A DNA stretch of 64,000 nt from an uncultured Opitutia bacterium (GTDB taxonomy: Bacteria > Verrucomicrobiota > Verrucomicrobiia > Opitutales > Opitutaceae), in contig CAIPAH010000022.1 of the NCBI GenBank assembly GCA_903862955.1, forward strand, positions 124,001-188,000, written 5' to 3'. Of the stretch, positions 1-64,000 are shown in pieces. The position numbers were made by a program, and so were the translations under genes. Position 1 is the stretch's first letter; the number at the start of each line of letters is the position of its first letter. The notes below the pieces were generated by a model. It had not been told where the DNA came from, did not search any database, and saw only the letters and a program-made list of their open reading frames with translations.

Positions 1-1239
1 CGTCTCGGTTACGCCAATTGGGCCGACTACCAGACCGAGGTGCGCATGGCCAAGACCGGCGCCGCGGCCTTGAAGTTTGAAAACGACCTCGTGGCCGGCC
101 TGCAGCCCAAATTTGCCGCGGAAATGGAGACACTCCGCCAGATGAAGGCGGCGCAGACGGGCAAGGCTGACGCCAAGCTCGAGGCGTGGGACATCAATTA
201 CTACACCAACAAGCTCAAGAAGGACAAATACGCCGTCGATGCGGAAAAGCTCCGCGTCTACTTCCCCTACCAGGCGACGCTGCAGGGCATGTTCTCGATC
301 TACCAGCGGATCTTCAGCCTGAAGTTTACCGAGGTGGCGGCGCCCTACGTCTGGGCGGCGGGTGTGAAGCTTTACGTCGTGCAGGACGCCGAGACCGGCG
401 TGCCGATGGGGGCGTTCTACCTCGACATGTTCCCGCGCGACGGGAAGTTCAACCACTTCGCGTGCTTCTCGCAGAAGGCCGGCGGCGTGATGGCCAATGG
501 CGGTTATGACCTGCCCGTTGCCGCGCTGCTCTGCAACTTCCCGGCGCCGTCCGCGGACAAGCCCTCGCTGCTGAAGCATGACGACGTCGTGACGCTCTTC
601 CACGAGTTCGGCCACGTGATGCACGGCATGCTGGCGCGCGCGCGCTTCGCCTCGCAGGGCGCCTTCACGGTGCCGCGGGACTTCGTCGAGGCCCCGTCGC
701 AGATGCTGGAGAACTGGCCGTGGGACAAGAAGGTCCTCGACACCTTCGCCGCCGACTACCGCGACCCGTCCAAGAAGATTCCGGCCGACGTCATCGACTC
801 GCTGGTGGCGGCCCGTCAGGCCACCGAGGGCTACGGCGAGCGCCGCCAGCTCTCCATCGGCCTGCTCGACCTCAACCTGCACACGCTGTCGGAAGACGCC
901 GCCTGGCAGGCGGACGTGGTGAAGATCGTGAACGACACGACTGCCCGCGTCTCCATTGCCCCTCCGGCTGACACATTTTGGGCCGCGTACATCGGCCACC
1001 TGGCGGGTTACGACGCCGGTTACTATGGCTACCTCTGGGCGAAGGTCATGGCGATCGACATGGCCAGCGTCTTCAAGGCGTCGCCGGATGGTTTCCTCGA
1101 CGTAAAGGTCGGCCGCCGCCTGCGCGACGAAGTTTACGGCAAGGGCGACACGCGCGACGTGGGCGATTCCGTGGAGAAGTTCCTCGGTCGCCCGCGCTCG
1201 ATGCAACCCTTCCTCGAATACGTCGGCATCAAGAAGTGA
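1..1239 (+). CDS. M3 family oligopeptidase (thimet/Dcp-like), C-terminal part; 5' end outside window
   Basis: Frame open from base 1 (LGYANWADYQTEVRMAKT); zinc motif LFHEFGHVMHGML; C-terminal M3-like GYDAGYYGYLWAKVMAID. Confidence 0.93.
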   Translation, partial: RLGYANWADYQTEVRMAKTGAAALKFENDLVAGLQPKFAAEMETLRQMKAAQTGKADAKLEAWDINYYTNKLKKDKYAVDAEKLRVYFPYQATLQGMFSIYQRIFSLKFTEVAAPYVWAAGVKLYVVQDAETGVPMGAFYLDMFPRDGKFNHFACFSQKAGGVMANGGYDLPVAALLCNFPAPSADKPSLLKHDDVVTLFHEFGHVMHGMLARARFASQGAFTVPRDFVEAPSQMLENWPWDKKVLDTFAADYRDPSKKIPADVIDSLVAARQATEGYGERRQLSIGLLDLNLHTLSEDAAWQADVVKIVNDTTARVSIAPPADTFWAAYIGHLAGYDAGYYGYLWAKVMAIDMASVFKASPDGFLDVKVGRRLRDEVYGKGDTRDVGDSVEKFLGRPRSMQPFLEYVGIKK

Positions 1240-1254
1240 TTTGAGCCAATTCCC

Positions 1255-1295
1255 GCCGCCGGTTCGTCCTCAGGACGGGCCGGCGGCTTTTTTTT
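1255..1295 (+). terminator. Rho-independent terminator after M3 peptidase gene
   Basis: GCCGCCGGTTCGTCCT / AGGACGGGCCGGCGGC stem followed by T8. Confidence 0.85.
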
Positions 1296-1307
1296 GGCCG
1301 GATGGGA

Positions 1308-1415
1308 TTGGCCGCAAAGAGGCGCAAATGGGCGCAAGAATGGGGAGACGGAAGTGGATGATCAGCGCGATTGGACGGTCGGGGTCTTTGTGCATTTTGC
1401 GCCTCTTGTGGCCAA
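1308..1415. repeat. Intergenic long imperfect palindrome, GGCCGCAAAGAGGCGCAAA word family
   Basis: Left arm TTGGCCGCAAAGAGGCGCAAA; right arm TTTTGCGCCTCTTGTGGCCAA. Confidence 0.75.
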
Positions 1416-1472
1416 ACTCAGGGCGTGAATCGTGACTGGCCTCTATCTGCGGCTCTGTTTTAGGACAAAGGC

Positions 1473-2075
1473 ATGAAAACCGATCCCCGGGTGGACGCCT
1501 ACATCGCGAAGTCGGCGGATTTTGCCCGGCCGATCCTGCGTCACTTGCGCGTGCTGGTGCACGAGGCGTGTCCGGAGGCGGAGGAGACGATCAAATGGGG
1601 CATGCCCTCGTTTGTGCATCATGGGATCGTTTGCGGGATGGCGGGCTTCAAACAGCACTGCGCGTTTGGATTTTGGCGCAAGGGATTGACCGACGAAATC
1701 GCGCGGACGGGCGTCAAGGCGGAGCAGGCCATGGGCAGTCTCGGTCGTATCACGGGTCTCGGCGATCTGCCCGCCGACCGGGCGATGCTCGGCTACATTC
1801 GCAAGGCGGCCAGGTTGAACGAGGCGGGTGCGCCCGCGCGGCCGAAGCCCAAGGCGAAGCCGGCACTGCCGGTGCCGGCGGATCTGGCCGCGGCCCTCAG
1901 GAAGAACGCCAAGGCTGCAAATTCGTTTGCCGGGTTCAGCCCGGGCGCGCGGCGCGAGTACATCGAATGGATCACCGAGGCCAAACGTCCCGAGACGCGC
2001 CTGACCCGCCTGACCACGACGATCCAGTGGGTCGCCGCCGGCAAACGGCGGAACTGGAAATACGAGAACTGCTGA
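1473..2075 (+). CDS. YdeI/DUF1801-like protein
   Basis: N-terminus RPILRHLRVLVHEACPEAEETIKWGMPSFVHHGIVCGMAGFKQHCAFGFW; C-terminal SPGARREYIEWITEAKRPETRLTRL. Confidence 0.8.
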   Translation: MKTDPRVDAYIAKSADFARPILRHLRVLVHEACPEAEETIKWGMPSFVHHGIVCGMAGFKQHCAFGFWRKGLTDEIARTGVKAEQAMGSLGRITGLGDLPADRAMLGYIRKAARLNEAGAPARPKPKAKPALPVPADLAAALRKNAKAANSFAGFSPGARREYIEWITEAKRPETRLTRLTTTIQWVAAGKRRNWKYENC

Positions 2076-2090
2076 GCGTTTACTCCTGAT

Positions 2091-2150
2091 GTAGGTCGGG
2101 CTTTACGCCCGATAGGCTCGCGCCGATATCGGGGATAAACCCCGACCTAC
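2091..2150. repeat. GTAGG-type palindromic repeat, copy 1
   Basis: GTAGGTCGGGCTTTACGCCCGA...TATCGGGGATAAACCCCGACCTAC. Confidence 0.85.
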
Positions 2151-2545
2151 AAAGACAGGATCCGCGCCCACACGACCTCGACTGAGTGGAGGCTCTTGAT
2201 TTTCCACGCCACGCGATGCGGTCCGCGGGCGTCGGGCGTGAACGTGGTCCGGGCAAACGTGCGCGGCGCAAATGAGACGGCGACGCGGCCGCGACGCCAT
2301 TCGAACCACTCGGGATGGCTCACCATCGCGACGGCCATCGGATCGTAGAGGTGAGGATACTCGATCCGCCCGGGCTTGGATTTCGCTTTTTGCCAGAGGC
2401 GAATCGCGCGACTGAGCAACCGTCCGGTGGGAGTGTGCGATGCAACGAGACGCGCGAGTTGACCCGGGGTGATCGTGCAGGCCATGCCTACGGACCAGGG
2501 CAGAAAATCGATGGGCACGCCGCACTCCGCCAGGCACGCCATCAA
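2147..2545 (-). pseudogene. Probable inosine/uridine-type nucleoside hydrolase C-terminal remnant, 5' truncated
   Basis: VPIDFLPWSVGMACTITPGQLARLVASHTPTGRLLSRAIRLW...YPHLYDPMAVAMVSHPEWFEWRRGRVAV resembles the C-terminal third of nucleoside hydrolases; no N-terminal DxDxxxDD region present. Confidence 0.55.
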
Positions 2546-4214
2546 CAACGGCAACTACATCGCCGGCCCGGGCACGCCCACGACCTCGGGACCCACCGCC
2601 TACTTCGGCTACGACATCATCACGTTCCCGAACCCGCCGCCCTTCACCTTCGGCAGCGCGGCCGACGGATCGTTCGCCATCGTGGCGCCCGCCACCGCCC
2701 ACACGGTCAAACTCCCGGGCTACGTCGCCCTCGTCAACCCCCAGGACGTCGCCCGGTCCTTCGTCGCCATGGGCCAGCTCAAGTCGACCGTCGCGCTCTC
2801 GGCGGATGCGGAAATCGTGAACCGCTTCTTCGCCAGCACCAATCACTCCAACAAGAAGGAGCTGCTCGGCTACAGCGAGTATGTGCCGAAAAACGTCTCG
2901 GTGCAGGACCGCTTCGAATTCCACGACAAGTTCACCCTCGGTCAGTTCGATCAGAGCCTGATCACCGGTATCGACTACAAGTATATGAATATGACCGCGT
3001 ACCAGGACTACCAAACTGAGCCGGTTAACTTCTACGACCTGACGCAGCCCGCCTCGCAGATCATGTATCCGGGCTACGCCCTCGAGGGGAACACCTGGGG
3101 CGGCGGCCTGCGCGTTCCCGGGGTGGACGGCTACAGCGCCGCGCCCGGCAACGTCGCCAACGTGACCGAACACGCCAACGACATCGCCTGGTTCATCCAG
3201 GACGACGTGAGCCTGACGAAGCAGCTGACCTTCACCGGCGGCTACCGCATCGACAACATTTCGGTCACGGGCAAGAACCCGGCCTTCGAGGAATACGGCT
3301 ACTACAACAGCTTCTTCACCTATATCCCGCTCGCGGCGCCGATCTACATCCCGGAGGGCGGGTCGTCACCGTATTACACGGGCTATAACAACAGCCGCAC
3401 GGTGAACGACCAGTCGTTCTTCGCCAGTCTGACCTACAAGCCAACCCCAACCTCGACCCTCTACCTGACTTACAACCACGTCTACGCCCTGCTGGGTTCG
3501 TCCAACTTCGGCGGCATCGACGCGCTGTATCTTGACCAAGTGCTCAGCACCAAGGGCACCCTGTATGAGGCCGGTTACAAGCAGAGCCTGCTCGACAACA
3601 AGCTCTACTTCGCGACCGACATCTTCCAACAGCTCAAATACGGCTCCCAGATCACGGGCGGCAAATACCCGATCAAGAACAACGGCGTCGAGTTCGAGGT
3701 GGTGTATCAGCCGAACAAGACTTGGAACTTCAACGCCAACATCATCTACCAGGAGGCGACCGCGTTCGGCGTGTTCTTCCAGACCGCTGGCAACTACCTC
3801 GACGCCTTCGCCACGACCACCGCGGTCGACGGTCGGACCGGCACGGGCCTGGGCGCGCCCAACTTCACGCTCTACTACCCCCCGGGCGGCCGGATGCGGG
3901 CGCCCGGCGTTCCGTCGGTCCACGCCAACGGCTTCGTCGAATACAAGTCAAACAGCGGCTGGGGCGGCGGCATCGGACCCCAGTTCTTCGGCAAGCAGCA
4001 TGCCAACATGCAGGGCACCCTCACCATCCCGGCCCAGGTCGAGTGGGATGGGTTCGTCTACTACGACACCCCGCGCTGGAATGTCCGTCTCAATGTGAAG
4101 AACATCCTCAACGAGCGGCTGTTGGATCCCATCGATGTCAGCTTCGCCGGCAACAGCCTGATCTCGGTGCGCCCGCCCATCACCGCCACCCTCACGCTGC
4201 GGCTCAAGTTCTAG
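2530..4214 (+). pseudogene. TonB-dependent receptor, C-terminal barrel portion; plug/N-terminus missing
   Basis: Barrel-like repeats (ITGIDYKYMNMTAYQDY, DDVSLTKQLTFTGGYRID, STLYLTYNHVY, TLYEAGYKQSLLDNKLYFATDIFQ) and terminal ATLTLRLKF; no signal peptide or plug; ORF start lies in sequence antisense to the hydrolase remnant. Confidence 0.75.
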
Positions 4215-4245
4215 AAACCCGCTTCCAGCGGACATTGGTCAGCGG

Positions 4246-4277
4246 AACGCGGTGCCGCCGCAAGGTGGCACCGCGTT
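4246..4277 (+). terminator. Hairpin downstream of TonB receptor, weak T-tract
   Basis: AACGCGGTGCCGCC / GGTGGCACCGCGTT stem with one mismatch. Confidence 0.5.
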
Positions 4278-4381
4278 GCGTTCATTTGCCCTGACATCTT
4301 CTCACTCTTACCGCTTCCATGCCTTTCGCATCCGTTCCATCGCCACTGCCCGGAGCCTGACCTGTCCCACCGCTTCCACCC

Positions 4382-5728
4382 GTGCATCTTTTCCGCCGCG
4401 CCCGCATTCCGCTCGCCTGCCTCCCGCCGCCGTTGAACCAGCCGGGCAACGCACCCGACGCCGCACTGGAGCCGTGGCGGGAATGTGACGTGACCGTCGA
4501 CGGTTCGCGCATCGTCGCCGTTCGCGACTCCCAGGCGCCGGCCCCGGGCTCGGCGCCCGGCCGCACGACGGACCTCGGCGGCGTCCTCGTCTTCCCCGGG
4601 TTGCTCGAGGTCCACACCCACCTCGACAAGTGCCACACCTGGGACCGTGCCCCGGGCGTGCACAGCGACTTCTGGGAATCGGTCGAAATCCTCGAGGCCG
4701 ACTGCCCGAACTGGACGGAGGAGGACGTCTACCGGCGCGCCGACTTCGCGCTGCGCTCCGCCTGGGCGCACGGCACGGTGGCGCTGCGCACGCATCTCAA
4801 CACCAACGCGCGGGCCGGCGCCGGCGCCCACGCCGCGCTCGAGCGCTTGCAGGCCGAGTGGCGCGGCCGGATGCAACTCCAGACCGTCAGCCTGTTCGCC
4901 TTCCAGGAATTCTTCGGCGGCGAGGCGGACCGGATCATCGAGCTCAGCGCCCGGCACCGTGCGACGGCGCTCGGTGGCTTCCCGCAGCCTGGGCCAGACC
5001 TGCCGCGGCAGCTCGACGAGGTGATGGCCGCGGCGCGGGAGCTGGGCGTGGGGCTCGATTTCCACGTCGACGAAAGCGATCTCGTCCACGCCGAATGCCT
5101 CCGCGCCACCGCCGAGGCGGTGTTGCGCAACCAGTTTCCCCATCCCGTCGCGTGCGGGCACAACTGCTCGCTCTCAGTGCAGGATCCCGCCCGCGCCCGC
5201 GAGACCCTCGCGCTCGTGAAGGCCGCCGGCATCGGGATCATCGCGCTGCCCCTCACGAACCTGCACCTGCAGGGACGCGCCCGCCAACCGGCGAAGCCCG
5301 GGCAGCGCTTCGGCGCCCCGCGCACGCCGCAGTGGCGCGGGTTGACGCTGCTGCACGAATGCATTGACGCCGGCATCACCGTGGCCTGCGGTGGGGACAA
5401 CGTGCGCGACGCCTTCATCGGCTGGGGCGACTTCGATCCCGTGGAAGTCTACGTCGAGAGCGTGCGCATCGCGCAGCTCGACACCCGCCTCGCGTTCTCC
5501 CCCTCTGTCGTCACGACCGGCGCCGCCGCCATCATGGGCCTGCCCGGTTACGGCCGCGTCGCCCCGGGCTCGCCGGCCGACCTCGTCGTGTTTTCCGCGC
5601 GGAAACTCTATTCGCTCCTCGCTCGCCCCGCCACGCCCCGGCGGTTCATCCACGGCGAGGAGTTTCGCGACACCATCCTCCCTGACTTTGACGAACAGCT
5701 GAGCTGGCCGCGACCTCCGTCACGCTGA
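4382..5728 (+). CDS. Cytosine deaminase-like amidohydrolase
   Basis: GVLVFPGLLEVHTHLDKCHTWDRAPG; LDFHVDESD; VACGHNCSLS; CGGDNVRDAFIGWGDFDPVEV. Confidence 0.8.
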   Translation: MHLFRRARIPLACLPPPLNQPGNAPDAALEPWRECDVTVDGSRIVAVRDSQAPAPGSAPGRTTDLGGVLVFPGLLEVHTHLDKCHTWDRAPGVHSDFWESVEILEADCPNWTEEDVYRRADFALRSAWAHGTVALRTHLNTNARAGAGAHAALERLQAEWRGRMQLQTVSLFAFQEFFGGEADRIIELSARHRATALGGFPQPGPDLPRQLDEVMAAARELGVGLDFHVDESDLVHAECLRATAEAVLRNQFPHPVACGHNCSLSVQDPARARETLALVKAAGIGIIALPLTNLHLQGRARQPAKPGQRFGAPRTPQWRGLTLLHECIDAGITVACGGDNVRDAFIGWGDFDPVEVYVESVRIAQLDTRLAFSPSVVTTGAAAIMGLPGYGRVAPGSPADLVVFSARKLYSLLARPATPRRFIHGEEFRDTILPDFDEQLSWPRPPSR

Positions 5729-5759
5729 GCTGCATTTCCTTTCGCCCGCGCCCTCCACC

Positions 5760-7670
5760 ATGAATCCACCGTCCGCCACTTTCCACGCCCTCGCGCCTGA
5801 ATTCGAACTGCTCCGGTTCGGCGAAATCCTGCCCGGCGGCTGGATCCGAGAGCAGATGGCGCGCGACCTCGCCGAGGGTTTCGCCGGCCACATGCCGGAG
5901 ATCGCCCCCAGGACGTGCGCGTCGGAAATCTTCGGCGCGCAACGCAACCTTCCCGACCGCTTCCAGAACGCCGGCGGCGGCAGCTGGGGCGGCGCCACCG
6001 GTGCGTGGTGGAATGGTGAAACCGAGGGCAACTGGCGCAGCGGCAACACCATGATGTGCCTCCTCGCCGGCACGCCGGCCCAGCGGGCGGAACTCGACGC
6101 GCGCGTCGCCGAGCTGCTCAAGACGCAGGACGCCGACGGCTACATGGGCATCTACGGGCCGACGCTGCGGTGGGCGGACGGCAATGTCATCAACGGCGAA
6201 CTCTGGACCCAGACCTGCCTCTTCCGCGGCTTGATCGCCTACGCCGAGGCCACGGGCCGCGCCGACGTGCTGCACGCGGTCGAGCGCGCGGTGCAGCTCG
6301 CCATGAGCCACTACGGCGAGGGCAAAAAGAGCCCGTTCGGTTCCGCCACGATGGAACACAACCTGATGTTCGTGGACGTCGTGGAACGGCTCCATGAACT
6401 CACCGGCAACCCCGCCTACCGCAACTTTGGCGTTTACCTGTATCTTGAGTTCTCGAAACAGGTGAAGGCTGACGTCGCGCTGCCCGTACTGCTGGCCGCC
6501 GATCGCGCGCTGAACGGCCACGGCGCCACGACCTACGAGGCGCTCCGCGTGCCGCTCTGGGCGGCGTATGTGACGGGCGACCCAGTGCTGGTGGCCGCCG
6601 CCGCGCAGGCGTTTCGCAAGGCCTGGATCCACGTCTCGCCCACCGGCGGGCCGGTGTCGAATGAGATGATCGCCAGCAAGCCCACCGACCCCGACCTCGG
6701 CGGTTATGAGGGTTGCGCCCAGAAGGAGTGGATGCACTCGCTGCTCAGCGCCGCGCAAAAGACCGGTCGCACCGACCTGGCGGAGCAGGCCGCGACCACG
6801 TTCTACAATTCGGCCCAGGGCTCGCGGCTGCCCGACGGCAAGGGCGTGGACTACGTGACCACGGACAACATCTACAAGATCGACGGTGCCATCATGAACC
6901 GCGTGATCTTCTCCCCCGCGCACGAGGACGTGGCGAATTGCTGCGCGCCGAACTTCACGCAGATCGGGCCGGTTTTTGTCCGCCACATGTGGCTGCGCGC
7001 GCCCGATGGGCTGGTGCTGATGCTCCACGGGCCGTGCGAGTTGAACACGGTCGTGAACGGCACGCCGGTGCGCGTGGTCGAGGACACAACCTTCCCTTTC
7101 TCCGAACAGCTGGAGCTGCGCATCGATCCCGCCCGCCCGGTGGAATTCGTGCTGCGCGTGCGGGTGCCCGCCTGGGCGACTTCGAGTTCCGTCACCGCCG
7201 CCGGCGCCACGATTCAGCGCGCGGGTGACTGGATCCTGCTCACCAAGACGTGGCAGGTCGGCGATGTGGTGCGGGTGGCCTTCGGCGCCGACGTGCAGCC
7301 CGTGCCCGCGAACAACGGGGAGTTTTACGTCCGCCGCGGCCCGCTGCTTTACGCCCTGCCATTCGAGGCGATCAAGGAAGCGAACAAAAACTACCCGCTC
7401 CCGGGCTTCCACGACTACACGGTCTCCCCCGTGCGCTGGGGCCAGGGCCGCCTGGCATTTCCCCAAACCGACGGCCGCCTGGCGACCGCCAGTTTCACCC
7501 CGGTGGCCAATCCGAAAGCCGACTCGCGATTCCCGTGGGATGCCACCCCGGTGCGGCTGAAGGCCACGATGGTCAACCTCGACACCCACCAACCGGAGGT
7601 GGTTGAACTCGTGCCGATGGGCAGCGGCGAGGCGATCCTGCGCCGGATGACGTTTCCCGCGGCCCGCTAG
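5760..7670 (+). CDS. GH127-like (DUF1680) putative beta-L-arabinofuranosidase
   Basis: ILPGGWIREQMARDLAEGFAGHMPEI; GAWWNGETEGNW; VANCCAPNFTQIG motif. Confidence 0.78.
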   Translation: MNPPSATFHALAPEFELLRFGEILPGGWIREQMARDLAEGFAGHMPEIAPRTCASEIFGAQRNLPDRFQNAGGGSWGGATGAWWNGETEGNWRSGNTMMCLLAGTPAQRAELDARVAELLKTQDADGYMGIYGPTLRWADGNVINGELWTQTCLFRGLIAYAEATGRADVLHAVERAVQLAMSHYGEGKKSPFGSATMEHNLMFVDVVERLHELTGNPAYRNFGVYLYLEFSKQVKADVALPVLLAADRALNGHGATTYEALRVPLWAAYVTGDPVLVAAAAQAFRKAWIHVSPTGGPVSNEMIASKPTDPDLGGYEGCAQKEWMHSLLSAAQKTGRTDLAEQAATTFYNSAQGSRLPDGKGVDYVTTDNIYKIDGAIMNRVIFSPAHEDVANCCAPNFTQIGPVFVRHMWLRAPDGLVLMLHGPCELNTVVNGTPVRVVEDTTFPFSEQLELRIDPARPVEFVLRVRVPAWATSSSVTAAGATIQRAGDWILLTKTWQVGDVVRVAFGADVQPVPANNGEFYVRRGPLLYALPFEAIKEANKNYPLPGFHDYTVSPVRWGQGRLAFPQTDGRLATASFTPVANPKADSRFPWDATPVRLKATMVNLDTHQPEVVELVPMGSGEAILRRMTFPAAR

Positions 7671-7698
7671 GCCGTCTCTTCCCGACTCACTTTCGAAA

Positions 7699-8994
7699 AT
7701 GAAACCCATCAAGATCGGCATTTTGGGCGCCGGAGGTTTTGCCCGCGCCTTCACTCCGCTTTTCAAAGCCCACCCACTCGTCCGGGCCGTGAGTCTGACG
7801 GAAATCCTGCCCGAGCGGCGCCGCACTGAGGCCGAGCTGGCCGGCATCACCGAGACCTACGGCTCGCTCGATGAACTCCTCGCCAGCGACTGCGATGCCA
7901 TCGCGATCTTCACCCAGCGCTGGATGCACGCGCCCCAGGCGATTGCCGCGCTCAAGGCCGGCAAGCACGTCTACTCCGCCGTGCCAGCCGGAGTCTCCGT
8001 CGAGGAACTCGCCGAACTCGTGGAAACGGTCAAGCGCACCGGTCTCACCTACATGCTGGGCGAAACCAGCTACTATTATCCCTCGACGATCTTCTGCCGC
8101 GAGATGTGGCAGCAGGGAAAGTTCGGGCACTTCGTTTACGGGGAAGGCGAATACATGCACGACATGTCCCACGGTTTCTACCAGGCCTACCAGCACAGCG
8201 GCGGCCCGGACTGGAAGCGCACCGCCGGCGTCCCGCCCATGCTCTACCCGACCCACACAATGAGCATGATCGTCAGCGTGACGGGCGCGCGCATGACCCG
8301 CGTGTCCTGCCTAGGCCAGGTCGACCAGAGTGGCGACGGTGTTTTCGGAAAAGGCCTCAACCTCTGGAACAACGACTTGAGCAACGAGACCGCGCTTTTC
8401 CGCACCAGCGACGGCGGCTCGGCCAGGATCAACGAATTCCGCCGCGTCGGCCACTGGGGCGGACGGTCCGTGCGGCTGAGCCTTTACGGCACCGAGGGCT
8501 GCTACGAGGAGCAACCCCTCGGCGATGTCTGGGTGAACCGCGAGCGCGAGATCACCCCACTCAACGACCTCCTGCGCTGCATGCCGCTCACGCCCGAGGA
8601 CCTCGAGGCCGCCGGGCAGAGCAAGGACAGCACCCAGCACGATTTCTATTCGGGCATGGCGGCGATCCACCCGACCTGGCGCCTGCCCAGGGAATACACC
8701 GGCCGGCCGAGCGGTCACCACGGGTCCCACCATTTCCTCGCCGACGACTTTGTGCGCGCCTGCACCACCGGGGCGCTGCCGCCCAACCATGTCTGGGCCG
8801 CCGCGCGCTACAACCTGCCCGGACTCATCGCGCACGAATCCGCCAAGCGCGAGGGTGAGCTGATGGACGTGCCCGACTTCGGCGACGCGCCCGCCGGGGC
8901 CTCCCGGCTGGAGGACATCATCGCCAAATTAAAACCCGCCAAGGCGCCCTGGACCCTGCCGAAGCCCGCCCATGTCGGCGTGGCGTGGTGGTGA
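7699..8994 (+). CDS. Gfo/Idh/MocA family oxidoreductase
   Basis: IKIGILGAGGFARAF Rossmann start; ALKAGKHVYSAVPAGVSVEEL. Confidence 0.88.
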   Translation: MKPIKIGILGAGGFARAFTPLFKAHPLVRAVSLTEILPERRRTEAELAGITETYGSLDELLASDCDAIAIFTQRWMHAPQAIAALKAGKHVYSAVPAGVSVEELAELVETVKRTGLTYMLGETSYYYPSTIFCREMWQQGKFGHFVYGEGEYMHDMSHGFYQAYQHSGGPDWKRTAGVPPMLYPTHTMSMIVSVTGARMTRVSCLGQVDQSGDGVFGKGLNLWNNDLSNETALFRTSDGGSARINEFRRVGHWGGRSVRLSLYGTEGCYEEQPLGDVWVNREREITPLNDLLRCMPLTPEDLEAAGQSKDSTQHDFYSGMAAIHPTWRLPREYTGRPSGHHGSHHFLADDFVRACTTGALPPNHVWAAARYNLPGLIAHESAKREGELMDVPDFGDAPAGASRLEDIIAKLKPAKAPWTLPKPAHVGVAWW

Positions 8995-9004
8995 AACTCC
9001 CGGC

Positions 9005-9904
9005 TCAAGGCTTTTGGTCGAGCCGCAGGAATTCCCGCGGACTGGTGCCGTAAACCTGCGTGAACACCCGGTGAAACTGCGCGTAACTGCCAAAGCCTGC
9101 CGCATACACGGCTTCCGTGATCGTCTTCCGGTCCGGCTGCCGGTAATACTCGAGGAAACGCTCGAGGCGCATGGAATTCCGGTAGCGACTGACGGACACG
9201 CCGATCTGCTGGGTGAAGATGCGGCTGAGGTGCGCTTCGCTCGCGCCACACCGGCTTGCCAGCGCACGGAGACTCAGCCGTCCATCGCCCTGGCTCAGGA
9301 GTTCCAGCGCCTTCAGCACCGACGAATGCAGCGAAATCGCGCCGCCGAGGGCCCGGCCGGCGCACTGGCAGCGCCAGCACAGCAGGAGCAGGTGGTGCAG
9401 CCCGGCGTTCAGGCCGTCGGGATCGCGGTGATCGTAGTGGAAATCCGAGTTCACCCCGAAGCCCGCCTCGCGATTCAGCACGTCCGGGTCCGGCGCGGCC
9501 ACCATCAGCTCGTCCATCGTCCGCCGGACCAGGTCAAAGGTCGCCATCGGCAGGATCGTGTGCAGCACGCCGTCCACGTCGGCCCGGTCCCGCTTCAAGC
9601 CCTCGTAAGCTCCGCCCCGGCACGACCGCGCAATCAGGCTGGGCTTGAACACGGCGACGTAGTTTTCCGCGTCGCTCGAGCGGTCCACCAGCTGGTGTTC
9701 CTGCGAGGGATAGAGCCACAGCAACGTCCGGCGGGGGAAGGTGAAGCGTCGTTCGCCGAGGACGTAGCTGATCGTCCCGCGCACGACCAGGTTGAGTTCC
9801 AGCTCCACGTGGTGATGGCTGCGGATCGTGGGCGGGTTGCGGGCCGATTCCACGAGGTAAATCAGTCCGTCATAACGGCGCGCCAGCTTGAGGTTTTCCA
9901 GCAT
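9005..9904 (-). CDS. AraC family transcriptional regulator
   Basis: C-terminal double HTH: LSLRALASRCGASEAHLSRIFTQQIGVSVSRYRNSMRLERFL...ITEAVYAAGFGSYAQFHRVFTQVYGTSPREFLR; ORF could extend to 9985. Confidence 0.88.
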   Translation of the reverse strand: MLENLKLARRYDGLIYLVESARNPPTIRSHHHVELELNLVVRGTISYVLGERRFTFPRRTLLWLYPSQEHQLVDRSSDAENYVAVFKPSLIARSCRGGAYEGLKRDRADVDGVLHTILPMATFDLVRRTMDELMVAAPDPDVLNREAGFGVNSDFHYDHRDPDGLNAGLHHLLLLCWRCQCAGRALGGAISLHSSVLKALELLSQGDGRLSLRALASRCGASEAHLSRIFTQQIGVSVSRYRNSMRLERFLEYYRQPDRKTITEAVYAAGFGSYAQFHRVFTQVYGTSPREFLRLDQKP

Positions 9905-9998
9905 GTGAGCAAAATATGAGAACTTTATCTCAGATGGCGAGAAGACCATGCCGGCCTCCCGCCCTATACTGTCACCCTTGTCCAACCCTGTTCCAGCA

Positions 9999-12287
9999 GT
10001 GAGTCGAGAACCGATCTCCCCGGCGCAGGTGCAACTGGCCGCCCCCTCCGACTACAGCCTGATCGGCGCCAGCGCCGCCGCGGCCGTCGCGCAGGGCCTC
10101 GCCGAGGCGGACTGGTATCAGAGCCCCGTCCCGCGCGCGACGATGCGCGCCCTGCTCGTCCGGCGCAACGGCCCCGCCGTGCGCGACACCCTGCTCTGGT
10201 TCGCGCTCATCTTCGCCAGCGGCTACCTGGGCTTCCGGCTCTGGGGCACGTGGTGGGCGATCCTGCCGTTCGCCGTCTACGGCGTGCTGTATGCCTCGAC
10301 TTCCGACTCGCGCTGGCACGAGGCCGGCCACGGCACGGCCTTCCGGACCGACTGGATGAACCGCGGCCTCTACGAGCTCGCGTCGTTCATGGTCATGCGG
10401 GAATCGACGCTGTGGCACTGGAGCCACACGCGGCACCACAGCGACACGATCATCGTCGGCCGCGACCCGGAGATCGCCGTGCCCCGACCTGCCAACCTGC
10501 GGGCCCTCATCCTCGCGTTCTTCAACCTGCCGACCTACCCGAAATATTTCCGCCAGATCCTCACCCACGCCTGCGGCCGCATCGCCCCGGCCGAGCGGAC
10601 CTATATCCCCGAGAGCGAGTTTTCCAAGGTCTTCTTCAAGGCGCGGATCTACGTCGCCATTTACGCCGCGGTCATCGTCCTCGCCGTCGCCACCCACAGC
10701 ATCCTCCCGCTGATGTATGTCGGCCTCGCCAACCTCTACGGCTCGTGGCTCATGGTCGTCTATGGCCTCACCCAGCACGCGGGCCTCGCGGAGAACGTCC
10801 TCGATCACCGGCTCAACTGCCGGACGGTCTACATGAACCCGGTCCACCGGTATCTGTATTGGAACATGAATTACCACGTGGAGCACCACATGTTCCCGCT
10901 CGTGCCCTACCACGCGCTGCCGCGGCTGCACGCGGCCGTGAAGGACGACATGCCGCCACCCTACCCCGGCATCCTTGCCGCCTACCGCGAAATCATTCCC
11001 GCCCTCCTCGCGCAGTCGAAGGACCCCGGCCACCACGTCAAACGCCGCCTGCCCGCGCCCAAATCCCACGGCGTCATCCCCGCCGCACCCACCGACGCCA
11101 CACCCAATGCCGACGGTTGGCTCGAGGTCTGCGCCGCGGCAGATCTCGGACGCGAGGAAGTGATCCGGTTCGACCACGGCCGGAAGACGTTTGCGCTCTC
11201 CCGCGACGTGGACGGCGTCCTGCACGCCACCGACGGCGTCTGCACGCACGGCAACACGCACCTCGCCGACGGGTTGGTGATGGGCCGCGTGATCGAGTGT
11301 CCCAAGCACAACGGCCGCTTCCATCTCGCCGACGGCTCGCCCGCCCGGGCTCCCGCCTGCGTCGGCCTCGTCACCTATCCGCTCGAAGAACGCGCCGGGC
11401 GCCTCTGGCTCAACCTGGCGCGCCCCGGCGGCGCCGGCACCCGCGTGCCCCGCACGTCGCGTTTCCGCGTGGTCTCCAACCGCAGCGTGGCCACCTTCAT
11501 CAAAGAACTGATCCTCGAGCCCGTCACCGCGGCGGATGCCATGAATTTCAGTCCCGGCGACTACCTGCAGCTCGACATCCCCGTTTACGACGAGATCCGG
11601 TTCCGCGACTTCGACATCCCGGCGCCCTACGCCGCCGTCTGGGACGCGTGGCACGTCTTCGACCTCGTTGCGCGCAATCCCACCGCCGGCCGCCGCAACA
11701 ACTACTCCTTCGCCAGCAACGCCACGACCGAGCGCCAGCTGCGCTTCAACGTCCGCATCGCCACCCCGCCGCCCGGGCAGGACTGCCCGCCCGGGGTGGG
11801 CTCGGCTTACGTCTTCAGCCTCAAGCCCGGCGACACCGTCACGGCCATCGGCCCGTTCGGCGATTTCCACCTCAAGCCCACGCAAAAGGAAGCCGTTTAC
11901 ATTGGCGGCGGCGCCGGCATGGCTCCCCTCCGCGCCCATCTCTCCCATCTCCTCGAGACGCAGCGCAGTGCCCGCCGCGTCAGCTACTGGTATGGCGCGC
12001 GCTCGCGGCAGGAAATTTTCTACGAGGACTACTTCGACGCGCTGGCGCTGGCGCACCCCAACTTCTCGTTTCATCTCGCGCTCTCCGCCCCGTTGCCCGA
12101 GGACGCGTGGACCGGCCCGGCCGGCTTCATCCACGACGCCGTGTTCGAGCACTACCTCCGCACGCATCCGAACCTTCCGGCGGTGGAATTCTACCTCTGC
12201 GGCCCGCCGCTGATGATCAAGGCCACCACCCGCCTGCTCGCGAGCCTCGGCGTTGCGCCCAGCCAGATTGCGTACGATGAGTTCTGA
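9999..12287 (+). CDS. Three-domain fusion: fatty acid desaturase-type diiron oxygenase, Rieske [2Fe-2S], NqrF-like FAD/NAD reductase
   Basis: His boxes HEAGH, HTRHH, HVEHH; Rieske CTHG...CPKHNGRFHL; C-terminal NqrF-like DYLQLDIPVYDEIRFRDFDIP, YIGGGAGMAPLRAHL, SYWYGARSRQEIFYEDYFD, LPEDAWTGPAGFIHDAVFEHYL, FYLCGPPLMIKA. GTG start at 9999 proposed; ORF track starts at 9948. Confidence 0.9.
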   Translation: MSREPISPAQVQLAAPSDYSLIGASAAAAVAQGLAEADWYQSPVPRATMRALLVRRNGPAVRDTLLWFALIFASGYLGFRLWGTWWAILPFAVYGVLYASTSDSRWHEAGHGTAFRTDWMNRGLYELASFMVMRESTLWHWSHTRHHSDTIIVGRDPEIAVPRPANLRALILAFFNLPTYPKYFRQILTHACGRIAPAERTYIPESEFSKVFFKARIYVAIYAAVIVLAVATHSILPLMYVGLANLYGSWLMVVYGLTQHAGLAENVLDHRLNCRTVYMNPVHRYLYWNMNYHVEHHMFPLVPYHALPRLHAAVKDDMPPPYPGILAAYREIIPALLAQSKDPGHHVKRRLPAPKSHGVIPAAPTDATPNADGWLEVCAAADLGREEVIRFDHGRKTFALSRDVDGVLHATDGVCTHGNTHLADGLVMGRVIECPKHNGRFHLADGSPARAPACVGLVTYPLEERAGRLWLNLARPGGAGTRVPRTSRFRVVSNRSVATFIKELILEPVTAADAMNFSPGDYLQLDIPVYDEIRFRDFDIPAPYAAVWDAWHVFDLVARNPTAGRRNNYSFASNATTERQLRFNVRIATPPPGQDCPPGVGSAYVFSLKPGDTVTAIGPFGDFHLKPTQKEAVYIGGGAGMAPLRAHLSHLLETQRSARRVSYWYGARSRQEIFYEDYFDALALAHPNFSFHLALSAPLPEDAWTGPAGFIHDAVFEHYLRTHPNLPAVEFYLCGPPLMIKATTRLLASLGVAPSQIAYDEF

Positions 12288-12320
12288 TTGCACCGCGCCC
12301 GGTGCGCCCCGCGCGCCGGC

Positions 12321-13505
12321 GTGAGTTTCGACTCTTCCACCTTCACCGTGCCCACCTCCTTCGAAAATCACCTCCCGCGCCGCATCCGTTTCGGCCGCGG
12401 CCTCAGCGGCGAACTCACCGCGGAACTCAAACGCATGGAGAAGTCGCGCCCCTTCATTGTCACCGACCGCGGCGTCAAGGCCGCCGGCCTGCTCGCGCGT
12501 GTGACCGGGCCGCTGGCCGCAGCCGGCATCACCTTCGCGGTTTACGACGAAACCGAACCCGAGCCCCATTTCGCCTGCGTGACCGCGGCCAACGCCGTTG
12601 CCCGCGCAGCGGGCGGTGACTGGGACGTGGTCGTGGCGCTTGGGGGCGGCAGCGTGATGGACACGGCCAAGCTCGTGGCGGCAACGCTGCGGGATGGCCG
12701 CGACGCCGTCGCACTCGCCGGCATCGGCAAGGTCGGCCGACGTTCGCTGCCTCTCGTCTGCGTGCCCACCACCGCCGGCACCGGTTCCGAGGCAACGCCC
12801 GTCGCGATTTTTACGGATGCCACTTCCGGCGGCAAAGTCGGGGTTGTGGACCCGTGCTTGGTCCCGGACACGGTCCTGCTCGATCCCGCCCTGACCGACG
12901 GCCTGCCGCCGTTGCCCACCGCCGCCGCGGGCATGGACGCGCTCGTGCATGCGCTGGAGGCCTACATCGCCAAGTGCGCCACACCGCTCGCGCGCGGGCT
13001 GGTGCTCGAGGCCGCCGGCCGGATCGGCCCGGCGCTCCCCGCCGTCTGTGCCAACGGCGGCGACCAGGCCGCGCGCGACGCCATGCTCATCGGCGCGAAC
13101 CTCGCCGGCCTGGCCTTTGCGAATTCCTCCTGCTGCGGCGTGCACGCGCTCGCGCTCCCGCTCGGCGGGCAGTTTCATATCGCGCACGGCGTCGTCACCG
13201 GCGGCCTCGTGGCGGAAACCATGCGCCACAACCTCCCGAGCTGCACCGCCGACCTGCAGACGTTCGCCGCGGCGCTCGGCTGGAGCGACACCACTCCCGC
13301 CCACCTGCCGGACCAGCTGGCCGCCCTCGCGACCCAGATCGGCCTGTTGAAGGCGCTGCGTTCGGTGACCGTGCCCGACTCGGCCCTGGCCGGGCTGGCT
13401 CGGTCCGCCGTCGCCAATCGCCGGCTGATGGACCCGAATCCCCGCCCCATCACCGAAGACGACGCCGTCGAAATTTACCGTCGCACGCTCTACGCCCATG
13501 GCTGA
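12321..13505 (+). CDS. Iron-containing alcohol dehydrogenase
   Basis: VVALGGGSVMDTAKLVA; PTTAGTGSEATPVAIFTD; MDALVHALEAYI. Confidence 0.9.
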   Translation: MSFDSSTFTVPTSFENHLPRRIRFGRGLSGELTAELKRMEKSRPFIVTDRGVKAAGLLARVTGPLAAAGITFAVYDETEPEPHFACVTAANAVARAAGGDWDVVVALGGGSVMDTAKLVAATLRDGRDAVALAGIGKVGRRSLPLVCVPTTAGTGSEATPVAIFTDATSGGKVGVVDPCLVPDTVLLDPALTDGLPPLPTAAAGMDALVHALEAYIAKCATPLARGLVLEAAGRIGPALPAVCANGGDQAARDAMLIGANLAGLAFANSSCCGVHALALPLGGQFHIAHGVVTGGLVAETMRHNLPSCTADLQTFAAALGWSDTTPAHLPDQLAALATQIGLLKALRSVTVPDSALAGLARSAVANRRLMDPNPRPITEDDAVEIYRRTLYAHG

Positions 13506-14997
13506 CGCAAACCCGGACGCGCTGTCCAAGTTCAACTTCCGCCCCGCGCTGTGGCTCGACGGCCGCTGGCTGGAGGACGACGCGGAGCGACTTGCCATCC
13601 ACAACCCGGCCACCGGCGCGACGCTCACGACCATTCCCCTCGCGGGGCCGAGCCACTTCCATCAGGCCATCGACGGCGCGCAGCGCGCATTTGAGGTGTG
13701 GCGCGAGGAACCGGCCGCCGCACGCGGCGATGTCCTCAAGAAAATTGCCGCCACGCTCACGGCCCGCCGGTCAGAATTGGCCGCGCTACTCACGAGCGAA
13801 CAGGGCAAAGTGCTCAGCCAGGCCATGGGCGAGGTCGATTACGCGGCGAGTTTCTTCCTGTGGTTTGGCGAGGAGGCACGCCGGCTATCTGGCCGCATCC
13901 AGCCGCACCCAGTCCGCAGCCGCGAATACCACGTGCGGCCCGTGCCCGCGGGCGTCGCCGGCCTCGTGACACCGTGGAATTTTCCGCTAGCCCAGGGCGC
14001 GAAGAAGCTGGCCGCGGCGCTGGCCGCCGGTTGCACGGCGGTCTGGAAGCCGTCGGAGTTCACGCCGCTGGTCGCGCTGGTGCTCGGTCCGATTTTCAAG
14101 GAGGCCGGGCTGCCCGACGGCGCGGTGCAAATCCTCCCCGCGCGCGGACCCGTCGCCGGTACCGCACTCACTGACGATGCCCGCGTGCGCGTCCTCTCGC
14201 TCACCGGTTCCACGCAGACCGGGCAGACACTCATGCGCGCGGCGGCCCGGCACCTGCCGCGACTGTCCTTCGAACTGGGCGGCAACGCGCCGTTCATCGT
14301 GCTGCCCGACGCCGATCTCGACGCCACCGCTGCCGACCTCGTCAAACTCAAGCTGCTCTGCTCCGGGCAGGTGTGCGTGACCGCGAATCGCATCTTCGTC
14401 CCGGCCTCGCTCGAGGCGGCCTTCGCCGAGAAACTCGCCGCGCTGTGGCGCCCGCTGCGCGTGGGGAACGGCCTCGCTCCCGGCATGGATGTCGGCCCGC
14501 TGATTCACGCCAAGGCTTGCGAGCGCGTGCGGGCGCTGGTGGACCAAGCCGTCAGCGCCGGCGCCGTGCAGGTCGCCGAAAACCGCGGCTATGCGTCCGA
14601 CTCCGCGCTCGCCAAGGGCAGCTTTTTTCCGCCCACGATCCTGCGCGGTGTGCGCGATGAGATGACCCTCGCGCAGGAGGAAATCTTCGGACCCGTCGCG
14701 GCGCTCCTGCCCTATTCCGACGTGCCGTCCGCGGTCCGCCGCGCCAACGCGACACCCTTCGGACTCGCCGCGTATGTTTACGGCACCGACCTCACCCAAG
14801 CCAACGCCGTGGCCAACGCCCTCGACGCCGGCATCATCGGCGTCAACGAGTGGCGGCCGCTCCGCGCGGAGATCCCTTTCGGCGGCATCAAGGCCAGCGG
14901 CCTCGGCCACGAGGGTGGCGAGGAAGGCCTGCGCGAGTTCTGCGAACTCAAGGTGATCGGCACCGCCACGCCGGCCCTGCCCGTGCCTCCCGCCTGA
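13498..14997 (+). CDS. NAD(P)-dependent aldehyde dehydrogenase
   Basis: VTPWNFPLAQGAKKLAAALAAGCTAVWKPSE; FELGGNAPFIVLPDADLD; GQVCVTANRIFV; start overlaps stop of previous gene by 8 bp. Confidence 0.93.
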   Translation: MADANPDALSKFNFRPALWLDGRWLEDDAERLAIHNPATGATLTTIPLAGPSHFHQAIDGAQRAFEVWREEPAAARGDVLKKIAATLTARRSELAALLTSEQGKVLSQAMGEVDYAASFFLWFGEEARRLSGRIQPHPVRSREYHVRPVPAGVAGLVTPWNFPLAQGAKKLAAALAAGCTAVWKPSEFTPLVALVLGPIFKEAGLPDGAVQILPARGPVAGTALTDDARVRVLSLTGSTQTGQTLMRAAARHLPRLSFELGGNAPFIVLPDADLDATAADLVKLKLLCSGQVCVTANRIFVPASLEAAFAEKLAALWRPLRVGNGLAPGMDVGPLIHAKACERVRALVDQAVSAGAVQVAENRGYASDSALAKGSFFPPTILRGVRDEMTLAQEEIFGPVAALLPYSDVPSAVRRANATPFGLAAYVYGTDLTQANAVANALDAGIIGVNEWRPLRAEIPFGGIKASGLGHEGGEEGLREFCELKVIGTATPALPVPPA

Positions 14998-15013
14998 TCC
15001 GTCCTCCTCCGCC

Positions 15014-16417
15014 ATGACCTCGTTTTCCCCCGCCCTGCTCGCCGAGCTGCAAGCCATCGTCGGCGCCGACCACGTGATCCACCAAGGTGAGTCGCTCGAA
15101 CAGCTCTCCAAGGATTTCTACTGGTATTCGCCCATCCTGAAGGCCCAGCTCGATGACAAGCGCGCCGATGCGGTCGTGCGGCCCGGTTCGTTGGCGGAAT
15201 TGAAGGCGGTCGTCGTGGCGTGCAGCCGGGTCAGGGTGCCGGTCGTGCCGCGGGGCGGCGGCACCGGCAATTACGGCCAGTGCATCCCGCTCTACGGGGG
15301 CGTGGTGCTCGACATCACGCGGCTGGATCGGATCCTTGAGATCACCGCGGACGGCGTCATCCGGGCCGAGCCGGGCGTCCGGCTGATCCGCGTCGAAACA
15401 GAAGTGCGCAAGCTGGGCTGGGAGATGCGCCTCCTGCCGTCCACGTTTGTGAAGAGCACGTTCGCCGGCTTCCTGTGCGGGGGCTTCGGCGGCATCGGCT
15501 CCGTCACGTGGGGCACGATCGTCACCCCGGGCAACGTCAAGTCGCTGACGCTGCTGACCTGCGACGAGAACCCGCGGATCGTCCGGCTGGAAGAGGCCGA
15601 GTGCGACCTCGCCCTGCACACCTACGGCACCACCGGGCTCGTGGTCGAAATCGAGATGCGGCTGGCGCCGCGCCTCAACTACGACCAGCTCATCCTCTCG
15701 TGTCCTGACTGGGACAAGCTCATCGTCTGGACCGACGCCTGCGCGCGCCGGCCGGAATGGCGCAAACGGCTGGTCACGGCGCTGGAGGCGCCGATTCCGT
15801 CCTTCTTCAAGCCGATGCAGAAGCGCTTCCGGCCGGGCGAGCACGTGGTTTTTCTCCTCGTGGACCGCGACCAGTGCGCCGAAATCATCGCCTCCGCCGC
15901 GGCCGCCGGCGTGGACTGCGTCTACCACACTCCGCTGGCGGATCCGCTCACGCCACCGTTCATCACCGACTATACCTGGAACCATGCGACGCTGTGGGCG
16001 ATGAAGGTCGAGCCGAGCTTCACGAATATCCAGATCACCTTCGGACCGAATTTTCAGGAACAGTCCCGCCTGCTCCAGCAGCGTTTCCCCGGGGAGATCA
16101 TCCATCACCACGAGTGGATGGCCGCGCGCGCCCGGAAGGTCGGCTCATCAGCATCGCACTACGCCGGTGAAGACATCGTCGTGGGCGCCGTGCCGCTGAT
16201 TTACTACAAGTCGCGGGAGCGCCTGCAAGAGATCAGCGATTACTGCCGGGAGATCGGCGTGGTCGTCGACGACCCGCACACCTTCGTGCTCGAGGACGGC
16301 GGCCGAATCCCCAATCTCGACCGCAAGCGCACCCTGCGCGCCCAGGTCGACCCGGCGGGCCTGTTGAATCCGGGGAAAATGCGCACGGCCGCCGTCAACC
16401 CGTTTGCTGCGGCCTGA
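15014..16417 (+). CDS. FAD-binding (PCMH-type) oxidoreductase
   Basis: VPVVPRGGGTGNYGQCIPLYGGVVLDITRLDRILEI; YGTTGLVVEIEMRL. Confidence 0.85.
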   Translation: MTSFSPALLAELQAIVGADHVIHQGESLEQLSKDFYWYSPILKAQLDDKRADAVVRPGSLAELKAVVVACSRVRVPVVPRGGGTGNYGQCIPLYGGVVLDITRLDRILEITADGVIRAEPGVRLIRVETEVRKLGWEMRLLPSTFVKSTFAGFLCGGFGGIGSVTWGTIVTPGNVKSLTLLTCDENPRIVRLEEAECDLALHTYGTTGLVVEIEMRLAPRLNYDQLILSCPDWDKLIVWTDACARRPEWRKRLVTALEAPIPSFFKPMQKRFRPGEHVVFLLVDRDQCAEIIASAAAAGVDCVYHTPLADPLTPPFITDYTWNHATLWAMKVEPSFTNIQITFGPNFQEQSRLLQQRFPGEIIHHHEWMAARARKVGSSASHYAGEDIVVGAVPLIYYKSRERLQEISDYCREIGVVVDDPHTFVLEDGGRIPNLDRKRTLRAQVDPAGLLNPGKMRTAAVNPFAAA

Positions 16418-16471
16418 TTCCCACCGCACCGCCCGGCTGTTTGCCAATTCCACGACATCCCTGCCCCGGAC

Positions 16472-17242
16472 ATGCCTCCCGCCCCGCTCATCGAACTCCG
16501 TGATGTCACCAAGCGCTATGGCCAGGGTCCCGTAGTGCTGGACCGCGTCAGCCTCACCGCGCAGCCCGGCGACTTCGTCAGCCTCATCGGACCCAGCGGC
16601 TGCGGCAAATCCACGCTCCTGCGGCTGATCGCGGGACTCAACCCGGTCTCCACGGGATTGATCACTGTCGACGGCAACACCCCCGAACAAGCGGCGGCGG
16701 AACTGGCGTTCGTTTTCCAGGAACCCACGCTCCTGCCCTGGCTCACGGTGGGCAAGAACATCGCCCTCCCGCAGCAGCTGCGCGGCGTTCCCTCGGCCGA
16801 CATCGGCGGCACCACGCAAAAGGTGCTCGACCTCGTTCGGCTCGGCAGCCGCGCCCGGGCCTACCCGCGCCAGCTTTCGGGCGGACAGAAAATGCGCGTG
16901 TCCATCGCCCGCGCCCTCTCGCTCTCACCCAAAATCCTGTTGTTGGACGAACCGTTCGGCGCCCTCGACGAGATGACGCGCGAGCACCTCAACGAGGAGC
17001 TGCTCGCCATCCGCGAGCACCAAGCGTGGGCCGCCTTCTTCGTCACCCACTCGGTCGCCGAGGCCGTCTTTCTCTCGAATCGCATCGTCGTCATGGCCGC
17101 GGGCCCCGGGCGCATCCACGCCGAAATCCCCGTGCCGTTCGCCTACCCCCGGACCGCCCAGACGCGGCTCTCGCGCGAGTATCACGACCTTGTCGCCGAG
17201 GTCTCACGCGTCCTCCGCTCCGTCGAAAACGCCGCCGCCTGA
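16472..17242 (+). CDS. ABC transporter ATP-binding protein, nitrate/sulfonate/taurine type
   Basis: Walker A IGPSGCGKSTLLRLIAG; signature LSGGQKMRVSIARAL; Walker B ILLLDEPFGALDEMTR. Confidence 0.95.
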   Translation: MPPAPLIELRDVTKRYGQGPVVLDRVSLTAQPGDFVSLIGPSGCGKSTLLRLIAGLNPVSTGLITVDGNTPEQAAAELAFVFQEPTLLPWLTVGKNIALPQQLRGVPSADIGGTTQKVLDLVRLGSRARAYPRQLSGGQKMRVSIARALSLSPKILLLDEPFGALDEMTREHLNEELLAIREHQAWAAFFVTHSVAEAVFLSNRIVVMAAGPGRIHAEIPVPFAYPRTAQTRLSREYHDLVAEVSRVLRSVENAAA

Positions 17243-17244
17243 CC

Positions 17245-18036
17245 ATGTCCAAGCGCCTGCTCAACGTCCTTCTCCCCGCCGCCACCGGCGCACTGTTCGT
17301 CGCGGTGTGGTATGTGGTCCGTTTCTCCATGGGCGAGGAGATGCAGTTCCTCCTGCCGTCGCCGGGTGACATCCTCGCGGCGCTGCACGAAAACGCCGGC
17401 TCGCTCGCCCGCGCCGCGCTCAACACCACCCAGGGCGCGTTGCTGGGCTTTGCGGCCGCCATCATCGTCAGCTCCGCGCTGGCCCTCGCGCTGTCCCTCT
17501 CGTCGCTGGTCCGCGTGAGTTTCTACCCCTACCTCATGCTGCTGCAGATGACGCCGATCATCATCTTCGCGCCCATCCTCGTCCTGTGGGTCGGCCCCGG
17601 CCTCCACAGCGTCGTCGTGATCACGTTCCTGATTTGTTTCTTTCCGCTCGTGGTGAACACCACGCAGGGACTGATCTCGACCGACCGGAACCTCGTGGAA
17701 CTCTTCCGGATGTATCGCGCGAGCCGGGCGCAGGAGATCCTCCGGCTCCGCGTGCCCGCGGCGTTCCCTTATTTTTTCACGGGGCTGCGCATCGCCGCGA
17801 CGCTCGCGCCCATCGGGGCGCTCGTCGGCGACTACACCGCCGGCAGCAGCGCCGGCGACGGCGGCGGGCTGGGATTCCAGGCCATCATCTTCTCGAGCCA
17901 GGCCAAATACCCCGCGCTCTTCGCCACTGCGGCCATCACCTGCGTGTTGGGCTTCATCTTCGTCGCGTTCGTCATCTCGCTCAGCTGGCTGGTCATGCAC
18001 AAGTGGCATGACTCCTACGAGCGCGCGGACGCCTGA
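17245..18036 (+). CDS. ABC transporter permease, SsuC/ThiX-like
   Basis: TM-rich; EILRLRVPAAFPYFFTGLRIAATLAPIGALVGDYTAG (EAA loop region); follows ATPase by 2 bp. Confidence 0.9.
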   Translation: MSKRLLNVLLPAATGALFVAVWYVVRFSMGEEMQFLLPSPGDILAALHENAGSLARAALNTTQGALLGFAAAIIVSSALALALSLSSLVRVSFYPYLMLLQMTPIIIFAPILVLWVGPGLHSVVVITFLICFFPLVVNTTQGLISTDRNLVELFRMYRASRAQEILRLRVPAAFPYFFTGLRIAATLAPIGALVGDYTAGSSAGDGGGLGFQAIIFSSQAKYPALFATAAITCVLGFIFVAFVISLSWLVMHKWHDSYERADA

Positions 18037-18057
18037 GCCCGGCCGCGAATCCCCACT

Positions 18058-18116
18058 GTAGGAGCGGCTTTACGCCGCGATGCCCATCACCAATCGCGGG
18101 ATAAACCCGCTCCTAC
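18058..18116. repeat. GTAGG-type palindromic repeat, copy 2 (divergent stem)
   Basis: GTAGGAGCGGCTTTACGCCGCGAT...ATCGCGGGATAAACCCGCTCCTAC. Confidence 0.85.
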
Positions 18117-18147
18117 TCCCAGATCCGGCGAGCGGCGGGAAGCGGAT

Positions 18148-19185
18148 TCAGATTCCGGCGCTGACCGTGCGCTCAAACCGATACCGGATCTCGCCGCGGG
18201 CCGTTTCACCCGGGCGCAGCACCAGCGGGGCAAAGCCGGGGCGGCCCAGCCCGCCGGCAAATTTCTGGCACTCCAGGCAAATGCCCGCGTTCGGCCCATA
18301 CGGCCGGCCGCGCTTGCCGGGCAGCGTGCCGTCGAGGAAGCGACCGGCGTAGAATTGCATGCCCGGCTCCGTGGTGAGGACATCGAGCCGCAGCGATCCG
18401 TCACCCGACCAGAGGCTCGCCACCGGCTCCGTCTCGGCCCGATGCGGATTGAGAAGATAATAGTCGCCGTGCTGCTGCCACAGCCGCCCCAGCCGCTCGC
18501 GCAGCCGCGCGGGTTCGCGGAAATCGTTGCCCGCCGGCTCAACCGGCGCCGCCCGGCCGAGGGGCGCCAGCTGTTCGTCGGTGACCGCGAACATGTCCGC
18601 GCGGATTTGCAATGTGTGCCCAAGCGCATCCCCGGCCCCCTCACCCTCGAGGTTGAAATAGGTGTGGTTCGTCAGGCAGAGCGGCGTCGGCCGGTCCGTG
18701 GTCGCTTCATACCGCATCGCCAGCGTCGCGCCCTGTTCGACGCGGTATTCCACCACGACCGACAACGTGCCGGGATAGCCTTCGTCCCCGTCCGGGCTGA
18801 CGTGGCTCAATTTCAGGGAATCAGCCGCCACCGCCTCGACGCGCCAGAGTTGCTTGTCGAACCCCACGCGTCCGCCGTGCAGGTGGTTGGGCGGGTCGTT
18901 GGCCGCGAGCGGATATCGCCGCCCGTCGAGTTCGAACGCCGCGCCGGTGATCCGACCCGCAACGCGCCCCGTGATCGCGCCGAAGTAGGGATGACCCCGC
19001 AGATACTCGTTCAGGGTCGCAAACCCGAGCGCGACGTCCGTCGCTCCACCCGCGCCGCCCGGTACGCGAATCGCCGTCACAATGCCGCCAAAGTCCGTGA
19101 CATCCACCTCCAGCCCGCCCGGTTGACCGAGCGTAACGAGCTGGGCGCTGCGTCCATCCGGAAGTCGGCCAAAGGGCTGGGACAT
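18148..19185 (-). CDS. galM: Aldose 1-epimerase (galactose mutarotase)
   Basis: VALGFATLNEYLRGHPYFGAITGRVAGRI; NHLHGGRVGFDKQLW; LTNHTYFNLEG. Confidence 0.9.
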   Translation of the reverse strand: MSQPFGRLPDGRSAQLVTLGQPGGLEVDVTDFGGIVTAIRVPGGAGGATDVALGFATLNEYLRGHPYFGAITGRVAGRITGAAFELDGRRYPLAANDPPNHLHGGRVGFDKQLWRVEAVAADSLKLSHVSPDGDEGYPGTLSVVVEYRVEQGATLAMRYEATTDRPTPLCLTNHTYFNLEGEGAGDALGHTLQIRADMFAVTDEQLAPLGRAAPVEPAGNDFREPARLRERLGRLWQQHGDYYLLNPHRAETEPVASLWSGDGSLRLDVLTTEPGMQFYAGRFLDGTLPGKRGRPYGPNAGICLECQKFAGGLGRPGFAPLVLRPGETARGEIRYRFERTVSAGI

Positions 19186-19237
19186 GGCGGGGAAATTCTT
19201 CACGCGAAAGCGGCCTGTTCGGCCCGAAAGTCGCCGC

Positions 19238-19645
19238 TCAGATATTCTGGTCCTCGCCTTTGCGCACCGCGCCCAGATTCGCCGGCAGGTGCTGGGGCAG
19301 GAAAAAATAGTAATTCATCAGCCACCAGCTCCGCGAGGAGCGGTAAAACAGCAGCGGAAAGCCGAACGCACCCACGCCCGCAATGATCGCCGCCGCCACG
19401 CCCGGCAGCAAGCCGCCCATGTAGAGCAGCAGCACCGGTACGAGAAAGCCGATGATGGTGATGCCGTAATTCAGCGACATCGCGCCGAGGAAGCTGCCCT
19501 CGTCCCGCTCGATCTTCATCCCGCACACCGGGCAGGCCGGGTTCACCTGGAAGAGCGTGCCCTCCTTGAACAGCGTCTTGCCGCCGCAGTTGGGACAACG
19601 GTTCGAAAGACCCCGGCGAACGATCTGCAGGCGCGTGACGGTCAT
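19238..19645 (-). CDS. DUF983-like small zinc-ribbon membrane protein
   Basis: RGLSNRCPNCGGKTLFKEGTLFQVNPACPVCGMKIERDEGSFLGAMSLNYGI plus two TM segments. Confidence 0.85.
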   Translation of the reverse strand: MTVTRLQIVRRGLSNRCPNCGGKTLFKEGTLFQVNPACPVCGMKIERDEGSFLGAMSLNYGITIIGFLVPVLLLYMGGLLPGVAAAIIAGVGAFGFPLLFYRSSRSWWLMNYYFFLPQHLPANLGAVRKGEDQNI

Positions 19646-19680
19646 GGGAGGAATTTAACCACCGATTGGAGATTCACCAC

Positions 19681-19710
19681 GAAAAAGGCGCCCCGTTGCG
19701 GGGGCGCCTT
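19681..19710 (-). terminator. Terminator downstream of tsf
   Basis: AAGGCGCCCC gttgcg GGGGCGCCTT with T-run on minus strand. Confidence 0.85.
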
Positions 19711-19732
19711 CGAAAGAATCGGCTGCGACGGC

Positions 19733-20326
<594 letters not shown>

Positions 20327-20359
20327 TACGGAATTCGATGGAGATGAATGACGGCGGGA

Positions 20360-21250
20360 TTACTCGGCCTTGACCGTGGCCTTCTTGGCGCGGACCGGCT
20401 TTTTGGCGGCCGGGGGCACGATGGCCTCGGCGTCGCCCTCGACGACCGCGACAACGTCGGCGGGCAGGTCGATCTTGGAGAGGTCAACCTCGGTGGCCGA
20501 CACCGGCTGGACGCCGGCGGTGACACCCTTGAGGTCGGCGGCGCCACGGGCGGCGCGACGCGTGTCACGCTGGGCGAGACCGCTCTGCACGGCGGCGACA
20601 ATGGCGTCGACGATGATGCGGACGGACTTCACCGCGTCGTCATTGCCCGGGATCGGGTGACTCAGCGTGGTCGGGTCGGAATTGGTGTCGCAGAGGCCGA
20701 CGCACGGGATGCCGCAGCGGGCGGCCTCGGCGACGGCGATCTTCTCGTGGTTCACGTCGACGACGAACATCGCGGACGGCAGGCCGACCATGTCGGCGAT
20801 GCCGCTGAAATTGCGCTGCATGCGGACCATCTCACGCTTGATGGCGGCTTCCTCCTTGGAGGAGAGCTTGGCCAGCTCGCCGCTGGTCTCCATCGCCTGG
20901 TATTTTTTGAACTTGGCGATGGATTTCTTGACGGTCTCGTGGTTCGTGAGCGTGCCGCCGAGCCAGCGGTCAACGCAGACGGGCATGCCGGTGAGGCTCG
21001 CGGCCTCGCGGACGATTTCCTTGGCCTGGCGCTTGGTGCCGACGAAGAGGATGTTGCCGCCGTTGGCGACGGTGTCCTCGACAAACTGGCAGGCCTTCTC
21101 GAGGGCCGCGTGGGTCTTGCCGAGGTCGATGATGGAGATGCCCTGGCGGTGATCGAAGACGAAAGGCTTCGAGCGGGGATTCCAACGCTTGGTCTGGTGC
21201 CCGAAATGCACGCCGGCATCGAGCAGGTCTTTGGGACTGGGAACGTTCAT
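20360..21250 (-). CDS. rpsB: 30S ribosomal protein S2
   Basis: LLDAGVHFGHQTKRWNPRSKPFVF; VGTKRQAKEIVREAA; RWLGGTLTN. Confidence 0.97.
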   Translation of the reverse strand: MNVPSPKDLLDAGVHFGHQTKRWNPRSKPFVFDHRQGISIIDLGKTHAALEKACQFVEDTVANGGNILFVGTKRQAKEIVREAASLTGMPVCVDRWLGGTLTNHETVKKSIAKFKKYQAMETSGELAKLSSKEEAAIKREMVRMQRNFSGIADMVGLPSAMFVVDVNHEKIAVAEAARCGIPCVGLCDTNSDPTTLSHPIPGNDDAVKSVRIIVDAIVAAVQSGLAQRDTRRAARGAADLKGVTAGVQPVSATEVDLSKIDLPADVVAVVEGDAEAIVPPAAKKPVRAKKATVKAE

Positions 21251-21406
21251 GATGATCTATGTTTTGCGAAACACAGGTCGGCCAGTGGGCCGCCTTGCGA
21301 TCGTAACTGAGGTTATGGTTGATGATTGCTAACTGGCAGAGCGGTCCAAAACAGGGATCGAGCCCACCGCTGGCAAGCGCGAAGTGCGCAAAAATCCAAA
21401 TAGGCG

Positions 21407-21435
21407 TTGACAGGCAAATGGCTGCGGAGCACGTT
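21407..21435 (+). promoter_or_regulatory. Candidate promoter for initiator tRNA
   Basis: TTGACA, 17-nt spacer, CACGTT (weak -10), just upstream of tRNA. Confidence 0.35.
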
Positions 21436-21449
21436 GCGCCTCCCCTTGT

Positions 21450-21526
<77 letters not shown>

Positions 21527-21531
21527 ATTTT

Positions 21532-21563
21532 AAACCCTTGGATTCGATTCCAAGGGTTTTTTA
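21532..21563 (+). terminator. Rho-independent terminator after tRNA
   Basis: AAACCCTTGGA ttcgat TCCAAGGGTTT then TTTA. Confidence 0.88.
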
Positions 21564-21601
21564 TTTAGCGATTTACAGAACTTTCCGGAGTTGCCGACCC
21601 C

Positions 21602-21688
21602 TCACCGGCCTCGCGTCAGAGTCGAGAGCGTGCGCAGAACGATGTGCATCTCCCGCATCAGCGAAGTGTATTTGATGTAGTACAGCCG
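21602..21688 (-). pseudogene. C-terminal remnant of a bacterial sugar transferase (undecaprenyl-phosphate glycosylphosphotransferase type)
   Basis: Reverse strand reads RLYYIKYTSLMREMHIVLRTLSTLTRGR*, resembling the family C-terminus (DLYYIxxxSLxxDxxIxLRT). Confidence 0.55.
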
Positions 21689-21803
21689 GAATCGCCCCGA
21701 TCCCAATCATTTCCAAAATCGCGCCGACAAACATGGCCACCACGAGCCATCCCATGCGCCGGCGTTGGGGCCGGTTCAGCAGGATCTTTAGTTTTCGATT
21801 CAC
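21686..21803 (-). pseudogene. N-terminal remnant of an ABC exporter-type transporter (TM1)
   Basis: VNRKLKILLNRPQRRRMGWLVVAMFVGAILEMIGIGAIP then loss of homology. Confidence 0.5.
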
Positions 21804-22129
21804 GGGAAGGTTCGGGCCGTCGGAACGCGCGCAAACAGGTCGGTTGTGACCGGGCTCGACCCGGCGAAGCTGGGTTAGACTGCGGCGTCGCAATGCCCAT
21901 TTTTTTTAGGTAACAGTCCCGATACAAAGTGATCCTTGTCTCCGCTGCGTGCAGGACGGCGGCCGGACGCAGCCTTGTCGCCGCCCTCGACGGGGCATCC
22001 CGATGTCGCTGGTCGCGGCCCGCGCGCTTCCTCGAGCCGGGCAGGTTGCACGGTGTGCGGCGGAAATTAAATGCGCGGCAAAATTCCAGCGCACAGTAAC
22101 TCTCCGCTCCGTTCGCGGTCTGAGTCCCC

Positions 22130-22540
22130 ATGAAAAAGAATCCTCTCAGCAAAGATGTCCTGCCGCACAACTTCATTGGGATCGGTTCGGTCACCGTGGA
22201 GCGGGTGCGGGCCCGTGCCCGGGAAATCGCCCTCCTCGCCGGGCACGCCGTGGGTGATGTGACGCCCGCCGATTTTGAACAGGCCAAGCGCGAACTGCTG
22301 GACGAATCGGACAAGGACCCGAAGGAGGCCTTCCTGGAATCCGCGCCCGAGTCCGATCGGTGGAATCCCGTGCCGGGGTCCGCGGGCCACCAAGCGCCGG
22401 AATCGCCGCCGGAAGACGAGGACGAGGAAGGTCGGAGCGAAACCGAGCAGCTCGTCAACGAGGGGGTGGAGGAAGCCGAGCGCGACCAGATGATCCAGGC
22501 TTCCCGCGCCGCTGTCCGCCAGGGCAAGCGTTCTTCATGA
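22130..22540 (+). CDS. Hypothetical acidic protein
   Basis: 136-aa ORF MKKNPLSKDVLPHNFIGIGSVTVERVRARAREIALLAGHAVGDVTPADFEQAKRELLDE with acidic C-terminal half. Confidence 0.6.
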   Translation: MKKNPLSKDVLPHNFIGIGSVTVERVRARAREIALLAGHAVGDVTPADFEQAKRELLDESDKDPKEAFLESAPESDRWNPVPGSAGHQAPESPPEDEDEEGRSETEQLVNEGVEEAERDQMIQASRAAVRQGKRSS

Positions 22541-22671
22541 AACCCTCGACCGAGTGGGCGGCCACGGCGCAGGCCCTCATGGCCCGCGGCAGGGAACCTG
22601 CCGCATTTCGCCTCGTCGATGTGGAAATCGACGACCACCTCTTTGGCCCCAAGTTCGCGACCACAACCTAA
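22537..22671 (+). CDS. Possible 44-aa small ORF coupled to preceding gene
   Basis: ATGA overlap; MKPSTEWAATAQALMARGREPAAFRLVDVEIDDHLFGPKFATTT. Confidence 0.3.
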   Translation: MKPSTEWAATAQALMARGREPAAFRLVDVEIDDHLFGPKFATTT

Positions 22672-22728
22672 AGCAAGCACCGCGCCCCAAGAGAGCCACG
22701 TCCTCCAAAATCTTGGCGAAGGCGGAGC

Positions 22729-22760
22729 TTGGCCGCCGTAGGCTCGGCGAAGGTGGCCAA
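22729..22760. repeat. Small palindrome
   Basis: TTGGCCGCC / GGTGGCCAA. Confidence 0.5.
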
Positions 22761-22804
22761 ATGGTCTTGCGCTGCCAACCGGCGGGGGAGTTTCCTCGAA
22801 GCCC

Positions 22805-24793
22805 ATGGCAATCCCCGCGAGCAGGCCCGGCAGACCCCACTGGCTGACCTGGGGCGCGATCGCCCTTTGCGCTGCCGCCGTCTGGACGGTGTTTGGGAGT
22901 GCGCGCGGGTTTCAGTTCGTCCTCTGGGACGACGACCACAACCTCCAGCTGAATCCCCATCTGGGCGGGGTCACGTGGGAGAATCTCCGGTGGATGTTCA
23001 CCGACACCACCTACTCCCGCCGCTACTTTCCCCTCGCGTGGCTCGGCTGGAACATCGAGCACGACCTGTTCGGCCTGACGGCCTATTCGACGCACCTGGG
23101 CAACATCCTGTTTCACCTGGTGAACACGGTCCTGGTCTTCTGCGTGATCCGGACAGCCCTGCGCCTCTGGCTCCCCGCCGAAAACGCCGCCAACTCGGGG
23201 AAGGCCACGTTCGCCGCCCTGGCCGGGACCCTCGTGTGGGCGTTGCACCCGCTGCGCGTCGAGGTGGTGGCCTGGGCGTCCGCCCGGATCTACGTGCAAT
23301 CCAGCTGTTTCCTGCTCGTGGCCACGTGGTGTTACCTGCGCGCGCTCGAGTCGCCTCAGGATTCGGCCGCGGCGCGACGCTTCCGCTGGGGCTCCGTCGC
23401 CGCGCTCGCCTTGTCGCTGCTGACCTACCCGCTCGCCCTCAGCTTCGTGGCCATCCTGCTCGTGCTGGACTGGTATCTGCCCGCCCACCTGCGCCCGGCC
23501 GCCGCGGCTTCGTGGTCACAGCGGGCCACGTCCGTCATCGTGGCAAACCTGCCCTTCATCGTAGTCACCGGCGCGGTCCTCGCCGCCACGCTGTGGGCGC
23601 GCACCAACGTCGCCGCCGTGGGCTGGAATCCGCCGGTCACGCTGGCCCAATTCGGCATTGCCTCGCGCTTCATGCAGGCGTGCTACGTCTGGGCTTACTA
23701 CCTGTGGAAACCGCTCCTGCCGTTTCACCTCTCGCCCTACTACACGCAGCTGCTGGATTTTTCGCCCGGTGACTGGGAGTTTGTTGTCAGCCTCGTGGTC
23801 GTCGCCACCACGACTGCCCTCCTGTTCGTTCGCCGCGCCCGCTGGCCCGGACTTTGGGTGCTCTGGCTTTGCCACCTGCTCGTGCTCGCTCCCGTGCTCG
23901 GTCTGACCGAACACCCGCACTTCACCAGCGACCGGTATTGCTACCTCGCGGGCGTGCCCTGGTCGATCGGACTCGCCGCGCTGCTCCTTCGCCCGTGGCC
24001 GCGGTGGCTCGGCGTCTCCGTGCCGGTCGCGGTGAATGTTTTCCTCGGCACGCTCAGCGTCCATCAGCTGAAGGTGTGGCGCGACACCGAGTCGCTCGGG
24101 CTGCACATGATCGCCGAGATGGGCGAACACCCGCGGCGCTTCGACATCTACCAGCGCATCGCCACGTCGCTGCGCGAGGACGGTCGGGTGGAGGAATCCA
24201 ACGCCTATTATCTCAAATTCCTCGCCGGTGACCCGCACGCCGCCGACAAGGCCCTCAACCAGGCGCGCAAACTCGAGGCCGAGGGCCAGACCCGCGAGGC
24301 CTTCGCGCAATATCTCCTCGCGTCCAAGCTCAAGCCCGACCTCGCCGAGCCACCGTTCCGCCTCGGCTCCATTCTGCTGGCGGACGACCGCGCCGCGGAC
24401 GCGCTGCCCTATCTGCGGGACGCGGTCCGGCTCGCGCCCGGATTCGCCGACGCGCAGGTGACGCTCGGCTGGGCCTTCAACCGCTGCGGCCAGGCGCCCG
24501 AGGCCATTCCTCATTTCGAGGCGGCCCTCCGTCTGCAGCCCGCCGACGCCGCCGCTCACAGCGGCCTGGCCGCGGCGTTGATGGCCATCGGCCACCCGCT
24601 CGAGGCCCTGCCGCACCTCGAGGAGGTCGCCCGGCTTTACCCGGGCTCGCCCCTCGCCCATTTCCAACTTGGCCAGGCACTGCTGGACGGTTTCAGCCGC
24701 AACGCCGACGCCGCCGCGCAATTTGAAATCGTGCTGAAGCTGCGGCCGGACTTCCCCGGCGCCCGCGAGGCGCTCGAACGCAGCCGGCGCTGA
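22805..24793 (+). CDS. Polytopic membrane protein with C-terminal TPR repeats (TMTC/GT-C-like)
   Basis: FVLWDDDHNLQLNPHLGGVTWENLRWMFTDTTYSRRYFPLAWLGWNIEHDLFG N-terminus, about 10 TM stretches, then TPR units LAEPPFRLGSILLADDRAADALPYLRDAVRLAPG. Confidence 0.8.
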   Translation: MAIPASRPGRPHWLTWGAIALCAAAVWTVFGSARGFQFVLWDDDHNLQLNPHLGGVTWENLRWMFTDTTYSRRYFPLAWLGWNIEHDLFGLTAYSTHLGNILFHLVNTVLVFCVIRTALRLWLPAENAANSGKATFAALAGTLVWALHPLRVEVVAWASARIYVQSSCFLLVATWCYLRALESPQDSAAARRFRWGSVAALALSLLTYPLALSFVAILLVLDWYLPAHLRPAAAASWSQRATSVIVANLPFIVVTGAVLAATLWARTNVAAVGWNPPVTLAQFGIASRFMQACYVWAYYLWKPLLPFHLSPYYTQLLDFSPGDWEFVVSLVVVATTTALLFVRRARWPGLWVLWLCHLLVLAPVLGLTEHPHFTSDRYCYLAGVPWSIGLAALLLRPWPRWLGVSVPVAVNVFLGTLSVHQLKVWRDTESLGLHMIAEMGEHPRRFDIYQRIATSLREDGRVEESNAYYLKFLAGDPHAADKALNQARKLEAEGQTREAFAQYLLASKLKPDLAEPPFRLGSILLADDRAADALPYLRDAVRLAPGFADAQVTLGWAFNRCGQAPEAIPHFEAALRLQPADAAAHSGLAAALMAIGHPLEALPHLEEVARLYPGSPLAHFQLGQALLDGFSRNADAAAQFEIVLKLRPDFPGAREALERSRR

Positions 24794-25600
24794 TTACTCG
24801 GCGCGGTGGGTGAAGCCCAGGGCCCGCGCGGCATTCTGGCCGAGGATTTTCCGCTTCGCCTCCTCGGGGATCTGCGCGAACAGCACGCGGCCGAGCTGTG
24901 ATGCCTGGTCGAGGAACACGGCGTCGCTGCCCCAGATGACCTTGTCTTCCAGGCCCGACGCCACGAGGTCCTCGATCAGCCCGCGCGGACACGTGGACAG
25001 ACACAGCTCCACGTAAACCCGCGGATACTGGCGCGCGAACTGCATGTATTTTTCCAGCTCCGCCGAGCCGATGTGCGCCAGCAGCCAGCGAATCCGGGGA
25101 AAACGACGGAAGTAACCCTCGAGTTCGTCGAGCTCCGGGCCAAACACGTGCGCCAGCACCGGCATCGCGTGCTCGTTGGCGAACGCAAAGACCGGCTGGT
25201 AGTTCGGGTGATTGTAGGGCAACCCCGGCCGCGCGCCATACGACCACACCTTCAGGCCTTTGAACCCCGCCGCCTTCGCGCCCGCGAGCTGCGCGGTGAC
25301 TTTCTCCGGATAACCAACGTCCACCACGAAATAGCCGAAGATCCGGTCGGGAAACTCCCTGATCCCGTCAGCGACGAGCGCGTTGCCGTGCTCCGCGTCG
25401 CCGAAGATCGCCGGGATCGCGCTCACGCACGAAAGCAGCACGCCCAGCCGGTCCATCGACGCCACGAGCGCCTTCGCTGTCGGCCGGATGATGGGAAAAT
25501 CGGGTCCGTGGCCAAAGTGCGCGTGCGCGTCGATCAGCATCACATCCTCGAGCGCGCGACCCGACCGGCCCGCCGTCTGGAAATAATCGGGCGAGCTCAT
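24794..25600 (-). CDS. Amidohydrolase-2 family protein, canonical motifs intact
   Basis: MLIDAHAHFGHGP (HxH); VLAHVFGPE; LLAHIGSAE; VIWGSDAVF. Confidence 0.88.
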   Translation of the reverse strand: MSSPDYFQTAGRSGRALEDVMLIDAHAHFGHGPDFPIIRPTAKALVASMDRLGVLLSCVSAIPAIFGDAEHGNALVADGIREFPDRIFGYFVVDVGYPEKVTAQLAGAKAAGFKGLKVWSYGARPGLPYNHPNYQPVFAFANEHAMPVLAHVFGPELDELEGYFRRFPRIRWLLAHIGSAELEKYMQFARQYPRVYVELCLSTCPRGLIEDLVASGLEDKVIWGSDAVFLDQASQLGRVLFAQIPEEAKRKILGQNAARALGFTHRAE

Positions 25601-26355
25601 GGCTTCACCTCCGCCAGCAGCCGCTCGATGTTGCCATGCGCAATGGACGCCCGCGCCGCTTCGGACAGCGGCGCATACGTCAGCAGCGCGATGGACGCCC
25701 CGCCCTCGGCCTCCGGATACGAGGTGCCCCAGACGAAGCGCGCGTGCCCGAATTTCTCCACGAGATCCGGGATGCCCTCGTGCACGGAATACGCGCTGCT
25801 CAGGCAGAGATGCAGCCCCGGGTGCCGTTCCAGCAGTGCATACAGCGAGCGGTGGCGCCCGAGCCGCGGCACCTGCGTGACAATCAGCCGCAGTTTCGGG
25901 AACGCCGTCAGCACCTCCTCGATCTCGTCCAGCGTGATGCCCCGGTAATCCACCAGCAGCGGCAGCCGCGCGTCCGCGCACGCCCCGTAAAGTTTCCCGC
26001 TGCACCACGGCCGGGCCGAAAACATGTGCTCGCGCGGGCTGATCCACCCGATGCGCATGTCGCGCGCCAACTCCCGCGCCAGCATCGTCTCCACCGAGTG
26101 ATCGTCCGGGGAGCCGTCGGGCGTGAGGGCGAACGCCGGGATCCAGCTCCCGCGCCCCGTCGCCTCGCGCGCCAGGACGTCGTTGCCCCAGTGGGGAAAG
26201 TTCTCGATGCACTGCCGGTGACGCACCACTGCCGACGCAATCTCCAGCCGCGCCAGCTCGCGGTCGAGGTCCTCGGCGTCCGGACGAAACAGCGCGAAGG
26301 GCTTGCGCGGAAGTCCGACCAGAACGTCGCAGGCAATGAGCTTGAGCGTGGACAT
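25597..26355 (-). CDS. Amidohydrolase-2-like protein lacking metal/catalytic motifs
   Basis: Fold-level similarity (YRGITLDEIEEVLTAFPKLRLIV, RFVWGTSYPEAEGG, IAHGNIERLL); HxH replaced by ACD and GSD by GTS; 4-bp overlap with 24794..25600. Confidence 0.75.
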   Translation of the reverse strand: MSTLKLIACDVLVGLPRKPFALFRPDAEDLDRELARLEIASAVVRHRQCIENFPHWGNDVLAREATGRGSWIPAFALTPDGSPDDHSVETMLARELARDMRIGWISPREHMFSARPWCSGKLYGACADARLPLLVDYRGITLDEIEEVLTAFPKLRLIVTQVPRLGRHRSLYALLERHPGLHLCLSSAYSVHEGIPDLVEKFGHARFVWGTSYPEAEGGASIALLTYAPLSEAARASIAHGNIERLLAEVKP

Positions 26356-26358
26356 GGA

Positions 26359-28461
26359 TTAGCGCGGGGCGTGAACGTGTCGATGCAGCCAGCCCACGAG
26401 AGCAATTTCCGCGGCGGAGGACAATCCTTCAGCTAAAATCGTGCCGCGCGGTGTGCGCAGCCGCCCACACTGCGACCGGCCCAGCAAGCGCCCCGCCGCG
26501 TCGCGGGCACCCACCACGATCGCCGGCGTGCGGCCCAAGCGCAGCACCTCGGGGAGATCCACCGCGCCCAGGATCCCCGGGAAGAACACGTCCTGCGGCC
26601 AGGCCACCTTCGGCTCCGTCGCCAACCCAGCGAATTCCGCCAGGGGCTCGACGAGCACCAGCCCGCCCACTCCGCCCAGCAAGAACGATGCGAACGCAGC
26701 TACGTTCGCTCCCAGTCCGTGGCCGCCGAGGACGACCTGCTCTTGCCCAACGCCAAATTCCCGCCGCGCCCACGCCACGCAGCGCAGCGCTTCACGCACG
26801 CGCATCGCCATCAGCGAGTCGCCCGTCGCCGCGCTGACATACGCCAGCCAGCGGTCCACCCCGCCCCAGCCCACCACATCCCACGGCGACGGCGTCGGCC
26901 GCGTGTCGCCCCAGCCCGGCAGGTCCACCGTCAGCAGCGCGAGGGGCACGGCCCGCGCGGAAAAGAATCCCACCGCCCGGGTCAGCCAACCCCACTGGTG
27001 CAGCGAGGTCCAGCGCCCGCGGTCGTCGAAATAGACCAGCACCTGCTCGGGTTTCACCGGCGCGAGTCGCCGCACCACCGTCGCCGGCAATTCCCAATCG
27101 CGCCCGCCCCGCAGGCTGATCTCCGCCAGTGAATGCGTCCACAGTCGCGCTGTCCCGCCGCGAACTGCCCGCACCGGCCGCTCCTTCGCCGTGCCCTTCG
27201 GCCAGACCAGTTTCGCCAGGTTCTTCCGGCCGCGTGCCGCATTCGTCTCCGGCCGACGCGCCCGCGCCTCCGCCGCCACAAATTCCGCCATCGTCAGCCC
27301 CCGCGGCGGCCGGCATTCCAAACTCTCCTGCGGCAGCAACCGCACCTCCGGCACCTCCACCCGTGCCCCAGCCGCCTTCCCCATCGCCCATCTCCCATCG
27401 CCCATCGCCGCGGCGCCTGCACGCATCCAGCGCACAAATTCCACCGCCTGCGCCACCGTGTATTCGTGCCCGCAGTCGTCGATGAACACCCGCAGCCGGT
27501 CGACCAGCCCCGCGCCGGCGTAGGCTCGCCGCGCACTGGCGTCCAACGCGCGGAAATGCGCCGGCGTCATCACCGCGTCCCGTCGTCCCATCATCAGGAG
27601 CATCGGGCAAAAACGCGCCGCCAACAGCAGGTCAGCCAGGTTGATGCCGTCGCGATAGCCCCCGAACGACTGCGTCTCCGGGCACGCCGCGTAGCCATTG
27701 CGGATGGGATGCAACGACTCGGGCAGCCCGAAGCACGACGCCCCCACGATGCGCACGCGCGGATCCACGATTGCGCCGCAGATCGACGTCATCCCGCCGC
27801 CCGACACGCCCGTCATCGCCACGCCGCCACGCGCATCCACGTCCGGCCGCCCCACCGAGTAGTCCACCGCCCGCACCGCGTCCGCGAGGAAGAACGCCAT
27901 CGGGTTGTGCCCGCCCAGGTAGCAACGCACGCCGTCGGTGAAATGGTCATTGCCCGCCGTCTTTTCCCCGAAACCCGGCGGATCGAAGGAGACCGTCAGA
28001 AAGCCGTTGGCCGCGAACACCTGTGGCGGGAACTGTTCGCTCGGGTTGTATTTTCCGTTGTGCCCCACCGGCATGATCACCGCGCGCCAGGGTGGCGCCC
28101 AGCGGCGCGGGTCCGGTTTCCACACCGTCGCGTTCACCCACCAGCCGGGCAGCGACTCGAACAGCACGTTTTCCACGCTGAAGCCGCGAAACGTCCGCTC
28201 CGACACCCGCCGCACCCGCACCGGCCCGCGCACGGCGGGAAAGCCCACGCTGCGCAGCGACGTGACGAAGTTCGCCCGCACGCCCGCGCCGTAGCGGCGC
28301 CACTCCGCCGGGGTTTTCAGCTTCGCCCGCGCCGCCTCCCGCGCCGCCAGCTGGCCCAGCGCCGTGGCGGCAATCCGCCGCCGCAGCATCCCGCGCAGGT
28401 CGCCCGCAGGCGCCGGCGGCTGAAAGAGCGGCTCGATGTCCCGGATGTCGTCGGTGGCCAT
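26359..28461 (-). CDS. Tandem alpha/beta-hydrolase (acetylxylan esterase/dienelactone hydrolase-like)
   Basis: Domain 1: VAMTGVSGGGMTSI, MMGRRDAVMTP, DDCGHEYT; domain 2: VVLGGHGLGANVAAF. Confidence 0.8.
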   Translation of the reverse strand: MATDDIRDIEPLFQPPAPAGDLRGMLRRRIAATALGQLAAREAARAKLKTPAEWRRYGAGVRANFVTSLRSVGFPAVRGPVRVRRVSERTFRGFSVENVLFESLPGWWVNATVWKPDPRRWAPPWRAVIMPVGHNGKYNPSEQFPPQVFAANGFLTVSFDPPGFGEKTAGNDHFTDGVRCYLGGHNPMAFFLADAVRAVDYSVGRPDVDARGGVAMTGVSGGGMTSICGAIVDPRVRIVGASCFGLPESLHPIRNGYAACPETQSFGGYRDGINLADLLLAARFCPMLLMMGRRDAVMTPAHFRALDASARRAYAGAGLVDRLRVFIDDCGHEYTVAQAVEFVRWMRAGAAAMGDGRWAMGKAAGARVEVPEVRLLPQESLECRPPRGLTMAEFVAAEARARRPETNAARGRKNLAKLVWPKGTAKERPVRAVRGGTARLWTHSLAEISLRGGRDWELPATVVRRLAPVKPEQVLVYFDDRGRWTSLHQWGWLTRAVGFFSARAVPLALLTVDLPGWGDTRPTPSPWDVVGWGGVDRWLAYVSAATGDSLMAMRVREALRCVAWARREFGVGQEQVVLGGHGLGANVAAFASFLLGGVGGLVLVEPLAEFAGLATEPKVAWPQDVFFPGILGAVDLPEVLRLGRTPAIVVGARDAAGRLLGRSQCGRLRTPRGTILAEGLSSAAEIALVGWLHRHVHAPR

Positions 28462-28471
28462 CGCTTGTCTC

Positions 28472-28529
28472 GTCATTGCGAACGCGAGCAACTCGTCCGC
28501 GCTCTGCTGGCCGGCAGAGTCGCAATGAC
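28472..28529. repeat. GTCATTGCGA inverted-repeat element with nested CTCTGC/GCAGAG palindrome
   Basis: GTCATTGCGA (28472-28481) / TCGCAATGAC (28520-28529), perfect 10-bp arms. Confidence 0.75.
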
Positions 28530-28621
28530 AGGCGGGGAAAAAGCCATGACAGGTCAGACAATTGGCTTGGTCCGCCAACCGAGCCAAGGCTAGTTTTCCC
28601 GCCGGAGCTCCCCACCCCTCG

Positions 28622-30142
28622 ATGAATCCGGACCACATCGTCCTCGCCGTGGCCGCCGACCAACCGGGCCCGAAAATCAGCCGGCACATTTTCGGGCAGT
28701 TTGCCGAGCACCTCGGCAAATGCGTCTACGAGGGCATCTGGATCGGCGAGGACTCGCCCATCCCCAACGTCCGCGGCATCCGCTCCGACGTCGTGGCCGC
28801 CCTGCGGGCGATCAAGGTCCCAAATCTGCGCTGGCCGGGCGGCTGCTTCGCCGACGCCTACCACTGGCGCAATGGCATCGGCCCTCGGGCGCACCGCCCG
28901 CTGATGCGCAACGACACCTGGGGCCTCATCGAGACCAACGCGTTCGGCACGCACGAGTTCCTCGACCTCTGCGCGCAGGTCGGCTGCGAGCCTGTGATCT
29001 GCGGCAACCTCGGCAGCGGCACCGTGCAGGAGATGCGCGACTGGGTGGAATATCTCAACGCGCCCGTCGGCACCGTCCTCGCCAACGAGCGCGCCGCCAA
29101 CGGCCACCCCGCGCCCTACGGCGTGCGCTTCTGGGGCGTCGGCAACGAGAGCTGGGGCTGCGGCGGCGTGATGCGCCCCGAGTATTACGCCGACGAGTTC
29201 CGCCGCTACTCCAACTTCCTCGGCAACTACGAAAAAACCCGCCTCTACCGCGTCGCCACCGGCCCGGCCGTGGACAATTACGCGTGGACCGAGGTCATCA
29301 TGCGCGAATGCACCAACCCGCCCTACAACGGCGCGGTCATGGACGGGCTCTCGCTGCACTACTACATGAACGGCCTCACCCCGCCCGGCAAAGTCGCGCG
29401 CTCGATGCCGACCACGGACTTCGGCGCCGACGACTGGAACCGCGTCATGGCGCACGGCTGGTTCCTCGACGAACTCCTCACGAAGCACAGCGCGATCATG
29501 GACCGCCACGATCCGGACCATCGCATCGGCCTCGTCGTCGACGAATGGGGCGCCTGGTATCTCAACGACTCCGGCCGGCCCGCGAACGAGTATTTCCAGC
29601 AGCAGACCATCCGCGACGCCGTCCTCGCCGCGCTGACACTCAACCTCTTCATCGCCCACGCCGAGCGCGTGTCCATGGCCAACGTCGCGCAAGTCATCAA
29701 CGTGCTCCACTCGATGATCCTGACCTACGGCGAGAAGATGGTCTGCACGCCCAGCTGGCACGTCTTCGGCATGTATGCCCCGCACCAGGACGCCGCGCGT
29801 CTCCCCGTCACGAGCAACGCCCCCCTGCTCCACCACGAGGACGGCTCCTACCCCCGCGTCTCCGCCACCGCCTCCCGCGCCGCCGACGGCGCCATCACCG
29901 TCACCCTCGCCCACACCGACCCCGCCCAGCCCGTCACCATCGAGCTCACGCTCACGGGCCTGCCCTCCGAAGCTTCAGCGAAGGAGGGCAAAATCCTGGT
30001 CGCTCCAAAACTAACCGCGATCAACACCCCGGACGCCCCCAACCAAGTCGCCGCCAAGCCGTGGACGGATTTCAGTTTCGATGGCACCACGCTCATCGCG
30101 ACGCTGCCCCCGGGCTGCGTGGCGGCGGCGACGTTTAGGTAG
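28622..30142 (+). CDS. GH51 alpha-L-arabinofuranosidase
   Basis: SRHIFGQFAEHLGKCVYEGIWIGEDSPIPNVRGIRSDVVAALRAIKVPNLRWPGGCFADAYHW; FWGVGNESWGCGG; VVDEWGAWY. Confidence 0.95.
   Translation: MNPDHIVLAVAADQPGPKISRHIFGQFAEHLGKCVYEGIWIGEDSPIPNVRGIRSDVVAALRAIKVPNLRWPGGCFADAYHWRNGIGPRAHRPLMRNDTWGLIETNAFGTHEFLDLCAQVGCEPVICGNLGSGTVQEMRDWVEYLNAPVGTVLANERAANGHPAPYGVRFWGVGNESWGCGGVMRPEYYADEFRRYSNFLGNYEKTRLYRVATGPAVDNYAWTEVIMRECTNPPYNGAVMDGLSLHYYMNGLTPPGKVARSMPTTDFGADDWNRVMAHGWFLDELLTKHSAIMDRHDPDHRIGLVVDEWGAWYLNDSGRPANEYFQQQTIRDAVLAALTLNLFIAHAERVSMANVAQVINVLHSMILTYGEKMVCTPSWHVFGMYAPHQDAARLPVTSNAPLLHHEDGSYPRVSATASRAADGAITVTLAHTDPAQPVTIELTLTGLPSEASAKEGKILVAPKLTAINTPDAPNQVAAKPWTDFSFDGTTLIATLPPGCVAAATFR
29962..29989. 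repeat. Palindrome inside GH51 coding sequence
   Basis: GCCCTCCGAAGCTTCAGCGAAGGAGGGC. Confidence 0.6.
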
Positions 30143-30152
30143 AGCGTCGCGC

Positions 30153-30932
30153 CTACTTCCTCGCTTCCGGCACCACTTCCGGCGTGCCCACGTTCACTTT
30201 GCCCTCAGGCACCGGGGTCCAGAATTTCACTTCCTTCTCCCGTTCGATGGGCTTGTCGAAATAGGGCGCGCCTTTCTCCAGCAGCGTGGCGCTGATCGCG
30301 TTGAGGTCGCGGTGGTCGGCGTCGTCCGAATACATCGTCGTCATCCACAGCACCAGCGGCTTCGCCTTGGGATCGGCCGGCGGCGGGTATTTGAATGCCG
30401 ACACCTGGATCGCCACCTTCTCGTAGTTCAGCGCCGCCGTCTTGTCCCGCAGGCCCACGAAGCTCTTGTGGTCGACGATCGGGGAGAAGGGCACGGTGTC
30501 CGACAGGTTGGACGGCGCCCGTATGCCCCGCCGGTAATCGTTAATCGGCAGCGAGTCCGGATCCAGGTAGGGATTGATCAGCATGCCCCGGCCATAGAGC
30601 GCGGTGATGACGATTTCGGGCTTCTCATCCTTGCCAATCGGGCGAAATCCCTGCTGCTGCAGCACCCGGTTCAATTGGTCCGCGATGGCCCGCGCGTTGA
30701 CCGGCTTCACCAGTTTTTCGCCGGTGTTGACCGGCTTGACGCTCGCGAGGAAATACCGCCGCAGGCGCTTGTTTTGGTCCTGCGCATACGCCGCGTCCTT
30801 GTCCCGCTTCCCCTTCTCCGTCTTGTCGATGCCGGAGCGAACGGCGACTTCCATGTTTTCGGTCACGCCCACCGCGTAGGCGCCCAGTGACATCAGCCCG
30901 GCGAGCAATCCGGCGAAGAGGTATTTTTTCAT
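30153..30932 (-). CDS. Secreted hypothetical protein, DUF4136-like
   Basis: Signal peptide MKKYLFAGLLAGLMSLGAYAVG; KPVNARAIADQLNRVLQQQGFRPIGKDEKPEIVITALYGRG. Confidence 0.65.
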   Translation of the reverse strand: MKKYLFAGLLAGLMSLGAYAVGVTENMEVAVRSGIDKTEKGKRDKDAAYAQDQNKRLRRYFLASVKPVNTGEKLVKPVNARAIADQLNRVLQQQGFRPIGKDEKPEIVITALYGRGMLINPYLDPDSLPINDYRRGIRAPSNLSDTVPFSPIVDHKSFVGLRDKTAALNYEKVAIQVSAFKYPPPADPKAKPLVLWMTTMYSDDADHRDLNAISATLLEKGAPYFDKPIEREKEVKFWTPVPEGKVNVGTPEVVPEARK

Positions 30933-30989
30933 CGAACAGCAGCCAAACCGATCTCACCTAGACGGTCAAGGCTAGGGATTCGCTCGCCC

Positions 30990-31035
30990 GTAGGTCGGGC
31001 TTTACGCCCGATATCGGGGATAAACCCCGACCTAC
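30990..31035. repeat. GTAGG-type palindromic repeat, copy 3
   Basis: GTAGGTCGGGCTTTACGCCCGATATCGGGGATAAACCCCGACCTAC. Confidence 0.88.
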
Positions 31036-31041
31036 GTCTTT

Positions 31042-32196
31042 TCATGCCCCCGCGGGCGCGCGCAGCAGGTCCAGGTAAACCGCCGCCGCCGTCTTCAGCT
31101 GGTCCAGCGCGATCCACTCGTCCTTCGTGTGCGCCTGCGCGAGGTCGCCGGGGCCGAATACCACCGTCGGCGCGCCGGCCGCGGCGTAATGGCTCGCGTC
31201 GGTCACATACGGCGCACCGCGCCCGGTCGCATCGCAGCCATGGCGCGTCAGCACGGGGCTGATCCACTGGTGAAAGGCCCGGCCCGGCTTGTCGTCCATC
31301 GCGGGCACGACGTAGAGCGAGTCGTGCTCGACGGTGTGACCCGCCAGCGCGGCATCGCGTTCGCGCAGCACCTGCTCGGGGGTTTCGCCCGGCACCGTGC
31401 GGCGGTCCACCTCGATCTCGCAGAGCGCGGGAATGATGTTCACCGCCGTGCCGCCGCGGATGACATTCACGCTCGCCGCCGCCCGGCCCGTCAGCGGGTG
31501 GGCCCGCGTGACCGACGGCACGTATTTCGATTCCAAGGTCTCCACCACCCGCAGCATCGCGGAGATCGCCGACACGCCTTTGCTCGGGTCCGCCGAATGC
31601 GCCGCGCGCCCGCGCGTCGTGGTCTTCCACCGGATCACGCCGTTGTGCGCCACGACCGGCCGCAGCAGCGTGGGCTCGCCCACAATTACGCCGCGCAATT
31701 TCGGCAAGAATTCCTTCAGCTCCGTCTTCGCGAAGGCCATCGCGCCCGTCATGCGGACCTCCTCGTCCACGATGAACGCCAGCGCGGCGTTCCGCGGACG
31801 CCTCGCGTCGCGGGCGTATTCGCGCAGCGCCCACAGCATCGCCGCGCCCGAGCCCTTGGTGTCGCACGCCCCGCGGCCCCACAGCCGGCCGCCCTCGATC
31901 TTCCCGCCGTGCGGCGCGATCGTCATGCCCGCCACGCTCACCGTGTCGAGGTGGCTCTCGAACAGCAGCCACTCGCCGCCCGGCACCGGCTCGCAGGTGA
32001 TGATCAGGTTGCGCGCCGCACTGGCGCTCCCCGGCACGGGCCCGCGACGGGTTTGCAGGCCCCAGCCGCGCGCCAGCCTCTCGAGGTGCGCTGCAAGTTT
32101 CTCCTCCCCATCCGCCGCCCCGCCCACGAGGGGGTTCACAGTGTCAAACGACACCATCTGCGCGAGCAGTTCCTCGAACGATGTGGGGACATTCAT
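31042..32196 (-). CDS. M20 family metallopeptidase/deacetylase (ArgE/DapE-like)
   Basis: LLFESHLDTVSVAG; LWGRGACDTKGSGAAML; IVDEEVRMTGA. Confidence 0.9.
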   Translation of the reverse strand: MNVPTSFEELLAQMVSFDTVNPLVGGAADGEEKLAAHLERLARGWGLQTRRGPVPGSASAARNLIITCEPVPGGEWLLFESHLDTVSVAGMTIAPHGGKIEGGRLWGRGACDTKGSGAAMLWALREYARDARRPRNAALAFIVDEEVRMTGAMAFAKTELKEFLPKLRGVIVGEPTLLRPVVAHNGVIRWKTTTRGRAAHSADPSKGVSAISAMLRVVETLESKYVPSVTRAHPLTGRAAASVNVIRGGTAVNIIPALCEIEVDRRTVPGETPEQVLRERDAALAGHTVEHDSLYVVPAMDDKPGRAFHQWISPVLTRHGCDATGRGAPYVTDASHYAAAGAPTVVFGPGDLAQAHTKDEWIALDQLKTAAAVYLDLLRAPAGA

Positions 32197-32216
32197 AAAC
32201 GATCCGTAAATACCTG

Positions 32217-32284
32217 CCCGCGAATCGCGCGAATAGACACGAAATAGACCGGGAGATTCGCGGTCATTCGCGTGATTCGCGGGG
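32217..32284. repeat. Intergenic palindrome, CGCGAAT word family
   Basis: CCCGCGAATCGCGCGAAT ... ATTCGCGGTCATTCGCGTGATTCGCGGGG. Confidence 0.75.
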
Positions 32285-32302
32285 AGATTCCGTGGAAGCG
32301 CC

Positions 32303-33349
32303 TCATGCCAGCCACTTGTCCCGATTCGCCGCGACAAACGCGTCGTCCGTCAACTCCGGGTAAGCCTTCGCCACGCGCGTCAGTTCCTCGGCCTGGCCGG
32401 GCGAGAGCACTTCGTGCGGGTTCAAACAATTAATCGTCGGCACCAGCCCGCCGCGTCGCAGCACTTCCAGGATGCCCGGGATGCAGCCCTTGAACCCGTT
32501 TGCTGAGTCGAACAGCGCAGCGTTCATGTCCGTCACCGCGATCGCCTTTTCCAGCCAGCGCGCGTCCAGCGTGGCGGACGTCCGCGCCTGCTTGATCTCC
32601 TCCAGCAGCTGCACCGCCGCGCGGGTCCAGACGCCCCAGTGACCCAGCAGGCCGCCCACGATGCGGCGCGTCACCTGAGTGCCATTCCGCTCGAAGGTGA
32701 AAGGCGTGAAGAGGTCCACCACGATGCTGTCGTCGTTGCCGGTGTAGAGCGCGATGTCCTCGCGGCCCGACTCTGCCAGCGCCCGCATCACGTCGATCGT
32801 CTGGTAGCGGTTGAACGGTGCGAGCTTGATTGCGACCACGTTCGGGATCTCCGCGAACTTCCGCCAGAACGAGTAGCCCAACAGCCGTCCGCCCGCCGCC
32901 GGCTGCAGGTAGAAGCCCACGATCGGATACACCTCCGCCACGCGACGGCAGTGCGCGATCATCGCATCCTCGGTGTCGTTCTTGAACGCCGCCATGCTCA
33001 GCAGGCCGGCTTGGTAGCCGAGCGACTTCGCCAGCTCCGCCTCCTTCACCGCCTGCTCCGTGCGTCCGCAAACGCCGGAAATCTTGATGAATGGCCGCGG
33101 CTGCTTTTTCAGCTCCTCGTCGATCGTCCGCGCGGCGAGTTCGAGCACCGGCTTGAACAAGCCGTGCTGCGGTTCGCGGATCTCGAACTGCGTCGAGTGC
33201 ACGCCGACGGCGAGGCCACCGACGCCCGCCGCGACGTAGTAGCGGGTGATGGCGCGCTGGTGGCGCTCGGAGAATTTGCGCTGCGCATCGAGGGCGAGCG
33301 GCTGGGCCGGGATGACGTGGCCGGTGTGGAGGTGGGCGCGGAGGTCCAT
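32303..33349 (-). CDS. Dihydrodipicolinate synthase/N-acetylneuraminate lyase family protein
   Basis: YYVAAGVGGLAVGVHSTQF; KSLGYQAGLLSMAAFKNDTEDAMIAHCRRVAEVYPIVGFYLQP; VVAIKLAPFNRYQT (Schiff-base Lys). Confidence 0.82.
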   Translation of the reverse strand: MDLRAHLHTGHVIPAQPLALDAQRKFSERHQRAITRYYVAAGVGGLAVGVHSTQFEIREPQHGLFKPVLELAARTIDEELKKQPRPFIKISGVCGRTEQAVKEAELAKSLGYQAGLLSMAAFKNDTEDAMIAHCRRVAEVYPIVGFYLQPAAGGRLLGYSFWRKFAEIPNVVAIKLAPFNRYQTIDVMRALAESGREDIALYTGNDDSIVVDLFTPFTFERNGTQVTRRIVGGLLGHWGVWTRAAVQLLEEIKQARTSATLDARWLEKAIAVTDMNAALFDSANGFKGCIPGILEVLRRGGLVPTINCLNPHEVLSPGQAEELTRVAKAYPELTDDAFVAANRDKWLA

Positions 33350-33351
33350 GA

Positions 33352-34380
33352 TCAGAATTTGCCGTCGCGGGTTTCGAAGTGGGTGGGCTTGCCCAGCAGC
33401 TTGCCGCCGACGCGCAGGTGGTCGGCGATCATCGCGATGAGCTGGTCGAGCGACACGGTGGTCGGGCCGAACAGCCGGAGCGACTCGCTCGCATCGGAGT
33501 GCCACGCCGTCGGCGCCGGCGTGCCGGTGAGGATCGGCGTCTTGTTGAAAACCTTCCCGAAGCGTTCGGCCGCATCCTTCAGTGTGACCTTTTCCGCGCC
33601 GGTGACGTTCAGCAGCTTCGGCGGATTCGCCACGTGCTGCAGGCACTGGATGGCCCGCGCGCAGGCATCGCCCTGCCAGATGAAATTGAAGACGTTCATC
33701 GTGATGTCCACCGGCTGGCCGGCGAGGACGCGCTGACCGATGTCCACCAGCACGCCGTAGCGCAACTCGACCGAGTAGTTCAACCGATACATCAGCTGCT
33801 TCGTGCCGTATTTGCGCGCGTAATGAGTGAACACCCGCTCGCGCCCCACACAGGTGCTGGCGTATTCGCCCACGAACGCCACCGGCGTCGCCTCCGTCGC
33901 GCCGCGGCCGTCCACGGGCGTGAACGGATAAACGCAGCCCGTCGAGAAGACCACGAGGCGCGACGCTCGGAACTTCGGCGCCACCAGCGAGGGCACGACC
34001 GTGTTTTGGATCCACGTCTCGTCCGGCGCCGAGTCCGTGCCGAACTTCTGGCCGGCCAGGTATTCCACGTTCGCCACCTCGGGCAGCTTCGCCACCTGCG
34101 CTGGATCCGCGAGGTCACACGAGAGCGGCAGCACGCCGCAGATCTCGAGCTCCCGCTTCGCCTCGGGTCGGCTGAACCGCGACACGCCGTAAACCTTCGC
34201 CTGCTTGCCCGCGGCATCGAGCGCGCGCCGCAGCATCACCGCGGTGCTCGTGCCCATCTTGCCGCCCACGCCGAGCACCATGTAGTCGCCGTCGAGCTGT
34301 TTGACGGCCTCGATGGCGCCCGCGGTGGGCGTCGAGAGCAGCTGTTCAATCGCGTGGTCGTCGAGGGAAGTTTGCGCCAT
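33352..34380 (-). CDS. NAD-dependent epimerase/dehydratase family protein
   Basis: MVLGVGGKMGTSTAVMLRRAL; LVVFSTGCVYPF; LNYSVELRYGVLVDIG. Confidence 0.85.
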   Translation of the reverse strand: MAQTSLDDHAIEQLLSTPTAGAIEAVKQLDGDYMVLGVGGKMGTSTAVMLRRALDAAGKQAKVYGVSRFSRPEAKRELEICGVLPLSCDLADPAQVAKLPEVANVEYLAGQKFGTDSAPDETWIQNTVVPSLVAPKFRASRLVVFSTGCVYPFTPVDGRGATEATPVAFVGEYASTCVGRERVFTHYARKYGTKQLMYRLNYSVELRYGVLVDIGQRVLAGQPVDITMNVFNFIWQGDACARAIQCLQHVANPPKLLNVTGAEKVTLKDAAERFGKVFNKTPILTGTPAPTAWHSDASESLRLFGPTTVSLDQLIAMIADHLRVGGKLLGKPTHFETRDGKF

Positions 34381-34478
34381 GAAAGTGAGCCTCGCACTGT
34401 GCGTGCCACGAACGGCCTTGTCACTCCGTTTTCTGTCGCATAGCTTCACGCAATCCGGCCCGATCGAGCTGCTTCACC

Positions 34479-35252
34479 ATGCGCATCATTGATGTCCACA
34501 CCCACCCGGTTTTCGGCACCAAGGCCACCCCGGCCCAGCTCCAGCGCTGGATCGACCACGGCCGCCGCCACCACATCGTCCACATGATCGTGCTCGGCGA
34601 CGTGCTGCTGTTCGGCCCGACGCCGAACGCCGCACAACTGCGCCACATCAACGACGACACCGCGCGGGCCGCGCGCCTTTTTCCCGACTATTTCACCGCC
34701 TTCTGCTACCTCAACCCGCTCCTCGGTGAACGCGCCGTGATGCGCGAGGTCGAGCGCTGCGTCGCCCAGCCGGGTTTCCGCGGCATCAAGCTCGAGATCG
34801 CCAACAACGCCGCGCATCCGTGCATGCGCCACGTCGCCAAGGCCGCCCGCACCTTCAATTTGCCGGTGCTGCAGCACAGCTGGAGCGTCGTCAATATCCG
34901 CAACAGCCAGCACCAGAGCGATCCGAGCACGACCGCGCTGTTCGCGCGCCGGAATCCCGACGTGAAGATCATCATGGCCCACCTCACCGGCATCGGCTTC
35001 CGCGGCGTGCTCGAGGCCAAGGGCCTGCCCAATCTCTACGTCGACACGTCCGGCGGCTTTCCCGAGGAGGGCCTGATCGAGTATGCCGCCGAGCACCTCG
35101 GCGCCGACCACGTGCTCTACGGCTCCGACCTGCCGATTCGCGAGAACAGCGTCACGATCGGCCGCATCCTCGGCGCCCGGATCTCCGCCGCCGACAAGCA
35201 GCGCATGCTCTTCGGCAACACCGCCCGCCTGCTCAACCTTCCGCTCAACTGA
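34479..35252 (+). CDS. Amidohydrolase-2 family protein, canonical motifs intact
   Basis: MRIIDVHTHPVFG (HxH); LPVLQHSW; IIMAHLTG; VLYGSDLPIRENS. Confidence 0.88.
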   Translation: MRIIDVHTHPVFGTKATPAQLQRWIDHGRRHHIVHMIVLGDVLLFGPTPNAAQLRHINDDTARAARLFPDYFTAFCYLNPLLGERAVMREVERCVAQPGFRGIKLEIANNAAHPCMRHVAKAARTFNLPVLQHSWSVVNIRNSQHQSDPSTTALFARRNPDVKIIMAHLTGIGFRGVLEAKGLPNLYVDTSGGFPEEGLIEYAAEHLGADHVLYGSDLPIRENSVTIGRILGARISAADKQRMLFGNTARLLNLPLN

Positions 35253-35260
35253 GCCCCGCC

Positions 35261-36016
35261 ATGCTGATTGACACCAACGCCAACCTCGGCCCGTGGCCGT
35301 TCACGCCCGTCCCCGACCGTCCTGCGCGCGCCTTCGCCGCCCACCTTGCGGCCAATGGCATCCGCCGCGCGCTCGTGTCGCACCTCGGCGCCGTCTTCCT
35401 GCCCGACCCGATGCCGGCCAACCGCCAGCTCTTCGCCGCCGTCCGCCGCACGCCCGCCCTGCTGCCGGTGCCGATCCTGAATCCCGCGCTGCGCACCTGG
35501 CCCGAGCAGCTCGCCGAGTGCCGCGCCGCCGCCCCCCTCCGCGCCGTCAAGCTGCTGCCCAACTACCACAACTATAATCTGCGGGCGGCCCACCTCACCG
35601 AATTCATGGCCGCGCTCGCCGCCGCCAAGCTGCGGCTCGTGCTCAATGTCCGCCTCGAGGACGAGCGCCACAAGTATTTCGCGATGCGCCTCAAGGGCGT
35701 GCCGGTGAAGCAGCTCGCGCAGTTCCTCGAGCGTTTCCCCAAGCACCACGTCCTCTTCACCGGCATCTACAAGGGCGAGGTCGAGCAGCTCGCACCCAAG
35801 CACGAAAACTTCTCCGTCGAGATCTCCTTCTGCGAGACCACGAACTGCCTCGAGCTGATGCTCCCCAAGTTTCCCGCCCGCCGGCTCATGCTCGGCACGT
35901 GCACGCCCCTGCTTTCCACCCGCGGCGAGGTCGACAAGCTCCGCGGCGCCCACATCCCCGCGCGCGCCAAGGAGCTGATCGGCTCCACCAACGCCCAGCG
36001 CTTCTTCGGCCTCTGA
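35261..36016 (+). CDS. Amidohydrolase-2-like protein lacking metal/catalytic motifs
   Basis: MLIDTNANLGPWPF (NxN instead of HxH); VLNVRLED; VLFTGIYKG; LMLGTCTPL (GTC instead of GSD); starts 8 bp after previous stop. Confidence 0.78.
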   Translation: MLIDTNANLGPWPFTPVPDRPARAFAAHLAANGIRRALVSHLGAVFLPDPMPANRQLFAAVRRTPALLPVPILNPALRTWPEQLAECRAAAPLRAVKLLPNYHNYNLRAAHLTEFMAALAAAKLRLVLNVRLEDERHKYFAMRLKGVPVKQLAQFLERFPKHHVLFTGIYKGEVEQLAPKHENFSVEISFCETTNCLELMLPKFPARRLMLGTCTPLLSTRGEVDKLRGAHIPARAKELIGSTNAQRFFGL

Positions 36017-36022
36017 GTTTCC

Positions 36023-36113
36023 CCCGCGAATCCTGCGAATGGGCGCGAATCCCCGGAAACATTTAAGCTCAGCGAATTGAAGCCCATTCGCGCCACTTCG
36101 CGAAATTCGCGGG
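36023..36113. repeat. Intergenic palindrome, CGCGAAT word family
   Basis: CCCGCGAATCCTGCGAATGGGCGCGAAT ... ATTCGCGCCACTTCGCGAAATTCGCGGG. Confidence 0.8.
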
Positions 36114-36138
36114 CAACTCCACCCCCTCCTCATTTTCC

Positions 36139-37362
36139 ATGAGCACCGCCGCCCCGTCCGCCACCAAGCCTATCGTCGACGAACCCGTGCCGCTCCCCCA
36201 GCGCTGGGGCGCCGCCGAGCTCGCCCGACTCACCGAAATGGTGAAGCAGCCGTCGCTGTTTTACTGGAAGGGCCCGCAGACCACCGCGCTGCTCGGGGAA
36301 TTCCGGAAGCATTACCCGCTGAAATACGCCTTCCCCTGCTCCTCCGGCACCGCCTCGCTCCACATCGCCGTCGCCACGCTGAAGCTGCGCCCGGGCGACG
36401 AGGTCATCACCGCGCCCATCACCGACATGGGTTCCGTCATCGGCATCCTCTACCAGCAGGGCGTGCCGGTCTTCGCCGATCTCGACCCGCATTCCTACAA
36501 CCTCGATCCCGCCGACGTCCGCCGGAAGATCACGGCGAAAACCCGCGCGATCATGGCCGTGCACCTCGCCGGCAACGCCGCGGATCTCACTGCCCTCTCC
36601 GCGATCGCCCGCGAGCACAACCTCATCCTCATCGAGGACTGCGCGCAGTCCTGGGGCGCAAAGCACCGCGGCACGCCTGTCGGCCTCGTCGGCGATTTCG
36701 GCTGCTACTCGCTCAACGATTTCAAGCACATCGCCTGCGGCGACGGCGGCATCGTCGCCACCAACAGCGAGCATTACGGCCCCGGTCTCTCGAAGTGGGG
36801 CGACAAGTCCTACGACCGCGTCGCCGGTGGACGCGAGGTCGAGGAACTCGCGCCCAATTACCGCATCAGCGAGCCGCAGGCCGCCGTCGCCGCCGCCCAG
36901 CTCACCAAGCTCAACGATATCGTTTCGCGCCGCCACCACATCGGGGAGTTGCTCACCTCCCGCCTCGCCGGCGCCCCGGGCGTGATCCCGCCCGCCACCG
37001 CGAAGGGCGACTATCACAGCTACTGGTTCTACATGGTTCGCCTGGAACTCGCCTGCTACTCCGTCCCCCGCGCCGAGCTTTGCACCGCCCTCAACGCCGA
37101 GGGCGTCGCCGTCGGCGCCGGCTACATCCCGCGTCCCGTGTATGCCTATCCGGTCTTCAAGAATCACAATTTCTTCGGCGGCGCCTGGCCCGTCCGCGAT
37201 TTCGGGCTGACCAAAATGGACTACCGCCAGGTCAAGTGCCCCGTCGCCGAGGCCATCCTGGACGACTGCCTCGTCTTCAAGATCACCGAGGCCATGTCCG
37301 ACGCCTACGTCGAGAAAGTCGCCCGCGCCGTCACCACCGTGACGAAGCGCCTGGCGAAGTAG
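36139..37362 (+). CDS. DegT/DnrJ/EryC1/StrS family aminotransferase
   Basis: AFPCSSGTASLHIAVATLKLRPGDEVITAPITDMGS; LIEDCAQSWGAKHRGTPVG; YSLNDFKHIACGDGG. Confidence 0.9.
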   Translation: MSTAAPSATKPIVDEPVPLPQRWGAAELARLTEMVKQPSLFYWKGPQTTALLGEFRKHYPLKYAFPCSSGTASLHIAVATLKLRPGDEVITAPITDMGSVIGILYQQGVPVFADLDPHSYNLDPADVRRKITAKTRAIMAVHLAGNAADLTALSAIAREHNLILIEDCAQSWGAKHRGTPVGLVGDFGCYSLNDFKHIACGDGGIVATNSEHYGPGLSKWGDKSYDRVAGGREVEELAPNYRISEPQAAVAAAQLTKLNDIVSRRHHIGELLTSRLAGAPGVIPPATAKGDYHSYWFYMVRLELACYSVPRAELCTALNAEGVAVGAGYIPRPVYAYPVFKNHNFFGGAWPVRDFGLTKMDYRQVKCPVAEAILDDCLVFKITEAMSDAYVEKVARAVTTVTKRLAK

Positions 37363-37451
37363 GAGGCGAAGCCTCCCAAGCCGTCGGGGCGCAGTCTCAC
37401 TGCACCCACCTTGGGGCATCCCACCCAGCGTAACCGGAAAAATCGTTGCCA

Positions 37452-37506
37452 AGCCGGAAGCCAGGAAACCAAGAAAGTTCCGTTCCTGGATTCCTGGCTT
37501 CCGGCT
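37452..37506. repeat. Perfect 16-bp inverted repeat upstream of GH38 gene
   Basis: AGCCGGAAGCCAGGAA (37452-37467) / TTCCTGGCTTCCGGCT (37491-37506). Confidence 0.85.
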
Positions 37507-37617
37507 AAAAAAATCCTTCTCCCTGTCATCTGCCGCAACCAGCTTGCCGTCACCCTCCCGCTTCCTCCAAGTCTCATTCGACCGCCCCGTTCCCCGCGTT
37601 ACCCTCTCCCCATTTCA

Positions 37618-39768
37618 ATGCGCACGATCCACATCGTCTTCAATGCCCACATCGATCCTGTCTGGCTCTGGCCGTGGACGGCCGGCGTCGATGAGGCCCT
37701 CAACACGTGTTACACGATGTGCAACACGCTCGACCGTCACCCCGACATCATCTTCACGCGGGGCGAGGCCTGGGTCTACGAGCAGGTGCGCCGCCACGAT
37801 CCCGCACTGTTCAAGCGCATCAAGGCCCACATCCGCGCCGGCCGCTGGTCCGTCGTCGGCGGCTGGTGGATCCAGCCCGATTGCAACCTCCCCAGCGCCG
37901 AAAACATGGCGAAGCAGATCGAGATCGGCCGCGACTGGTTCAAGCAGCACCTCGGGCTCTTCCCCAAGATCGGCTACAACGTCGACTCTTTCGGCCACAC
38001 CGCCGCGCTCCCTGACATCCTCTCCGCCCACGGCCAGCACAGCTACGTGATGATGCGCCCCATGGCCCACGAGACGAAGCTGCCCGCGAACATCTTCCGC
38101 TGGCGCGGCCGCCCCGGTGGCAAGATCGTGAACACCTTCCGCATTTCCTACGGCTACGCCACGATCTTCCCGCCCAACCTCGAGTGGGTCGAGTCGTCGC
38201 TCCAGCCGCTTCCCGCCAACGTGAATCACACGATGTGCTTCCTCGGCGTCGGCGACCACGGCGGCGGTCCCAACGAGCACATGATCGAGTGGGTCCGCGC
38301 GAACCGCGACGCCATCCCCGACGCCCGCATGGAATTCTCCTCGCCCGAGCGCTTCTTCCGCGCGCTGCAGCCCGAGCTGAAACACCTCCCGCTCGTCACC
38401 GGCGAGCTGCAGATGCACGCCATCGGTTGCTACACCGGCCACCGTCCCGTGAAACTCGGCGTCCGCCGCGCCGAGAACATGCTGGCCCTCGCCGGTCGCG
38501 CCCTCGCCCATGTCCCGCCCGCCGCCCGCCGCGCTCCCCAATCCGCGCTCGCCGAGTCGTGGCGCACGCTCTGCTTCAACTCCTTCCATGATACGCTCGG
38601 CGGCAGTTGCACGCCCAGCGCCGCCCGCGCCGCGGACGACCAGCTCGCCGGCGCCAAGGCCGCCGCCGAGACCGTGCTCAGCGAGGCGTTCCGCCAGAAG
38701 GCCCACGCCCTCCCCGCCGACCAACGGCAGCGCCTCGTCCTCGCGAATTACTCGGGCGCAAAATTCTCCGACTTCATCGAGCACGAGCCGTGGCTCGAGT
38801 GGACGCATTGGAAACCCGACTGGTGTCTGCTCAACGAGAAGAACCAGCTCGTGCCGCACCAAATCATCGAGCCCGAGACGCTCATGCCCGACACGGTGCG
38901 TATCCTGTTCCCCGCCACGATCGACGCCGGCAAGTTCCACACGGTCCGCATCGCGCGCAACGCTGCTGGCAAGGTCGCGAAACTCAAGGGCGCGGCTCCC
39001 GACTTCACGTTGGCCGTCGACGCCACCGGGCAAGGCACGCTCACTCCCGCAGCCGGCCCAGCCTGTGCGCTGCCTGAGCTGAAGCTCATCGAGGAAAAGT
39101 CTGACACGTGGTCCCATGGACTCGACCGCTTTGGCGGCCCGCAGCTCGACCACGCGCATTGGAGCGCGCCCATGCAGGTTGAGAATGGACCGATTCGCAC
39201 GGCGTGGCGCGTCGACGGCACCATCGGCTCCAGCCGCATCTGCGCCGACTGGCGCCGCTACCTCGGCCAGGCTTTCTACGAGCTCCGCCTGCGCGTCACC
39301 TGGCACGAGCACCACAAGCTCCTCCGGCTCTCGTGGACGCCCGGCGCCGGCATCGCGTCGCGCGACGACGGCATTTCCGGCGGCGGCCTCCCGCGCGCCA
39401 GTGACGGCCGCGAGCTGCCCCTCCGCGACCGCTCGCTGCTGCTGCTCGATAACGGTACCCGCGCCGGCCTCGTGGCGCCGGAAATCTTCGCCCTCAGCGG
39501 CGACCCATCCGCGGTGCATCTCACCCTGCTGCGCTCCTGCCCGTTCGCGCACCACGACCCGAAAATCCTGCCCGAGAAGCTCGAACACTACGCCTGGCAG
39601 GATCAGGGCGAGCACACCTTCCTGTTCCGCTACTTCCCCGCGGGCAAGATCACCGCCAAGGAACTCGACCGTCACGCCCTCCTGCTCCAGCAACGCCCCG
39701 TCATCGCCGACCTCACCCGCGGCATGCCCGAGCGCCCCTACAAGGACGAGCCATCCTGGCCGTCGTGA
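37618..39768 (+). CDS. GH38 alpha-mannosidase-like glycoside hydrolase
   Basis: IHIVFNAHIDPVWLWPWTAGVDE; WWIQPDCNLPSAENMAKQIEIGRDWF; GYNVDSFGHTAALPDILSAHG; SFHDTLGGSC. Confidence 0.93.
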   Translation: MRTIHIVFNAHIDPVWLWPWTAGVDEALNTCYTMCNTLDRHPDIIFTRGEAWVYEQVRRHDPALFKRIKAHIRAGRWSVVGGWWIQPDCNLPSAENMAKQIEIGRDWFKQHLGLFPKIGYNVDSFGHTAALPDILSAHGQHSYVMMRPMAHETKLPANIFRWRGRPGGKIVNTFRISYGYATIFPPNLEWVESSLQPLPANVNHTMCFLGVGDHGGGPNEHMIEWVRANRDAIPDARMEFSSPERFFRALQPELKHLPLVTGELQMHAIGCYTGHRPVKLGVRRAENMLALAGRALAHVPPAARRAPQSALAESWRTLCFNSFHDTLGGSCTPSAARAADDQLAGAKAAAETVLSEAFRQKAHALPADQRQRLVLANYSGAKFSDFIEHEPWLEWTHWKPDWCLLNEKNQLVPHQIIEPETLMPDTVRILFPATIDAGKFHTVRIARNAAGKVAKLKGAAPDFTLAVDATGQGTLTPAAGPACALPELKLIEEKSDTWSHGLDRFGGPQLDHAHWSAPMQVENGPIRTAWRVDGTIGSSRICADWRRYLGQAFYELRLRVTWHEHHKLLRLSWTPGAGIASRDDGISGGGLPRASDGRELPLRDRSLLLLDNGTRAGLVAPEIFALSGDPSAVHLTLLRSCPFAHHDPKILPEKLEHYAWQDQGEHTFLFRYFPAGKITAKELDRHALLLQQRPVIADLTRGMPERPYKDEPSWPS

Positions 39769-39792
39769 TCACGGAATTTCGGGCCCAATCCA

Positions 39793-39858
39793 ATCGCGAA
39801 AACGCGAAAACACGAAACCTGACTCTTTGTCTTTTTAGCGATTTCGCGCTTTCGCGGT
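39793..39858. repeat. Intergenic palindrome, CGCGAAA word family
   Basis: ATCGCGAAAACGCGAAAACACGAAA ... TTTCGCGCTTTCGCGGT. Confidence 0.75.
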
Positions 39859-39878
39859 AAAAATTCAGACTTCTCCAC

Positions 39879-40139
39879 ATGGAACTCACCCAAATCGCCG
39901 AAAAGTTCAGCCTCACCCAGTCCAACGTCCCCGGCTCCGTGTTCAAGGACCTGAACCTCGCGGCCGCCCAGTTCAGCGACATCAACCTTTCCGACAGCCG
40001 GTTCGACGACATCAATTTCACCGGCACGCGGATCACCAACGTCAACCTCACCAATGTCGACATCCGCGACTGCAACATCGCCGGCCTCCGCATCGACGGC
40101 GTCCTTATCACCGACCTCCTGAATTCCCGCAAAGCGTGA
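39879..40139 (+). CDS. Small pentapeptide-repeat protein
   Basis: VFKDLNLAAAQFSDINLSDSRFDDINFTGTRITNVNLTNVDIRDCNIAGLRIDGVLI. Confidence 0.8.
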   Translation: MELTQIAEKFSLTQSNVPGSVFKDLNLAAAQFSDINLSDSRFDDINFTGTRITNVNLTNVDIRDCNIAGLRIDGVLITDLLNSRKA

Positions 40140-40184
40140 TTCCGATTCTTGGCTTCCTGGCTTCCCCTTAACACAACTCCTCCC

Positions 40185-40976
40185 GTGTCCGTCATCCTTC
40201 CCACTCCCGAGCTGCTCGCGCAATTCAACCGCGACGGTTTCCTCGTGTTGCCCGATATGCTCTCGCCGGCTGAGGTCGCCACCCTCCGGACGGGAATCGA
40301 GCGGGCGTTCGCCACGCCCTCGGCCGAGGCAGAGCTCTACCACATGTCCGACATGTGGCGGCCCAAGATGTTTGAGTATGGCGAGGAGTTCGAGGCGCTC
40401 ATCGACCACCCCGGCATCGCGGATTTCGCCGAGGCCGTGCTGGGCAAGGACTGCCACATGATCGCCGAGACCGGCCTGCGGACGACGCCCGGCCGGACCT
40501 TCACGGGCTGGCACGTGGACGATGCCGTGCGTTTTCCGCTGCCGCCGGGCGTCACGCTGGATCCGCGCATTCCGATGCCGACCTACCTCATCAACATGAA
40601 TTATTACCTGTGTGATGTGGACGAGGAACTCGGCCCCACGCAGTTCATCCCGGGCAGCCATCGCGCGGGTCGCAGCCCGGAGCCGGAAGACAACGACGCC
40701 AACGGGAATCCCACATGGGAAGGTCGCGGCCTCGTCAGCGCACCGGGCAAGGCCGGCACGCTCGTGCTCTGGAACGACCAGACGTGGCACCGCGGCGGGC
40801 CCAATCTCTCGAAAGGCCGCATCCGTTGGGTCGTCCAGACTCCCTTTGCCCGCCGCTGGGTCTCGCTGCGCTACTGGCCGCACGTCAATTACCACATGCC
40901 CGAAGCCGTCATTGCGCGCGCCAACCCGCGCCGCAAACGCCTGCTCGGCTTCCACCCGCCCGGAGCCTACGGCTGA
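40185..40976 (+). CDS. Phytanoyl-CoA dioxygenase (PhyH)-like protein
   Basis: FNRDGFLVLPDMLSPAEVATLR; GWHVDDAV; LGPTQFIPGSHRAGR; WNDQTWHRGGPNLS. Confidence 0.85.
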   Translation: MSVILPTPELLAQFNRDGFLVLPDMLSPAEVATLRTGIERAFATPSAEAELYHMSDMWRPKMFEYGEEFEALIDHPGIADFAEAVLGKDCHMIAETGLRTTPGRTFTGWHVDDAVRFPLPPGVTLDPRIPMPTYLINMNYYLCDVDEELGPTQFIPGSHRAGRSPEPEDNDANGNPTWEGRGLVSAPGKAGTLVLWNDQTWHRGGPNLSKGRIRWVVQTPFARRWVSLRYWPHVNYHMPEAVIARANPRRKRLLGFHPPGAYG

Positions 40977-40982
40977 GCCCGG

Positions 40983-41477
40983 ATGAAACTCATCGTCCCC
41001 ACCCTCGAGGAATTGCGTGAGGCCCAGCGCACCGGCCCCGCCGCCTGGCGCGCGTCGGGGCGGCATTGTGATGATGACGCCGCGCCACCACCCATCGTCC
41101 TGCAACGCTCGCTGGAGAACATTGCCGCCCACCCGACCCACGCGAATTGGTTTCTGCCCCGGCTGTTCTGGGCGGAGGAGCCCGTCGCCATCGTGGGCTC
41201 GGGCCGGTTCAAAACCACGCCCGACCATGCTGACGGCGTCGAGATCGGCTACGGCATCGGCTCCCGCCACCAAGGCCACGGCTACGCCACCGCCGGCGTG
41301 TGCCTCATGATCGCCGAAGCGTTCACCCGGCCCTCCGTGACCCGAATCTTCGCGATGGTCCGCCCCGACAACCTGCCCTCCATTCGCGTCCTGAAAAAGT
41401 GCGGCTTCCGCCCCGACGGCCAAGTCCCGGATCCCAAGGACGGCCAGCTCCTCCGCTTCCGCCTCTCCCGCGCCTGA
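40983..41477 (+). CDS. GNAT family N-acetyltransferase
   Basis: IGYGIGSRHQGHGYATAGVCLMIAEAF; RPDNLPSIRVLKKCGF. Confidence 0.9.
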   Translation: MKLIVPTLEELREAQRTGPAAWRASGRHCDDDAAPPPIVLQRSLENIAAHPTHANWFLPRLFWAEEPVAIVGSGRFKTTPDHADGVEIGYGIGSRHQGHGYATAGVCLMIAEAFTRPSVTRIFAMVRPDNLPSIRVLKKCGFRPDGQVPDPKDGQLLRFRLSRA

Positions 41478-41625
41478 TCGAAGGTGGGCCGGGCGCTCCG
41501 CCGCCCGGCAGGCTCCGCTCTTGTCGCGCGCGGATTATTCAACGCCGTTTTTGTCCGCAGGGGGATTGCCAAGCGCCGGGCGCAATCTTCTCATTCACCC
41601 CGCAGTTGTCGCCCCCAGTTACCCC

Positions 41626-42396
41626 ATGACTCTGAAAAATCGCACGGCCCTCATCATTGGCGGCGGCGCCGGCCTCGGCCGCGCCATTGCCCTCGCCTAC
41701 GCCAAGGAGGGCGCGAAGCTCGCCGTAGCCGACCTCAAGGCCGAGACCGCCCAGGAAACGCTGGCGCTCGCCGGCGTGAAGGACGGCCTCACGCTCGCAA
41801 TGAACATCGGCCAGCCCGCCGAGATCAAGGCCGGCATCAAGGCCGTCACCGACCGCTTCGGCACGCTCGACATCATGGTCAACTGCGCCGCGATCTGCCT
41901 CGTGGACCCGCTTCTCGAGGTCACGCCCGAGCGCTTCGACCAGGTCTTCAACATCAACGCCCGCGGCGCGTTCTTCTGCATGACGGCCGCCGCCGAGGTC
42001 ATGCTCCCGAAAAAATTCGGCCGCATCATCACCATCTCCACGCCCGCCACCCGCCTCGCCGTCTCCAACTTCGCCACCTACGGCGCGAGCAAGGCCGCCG
42101 TCGACAGCTTCACGCGCTCCTGCGCCGTCGCGTGGGCGCCCCACGGCATCACCGTCAACTCCATCGTCCCCGGCCGCATGACCGGCGGCATGGTCGACGC
42201 CCTCGACCGCGACCTCGCCAAGCTCACCGGCCAGGACCTAGCCGCGCTCGCCGAGTCGCGCACGAAGAGCCTGCCCATGCAGCGCCGCGTGGATCCCGCC
42301 GAGGTCGCCAACGCCGCCGTCTGGCTCGCCAGCGACGGCGCCGCCTACGTCACCGCCGAACGCTTCAACTTCACCGGCGCGATGGAGCTCGGCTGA
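41626..42396 (+). CDS. SDR family oxidoreductase
   Basis: ALIIGGGAGLGRAIALAYAKEGAKLAVAD; MVNCAAIC; YGASKAAVDSFTRS. Confidence 0.92.
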   Translation: MTLKNRTALIIGGGAGLGRAIALAYAKEGAKLAVADLKAETAQETLALAGVKDGLTLAMNIGQPAEIKAGIKAVTDRFGTLDIMVNCAAICLVDPLLEVTPERFDQVFNINARGAFFCMTAAAEVMLPKKFGRIITISTPATRLAVSNFATYGASKAAVDSFTRSCAVAWAPHGITVNSIVPGRMTGGMVDALDRDLAKLTGQDLAALAESRTKSLPMQRRVDPAEVANAAVWLASDGAAYVTAERFNFTGAMELG

Positions 42397-42406
42397 ACCA
42401 CTCACC

Positions 42407-43267
42407 ATGTCCGCCGTCGTTTCCGCTCCCGCTTCTACACTCGCGCTCACCCGCGATCCCGCCGCCCTCCGCGCCCGCTCAAAGGCCATGCGCAAGCACG
42501 TGCTCCGCATGGCCGAGATCGTCGGCCAGGGCTATGTCGGCCAGGGACTCGGCATCTCCGACGTGCTCGCCACGGTCTATTTCTCGGAGCTGCGGACGCG
42601 TCCCGCCGAACCCACCTGGCCCGACCGCGACCGTTTCGTCCTCTCCATCGGCCACTACGCGATAGGACTCTACGCCGCGCTCGCCGAGGCGGGAATCATC
42701 CCGGTGGATGAGCTTTCAACCTACGGCGCCGATGGCTCGCGGCTTGAGATGTCGGCGCCCGAAACCACACCCGGCGTCGAGATGACCGGCGGTTCGCTCG
42801 GCCATGGCCTCACGCAATCCGTCGGCATGGCGCTCGGGCTGCGACTCCAGGGCAAGGACGCCCGCGTGTTCAACCTGCTCTCCGACGGCGAATGCCAGGA
42901 AGGCTCCACCTGGGAAGCCGCCCTCGCCGGCGCGCACCACAAACTCGACCACCTCATCGCGATCATCGACTGCAACAACCAGCAGGCTGACGGCGCGCCG
43001 TCCAAGGTCATGGGCATCGAGCCCCTCCACGAGAAGTGGGCCGCGTTCGGCTGGCACACGCAGCGCGTCAGCGGCCACGACTTCCCCGCCTTGCTCGCCG
43101 CGTTCGCCGCCGCCCGCGCCACCCCCGGCAAACCCCACGCCATCGTCGTGGACACGCTCATGGGCAAGGGCGTGAAGGCCTTCGAGGAGCGCGAGAAAAA
43201 CCATTTCATCCGCGTCGCTGCGGACGAATGGGCGATCGCCAACCGCCAGCTGGAGGAGTCCGCATGA
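42407..43267 (+). CDS. Transketolase, N-terminal subunit
   Basis: GSLGHGLTQSVGMALGLRLQGKDARVFNLLSDGECQEGSTWEAAL; IIDCNNQQADG. Confidence 0.93.
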   Translation: MSAVVSAPASTLALTRDPAALRARSKAMRKHVLRMAEIVGQGYVGQGLGISDVLATVYFSELRTRPAEPTWPDRDRFVLSIGHYAIGLYAALAEAGIIPVDELSTYGADGSRLEMSAPETTPGVEMTGGSLGHGLTQSVGMALGLRLQGKDARVFNLLSDGECQEGSTWEAALAGAHHKLDHLIAIIDCNNQQADGAPSKVMGIEPLHEKWAAFGWHTQRVSGHDFPALLAAFAAARATPGKPHAIVVDTLMGKGVKAFEEREKNHFIRVAADEWAIANRQLEESA

Positions 43268-44259
43268 GCACCACCGCCCCCACCAAACCGCGCGGCGTGA
43301 CCGGCACGATCCTCGCCTCCGACGCCGCCGGCGCCACGAAGACCGAAAACGCGCCCTTCGGCCACGCGCTCGTGCGCGCCGCCGAGAAGGACGCCCGCAT
43401 CGTCGGAATGACCGCCGATCTCGGCAAATACACCGACATCCACATTTTCGCGGAGAAATTCCCCGCGCGTTTCTTCCAAATGGGCATGGCGGAGCAGAGC
43501 CTCATCGGCGCCGCCTGCGGCCTCGCGCGCACCGGCCTCGTGCCATTCGCCACGACCTACTGTGTCTTCGCCACGCGCCGCGCCTACGATTTTATCGCCA
43601 TCGGCGCCGCACTCGGCCGCGCCAACGTGAAGATCGTCGCCGGCCTCCCCGGCCTCACCACCGGCTACGGCGGCACACACCAGGGCATCGAGGACCTCGC
43701 GCTCATGCGCAGCATCCCCGGCCTCACCGTGATCGATCCCTGCGACGCCACCGAGACCGCCCAGGCCACTGCCGCCATCGCGCAACACGACGGCCCGGTC
43801 TATATGCGCCTGCTGCGCGGCATCGTGCCCGTGACGCTCGAGCCCGACTACAAATTCGAGATCGGCAAAGCCCGGCTTCTCCGCGACGGCGCTGACGTGG
43901 CCTTCATCAGCACCGGCCTCATGACCACGCGCACCCTCGAGGCCGCCCGCACCCTCGCTGCCAGCGGAGTCAAAGCCGCCGTCCTCCACGTCAGCACGCT
44001 CAAGCCCTTCGACCGCACCGCCGTCGCCACCCTGCTCGCCCGCGTGCCGCGGATCGTCACCGCCGAGAATCACTTCATCACCGGCGGCCTCGCCAGCGCC
44101 GTGGCCGATCTCGCCGTGGACGAGGGCCTGCGCATCCAACTCAAGCGCGTGGGTATCCCCGATTGCTTCTGCGAAAGCGGCTCGCTGCCCTACCTCGCCG
44201 AGCGCTACGGCCTGACCGCGGCCCACCTCGCGTCGGCCGCGCAGGAAATTCTCCGCTAG
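43264..44259 (+). CDS. Transketolase, C-terminal subunit
   Basis: FPARFFQMGMAEQSLIGAACGLARTGLVPFATTYCVFATRRAYD; ATG overlaps previous TGA. Confidence 0.93.
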   Translation: MSTTAPTKPRGVTGTILASDAAGATKTENAPFGHALVRAAEKDARIVGMTADLGKYTDIHIFAEKFPARFFQMGMAEQSLIGAACGLARTGLVPFATTYCVFATRRAYDFIAIGAALGRANVKIVAGLPGLTTGYGGTHQGIEDLALMRSIPGLTVIDPCDATETAQATAAIAQHDGPVYMRLLRGIVPVTLEPDYKFEIGKARLLRDGADVAFISTGLMTTRTLEAARTLAASGVKAAVLHVSTLKPFDRTAVATLLARVPRIVTAENHFITGGLASAVADLAVDEGLRIQLKRVGIPDCFCESGSLPYLAERYGLTAAHLASAAQEILR

Positions 44260-44271
44260 TTTCACCGCCCC

Positions 44272-45459
44272 ATGAAAATCACCCGGATCGAAACCTTCAC
44301 CGTTGGCGCCGGCTGGAAGAACTATTTCTTCGTCCACGTCCACACCGACAACGGCCTCATCGGCCTCGGCGAGGGCACGCTCAACGGTTTCATCAAGACC
44401 ACTGAGGCCGCCGTGCGCGAACTCGAGCATCTCGTCATCGGCCAGGATCCGCAAAACATCCGCGCGCTCTCGAAGCGCCTGCTCGACAGCGTCTCCCTCG
44501 ACGGCGGGCACATCCACCGCACGGCCATCGCCACCATCGAGGTCGCGTGCTGGGACATCCTCGGCCAGCACCTCGGCGTGCCGATCTGGCAGCTGCTCGG
44601 CGGCAAGGTCCGCGACACCGTCCTCGCCTACGCCAACGGCTGGTATCGCACCGAGCGCACACCCGCGCACTTCGTCGCCGCGGCGGAGAAGGTCGTCGAG
44701 CGCGGCTTCCACGCGCTGAAGGTCGACCCGTTCGGCACCGCGCAGGGCTTTATCAGCGACGACGAGCTCCAACTCTCCTTCGACATTCTCTCCGCGATGC
44801 GGAAGCGTTTCCCGAAACTGCACATCCTGATCGATGTCCACGCGCGCTTCACCGAGGCCGACGCCCTCCGCGCCGCCGAGAAACTCGCCCCGATCGGGCT
44901 TTACTGGTGGGAGGAACCCACCACACGCGAGCGCGAGGCGCCCGCCAACAACGTTGCCCACCGCTGCCCCATCCGCGTCGCCACCGGCGAAATGTACGAC
45001 ACGCTCGGCCAGTTCTATACCCTCGCGGAAGGCGGCGGCGTGAACATCTTCCAGCCGGAGCCGATGTCGCTCGGCGGCCTCATGCCCACCCTCGCCGTCG
45101 CGCATCTCGCCGAAGCGCACGGCTCATGGATCGCCCCGCACCAGAGCGGCGGCCCCGTGGCCACCGCCGTCTGCCTGCAGCTCGCGGCCTGCGTGCCGAA
45201 TTTCCTCATCCAGGAGAACTTCGACATGTTCAACGACGCGTGGACGCGCGAGCTCGTCACGTGGACGCCCACGCTCGATCCCGCCAACGGCCACTTCTCG
45301 CTCCCCAAAACCCCGGGTCTCGGACTCAAGCTCAACCTCGACGTCGTGCGCGCCCACCCCTACGACCCGCACGCCTACCTCAACGTCTATGCCGAGGGCT
45401 GGGAAAAGCGCCTCGGCACCACCGCCGCCAAGAAGTCGGCGCCGCGCCGCAAGAAATAA
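44272..45459 (+). CDS. Enolase-superfamily (mandelate racemase/muconate lactonizing) protein, galactonate dehydratase-like
   Basis: GLGEGTLNGFIKTTEAAV; IATIEVACWDILGQHLGVPIWQLLGGKVRD; LIDVHARFTEADA; WWEEPT; IAPHQSGGPV. Confidence 0.9.
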   Translation: MKITRIETFTVGAGWKNYFFVHVHTDNGLIGLGEGTLNGFIKTTEAAVRELEHLVIGQDPQNIRALSKRLLDSVSLDGGHIHRTAIATIEVACWDILGQHLGVPIWQLLGGKVRDTVLAYANGWYRTERTPAHFVAAAEKVVERGFHALKVDPFGTAQGFISDDELQLSFDILSAMRKRFPKLHILIDVHARFTEADALRAAEKLAPIGLYWWEEPTTREREAPANNVAHRCPIRVATGEMYDTLGQFYTLAEGGGVNIFQPEPMSLGGLMPTLAVAHLAEAHGSWIAPHQSGGPVATAVCLQLAACVPNFLIQENFDMFNDAWTRELVTWTPTLDPANGHFSLPKTPGLGLKLNLDVVRAHPYDPHAYLNVYAEGWEKRLGTTAAKKSAPRRKK

Positions 45460-45485
45460 TCCCCAGCCTCTCGCCACCACACCCC

Positions 45486-46679
45486 ATGAAACTCACCCGC
45501 ATCGAGACGATCCGCTCCCCGGATTTTCCGAACCTGCTCTGGGTGCAGCTGCACACGGACGACGGCCTCGTCGGGCTCGGTGAGACATTCTACATCCCGG
45601 CGGCCGTCGAGGCGGTCATCCACGACTTCGCCGCACCGCTCCTGCTCGGGCAGTCGGCGTTCGATCGTGAGCGGCACTGGCAGGCGCTGTTTTGTTACGC
45701 CAATTTCTTCGGCCACGCCGGCGCCGAGATGCGCGCCATCTCCGCCCTCGACCTCGCGCTGTGGGATTTGCTCGGCCAGCACACGCGCCTGCCGGTGCTC
45801 AACCTGCTCGGCGGCCAGACGCGCGATTCCATCCGCATCTACAACACCTGCGTCGACACGCCGAAATACGCCGACCAGACCGGCTTCCTCGAAAAACCCG
45901 GCGAGCTCGCGAAGTCACTCCTCGCCCATGGCATCACCGCGATGAAGGTCTGGCCGTGGGACCGCTTCGCGCCGCAGATGAAAGTCTCCGCCGTCACCGG
46001 CCCCGCCGGCTGGTCCGCCGTCGGCCCCGTGGGCCACGATCTGCTGCCCGAGCAACTCGCCCAAGGGCTCTGGACCGTGCAGGAAATCCGCAAGGCCGTC
46101 GGCGACAAGATGCAGATCGCGCTCGAGGGCCACTCGCGCTGGGACGTGAATTGCGCACTGCGCATCGCCCGGGCGCTCGAGCCCTACGACGTCATGTGGA
46201 TGGAGGATTTCCTCCAGCCCGACAGCGCCCCCGATCTCGCCCGTCTCGTGCGCGAGACGCGCGTGCCGCAGACGGCGAGCGAACGCCTGTTCACGCGTCA
46301 CGCCTATCGCCGGCTGCTCGAGGCCGACGCCGCGCACGTGGTCATGACCGACGTCATTTGGACCGGCGGGCTCAGCGAGGCGCTCAAAATTGCCGCGCTC
46401 GCCGACACGCATCATCTCTCGATCGCTCCCCACGACTGCACCGGGCCGGTCAATCTCTTCGCCTGCCTCCACCTCTGCGCCGCCGTGCCCAACGCCCTGA
46501 TCATGGAAACCGTGCGCGGCTTCTGCGAAGGCTACTACCGCGAAGTCGCCACGCCCGACGTGCCGATCCAAAACGGTCGCGCGTGGTTGGACAAATTCGG
46601 CCCCGGCCTCGGCGTGAAACTGCGCCCGGAGTTCCTCGCGCGCGCCAACCTCCTCCGCCGCGTCTCGCAGCAGTCATGA
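45486..46679 (+). CDS. Enolase-superfamily protein, second paralog
   Basis: VGLGETFYIPAAVEAVIHDFAAPLLLG; ISALDLALWDLLGQHTRLPVLNLLGG; ALEGHSRWD; WMEDFL; IAPHDCTGPVN. Confidence 0.9.
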   Translation: MKLTRIETIRSPDFPNLLWVQLHTDDGLVGLGETFYIPAAVEAVIHDFAAPLLLGQSAFDRERHWQALFCYANFFGHAGAEMRAISALDLALWDLLGQHTRLPVLNLLGGQTRDSIRIYNTCVDTPKYADQTGFLEKPGELAKSLLAHGITAMKVWPWDRFAPQMKVSAVTGPAGWSAVGPVGHDLLPEQLAQGLWTVQEIRKAVGDKMQIALEGHSRWDVNCALRIARALEPYDVMWMEDFLQPDSAPDLARLVRETRVPQTASERLFTRHAYRRLLEADAAHVVMTDVIWTGGLSEALKIAALADTHHLSIAPHDCTGPVNLFACLHLCAAVPNALIMETVRGFCEGYYREVATPDVPIQNGRAWLDKFGPGLGVKLRPEFLARANLLRRVSQQS

Positions 46680-47515
46680 GCCCGACCGCGTCGCTCGCTT
46701 CCCGCATCGCCGCGGCCCGCCCCGCGGCCGGCTCACTCGCGGCGTGGTGGCTCGGCGGCTCGGGTTTCATCTTCAAGACCCCCGCCGGGCGCCAAGTGTG
46801 GATTGACCCGTATCTCTCCAACATCGTGAAGGACATGTTCGACGTGGAGCGCGCGTTTCCACCGCCGATCACCGCCGCCGAAGCCGAGCCGGACTTCGTG
46901 ATCAGCACGCATTGGCACGAGGACCATCTCGACCCCGGCTGCATTCCCGAGCTCGCCCGCCGCCGGCCCAACGCCAAGTTCATCATGTCGCCCGGCGCGA
47001 TGTCTCATGCCCTCTCGTGGAGCGTGCCGAAGAGCCAGGTCGTGCCGCTCACCGCCGGCCAGACGCTCGATCTAGGCGACGTGAAGCTCACCGGCATACC
47101 CGCGCGCCACGAGGCCGGCGTGCCGGGCTGGGAAGTGCCGGACGCGTTCGGGGTGATGCTCGATTTCAACGGCGTCCGAATCTACCACACCGGCGACACC
47201 GACTACGACCCGCGCATCCACCGCGCCGTCGCCGCCACGCCGCTCGCGCTCGCCACGCTCTGCATCAACGGCTCCGTCGGCAACATGAACGCCCACGAAG
47301 CCGCGCTGCTCGCCTGGCAGCTGAACGCCCGCAGCGTCATCCCGCACCACCACATCCTCTGGTCGCGCCCGGCGGACAAGATCCCCGCCTACGAGACGCT
47401 CGACGCCAACCTCTTCGCCGACACCTACCGCAAGCTCGGCGGCAAGGCCCAAGTCCTGCTCCCCACCGTCGGCGGCGCCTACACCGTCACCGCCAACGGC
47501 GCCGCGCCCAGCTAG
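46676..47515 (+). CDS. MBL-fold hydrolase, UlaG-like
   Basis: WWLGGSGFIFKTPAGRQVWIDPYLS; VISTHWHEDHLDPGCI; HTGDTDYDPRIH. Confidence 0.85.
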   Translation: MSPTASLASRIAAARPAAGSLAAWWLGGSGFIFKTPAGRQVWIDPYLSNIVKDMFDVERAFPPPITAAEAEPDFVISTHWHEDHLDPGCIPELARRRPNAKFIMSPGAMSHALSWSVPKSQVVPLTAGQTLDLGDVKLTGIPARHEAGVPGWEVPDAFGVMLDFNGVRIYHTGDTDYDPRIHRAVAATPLALATLCINGSVGNMNAHEAALLAWQLNARSVIPHHHILWSRPADKIPAYETLDANLFADTYRKLGGKAQVLLPTVGGAYTVTANGAAPS

Positions 47516-47577
47516 ACGACCGAATTTGGACCGGCGTTCTCCACCTCCCCGCTTCCCCTTCCGCCATCCCATTCCCC

Positions 47578-48357
47578 ATGCAAGGCATCGCCAATACTGG
47601 AGTTTTCATCACCGGCGGCTGCGGCGACATCGGCCAGGCCGTCGCCAAGCGCTTCCTCGCCGCCGGCGCACGCGTCATGCTCGCCGACCTGCTCCCGCCC
47701 GCCCGCGGACGCGCCGCGGCCAAGGCGCTGCATCCCGTGAACGCCGCGTATGTGCGCTGCGATGTCACCCGCGCCGCCTCCGTCGACCGCGCGCTGGCCG
47801 CAGCGAAGAAATTCCTCGGCCGGATCGACACCGCCATCTGCAACGCCGGCATGGTCGTCAACCAGCCGTTCGTGGACGTGACCGAGCAGGCGTGGTCGCG
47901 CACGCTCGCCGTGAACCTCACCGGCAGTTTCCTCACCGCCCAGCGCGCCGCGCGGCTCATGTTGAAAAATCCGCGCCGCGGCCAGGCGCGTCGCGGCACG
48001 ATTCTCTTCACCGGCTCGTGGGTCCAGGACACGCCCTGGCCGCAGGGCGCGAGTTATTGCACCAGCAAGGGCGGCCAGCAGATGCTCGCGAAAATCATCG
48101 CGCAGGAACTCGCGCCGCACGGCATCACCGCGGCCCTCGTCGCCCCCGGGATGGTTTACGCCGGCCTGACGAAGAAAATTTACGATCGCGACCGGAGCTT
48201 CGCGCGGAAAGTGGACAAGGTCGTGCCGCTCCTCCGCATGAGCACCGCGGAGGAAGTCGCCGGCAGCTTTCTTTTTCTCGCCAGCGACGACGGCGCCTAC
48301 ATCACCGGCACGACCATCCTGGTGGATGGCGGCGCCACCTTGGGCCGCCGCGAATAG
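47578..48357 (+). CDS. SDR family oxidoreductase
   Basis: GVFITGGCGDIGQAVAKRFLAAGARVMLAD; YCTSKGGQQML; GTTILVDGGATLG. Confidence 0.92.
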   Translation: MQGIANTGVFITGGCGDIGQAVAKRFLAAGARVMLADLLPPARGRAAAKALHPVNAAYVRCDVTRAASVDRALAAAKKFLGRIDTAICNAGMVVNQPFVDVTEQAWSRTLAVNLTGSFLTAQRAARLMLKNPRRGQARRGTILFTGSWVQDTPWPQGASYCTSKGGQQMLAKIIAQELAPHGITAALVAPGMVYAGLTKKIYDRDRSFARKVDKVVPLLRMSTAEEVAGSFLFLASDDGAYITGTTILVDGGATLGRRE

Positions 48358-48630
48358 GCCTCTGGCGGCGGCGCCTGAGTCACGACAGCGGCGAGTTTGC
48401 CCAACGCCATTGGACGTGGGCCCGGGGATTTACCCTGCCCGCCCAATCGCCCGCCCGGAGGAATTCCTCACTAGCAACTGGGTTGCAACATGCTAATAAC
48501 GAATGAGTAAAGGTCGTGAGTAAATTCCGCGTTCGTGCGACGGCCATTTGGGTCATTTGATCTGTGCCAAAGCGTTTGGGCCCAACCAATTTAGTCGAAT
48601 TTAGGCCGGTTTTCCTGCTAGCTCTCCCGC

Positions 48631-49056
48631 ATGTCGACCTCCGACCAAAATAACCCGTCTACTTCCCTTTCCGGTTCCGCAGCGCGTTGGATCCTGCTCG
48701 TCGACGATGAACCGGCCATGCGTCAGTTGATCGAGACTGTCCTCGATACCCAGCATTGGGTCGTGCGCGTGGCCGACGGGGCGACCGCCGCCCTGGCCAC
48801 GATCAATGCCGCCCCCACGCCGCCCACGCTGATGATTTGTGACGTTTTAATGCCGGGGATCGACGGGTTGGAGCTGACGCGCCGGCTGATCGCGAAATTT
48901 CCCAAGCTCAAGGTCATCCTCATCAGCGGGCACCTGATGGACCTCTCGTGGTGGCCCACGGACTTGCGTGAAATCTGCTTCCTGACCAAGCCCTTTTCCA
49001 ACGACCAGCTGATCGCCGCGGTCCGGCAAGCGACCGAGCCGGAGGCGACGACCTAG
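48631..49056 (+). CDS. Stand-alone response regulator receiver domain
   Basis: ILLVDDEPAMRQLIETVL; LMICDVLMPGIDGLELTRRL; VILISGH; LTKPFSNDQL. Confidence 0.92.
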   Translation: MSTSDQNNPSTSLSGSAARWILLVDDEPAMRQLIETVLDTQHWVVRVADGATAALATINAAPTPPTLMICDVLMPGIDGLELTRRLIAKFPKLKVILISGHLMDLSWWPTDLREICFLTKPFSNDQLIAAVRQATEPEATT

Positions 49057-49069
49057 GCCTTCGACGGGC

Positions 49070-51022
49070 ATGGATACGAATCTCACGCTTTCCGCGCAGA
49101 TCCTGACTCTGGCGCCGAACCTTCAGCACAGCGAGACCATCAATGGCTTGCTGGTGGTGAAGAATGTGTCGGCCAAGACGTATCTCAAGATCACGACGGC
49201 CCAGTGGCGCATCCTGCGGCTGTTCGGCGAGCCCCGCTCCGTGCCGGCCGTGCTGGCGCAGGCACTCGACGAGCGGCTGTGCCTGCCGCTCAACGAATTC
49301 TTCGAGCTGATCCTCAAGGCCGTCCGCGAGCACATCCTCCTCGAGCCAGGCGTCGAGATCGAGCCCGTGCAGGCGTTCAACTGGCGTCCCGGCGTGCGCC
49401 CCAAGACCGTCGCGCGCCCGCTGGCTGCGATCTTCCTCGCGGGCCTCGTGCTCATGCTCGTCTATCGCCCGGCCCTCCCGCTCTCGCCCAAGGACCTCGG
49501 CGCCGGGCTGTTGCTCCTGAGCGTCACCCTCACCTTCAGCGCCTTCCTCACCGCCTGCCTCGTCCGCGGCGCCGGTGGCGAAATCTACCGGCCCCGCTGG
49601 CAATGGCTGCGCCTGCCGCCGTATTTCGAGATCGATACGAGCGACTCCGTGATGCTCTCCACGCTCGACCAGCAGGCCGTCGCGATGGCGCGGCCCGCGG
49701 TCATCTCCGCCGCCGTCGGCCTCGCGGCCTGGCTGCAGCCCGAATGGTGCGTGCCGGGCCTGATCGGCCTCGCGGTCAGCCTCCGGCCGATCCTGGGCGG
49801 GCGTTTCGCCGCACTCGTCCGCCTCGGCCGCAAGGGCAGCCTCAGCGACTCCGACCACGCCTACATCTTCCCGCCCAACAACCGCCCGCAGACTCGCTGG
49901 CACCTGCTCCGCCGGTCGCTCCGTCACCCTGACACCTGGGCCCTCATTTCCTACGGCGTGGCATGGACCCTCGCCGTGGTCTACATGGGCGCGCACGTGA
50001 CCAAGATGCCGTTCTGGCTGTTGTCCCAGTGGGAAACGGAAAGCGTGCGCCTGGCCGCGGCCATCTTCTCCTCCCTGCTGGCGCTCGGCGCCGGCTATGC
50101 GCTCTGGGAGTTTTTCCACTTCGCCCGGGAACGCGCCCGCGCGCGCCGCCACACCTACCGGCTCTGGAAAACCCGCTGGTTCACCGCCAAGAAAATGGTG
50201 CTGCTCGAGGGCAACCGACTCAAGGCCGTCACCGAGTCCCCCCTTTTCCGCACGCTGCAGCCCCCCGAGCGCCAACAGCTCGCCCGGCTCATGCACACGT
50301 CGCGCTACGGTGCCTGGTCTGCCCTGCCGACGCACGGCCCCGTGCCCACGCAGGTGTCGCTCATCGTCAGCGGCACGGTCGGTCTCTACCGCAAGCTGCC
50401 CTCCGGCCGCTCGAGCCGCGTCCAGGTCCTCAGCGAGGGCGACGTCATCGGGCTCCACGACCTCGCCGACCCGAAACAGCCAAGCTACGTCGTGCGTTCG
50501 CTCACGCCGGTCACGCTGCTCACCCTGGACCGTTCCCAGGTCGAGGCGATCGCCATCCCGCGCATCGCCCGCACCGTGCTCACCGACACCATCCTCAAGC
50601 TGCCCTTCCTGCGGCGCATTTCGCTCTGCCAAAACTGGCATTTCCAGGCGATCGAGCGCTTCGCCCATCTCTCCAGCATCACGGACTACACGTCCGGCAG
50701 CGTCATTTTCCCGGAAAACGAGTTCAACGAGAACTTCTTCATCATCTTCGAGCAGGACGCCACCGTCACCCGTAACGGCCGCCGCCTCGCGGTGATCCAC
50801 GCCGGCGACTTCTTCGGCGAGATCGGCCTCCTGCAAAACAGCGCGTCCAACGCGCAGGTGAGCGCAAAACAGGACATGCGCTGCCTCAGCATCTCCCGCG
50901 TCGAGTTCCTCCGCTTCGTCACCCACAACCATACCGTGGCTCTGGAACTGGAGCGCGTGAGCTCGAAGCGCCTCGGCCGCCCGATCTTCCCGCTGAAGAA
51001 GGGCAACTTCCGCTCGACGTAG
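49070..51022 (+). CDS. Membrane protein with PqqD-like N-terminus, M50-like segment without HExxH, and two C-terminal cNMP-binding-like domains
   Basis: INGLLVVKNVSAKTYLKITTAQWRILRLFGEPRSVPAVLAQALDE; ACLVRGAGGEIY...PYFEIDTSDSVMLSTLDQQAVAMARPAVIS; GDVIGLHDL and GDFFGEIGLLQNSASNAQV. Confidence 0.7.
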   Translation: MDTNLTLSAQILTLAPNLQHSETINGLLVVKNVSAKTYLKITTAQWRILRLFGEPRSVPAVLAQALDERLCLPLNEFFELILKAVREHILLEPGVEIEPVQAFNWRPGVRPKTVARPLAAIFLAGLVLMLVYRPALPLSPKDLGAGLLLLSVTLTFSAFLTACLVRGAGGEIYRPRWQWLRLPPYFEIDTSDSVMLSTLDQQAVAMARPAVISAAVGLAAWLQPEWCVPGLIGLAVSLRPILGGRFAALVRLGRKGSLSDSDHAYIFPPNNRPQTRWHLLRRSLRHPDTWALISYGVAWTLAVVYMGAHVTKMPFWLLSQWETESVRLAAAIFSSLLALGAGYALWEFFHFARERARARRHTYRLWKTRWFTAKKMVLLEGNRLKAVTESPLFRTLQPPERQQLARLMHTSRYGAWSALPTHGPVPTQVSLIVSGTVGLYRKLPSGRSSRVQVLSEGDVIGLHDLADPKQPSYVVRSLTPVTLLTLDRSQVEAIAIPRIARTVLTDTILKLPFLRRISLCQNWHFQAIERFAHLSSITDYTSGSVIFPENEFNENFFIIFEQDATVTRNGRRLAVIHAGDFFGEIGLLQNSASNAQVSAKQDMRCLSISRVEFLRFVTHNHTVALELERVSSKRLGRPIFPLKKGNFRST

Positions 51023-51033
51023 GCACCAGAGAA

Positions 51034-51107
51034 TTGGCCGCAAAGAGGCGCAAGAGCGGCCAGCCAGCCGTGGATTCCTGCGCGTGCTTGCGCCGCTTTG
51101 CGGCCAA
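51034..51107. repeat. Intergenic palindrome, GGCCGCAAAGAGGCGCAA word family
   Basis: TTGGCCGCAAAGAGGCGCAAG ... CTTGCGCCGCTTTGCGGCCAA. Confidence 0.8.
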
Positions 51108-51120
51108 ATCTTCCGTTCGC

Positions 51121-52374
51121 CTATCCGCAGACTTCGCGGTGCACGGCGATCACGGAGTCCGCGATGTAGTCCGCGTCCGCCGTCGTGTAGAGCCAGCCCA
51201 GCGGCAGCGCGATGAAGCGCTTCGTCAAATCCTCCGTGCGGGGGAAATCCACCGCGCGGTAGCCTTCCGCCGGCCAGATCGGGAAATCGCGGAACGGTGA
51301 CGCCCCCGGCGCGTGCGCCAGCCCGGTCTTCACGTAGTCGCGGCCGTATTGCGGATACGTGCCCGTGCGCTGGCCGCAGTTCACGTTGCGCGCGTCCAGC
51401 TTCTCGCGGAACGGCGTCACGAGTTCGGCGCGATCGAGGAAGAAATACGGCTCGAAGCCAAAGGATCCCGCCGGGTCGGCTTCATGCCGCAACGCCAGGC
51501 CCTTCAACCCGGCCAGCCGCGGCAGGATCCGCGCCGCCAGCGCCCGGCAATGGTCGCGGATCTTGTCCACCTTGCGCAGCTGCGCGAGCGCCACCGCCGC
51601 AGTCAGCTCCGACATCCGGAATTGTCCGCCCGCAAACGCCGGCTCGCGCGGCGGCACCAGCGCGGCGTGATACGGCCGATAGTTGCCTAGGTCGTGAAAC
51701 CGCACCGCGCGTTCGTAGAGCCGCTGGTCCCGCGTCACCACCATCCCGCCTTCGCCCGACGTCGCGACTTTGTTGTTCTGAAAACTGTAGGTCGAAATGT
51801 CGCCCCACGAGCCGACCTGCCGCCCGCGGTAGCGCGTGCCCAGCGACTGCGCGCAATCCTCGACCACATAAATTCCGCGGCGGTGCGCCTCGTGCAGGAT
51901 CGGCTCCATCGCCGCCGCCACACCCTGGTAATGCACCACGATCACGGCGCGCGTTCGCGGCGTCGCCAGCCGACCGATTTCCGCCGGGTCGAGGTTGAGC
52001 GACTCGTCGATCTCCGCCAGCACCGGGCGCGCGCCGACGCGCACGATCGCGGTGAAGCACGAGATCCAGCTCCAGGCATTGACGATGACCTCGTCGCCCG
52101 GCCCGATCGCCGCCGCCGCCAGCGCGACTTCCAACGCGCCCGAGCCGCTCGTCACACCCAGCGCGTAGTCGCTGCCGATGTAGGCGCGAAATTCCTTCTC
52201 CAGCTGCGCGGCCATCGGCGGTGGTTTCGCCGGGTCCATGCCGTAGTAGCGAAAGGGCTCCTTGCGGCGCAGCACATCGAGGACAAGCGCCTCCTCCTCG
52301 GGGCCGATGGCTTGGAAGCCAAGGCCGGGAACCGGGCGCGGACGAAGGGCGGGGACGGTCATGGCCACAGTCAT
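51121..52374 (-). CDS. DegT/DnrJ/EryC1/StrS family aminotransferase
   Basis: YALGVTSGSGALEVALAAAAIGPGDEVIVNAWSWISC; VVEDCAQSLGTRYRGRQVG; YSFQNNKVATSGEGG. Confidence 0.92.
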   Translation of the reverse strand: MTVAMTVPALRPRPVPGLGFQAIGPEEEALVLDVLRRKEPFRYYGMDPAKPPPMAAQLEKEFRAYIGSDYALGVTSGSGALEVALAAAAIGPGDEVIVNAWSWISCFTAIVRVGARPVLAEIDESLNLDPAEIGRLATPRTRAVIVVHYQGVAAAMEPILHEAHRRGIYVVEDCAQSLGTRYRGRQVGSWGDISTYSFQNNKVATSGEGGMVVTRDQRLYERAVRFHDLGNYRPYHAALVPPREPAFAGGQFRMSELTAAVALAQLRKVDKIRDHCRALAARILPRLAGLKGLALRHEADPAGSFGFEPYFFLDRAELVTPFREKLDARNVNCGQRTGTYPQYGRDYVKTGLAHAPGASPFRDFPIWPAEGYRAVDFPRTEDLTKRFIALPLGWLYTTADADYIADSVIAVHREVCG

Positions 52375-52481
52375 TTTCCTCCGCGCCGCGAATGACAAAT
52401 CATAACTGCGCCCGCCGGAAGGGTTGAATAAACACAATTCCCGCGTTGCTGCGCTTTGCGCGGACGGCTTGGGTGCACGCG

Positions 52482-54521
52482 ATGAACCCCGCCGTCGACG
52501 CTCCCCGCGACCTCGGCATCCCCGTCAAGGGCGTGAGCTGGGCCCGGCTGCATCCCGGCAAAACCGCCGACGGCCGTGCTTCACTGCTGGCGTCGATGAG
52601 CCAGAACAACGGCGGGCTCTTCGTCATCGATATCGATTTGGAAACGGGCCGCTGCCGGCAATTCGCGGTGCATGATCCCGTCAACTCGACCTTCTCCGCC
52701 GCCTCGTTCCGCTCCCTGCTGAGCGGCATCCTCTACATCGTGTCGGGCTGGGACGGGCACCTGCATCGCTTCGACGCCAACCACCCCGACCGCGGTCTGG
52801 AGGATCTCGGGCGGATTTATCCCGCCGCCGGCGACATCGCCCCGATCGGGATCAACGAGGGACCCGACGGCGTTCTCTGGATTGGCACCTACCCTGGTGC
52901 GACGCTCACAAGCTACGACCCCGCCACGAGGAAGTTCACGTGTTTCGGAAAGAAGGACGACACCGACAATTATCTCTACCCGCTGGCCGGCGACGATGGC
53001 TCGCTCGCGGGCATCGTGAAATTCGGCCGGCCGCACCTGCTGCTCTTCGACCCCAAGACGGGCGAGCACCGCGAGGCCGGCCCGTCCGTCACCGACCCGA
53101 CCGACAAGGCGCAATTCCTGAAATTCTTCAAAGGCACCGACGGCCGGCTCTACCTCGACTCGCACGCGGGAAAATTCCGCGTGGACCAACTCAATCTCTC
53201 ACCGGTTGACGAGCTGCCAGCGCCGCTCCCGGGCATCCACGCCACCTACAAACACGCCTACCAGGCGCCCGCCGAGATGCCGGGCGGCTGGACTGCACAA
53301 TTCCTGGACGACGGCATCAACGGCGTCGGCGTGCCGCGCCACGTCCTGCTCACGAACCGCGACCCGCTCGTGCCCAGCCGCCAGCTGCACCTGGATTGGG
53401 TCGGCGGCGGTTCCAACCTCCACATCATCGACGTCGGCCCCGACGGCCACCTCTATGGCTCGAGTTATATGCCGAATCGACTGTGGCGCGCCAAAGTCGA
53501 TTCGCCCGCCGCAGGGCTGCCGAAGGAGGGCCTGCGCCCTGTTAACGCCAGTGAGCCACTTCCCCCGGACTCCGCCCACCTCGAAGACCTCGGCGAACAC
53601 ACCTTCGCCGGCGGCGAGGTCTACTCGATGGCCTGCCTCGACGGAAAACTCTACCTCGGTTCCTACCCCGAGGCGCGGTTGTCGGTGTTTGATCCCGTCA
53701 AACCGCTGCACTTCGGCACCGGCCCCAACGACAATCCCCGCGACCTCGGCCGCCTCGACCACATCGGCTTTCGCCCCAATGCGATGGTCGTCACCCCTGA
53801 TGGACGACTTTGGATGGGCGCCAGCCCCGACTATGGCCTCTACGGCGGCACGCTCGCGTGGTTCAACCCGCAGACCAGCGAGAAAAAATCCCACCGCACC
53901 GTCGTGCCCGAAACCACGCCCGACTCGATGCTGTGGCTGCCGGAGCTGAAGCAAATCCTCATCGGTCTCAGCATCGAGCCCGGCACCGGCATGCCCGTGA
54001 AACGCCTGCAGGGCGCATTCGCGCTCTGGGATCCCGCGAAGGACGTCCTCGCCTGGTCCGGCGATCTCGGACTCGACGACCTCGCCGACGTCACCTCCTT
54101 CGCGCCGGCCGGCCGCGGCCTCGTCTACGCGCTCATCGGCCGTGGCGACCACATCCTCACCGCCGGCGCGCCTGAAATCCGCCCGCGGCTCGCGCTGATC
54201 GACCCCGCCAAGCGCGCCGTCGTCGCGTCCGCGTGGTTGCCCGAGGATTACGGCCCGCTTTCCTGGCACGGATTGTTCTCGTTGCGCGTCGGTCCCGGCG
54301 GTGTGGTCTACGGCGCCACCGGCTATTGCGTCTTCCGCATCCGGCCCGGCACCTGCGACGTCGAGCGCGTCTGGCAGGGCGACGCGCCCCAGAAACGCCC
54401 CGGCACGGTGTGGCTCACGGCGTCCTCGCCCAACGTCATCGACGTCGTCGGCCCGATCGTCGGCCGCCAGTTTTACTTTGCCACCGGCTGGCGCCTGCGT
54501 GTGCTGAATCTTCCAGAATGA
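52482..54521 (+). CDS. Beta-propeller-like protein, no obvious signal peptide
   Basis: Repeated GPDGVLWIGTYPGATLTSYDPATRKFTCFG-type blades; LASMSQNNGGLFVIDIDLETGRCRQF. Confidence 0.7.
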   Translation: MNPAVDAPRDLGIPVKGVSWARLHPGKTADGRASLLASMSQNNGGLFVIDIDLETGRCRQFAVHDPVNSTFSAASFRSLLSGILYIVSGWDGHLHRFDANHPDRGLEDLGRIYPAAGDIAPIGINEGPDGVLWIGTYPGATLTSYDPATRKFTCFGKKDDTDNYLYPLAGDDGSLAGIVKFGRPHLLLFDPKTGEHREAGPSVTDPTDKAQFLKFFKGTDGRLYLDSHAGKFRVDQLNLSPVDELPAPLPGIHATYKHAYQAPAEMPGGWTAQFLDDGINGVGVPRHVLLTNRDPLVPSRQLHLDWVGGGSNLHIIDVGPDGHLYGSSYMPNRLWRAKVDSPAAGLPKEGLRPVNASEPLPPDSAHLEDLGEHTFAGGEVYSMACLDGKLYLGSYPEARLSVFDPVKPLHFGTGPNDNPRDLGRLDHIGFRPNAMVVTPDGRLWMGASPDYGLYGGTLAWFNPQTSEKKSHRTVVPETTPDSMLWLPELKQILIGLSIEPGTGMPVKRLQGAFALWDPAKDVLAWSGDLGLDDLADVTSFAPAGRGLVYALIGRGDHILTAGAPEIRPRLALIDPAKRAVVASAWLPEDYGPLSWHGLFSLRVGPGGVVYGATGYCVFRIRPGTCDVERVWQGDAPQKRPGTVWLTASSPNVIDVVGPIVGRQFYFATGWRLRVLNLPE

Positions 54522-56533
54522 AACTGTCCGCCCTGCTCGCCGTCCTGCTGTCCATTGCTTCCCCCATGATCGCCTCCCCCGCCGCCCCTGCCGGAGAAAT
54601 CATCGTGCGCGACCTCGGCGTGCCGATCAAAGCCGTCAACTGGGTGCGACTGCACCCGGGCCGCGACCCCGACGGCCAGGCGTCCCTCCTCGCGTCGATG
54701 GGCCAGAACAACGGCGGCCTCTTCGTGATCGATATCGACCTCGCCACCGGCCACTGCCGCCAGTTCAACGCCCCGTCCGCGAAGATGCAGTATCCCACGG
54801 GCTTCTTCCGCAGCCCGCGCACCGGCGCGCTTTACGTCGGCGAGCACACCACCGGCCATCTCCTGCGCTACGATCCCGCCCACGCCGACCGCGGCCTCGA
54901 GGACCTCGGCGTGATCGACGGCGAGCACGCCACGTTCCCGACCGGCATCACCGAGTCGCCCGACGGCGCGATCTGGGTCGGCGCCTACCCCGACTGCACG
55001 CTCACGCGTTTCGACCCCGCCACGGGCAAGTTCACCCGCTTCGGGTCGATGGACGACACCGACAAATACCTCTACCCGATCTGTGGCACCGACGGCACCC
55101 TCGCCGCCCTGACCAAGGTCGTCCACCCGCACCTGATCGTCATCGATCCCAAGACCGGCGCCCACCAGACCCTCGGCCCCGTGGTCTCGCCCGAGGACAA
55201 AGCCCAGCACGTGCTGTTCTACAAGGGCCTCGACGGATTCCTCTATTACGAGACGCATGCCGGCAACTTCCGCGTCCGGGGCACGCAGCTCGAGCCCGCC
55301 GCTTACCTGCCGATGCCACTGCCGCCGTTCGCCTCGGCCGGCCACCTCACCGTGCCATTCCGCGACACGCTGCCCATGCCCGATGGCACGGTCGCGACGT
55401 GGGATGACGGCGACGAGGGCGGCGCGGGCACGTTCCGCCGCATTCGCCTGACCAGCACCAATCCCACGGTTGCGCCGCGCCTGATCAACCTCGACTGGCA
55501 CGGGGACGGCTCGAACCTCTTCGTCCTGCACCGCGGCCTCGACGGCAATCTCTATGGCTCGAGCTTCCTGCCCGAGCACATTTTCCGCTGCGCGCCGGAC
55601 GGCAGCGGCATGATCAACCTCGGCCGCTGCAGCCTCATGCTCGGCGAGGCCTACACCATCGGCAACTTCAGCGACGGCACGATGTGCTTCGGCTCGTATC
55701 CGCACTCCAACATTTCCCTCTACGATCCCAAGCGTCCGTGGCGCTTCGGCGCCGATTCCGACGGCAACCCGCGCGACATCGGCCGGCTCGACGACATCGG
55801 CATCCGCCCGGTGGGCATGGCCATCATCCCCGCGCTGACCAAAGCCGACGGCTCGCCGGTGCACGAGAAGATGTGGATTGGCAACATGCCGGACTACGGC
55901 ATCTGGGGCGGCACGCTCGCCTGGCTCGACCCCAAGAGCCTGGCGTCGGCCAGTCATCGCAACCTCGTCCCTGATTGCGCGCCCTTTTCGCTGCTCTTCC
56001 TGCCGGAATCGAAGCAGCTCCTTGTCGGCATGAGCGTCGAGGGCGGCACCGGCACCAAGCCCAAGGCCAAGCACGGCGCGTTCGTCATCTGGGATCCCAT
56101 CGAGGACAAGGCGGTCTACTCCGGCGACTTCGGGATCAAGAACCTGCCGGACGTCAGCGCCTTGGTCCCCGCCGACCATGGCCAGGTGTATGCCCTGCTC
56201 AGCTACACGCGCTGGACCGCCGAGCTGCTCGGCGCCGGCCCCGCCCGCATCGCGCTCGTCGATCCCACGACCCGCAAGGTCCTCGCCGAGTCAACGATCC
56301 CCGCAGAATTCGGCCGCGCCACCGAGCAGATCCAATTCACCCTCTTCCGCGGACCCGACGGCGTCTACGGCATCACCGAACAGACACTCTACCGCGTGAA
56401 GCCCGGCACCTGCGATTTGGAAGTTGTTTACCGCATGCCCGCTGGCGACCAGTTCGACATCCCCGGCCCGTGGATCGGCAAAACCTTCACCTTCGCCACC
56501 GGCTGGCACCTGCGTGCGCTGACGCTGCCGTGA
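54518..56533 (+). CDS. Beta-propeller-like protein with signal peptide, tandem paralog
   Basis: MKLSALLAVLLSIASPMIASPAAPA leader; LASMGQNNGGLFVIDIDLATGHCRQF; SPDGAIWVGAYPDCTLTRFDPATGKFTRFG; ATGA overlap. Confidence 0.75.
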   Translation: MKLSALLAVLLSIASPMIASPAAPAGEIIVRDLGVPIKAVNWVRLHPGRDPDGQASLLASMGQNNGGLFVIDIDLATGHCRQFNAPSAKMQYPTGFFRSPRTGALYVGEHTTGHLLRYDPAHADRGLEDLGVIDGEHATFPTGITESPDGAIWVGAYPDCTLTRFDPATGKFTRFGSMDDTDKYLYPICGTDGTLAALTKVVHPHLIVIDPKTGAHQTLGPVVSPEDKAQHVLFYKGLDGFLYYETHAGNFRVRGTQLEPAAYLPMPLPPFASAGHLTVPFRDTLPMPDGTVATWDDGDEGGAGTFRRIRLTSTNPTVAPRLINLDWHGDGSNLFVLHRGLDGNLYGSSFLPEHIFRCAPDGSGMINLGRCSLMLGEAYTIGNFSDGTMCFGSYPHSNISLYDPKRPWRFGADSDGNPRDIGRLDDIGIRPVGMAIIPALTKADGSPVHEKMWIGNMPDYGIWGGTLAWLDPKSLASASHRNLVPDCAPFSLLFLPESKQLLVGMSVEGGTGTKPKAKHGAFVIWDPIEDKAVYSGDFGIKNLPDVSALVPADHGQVYALLSYTRWTAELLGAGPARIALVDPTTRKVLAESTIPAEFGRATEQIQFTLFRGPDGVYGITEQTLYRVKPGTCDLEVVYRMPAGDQFDIPGPWIGKTFTFATGWHLRALTLP

Positions 56534-56539
56534 GGCATT

Positions 56540-56639
56540 CTTGCCCGCAAATTACACGAATGACCGCGAATCTCAGCCACCCCACATTTGTGAACCCGCG
56601 TCGAACCATTCGCGTCAATTCGCGTCATTCGCGGGCAAG
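56540..56639. repeat. Intergenic palindrome, CGCGAAT/ACGAAT word family
   Basis: CTTGCCCGCAAATTACACGAATGACCGCGAAT ... ATTCGCGTCAATTCGCGTCATTCGCGGGCAAG. Confidence 0.82.
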
Positions 56640-56706
56640 GATCGGGATTCCAATTTTGTGTGTTTGGTGTTTTTCGTGGTGAACAGAGCCTGAGTTTTTC
56701 CCTCCC

Positions 56707-57798
56707 ATGACTGAGCAGATCAAAATCAACTGGTATCGCTGTAAAATCGACAAGGCTGTCATGAGCCAGCTCATGAAGAAGAGCGACGCGCGCGGCTTCC
56801 TGCAGGCCATCCCGCCGCTCCTGATCTTCGCCGTCACCGGCACGCTGTCGTGGTATGCCTATCGCAACCTCCACGCCGACAACTGGCCCTGGGCGCTGCC
56901 GCTGCTGCTGCTCGCGCTCTTCGCCCACGGCACCAACGCCAGCTTCTTCGGCGGCATCGCGTGCCACGAGCTCTGCCACAAGACGCCCTTCGCCACCCAG
57001 TTCTGGAACAGCTTCTTCCTGAAAATCTACTCGTTCCTCGGCTGGTTCGACCCCATCGGCTACCGCGCCAGCCACATCCGCCACCACCAGGCCACCACGC
57101 ACAAGGACTACGATGGCGAGGTCGTTCTCCCAACCTGCATGGATTGGTCCGGCTTCAAATTTTTCCTCAATATCTTCACCTTCAGCCCCACCGGGCTGCT
57201 CAAGCAGCTCCGCTGGTGGGTCGCCGCGGCGCGCGGTGACTTCAGCCAGGACGGCTTCTTCAAATCCAAGTGGCTCAACCAGGTCGTGCCGCCCGACAGC
57301 GAGCAGCGCCGGGAAACGATCACGTGGGCGCGCATCGTTCTCCTCGGCCACCTGGCGCTCGCGGCCGCCTTCATACTCACCGGCCACTGGTTCCTCATCA
57401 TCGTCGTCAACCTCGGCACGTTCTACTGCTGCTGGTTCGTCGTCGTCTGCGGCGCCGCGCAGCACGTCGGCCTGGCGTCTGACACCCCGGACTTCCGCCT
57501 CTGCTGCCGGACCTACACCTGCAGCTGGTTCCCGGCGCTCCTCTACTGGAACATGCAATACCACGTGGAGCACCACATGTATCCCGCGGTGCCGTTCTAC
57601 AATCTGCCGAAGCTCCGCGCCGCGCTGATCCACGACCTCCCGCCTGCACCGCACGGCCTCTGGGCCACATGGCAGGAACTGATCCCCATTATGCGCAAGC
57701 AGCAGCAGGATCCGACTTGGTTTTACGTCCCGTCACTCCCGAAAAACGACGGCGAACGCGCCACCGCCGACACGGTTCTCAGCGAGGCTTCGCAGTAG
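56707..57798 (+). CDS. Stand-alone fatty acid desaturase-type protein
   Basis: HELCHKTPF, HIRHHQATTH, QYHVEHHMYPAVPFYNLPKLRAAL. Confidence 0.9.
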   Translation: MTEQIKINWYRCKIDKAVMSQLMKKSDARGFLQAIPPLLIFAVTGTLSWYAYRNLHADNWPWALPLLLLALFAHGTNASFFGGIACHELCHKTPFATQFWNSFFLKIYSFLGWFDPIGYRASHIRHHQATTHKDYDGEVVLPTCMDWSGFKFFLNIFTFSPTGLLKQLRWWVAAARGDFSQDGFFKSKWLNQVVPPDSEQRRETITWARIVLLGHLALAAAFILTGHWFLIIVVNLGTFYCCWFVVVCGAAQHVGLASDTPDFRLCCRTYTCSWFPALLYWNMQYHVEHHMYPAVPFYNLPKLRAALIHDLPPAPHGLWATWQELIPIMRKQQQDPTWFYVPSLPKNDGERATADTVLSEASQ

Positions 57799-57805
57799 CT
57801 TCGAA

Positions 57806-57896
57806 GGTCTCGCGACGCCCGCAACGGACGCGACGACCGGTCTTCCAGGTTATCCAGTGTTTCGTGCGTCGCGACCTTCGCGAGCGTCGCGAGACC
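57806..57896. repeat. Intergenic palindrome, TCGCGACG word family
   Basis: GGTCTCGCGACGCCCGCAACGGACGCGACGA ... TCGTGCGTCGCGACCTTCGCGAGCGTCGCGAGACC. Confidence 0.8.
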
Positions 57897-57909
57897 AACC
57901 ATTAGCCTA

Positions 57910-58728
57910 TCACTCCTTCGGCAGCGCTTTCACCATCTTCGTGAAGTCGTCCACGCCGAACACGAAGCCAAAGTTGAGCGCCACACGCCAGAGCGCCTGC
58001 TGCTTCTCCCGCTCCGTGCGCGCCGTCTCGGCGTTTTCCACCGCGGTCACCGCCTCGCGGATCGTCGAGCACATGATACCGTAACGGCCCATGTCCACCA
58101 TGCCGCCCGGCGACATCAGCAGGCACCAGTTGATGGCGAAGCCAATGTAGACGAGATGGTTGATCCCGTGCGCGTGGCACACCGCCGCCAGCTGGTGGCC
58201 GTCCTCCGCGATCAACTCGTCGCCCACGGGCCGCGCCTCGGGGGCAAAGTCCAAAAATTTCCAGCCCGCATCGACGTCCGGCCAGTTGCGCTCACCCACG
58301 AAGACCTTCGCGCGGCGGAACTTGTCCTGCGCCTCGTAGGTGGCGTCCTTCGCCACCTGCGGATACGCGGGAGACGCACCCGCCAGCTTCAGCGTGTTTT
58401 TGTAACCGGGCAGGTGCGAATAGTAGTCACGCCCGCCCACGACGTGAAATAGCCGCATCGGCGACGCCCGCACGGCGCTCAGCAAAGGCGGGAACACCTC
58501 GGCGAGGATCTTCAGCGCGCGCGGATGATATTCCACGCAGCGCCGCCAGCCCGGCCATTGCTCCATCGTGCCCGCCTCCCAGGCATGCATCATCACGACC
58601 GCGGTGTGCTCCGGCGCGAGTTCGATGTCGCCCGTCTTCCATCCGCCGTAGCTCTCCGCCGGCACGTCACGCGCGTAGTCGGCGTCGAACTGCTGGTAAT
58701 ACAGGGCGGGAAGTTTGACCGGGTTCAT
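57910..58728 (-). CDS. Isochorismatase-like cysteine hydrolase
   Basis: APEHTAVVMMHAWEAG; AAVCHAHGINHLVYIGFAINWCLLMSPGG. Confidence 0.75.
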   Translation of the reverse strand: MNPVKLPALYYQQFDADYARDVPAESYGGWKTGDIELAPEHTAVVMMHAWEAGTMEQWPGWRRCVEYHPRALKILAEVFPPLLSAVRASPMRLFHVVGGRDYYSHLPGYKNTLKLAGASPAYPQVAKDATYEAQDKFRRAKVFVGERNWPDVDAGWKFLDFAPEARPVGDELIAEDGHQLAAVCHAHGINHLVYIGFAINWCLLMSPGGMVDMGRYGIMCSTIREAVTAVENAETARTEREKQQALWRVALNFGFVFGVDDFTKMVKALPKE

Positions 58729-58796
58729 GGCGGGAGACGCGGGAAGAAGTTGGCCGATTTTCCCCACAGGGCAAACACCATACGAACGCCGGAGAT

Positions 58797-58872
58797 TGCC
58801 CACGGATCACACGGAAGACACGGAAACGGACGCCAGCCGCTTCCTGCAGCTTTCATCCATGTATTCCGTGGG
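58797..58872. repeat. Intergenic palindrome, CCACGGAT/CACGGAA word family
   Basis: TGCCCACGGATCACACGGAAGACACGGAA ... ATGTATTCCGTGGGCCA. Confidence 0.7.
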
Positions 58873-58889
58873 CCAAATTCGTTCTGCCC

Positions 58890-60653
58890 TCACGCCGCGG
58901 GCGCGCGGGTCGCCACGCGACGCAGCAGCAGGCCCAGGCCCAACAGCATCACGCCGGCCACGACGTTGATGGATCCTGGCGCCGTCGGCAGTGACGGGAT
59001 GAACCAGCAGAAGAGGAGCACCGTGCCGAGCAGCAGGCTGACCGACCCGATCACGCCGTAAACCGCGAGGCTGCCCACCGCCGTCTGTTGATCCACGATT
59101 ACCGGCACCTGCAGGTCCGCATCGAGCTTGATCGCCCCGGCACTCCGCGGGTCCTCCGCCCGATACCAGAAGGCCGAGCCAAAAAACACCACCGTCGCCA
59201 CGCCCGTCTCGACGAGAATGTTGCGCGCGTAGGCCTGATCTTCCCACACGTGGAACACCATCAGCAACGCCACCACGATCAGCGCCGACGAGCACGCCGC
59301 GATGCCCGACCACCACGGCGTCTTGCGATACATCATCCCCAGTGCCACTGGGATGCCGAACGTCGTGGTCAGCGAATAATAGTGCAGCGCGAACTTGAAC
59401 GCCCCGCCGAAGCGCGGGATGTAGAATGCCACCGCCATGCCGCACAGGCCCATCACGACCATCGTGACGTGCGCCGCGCGCATCTGCCGCTTGTCCGACG
59501 GCGTCGTGCCCGAACGCCAGCGCGTGAACGGCACGTAGAGGTCGTGCGTCACCGTCGCCGCCAGCCAGTTGAATGTGTCGTTCGCCTGCCCGAGCGCGGC
59601 GGACAAAATCGCCGACACCACGAAGCCGAGCATGCCATGTGGCAGGAGCAGCAGCGCGAGGCTGACGAACGACGCCTCCTCCGGCGCCGCGAAACCGGGC
59701 CAGATCGCCTTGATGTCCGGGAAAATCACCCGCGCTGCCATCACCGGCAGGATCCACAGCAGCGGGCCGATCAGCGACAGGAACGCGCACAGCAGCGCCA
59801 TCTTCTTCGCGCCCCGCTCGTCCGCCACGCTGTGGTAGCGCTGCACCAGCGCCCACGCCACGTTGTAGCCCAACATCGAGCTGATCATGAACGAGAGGAT
59901 GAACCACGGATTCGCCGTGTCGCCCAGCAGCGTGAAATAGCCCGGCGGCGCGTCGTGCCACAGCCGCGCGACGCCCGCGAAAAAGCCGCTGCCGTGCCCG
60001 AGATACATGAACGACAGCGGGAAGATGATGAACGACATCACCGCCAGGATCACGCACTGCACCGCGTCGGACAGCACCGCCGCCCACAGCCCGCCCACCG
60101 CCGTGTAGAACACCATCACCACGCCCACCACGATCACCGCCAGCTGGAAGCCCGTCAGCGTGAAGCCCAGCAGCGCCACGTGCCGGTCGGCGAAACCCAG
60201 TACCGACGACACGAACAGGCAAAGGATGTAGAGGCCCTGCCCGATGCCCACGATCGACGGGATGATCGCCGTGACCGAGTAGAAATACGTCGTGGAGGGC
60301 GAGTAACGCTTGGTGAGGAACTCCAGCGGCGACTCGATCCGCGCGCGCCGCCATTTCTTCGCGAAATAGAAATAACCGACGAGGTAGGCCCAGAAGGCCG
60401 ACGTGAACATGATCACGGCGCCGACGCCGTTTTTGTAGGTGAACCCCGCCGCGGCCACGAACATGAAGGCGGAAAAGCCCGCCACCCAGTTCGACATGCC
60501 CGCGAGGAACCACGGGATCTTGCCGCCCCCGCGGAAATAGTCGCCGGTGTTCTTGTTCTTGCGCGCGGAGTAAACGCCAACCCAGACGACAATGGCGAAA
60601 TAGAGCCCGATGAGCGCGTAGTCGAAGGCGTTGGCGGTGTTGAAGGGCGGCAT
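58890..60653 (-). CDS. Sodium:solute symporter family protein
   Basis: YFAIVVWVGVYSARKNKNTGDYFRGGGKIPWFLAGMSNWVAGFSAFMFVAAAGFTYKNG; multiple TMs; VGGLWAAVLSDAVQ. Confidence 0.93.
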   Translation of the reverse strand: MPPFNTANAFDYALIGLYFAIVVWVGVYSARKNKNTGDYFRGGGKIPWFLAGMSNWVAGFSAFMFVAAAGFTYKNGVGAVIMFTSAFWAYLVGYFYFAKKWRRARIESPLEFLTKRYSPSTTYFYSVTAIIPSIVGIGQGLYILCLFVSSVLGFADRHVALLGFTLTGFQLAVIVVGVVMVFYTAVGGLWAAVLSDAVQCVILAVMSFIIFPLSFMYLGHGSGFFAGVARLWHDAPPGYFTLLGDTANPWFILSFMISSMLGYNVAWALVQRYHSVADERGAKKMALLCAFLSLIGPLLWILPVMAARVIFPDIKAIWPGFAAPEEASFVSLALLLLPHGMLGFVVSAILSAALGQANDTFNWLAATVTHDLYVPFTRWRSGTTPSDKRQMRAAHVTMVVMGLCGMAVAFYIPRFGGAFKFALHYYSLTTTFGIPVALGMMYRKTPWWSGIAACSSALIVVALLMVFHVWEDQAYARNILVETGVATVVFFGSAFWYRAEDPRSAGAIKLDADLQVPVIVDQQTAVGSLAVYGVIGSVSLLLGTVLLFCWFIPSLPTAPGSINVVAGVMLLGLGLLLRRVATRAPAA

Positions 60654-60708
60654 GAAAGAGGAAAGGCGACGAAGGAGGTTCGCCGCGTCGAAGTCGAGCC
60701 CTGGCAGA

Positions 60709-62811
60709 TTACGCGCTGCGCTCCACCACCACGTCCGGCGGGCCTTCGCCCGCCGCGGTGATCAGGACCGCCACCGCGCGGCCGTTGTGGCTGCCGCGCA
60801 CGTGCCAGCCAGTTCCCTCACGGCTCACGGCGAGCCCGCCATGAACTCCACCCGCCTTTTGCGCGGTGGCCACGGTCAGAATTTCGTGGGCCAGCGCCCC
60901 GGCGCTTCCGACTTCCGCGAAAGGCTGCACGCCTTCCTCCGCCGGCAGCGCGAGCTTGTCTGCCCGCACGGTCACCGCACCCGCGGAATGCACCGTGGCG
61001 GCGAGCGTGGCATGGGGCCGTGTGATCGCGAACCCACCCGCCGACGCCGTCACGCTTCCGTGGCTGTCATCGTTGAACACCTGATAACGCATCTGCACCG
61101 TCGCGGGCGTGTCCTTGAGCCGCACGCGGTCCAACACCAGCAGCACATCCGGCTTCAGGTAAACGAGCGTGCGCTCCACGCCGATCACGCCGGGATTCAC
61201 CAGCTGGTAGGCATCCGTCGCGTCGCTCGTGACTCGCATCCAGCCCGGGCCCGTGTGAAAATCCGTCACCCGCGCGGACGCCCAAGAGGAATTCGTGCCC
61301 TCGCTGCCGTCGTGATACTGGTGACCCTTGCCGTTGATCAGCACCGCGGTGTGCGCTTCGGTGAGCCGGAGCAACCAGCGCGGCGAAGACGTGACATACG
61401 CCGCACGCGCCGGGTCGTGAAACAGCCGCTCGCCATAGGCCTTGAAGATGACGCTGTTCCGGTCCGCATGCTCATGGTTGGCCGGACCGCCGCTGCGGAA
61501 TGCGACGACACAGTCCTCCGCCGCCCAGCCGGTGCGGGAAATGACGAGGTCGTTCGACAGGTGCACGTCGTTGAGCTCCGGCCCGGGCACCTGCACCGGT
61601 GCATCGGGGCGATACCAAATGGCCGCGTGCAGCTGGCGCATACCGCCAATGTTCTGCGCCACATAATTCGACACGGGATCCGCGTCCGTATGCCCAACCC
61701 ACGGCGCGATGGAGACGTCGAGCGCAAGGCCCGAGTCGCTGAAGTTCACGACGTCCCGCGCCGGATCCAGCCCGCCATGCGGTGTGGCGTCGTAGGGCTT
61801 CTTGGGATCGGCGACCGGCGGCGGCGCACCGAGCGTGGGCATCGCCATGCACAACGCGTAGCGCACGGTGCCGGGATAATTGATGAGCCTGCGGTCATCC
61901 ACGCCCGTCCGGCGATACAGCGCCTCGGCGAAGAGGATGAGGTGCGTCGTCGTGTAGCCCCAGTAGCCGGCGCCCTCGTCATATGCGCCGTCGAGACCAT
62001 ACATCGTGGAGAAGGCCCGGGCGCTCTGCCGCGCGAGGTTGAGCCACTTCTCCGCCTCGGCGTGGCGGCCGTGCAGCAGGATCGCCGCGTAGCCGAGGCC
62101 GCAGGTGGGAATGACCTTCAGGTTCGTGGCATTCAGGATCAGCGGCCACCGCCGCATATCCATCTTGAACGGCATGTGCTCGCGCGGATCCTGCGTCCAG
62201 CCACGGACCCGGTCCGGATATTTCATGCCGTAAAGCGAGAGGTAGCACGCCGGCGCACCCTTCGTGACCACATTGTGCTCCACCGTGGCGCGTTCCGCGG
62301 ACGTGAGCGTGTCGCCGAGCCAGTCGAGCGCGAGGACACAGGCGATGGTGGCCTCGGACGCCCGCTGCAGGCCGATGGTGTGCTGGCCACCTTCGAGGAA
62401 ATAATCCCAGCGCGCGTATTCGCAGACGCGCTGCAGCGCGAGTTTCGCGAGCGCCAGCTGGGCCGCGTCGTGCGTCAACGCGTAGGCGAAGGCGGCGCTT
62501 TCGAGCAGTTGCCGGGCGTGCGCAAAGTCCTGGATCAGGTTCTCCATGCGGATTTCGTCGCGCAGGAATCGCATCGGCACCGCCATGTCCGCGGGAAACA
62601 AGATTGCTCGCAGGTCCCGGAAACGCGGCGCCTCGAGATTGGCGCGGATGCGCGGTACGTCCGCCGCGTCGAACAACAACCCGCGCTCCGGTCCAAACGT
62701 TTCTGGCGGCGCCGGCCGCGAGGCCGGCTCGGCCGCCGTGGCGCGGCCAAGCAAGGGAAGCGCAGCCGTGAACAGTCCGGCCGATTTCAGGAACGTTCGG
62801 CGATCAGTCAT
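60709..62811 (-). CDS. Heparinase II/III-like lyase with Tat-like signal
   Basis: MTDRRTFLKSAGLFTAALPLLG; NHEHADRNSVIFKAYGERLFHDP; DEGAGYWGYTTTH. Confidence 0.85.
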   Translation of the reverse strand: MTDRRTFLKSAGLFTAALPLLGRATAAEPASRPAPPETFGPERGLLFDAADVPRIRANLEAPRFRDLRAILFPADMAVPMRFLRDEIRMENLIQDFAHARQLLESAAFAYALTHDAAQLALAKLALQRVCEYARWDYFLEGGQHTIGLQRASEATIACVLALDWLGDTLTSAERATVEHNVVTKGAPACYLSLYGMKYPDRVRGWTQDPREHMPFKMDMRRWPLILNATNLKVIPTCGLGYAAILLHGRHAEAEKWLNLARQSARAFSTMYGLDGAYDEGAGYWGYTTTHLILFAEALYRRTGVDDRRLINYPGTVRYALCMAMPTLGAPPPVADPKKPYDATPHGGLDPARDVVNFSDSGLALDVSIAPWVGHTDADPVSNYVAQNIGGMRQLHAAIWYRPDAPVQVPGPELNDVHLSNDLVISRTGWAAEDCVVAFRSGGPANHEHADRNSVIFKAYGERLFHDPARAAYVTSSPRWLLRLTEAHTAVLINGKGHQYHDGSEGTNSSWASARVTDFHTGPGWMRVTSDATDAYQLVNPGVIGVERTLVYLKPDVLLVLDRVRLKDTPATVQMRYQVFNDDSHGSVTASAGGFAITRPHATLAATVHSAGAVTVRADKLALPAEEGVQPFAEVGSAGALAHEILTVATAQKAGGVHGGLAVSREGTGWHVRGSHNGRAVAVLITAAGEGPPDVVVERSA

Positions 62812-62819
62812 GGTGAAAA

Positions 62820-64000
62820 TCAAACCTGCACCGCAGGCGCCGCGCTGCCAATCCCCGACGTCAGGCGCACATCCACCTCCAACCCGCCGTGTTTTCCGGT
62901 CACGCGCCAACCTTTCGCCGTGGACGTGATCTTCAGCTTCCCGTGCGCCTGGCCTTCCGGCCGCGCGGTGCAAACCGTGATAATCTCGTGCTCGCGGGAC
63001 TCGGGCGACGCCACTTCGGCGAAGGGATACATGTTGGTCTCCACCTCGAGCGGCAGCCGGTCGGCGCGCACCGTCGCGGCACCGCGGCTGGCCATGCGAC
63101 CCACCACCGAGGCGTGGGGACGCTCGATGGTGAACTCGTTCCCGCTCACGTTCAGCTTAGCGGCAAGGTCTTCGTTGAACGCCTGGAAGCGCACTTGGAA
63201 AGTGGCCGGCGTGTCCTTCATGGCCATGCGGTCGAGGAAGATCACCACGTCCGGCTTCAGGAACACCAGCGTGCGCTGCACGCGCGCCACCTGGTCGTTC
63301 ACGAGCTGATAGGCGTCGGTCACGTCGCTCGTCACTGTCATCCAGCCGGGGCCGGTGCGGTAATCGACCACGCGCGCAAACGCCCACGAGGCGTTCGTGC
63401 CCTCGCTCCCGTCGTGATACTGGTGGCCCTTGCCGTTGATCAGCACCGCCGTGTGCGCCTCGGTCAGGCGCAGGAGCCAGCGCGGCTGCTTCGCGACGTA
63501 GGCCGCGCGGAACGGATCGTGGAACAGCCGCTCGCCATAGGCCTTGAAGATGACGCTGTTGCGGTCCGCGTGCTCATGGTTGCCGGGACCGCCGCTGCGC
63601 AGCGCAAGCACGGTGTCCTCGGTCTTCCAGCCCGTGCGCGAGATGACGATGTCGTTGGACAGGCGGCAATCGAGCAGCGCCTTGCCCGGCGCGGCGGAGG
63701 GACACTTGGGATCGTAGAAGACGAGCCCGAAGAGCTGCTTGGCCTCGCCGATCTCGCGGGCGACGAACTGCGAGAGCTTGTCGCCGTGCGTGCGCGCCAC
63801 CCACGCCGCCACCGAGACGTCCACCGCGCCGTTGGAGTCACCGTGGTTCACGATGTCGAACGCGGGCTTCACCGTCGGCATGGACCAGCCCTTGATGTGC
63901 TGGAAATCGGTCAGCTTCCGGTGGTCGTCGATCGTCGGCATCGTGTTCGCCAGCGCGTAGCGCACCGTGCCCGGGTAATTGATGAGGTTGCGATCATCGA
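62820..64000 (-). CDS. Heparinase II/III-like lyase, tandem paralog; 5' end beyond window
   Basis: NHEHADRNSVIFKAYGERLFHDPFRAAYV; reverse strand stays in frame to the window edge (DDRNLINYPGTVRYALANTM). Confidence 0.85.
   Translation of the reverse strand, partial: DDRNLINYPGTVRYALANTMPTIDDHRKLTDFQHIKGWSMPTVKPAFDIVNHGDSNGAVDVSVAAWVARTHGDKLSQFVAREIGEAKQLFGLVFYDPKCPSAAPGKALLDCRLSNDIVISRTGWKTEDTVLALRSGGPGNHEHADRNSVIFKAYGERLFHDPFRAAYVAKQPRWLLRLTEAHTAVLINGKGHQYHDGSEGTNASWAFARVVDYRTGPGWMTVTSDVTDAYQLVNDQVARVQRTLVFLKPDVVIFLDRMAMKDTPATFQVRFQAFNEDLAAKLNVSGNEFTIERPHASVVGRMASRGAATVRADRLPLEVETNMYPFAEVASPESREHEIITVCTARPEGQAHGKLKITSTAKGWRVTGKHGGLEVDVRLTSGIGSAAPAVQV

Follow-up and report, generated by a model that had tools for sequence, protein, structure and literature searches.

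Two described systems come closest to the gene pair that we analyzed. ACMSD, a decarboxylase of the amidohydrolase family Amidohydro_2 (PF04909), is inactive as a monomer, and each of its subunits lends a substrate-binding arginine to the active site of its neighbor (PMC9021598, PMC11650718). Because of this exchange, a partner that is itself dead can still be essential. In Pseudomonas aeruginosa, a pseudo-dihydroorotase (pDHO/PyrC') is inactive yet required for ATCase activity (PMC7053772). Here we describe adjacent genes, A and B, within a 64,000-nucleotide stretch of DNA from an uncultured Opitutia bacterium (hereafter, the window).

Both open reading frames lie where the initial annotation had placed them, with the start of B 8 bp past the stop of A. 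Gene A passes the curated Pfam cut-off for PF04909 (26.4 bits) clearly, and gene B just passes it (Table 1); NCBIfam offers no usable family for either. The families of A and B align end to end in a profile-profile comparison (hhalign probability 97). As first noted for this locus, A carries the metal-ligand motifs IDVHTHP, LQHSW, MAHLTG, and YGSDLP, which supply the complete Amidohydro_2 set (HxH, H, H, D), whereas the aligned segments of B read IDTNANLGPWPF, LNVRLEDER, LFTGIYKG, and LGTCTP. The initial annotation counted four ligand positions as substituted in B. All of them are indeed lost, but the count was an understatement: HxH counts double, so there are five positions, and B keeps none. 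The NxN of B is confined to close relatives of the source genome. Across the B family as a whole, 86% of proteins have asparagine in place of the first ligand histidine, with variation at the second position.

Table 1. Amidohydrolase pairs and neighboring genes in the window
Feature	Coordinates	Strand	Details
Gene A, metal-competent Amidohydro_2 member	34479..35252	+	257 aa; PF04909 80.9 bits; ligands HHHHD
Gene B, metal-less (degenerate) Amidohydro_2 member	35261..36016	+	251 aa; PF04909 27.5 bits; ligand positions NNNGC
Pair 1, degenerate member (N-type)	25597..26355	-	252 aa; ligand positions DLDQS; N-profile 91 bits; first in transcript
Pair 1, competent member (C-type)	24794..25600	-	Ligands HHHHD; C-profile 161 bits; ATGA overlap with degenerate gene
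DegT/DnrJ/EryC1 aminotransferase	36139..37362	+	PF01041 255 bits; in 52/80 A-B loci
SDR/NAD-dependent epimerase-like, divergent neighbor	33352..34380	-	PF01370 26.1 bits; in 51/80 A-B loci
DHDPS-family (aldolase/lyase-like), divergent neighbor	32303..33349	-	PF00701 26 bits; in 50/80 A-B loci
M20-like peptidase (family assigned by eye)	31042..32196	-	In 32/80 A-B loci; frequent neighbor within Opitutaceae

We drew 80 named A-type loci from one-per-species public genomes with a profile of A, which was used as the query because B does not have enough conserved stretches for a degenerate scan. B lies directly downstream of A in 78 of these loci. At one locus (L127), B is on the same contig as A but convergent and about 2 kb apart, and at another (L128/G047) the two genes are on different contigs of one genome. 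Pair members are separated by 1-2.5 kb in two Planctomycetota genomes (G585:C634 and G579:C480). Spacing is mostly tight: among 76 same-strand pairs, the genes overlap by 4 bp (ATGA) in 27 and are 1-11 bp apart in 42. Most of the hosts belong to Opitutaceae or elsewhere in Opitutia (Puniceicoccaceae, Pelagicoccus), and they are joined by metagenome-assembled genomes (MAGs) carrying the fallible labels Rhodothermales, Bacteroidetes, Lentisphaeria, Brocadiaceae, Neomarinimicrobiota, and Bacillota. When 177 genomes were drawn order-wide, no strong B match came from a genome lacking A, and no strong A match from one lacking B.

A sister set of pairs, larger than the A-B set, is present in Verrucomicrobiota and Planctomycetota. 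Here a degenerate member (N) precedes a competent member (C), as separate genes or fused into proteins of 530-630 aa. The initial annotation had pointed to a second competent/degenerate pair on the opposite strand of the window, and this pair (pair 1) is real, with its N-type and C-type ligand positions as listed in Table 1. Its degenerate-first order is the reverse of that of A and B (pair 2). Searching for relatives of pair 1 yielded single open reading frames of 534-559 aa with an N-terminal degenerate and a C-terminal competent domain. An alignment of these fusions had matches in 81 of 291 genomes of the Verrucomicrobiota phylum and in 32 of 248 genomes of the phylum of the Brocadiaceae MAG, some of these matches being competent domains only. 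The latter phylum also holds more N-C fusions, tandem N-C pairs, and A-B pairs (loci L239 and L241-L261). All 40 of the loci that we inspected closely have one N and one C domain, fused or adjacent, with the degenerate domain first. Fusion in the opposite order was found once, in a Lentisphaeria MAG (L238:1937-3496, plus strand), where a 520-aa protein joins a competent domain to a B-type degenerate domain bearing the GRWPF motif of B.

The five ligand columns were read in one alignment of 262 domains. The full ligand set is present in 82 of 82 A domains (a count that omits one unpaired single) and 48 of 50 C domains; it is found in 0 of 77 B and 0 of 52 N domains. The C exceptions belong to fused proteins (L200 and L201) in which the third ligand histidine is an aspartate, and an altered metal or chemistry is possible in these two. 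As a control, we inspected 20 extra loci around further matches. The strong C-type genes among them were paired in six of six cases, three intermediate loci were competent-then-degenerate pairs, and the other 11 were competent relatives with no degenerate neighbor. No unpaired degenerate member was found among the loci inspected, including these 20, whereas unpaired competent relatives were common. A lone N-type match (G284:C20) had been a candidate for such an unpaired member and was found to be paired on inspection. Two of the unpaired competent proteins (L236 and L237), which have no degenerate neighbor, form the sister group of the A family. With degenerate members always paired in this sample and competent relatives often unpaired, the dependence runs one way: the dead partner needs a live one nearby.

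To ask how strongly B is constrained, we compared pairwise NG86 dN/dS values, which are rough in absolute terms owing to codon bias at high G+C but are alike for the two genes and clearly in the range of constraint: mostly 0.07-0.4 for B (median 0.305, 173 pairs), with a median of 0.298 for A. B is thus under purifying selection like that on A, with omega well below 1. Its length is 245-263 aa throughout the A-B loci, and a single B gene among them (L075:10769-11528) is split by an internal stop. The partners have also diverged together. Mirror-tree correlations, which partly reflect shared species history, were 0.85 for 77 A/B pairs and 0.93 for 48 C/N pairs, and none of 2,000 permutations gave a value as high.

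Collectively, these results indicate that the pairing of a live and a dead amidohydrolase is an ancient arrangement of adjacent or fused genes in several bacterial phyla. The cross-phylum survey of adjacent PF04909 genes proposed in the initial annotation, with ligands scored in each member, found pairs to be widespread rather than confined to the source genome, and the relaxed selection or frequent frameshifts that it named as contrary evidence did not appear, B being constrained and disrupted in one copy only. Its central claim, that the pairing is a conserved architecture and not decay of one gene, is borne out by adjacency in nearly all A-B loci, by natural fusions, and by the selection on B and its intact length. 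Because an ancient pairing has been kept across phyla, a function for the dead partner is almost certain.

Despite the loss of its ligands, B is modeled by AlphaFold2 as confidently as A (mean pLDDT 96.0 and pTM 0.93 for B; 95.3 and 0.93 for A). When the models were compared with the PDB using Foldseek, the matches listed were members of the Amidohydro_2 family, with E values of about 1e-13 for A and 1e-10 for B. Gamma-resorcylate decarboxylase, ACMSD, and CAC3332 were among the fold matches of A, and B matched the same ACMSD/gamma-resorcylate decarboxylase group. A sequence search of the PDB with B alone gave no match, and known structures were reached via profile and fold only. From the ligand columns, the confident model, and the family matches, B is predicted to be an intact TIM barrel minus its metal site. 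The combination expected of a pseudoenzyme, catalytic residues gone and fold kept, is therefore what the alignment and the model of B both display. We also looked for an alternative metal site in B and found no invariant histidine set.

B does have invariant residues of other kinds (D4, G10, W12, P100, R131, D134, R136, and P216 in 67 sequences), including two arginines after strand 5. The conserved columns of N differ from those of B, and N lacks the RxxDER motif. At 10-11 alignment columns past the fourth ligand, A (99%) and N (75%) have a conserved arginine that C and B do not share. For the N-C pairs, where the degenerate domain keeps this residue and the competent domain does not, the alignment is suggestive of an ACMSD-like split between partners. 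The A-B pairs follow this less cleanly, as A keeps the arginine itself and the two invariant arginines of B lie elsewhere. Taken together, the alignments are only a loose fit to a shared active site, which may be taken as a hypothesis.

The genes around the pairs are similar in kind across loci. In addition to those in Table 1, a sodium:solute symporter and a heparinase-like gene each occur in 18-20 of the 80 A-B loci. In Pelagicoccus, the neighbors are instead a class III aminotransferase, a sodium:solute symporter, and a heparinase II/III-like protein; one such locus (L111:11667-16757), in which the A-B pair is followed by the symporter, the heparinase II/III-like gene, and the aminotransferase, is possibly a polysaccharide-linked version of the pathway. 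N-C fusions adjoin a class III or DegT aminotransferase, in two cases with a DHDPS-like gene as well, so that the fused protein replaces the separate pair beside the same kinds of genes. Among 98 neighbors of N-C pairs, DegT was the commonest family (18 proteins); other frequent neighbors were PLP-enzyme families including class I/II aminotransferases, xylose-isomerase-like TIM barrels, AraC regulators, and Gfo/Idh/MocA oxidoreductases. The neighbor families of both sets point to sugar or amino-sugar metabolism. We found nothing relevant in the open-access literature on a named system or pathway for A-B.

Within the window, positions 26359-39768 have carbohydrate-related surroundings, as judged by eye from translations: an AXE1/dienelactone-hydrolase-like protein adjoins pair 1, and an arabinofuranosidase-like protein (28562-30142) and an alpha-mannosidase-like protein (37411-39768) are also encoded. 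Downstream of B, the stretch before the aminotransferase gene (36017-36138) contains an imperfect inverted repeat of the 'gcgaat / attcgc' type, with 28-nt arms that are 82% complementary. A 19-mer resembling it is found again at 56606 and 1313.

We consider it likely that A and B form an obligate enzyme/pseudoenzyme heteromer that acts with the aminotransferase, the DHDPS-like lyase, and the SDR. This reading draws on the ligand split, the obligate linkage, the fusions in both orders, purifying selection, co-divergence, the predicted fold of B, the precedent of ACMSD, and the conserved gene neighborhood, whose kinds of genes also adjoin N-C; physical contact between A and B, the residues that cross the interface, B's role, and the substrate and reaction are inferred. 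A would be the catalytic, metal-dependent TIM-barrel subunit. B would be a pseudoenzyme, an old offshoot of the same family that retained the fold without the metal site and gained invariant surface and pocket residues of its own (D4, R131, D134, R136, and P216). A would depend on B for its assembly, and plausibly also for a complete active site or for substrate binding across the interface, and B would have been retained for this reason. After duplication in an ACMSD-like homodimer, one copy may lose its own site and still serve its partner. Together with the PLP aminotransferase, the lyase, and the SDR, the complex would most likely break down or interconvert a sugar that is carboxylated or carries an amino group.

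Other explanations for B were weighed. Linkage, fusion, and co-divergence would also fit two enzymes acting in sequence, and B may have been repurposed for another, metal-independent step of the same pathway, making the pair or fusion a bifunctional enzyme. The invariant charged residues D4, R131, D134, and R136, which lie on the strand-1/strand-5 side that once held the metal site, are consistent with this, as are neighbors that resemble one pathway. The N-type lineage, however, is without RxxDER, and since the conserved columns of B and N differ, one new chemistry common to all degenerate members is improbable; we regard repurposing as unlikely overall. Less probable again is a role for B in regulation or ligand sensing, as a switch on A and not as a component of its active site. 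Regulation is a frequent function of pseudoenzyme partners, and the barrel pocket of B retains conserved residues, but the fixed one-to-one pairing and the fusions fit a structural need equally well. That B is merely a decaying duplicate of A, as its lost ligands and marginal Pfam score might suggest, has next to no probability: selection, constant length with one disrupted copy, conservation across phyla, and a position in the tree far from A rule it out.

A separate question, compatible with the heteromer reading, is whether pairs 1 and 2 lost their metal ligands independently, so that the architecture evolved at least two times. The initial annotation called pair 2 an independent second instance, and the opposite gene orders and differing conserved motifs of B and N could be taken that way. 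Placing A and B in one clade, with a separate loss, gave topologies 19-20 log units worse that were nevertheless not rejected (AU p = 0.176 and 0.18). Trees built from 104 and 113 domains, however, contain a branch (SH-aLRT 95 and 100) that sets all degenerate members apart from the competent ones, the unpaired competent relatives included, and support for this branch was 99.8 after we dropped the ligand columns and long-branch rows. Although the AU test does not reject a separate loss, this one-sided grouping leaves the word independent unsupported, and we think separate losses rather doubtful. From the trees, the two pairs would most simply be two descendants of one ancient pair. A shared 'PxxHxY' motif was also considered as proof of common degenerate ancestry and was dropped, as a similar stretch occurs in some competent C members.

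A broader form of the heteromer reading, which we offer tentatively and with somewhat less than even confidence, is that one ancient lineage of pseudo-amidohydrolases, whose members in several phyla are obligate partners of a metal-competent paralog, makes half-active heterodimers that go back to an ACMSD-like homodimer. Second-subunit residues would be fed by the dead member into the only working site, the partners would be encoded as operon pairs or as fusions in either order, and the arrangement would be tied to PLP aminotransferase pathways. Enzyme/pseudoenzyme pairs are already known, and we found no description in the open-access literature of a dedicated metal-less partner within Amidohydro_2. 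With over 120 co-diverged pairs, as well as fusions, in several phyla, the family is well suited to testing how a half-active heterodimer arises from a homodimer. Because family-level annotation puts A and B both under 'amidohydrolase', the dead members of such pairs are likely misannotated wherever they are present. The pair also marks an uncharacterized pathway common in Opitutaceae, comprising the aminotransferase, the DHDPS-like lyase, the SDR, and the amidohydrolase pair.

Compared with described systems, A-B would resemble pDHO/PyrC', an inactive protein of the amidohydrolase superfamily that its partner enzyme needs for activity (PMC7053772). The two differ in that pDHO belongs to another subfamily and its partner, ATCase, has an unrelated fold rather than being a live paralog; no transcarbamoylase was present among the neighbors examined, and the partner of B is a paralogous amidohydrolase. 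The closest solved relative of A is CAC3332 (PDB 3cjp), an uncharacterized amidohydrolase of Clostridium (profile E value 5.6e-16; TM scores 0.81/0.79). By fold and by profile, A and B each match best to ACMSD and the gamma-resorcylate, 2,3-dihydroxybenzoate, and 5-carboxyvanillate decarboxylases of PF04909, a group that shares its metal-ligand pattern with A. The likeness is one of sequence and predicted fold, with identities of only about 12-20%. These decarboxylases are homo-oligomers of identical active subunits, whereas here the partner of the competent protein is a dedicated metal-less paralog.
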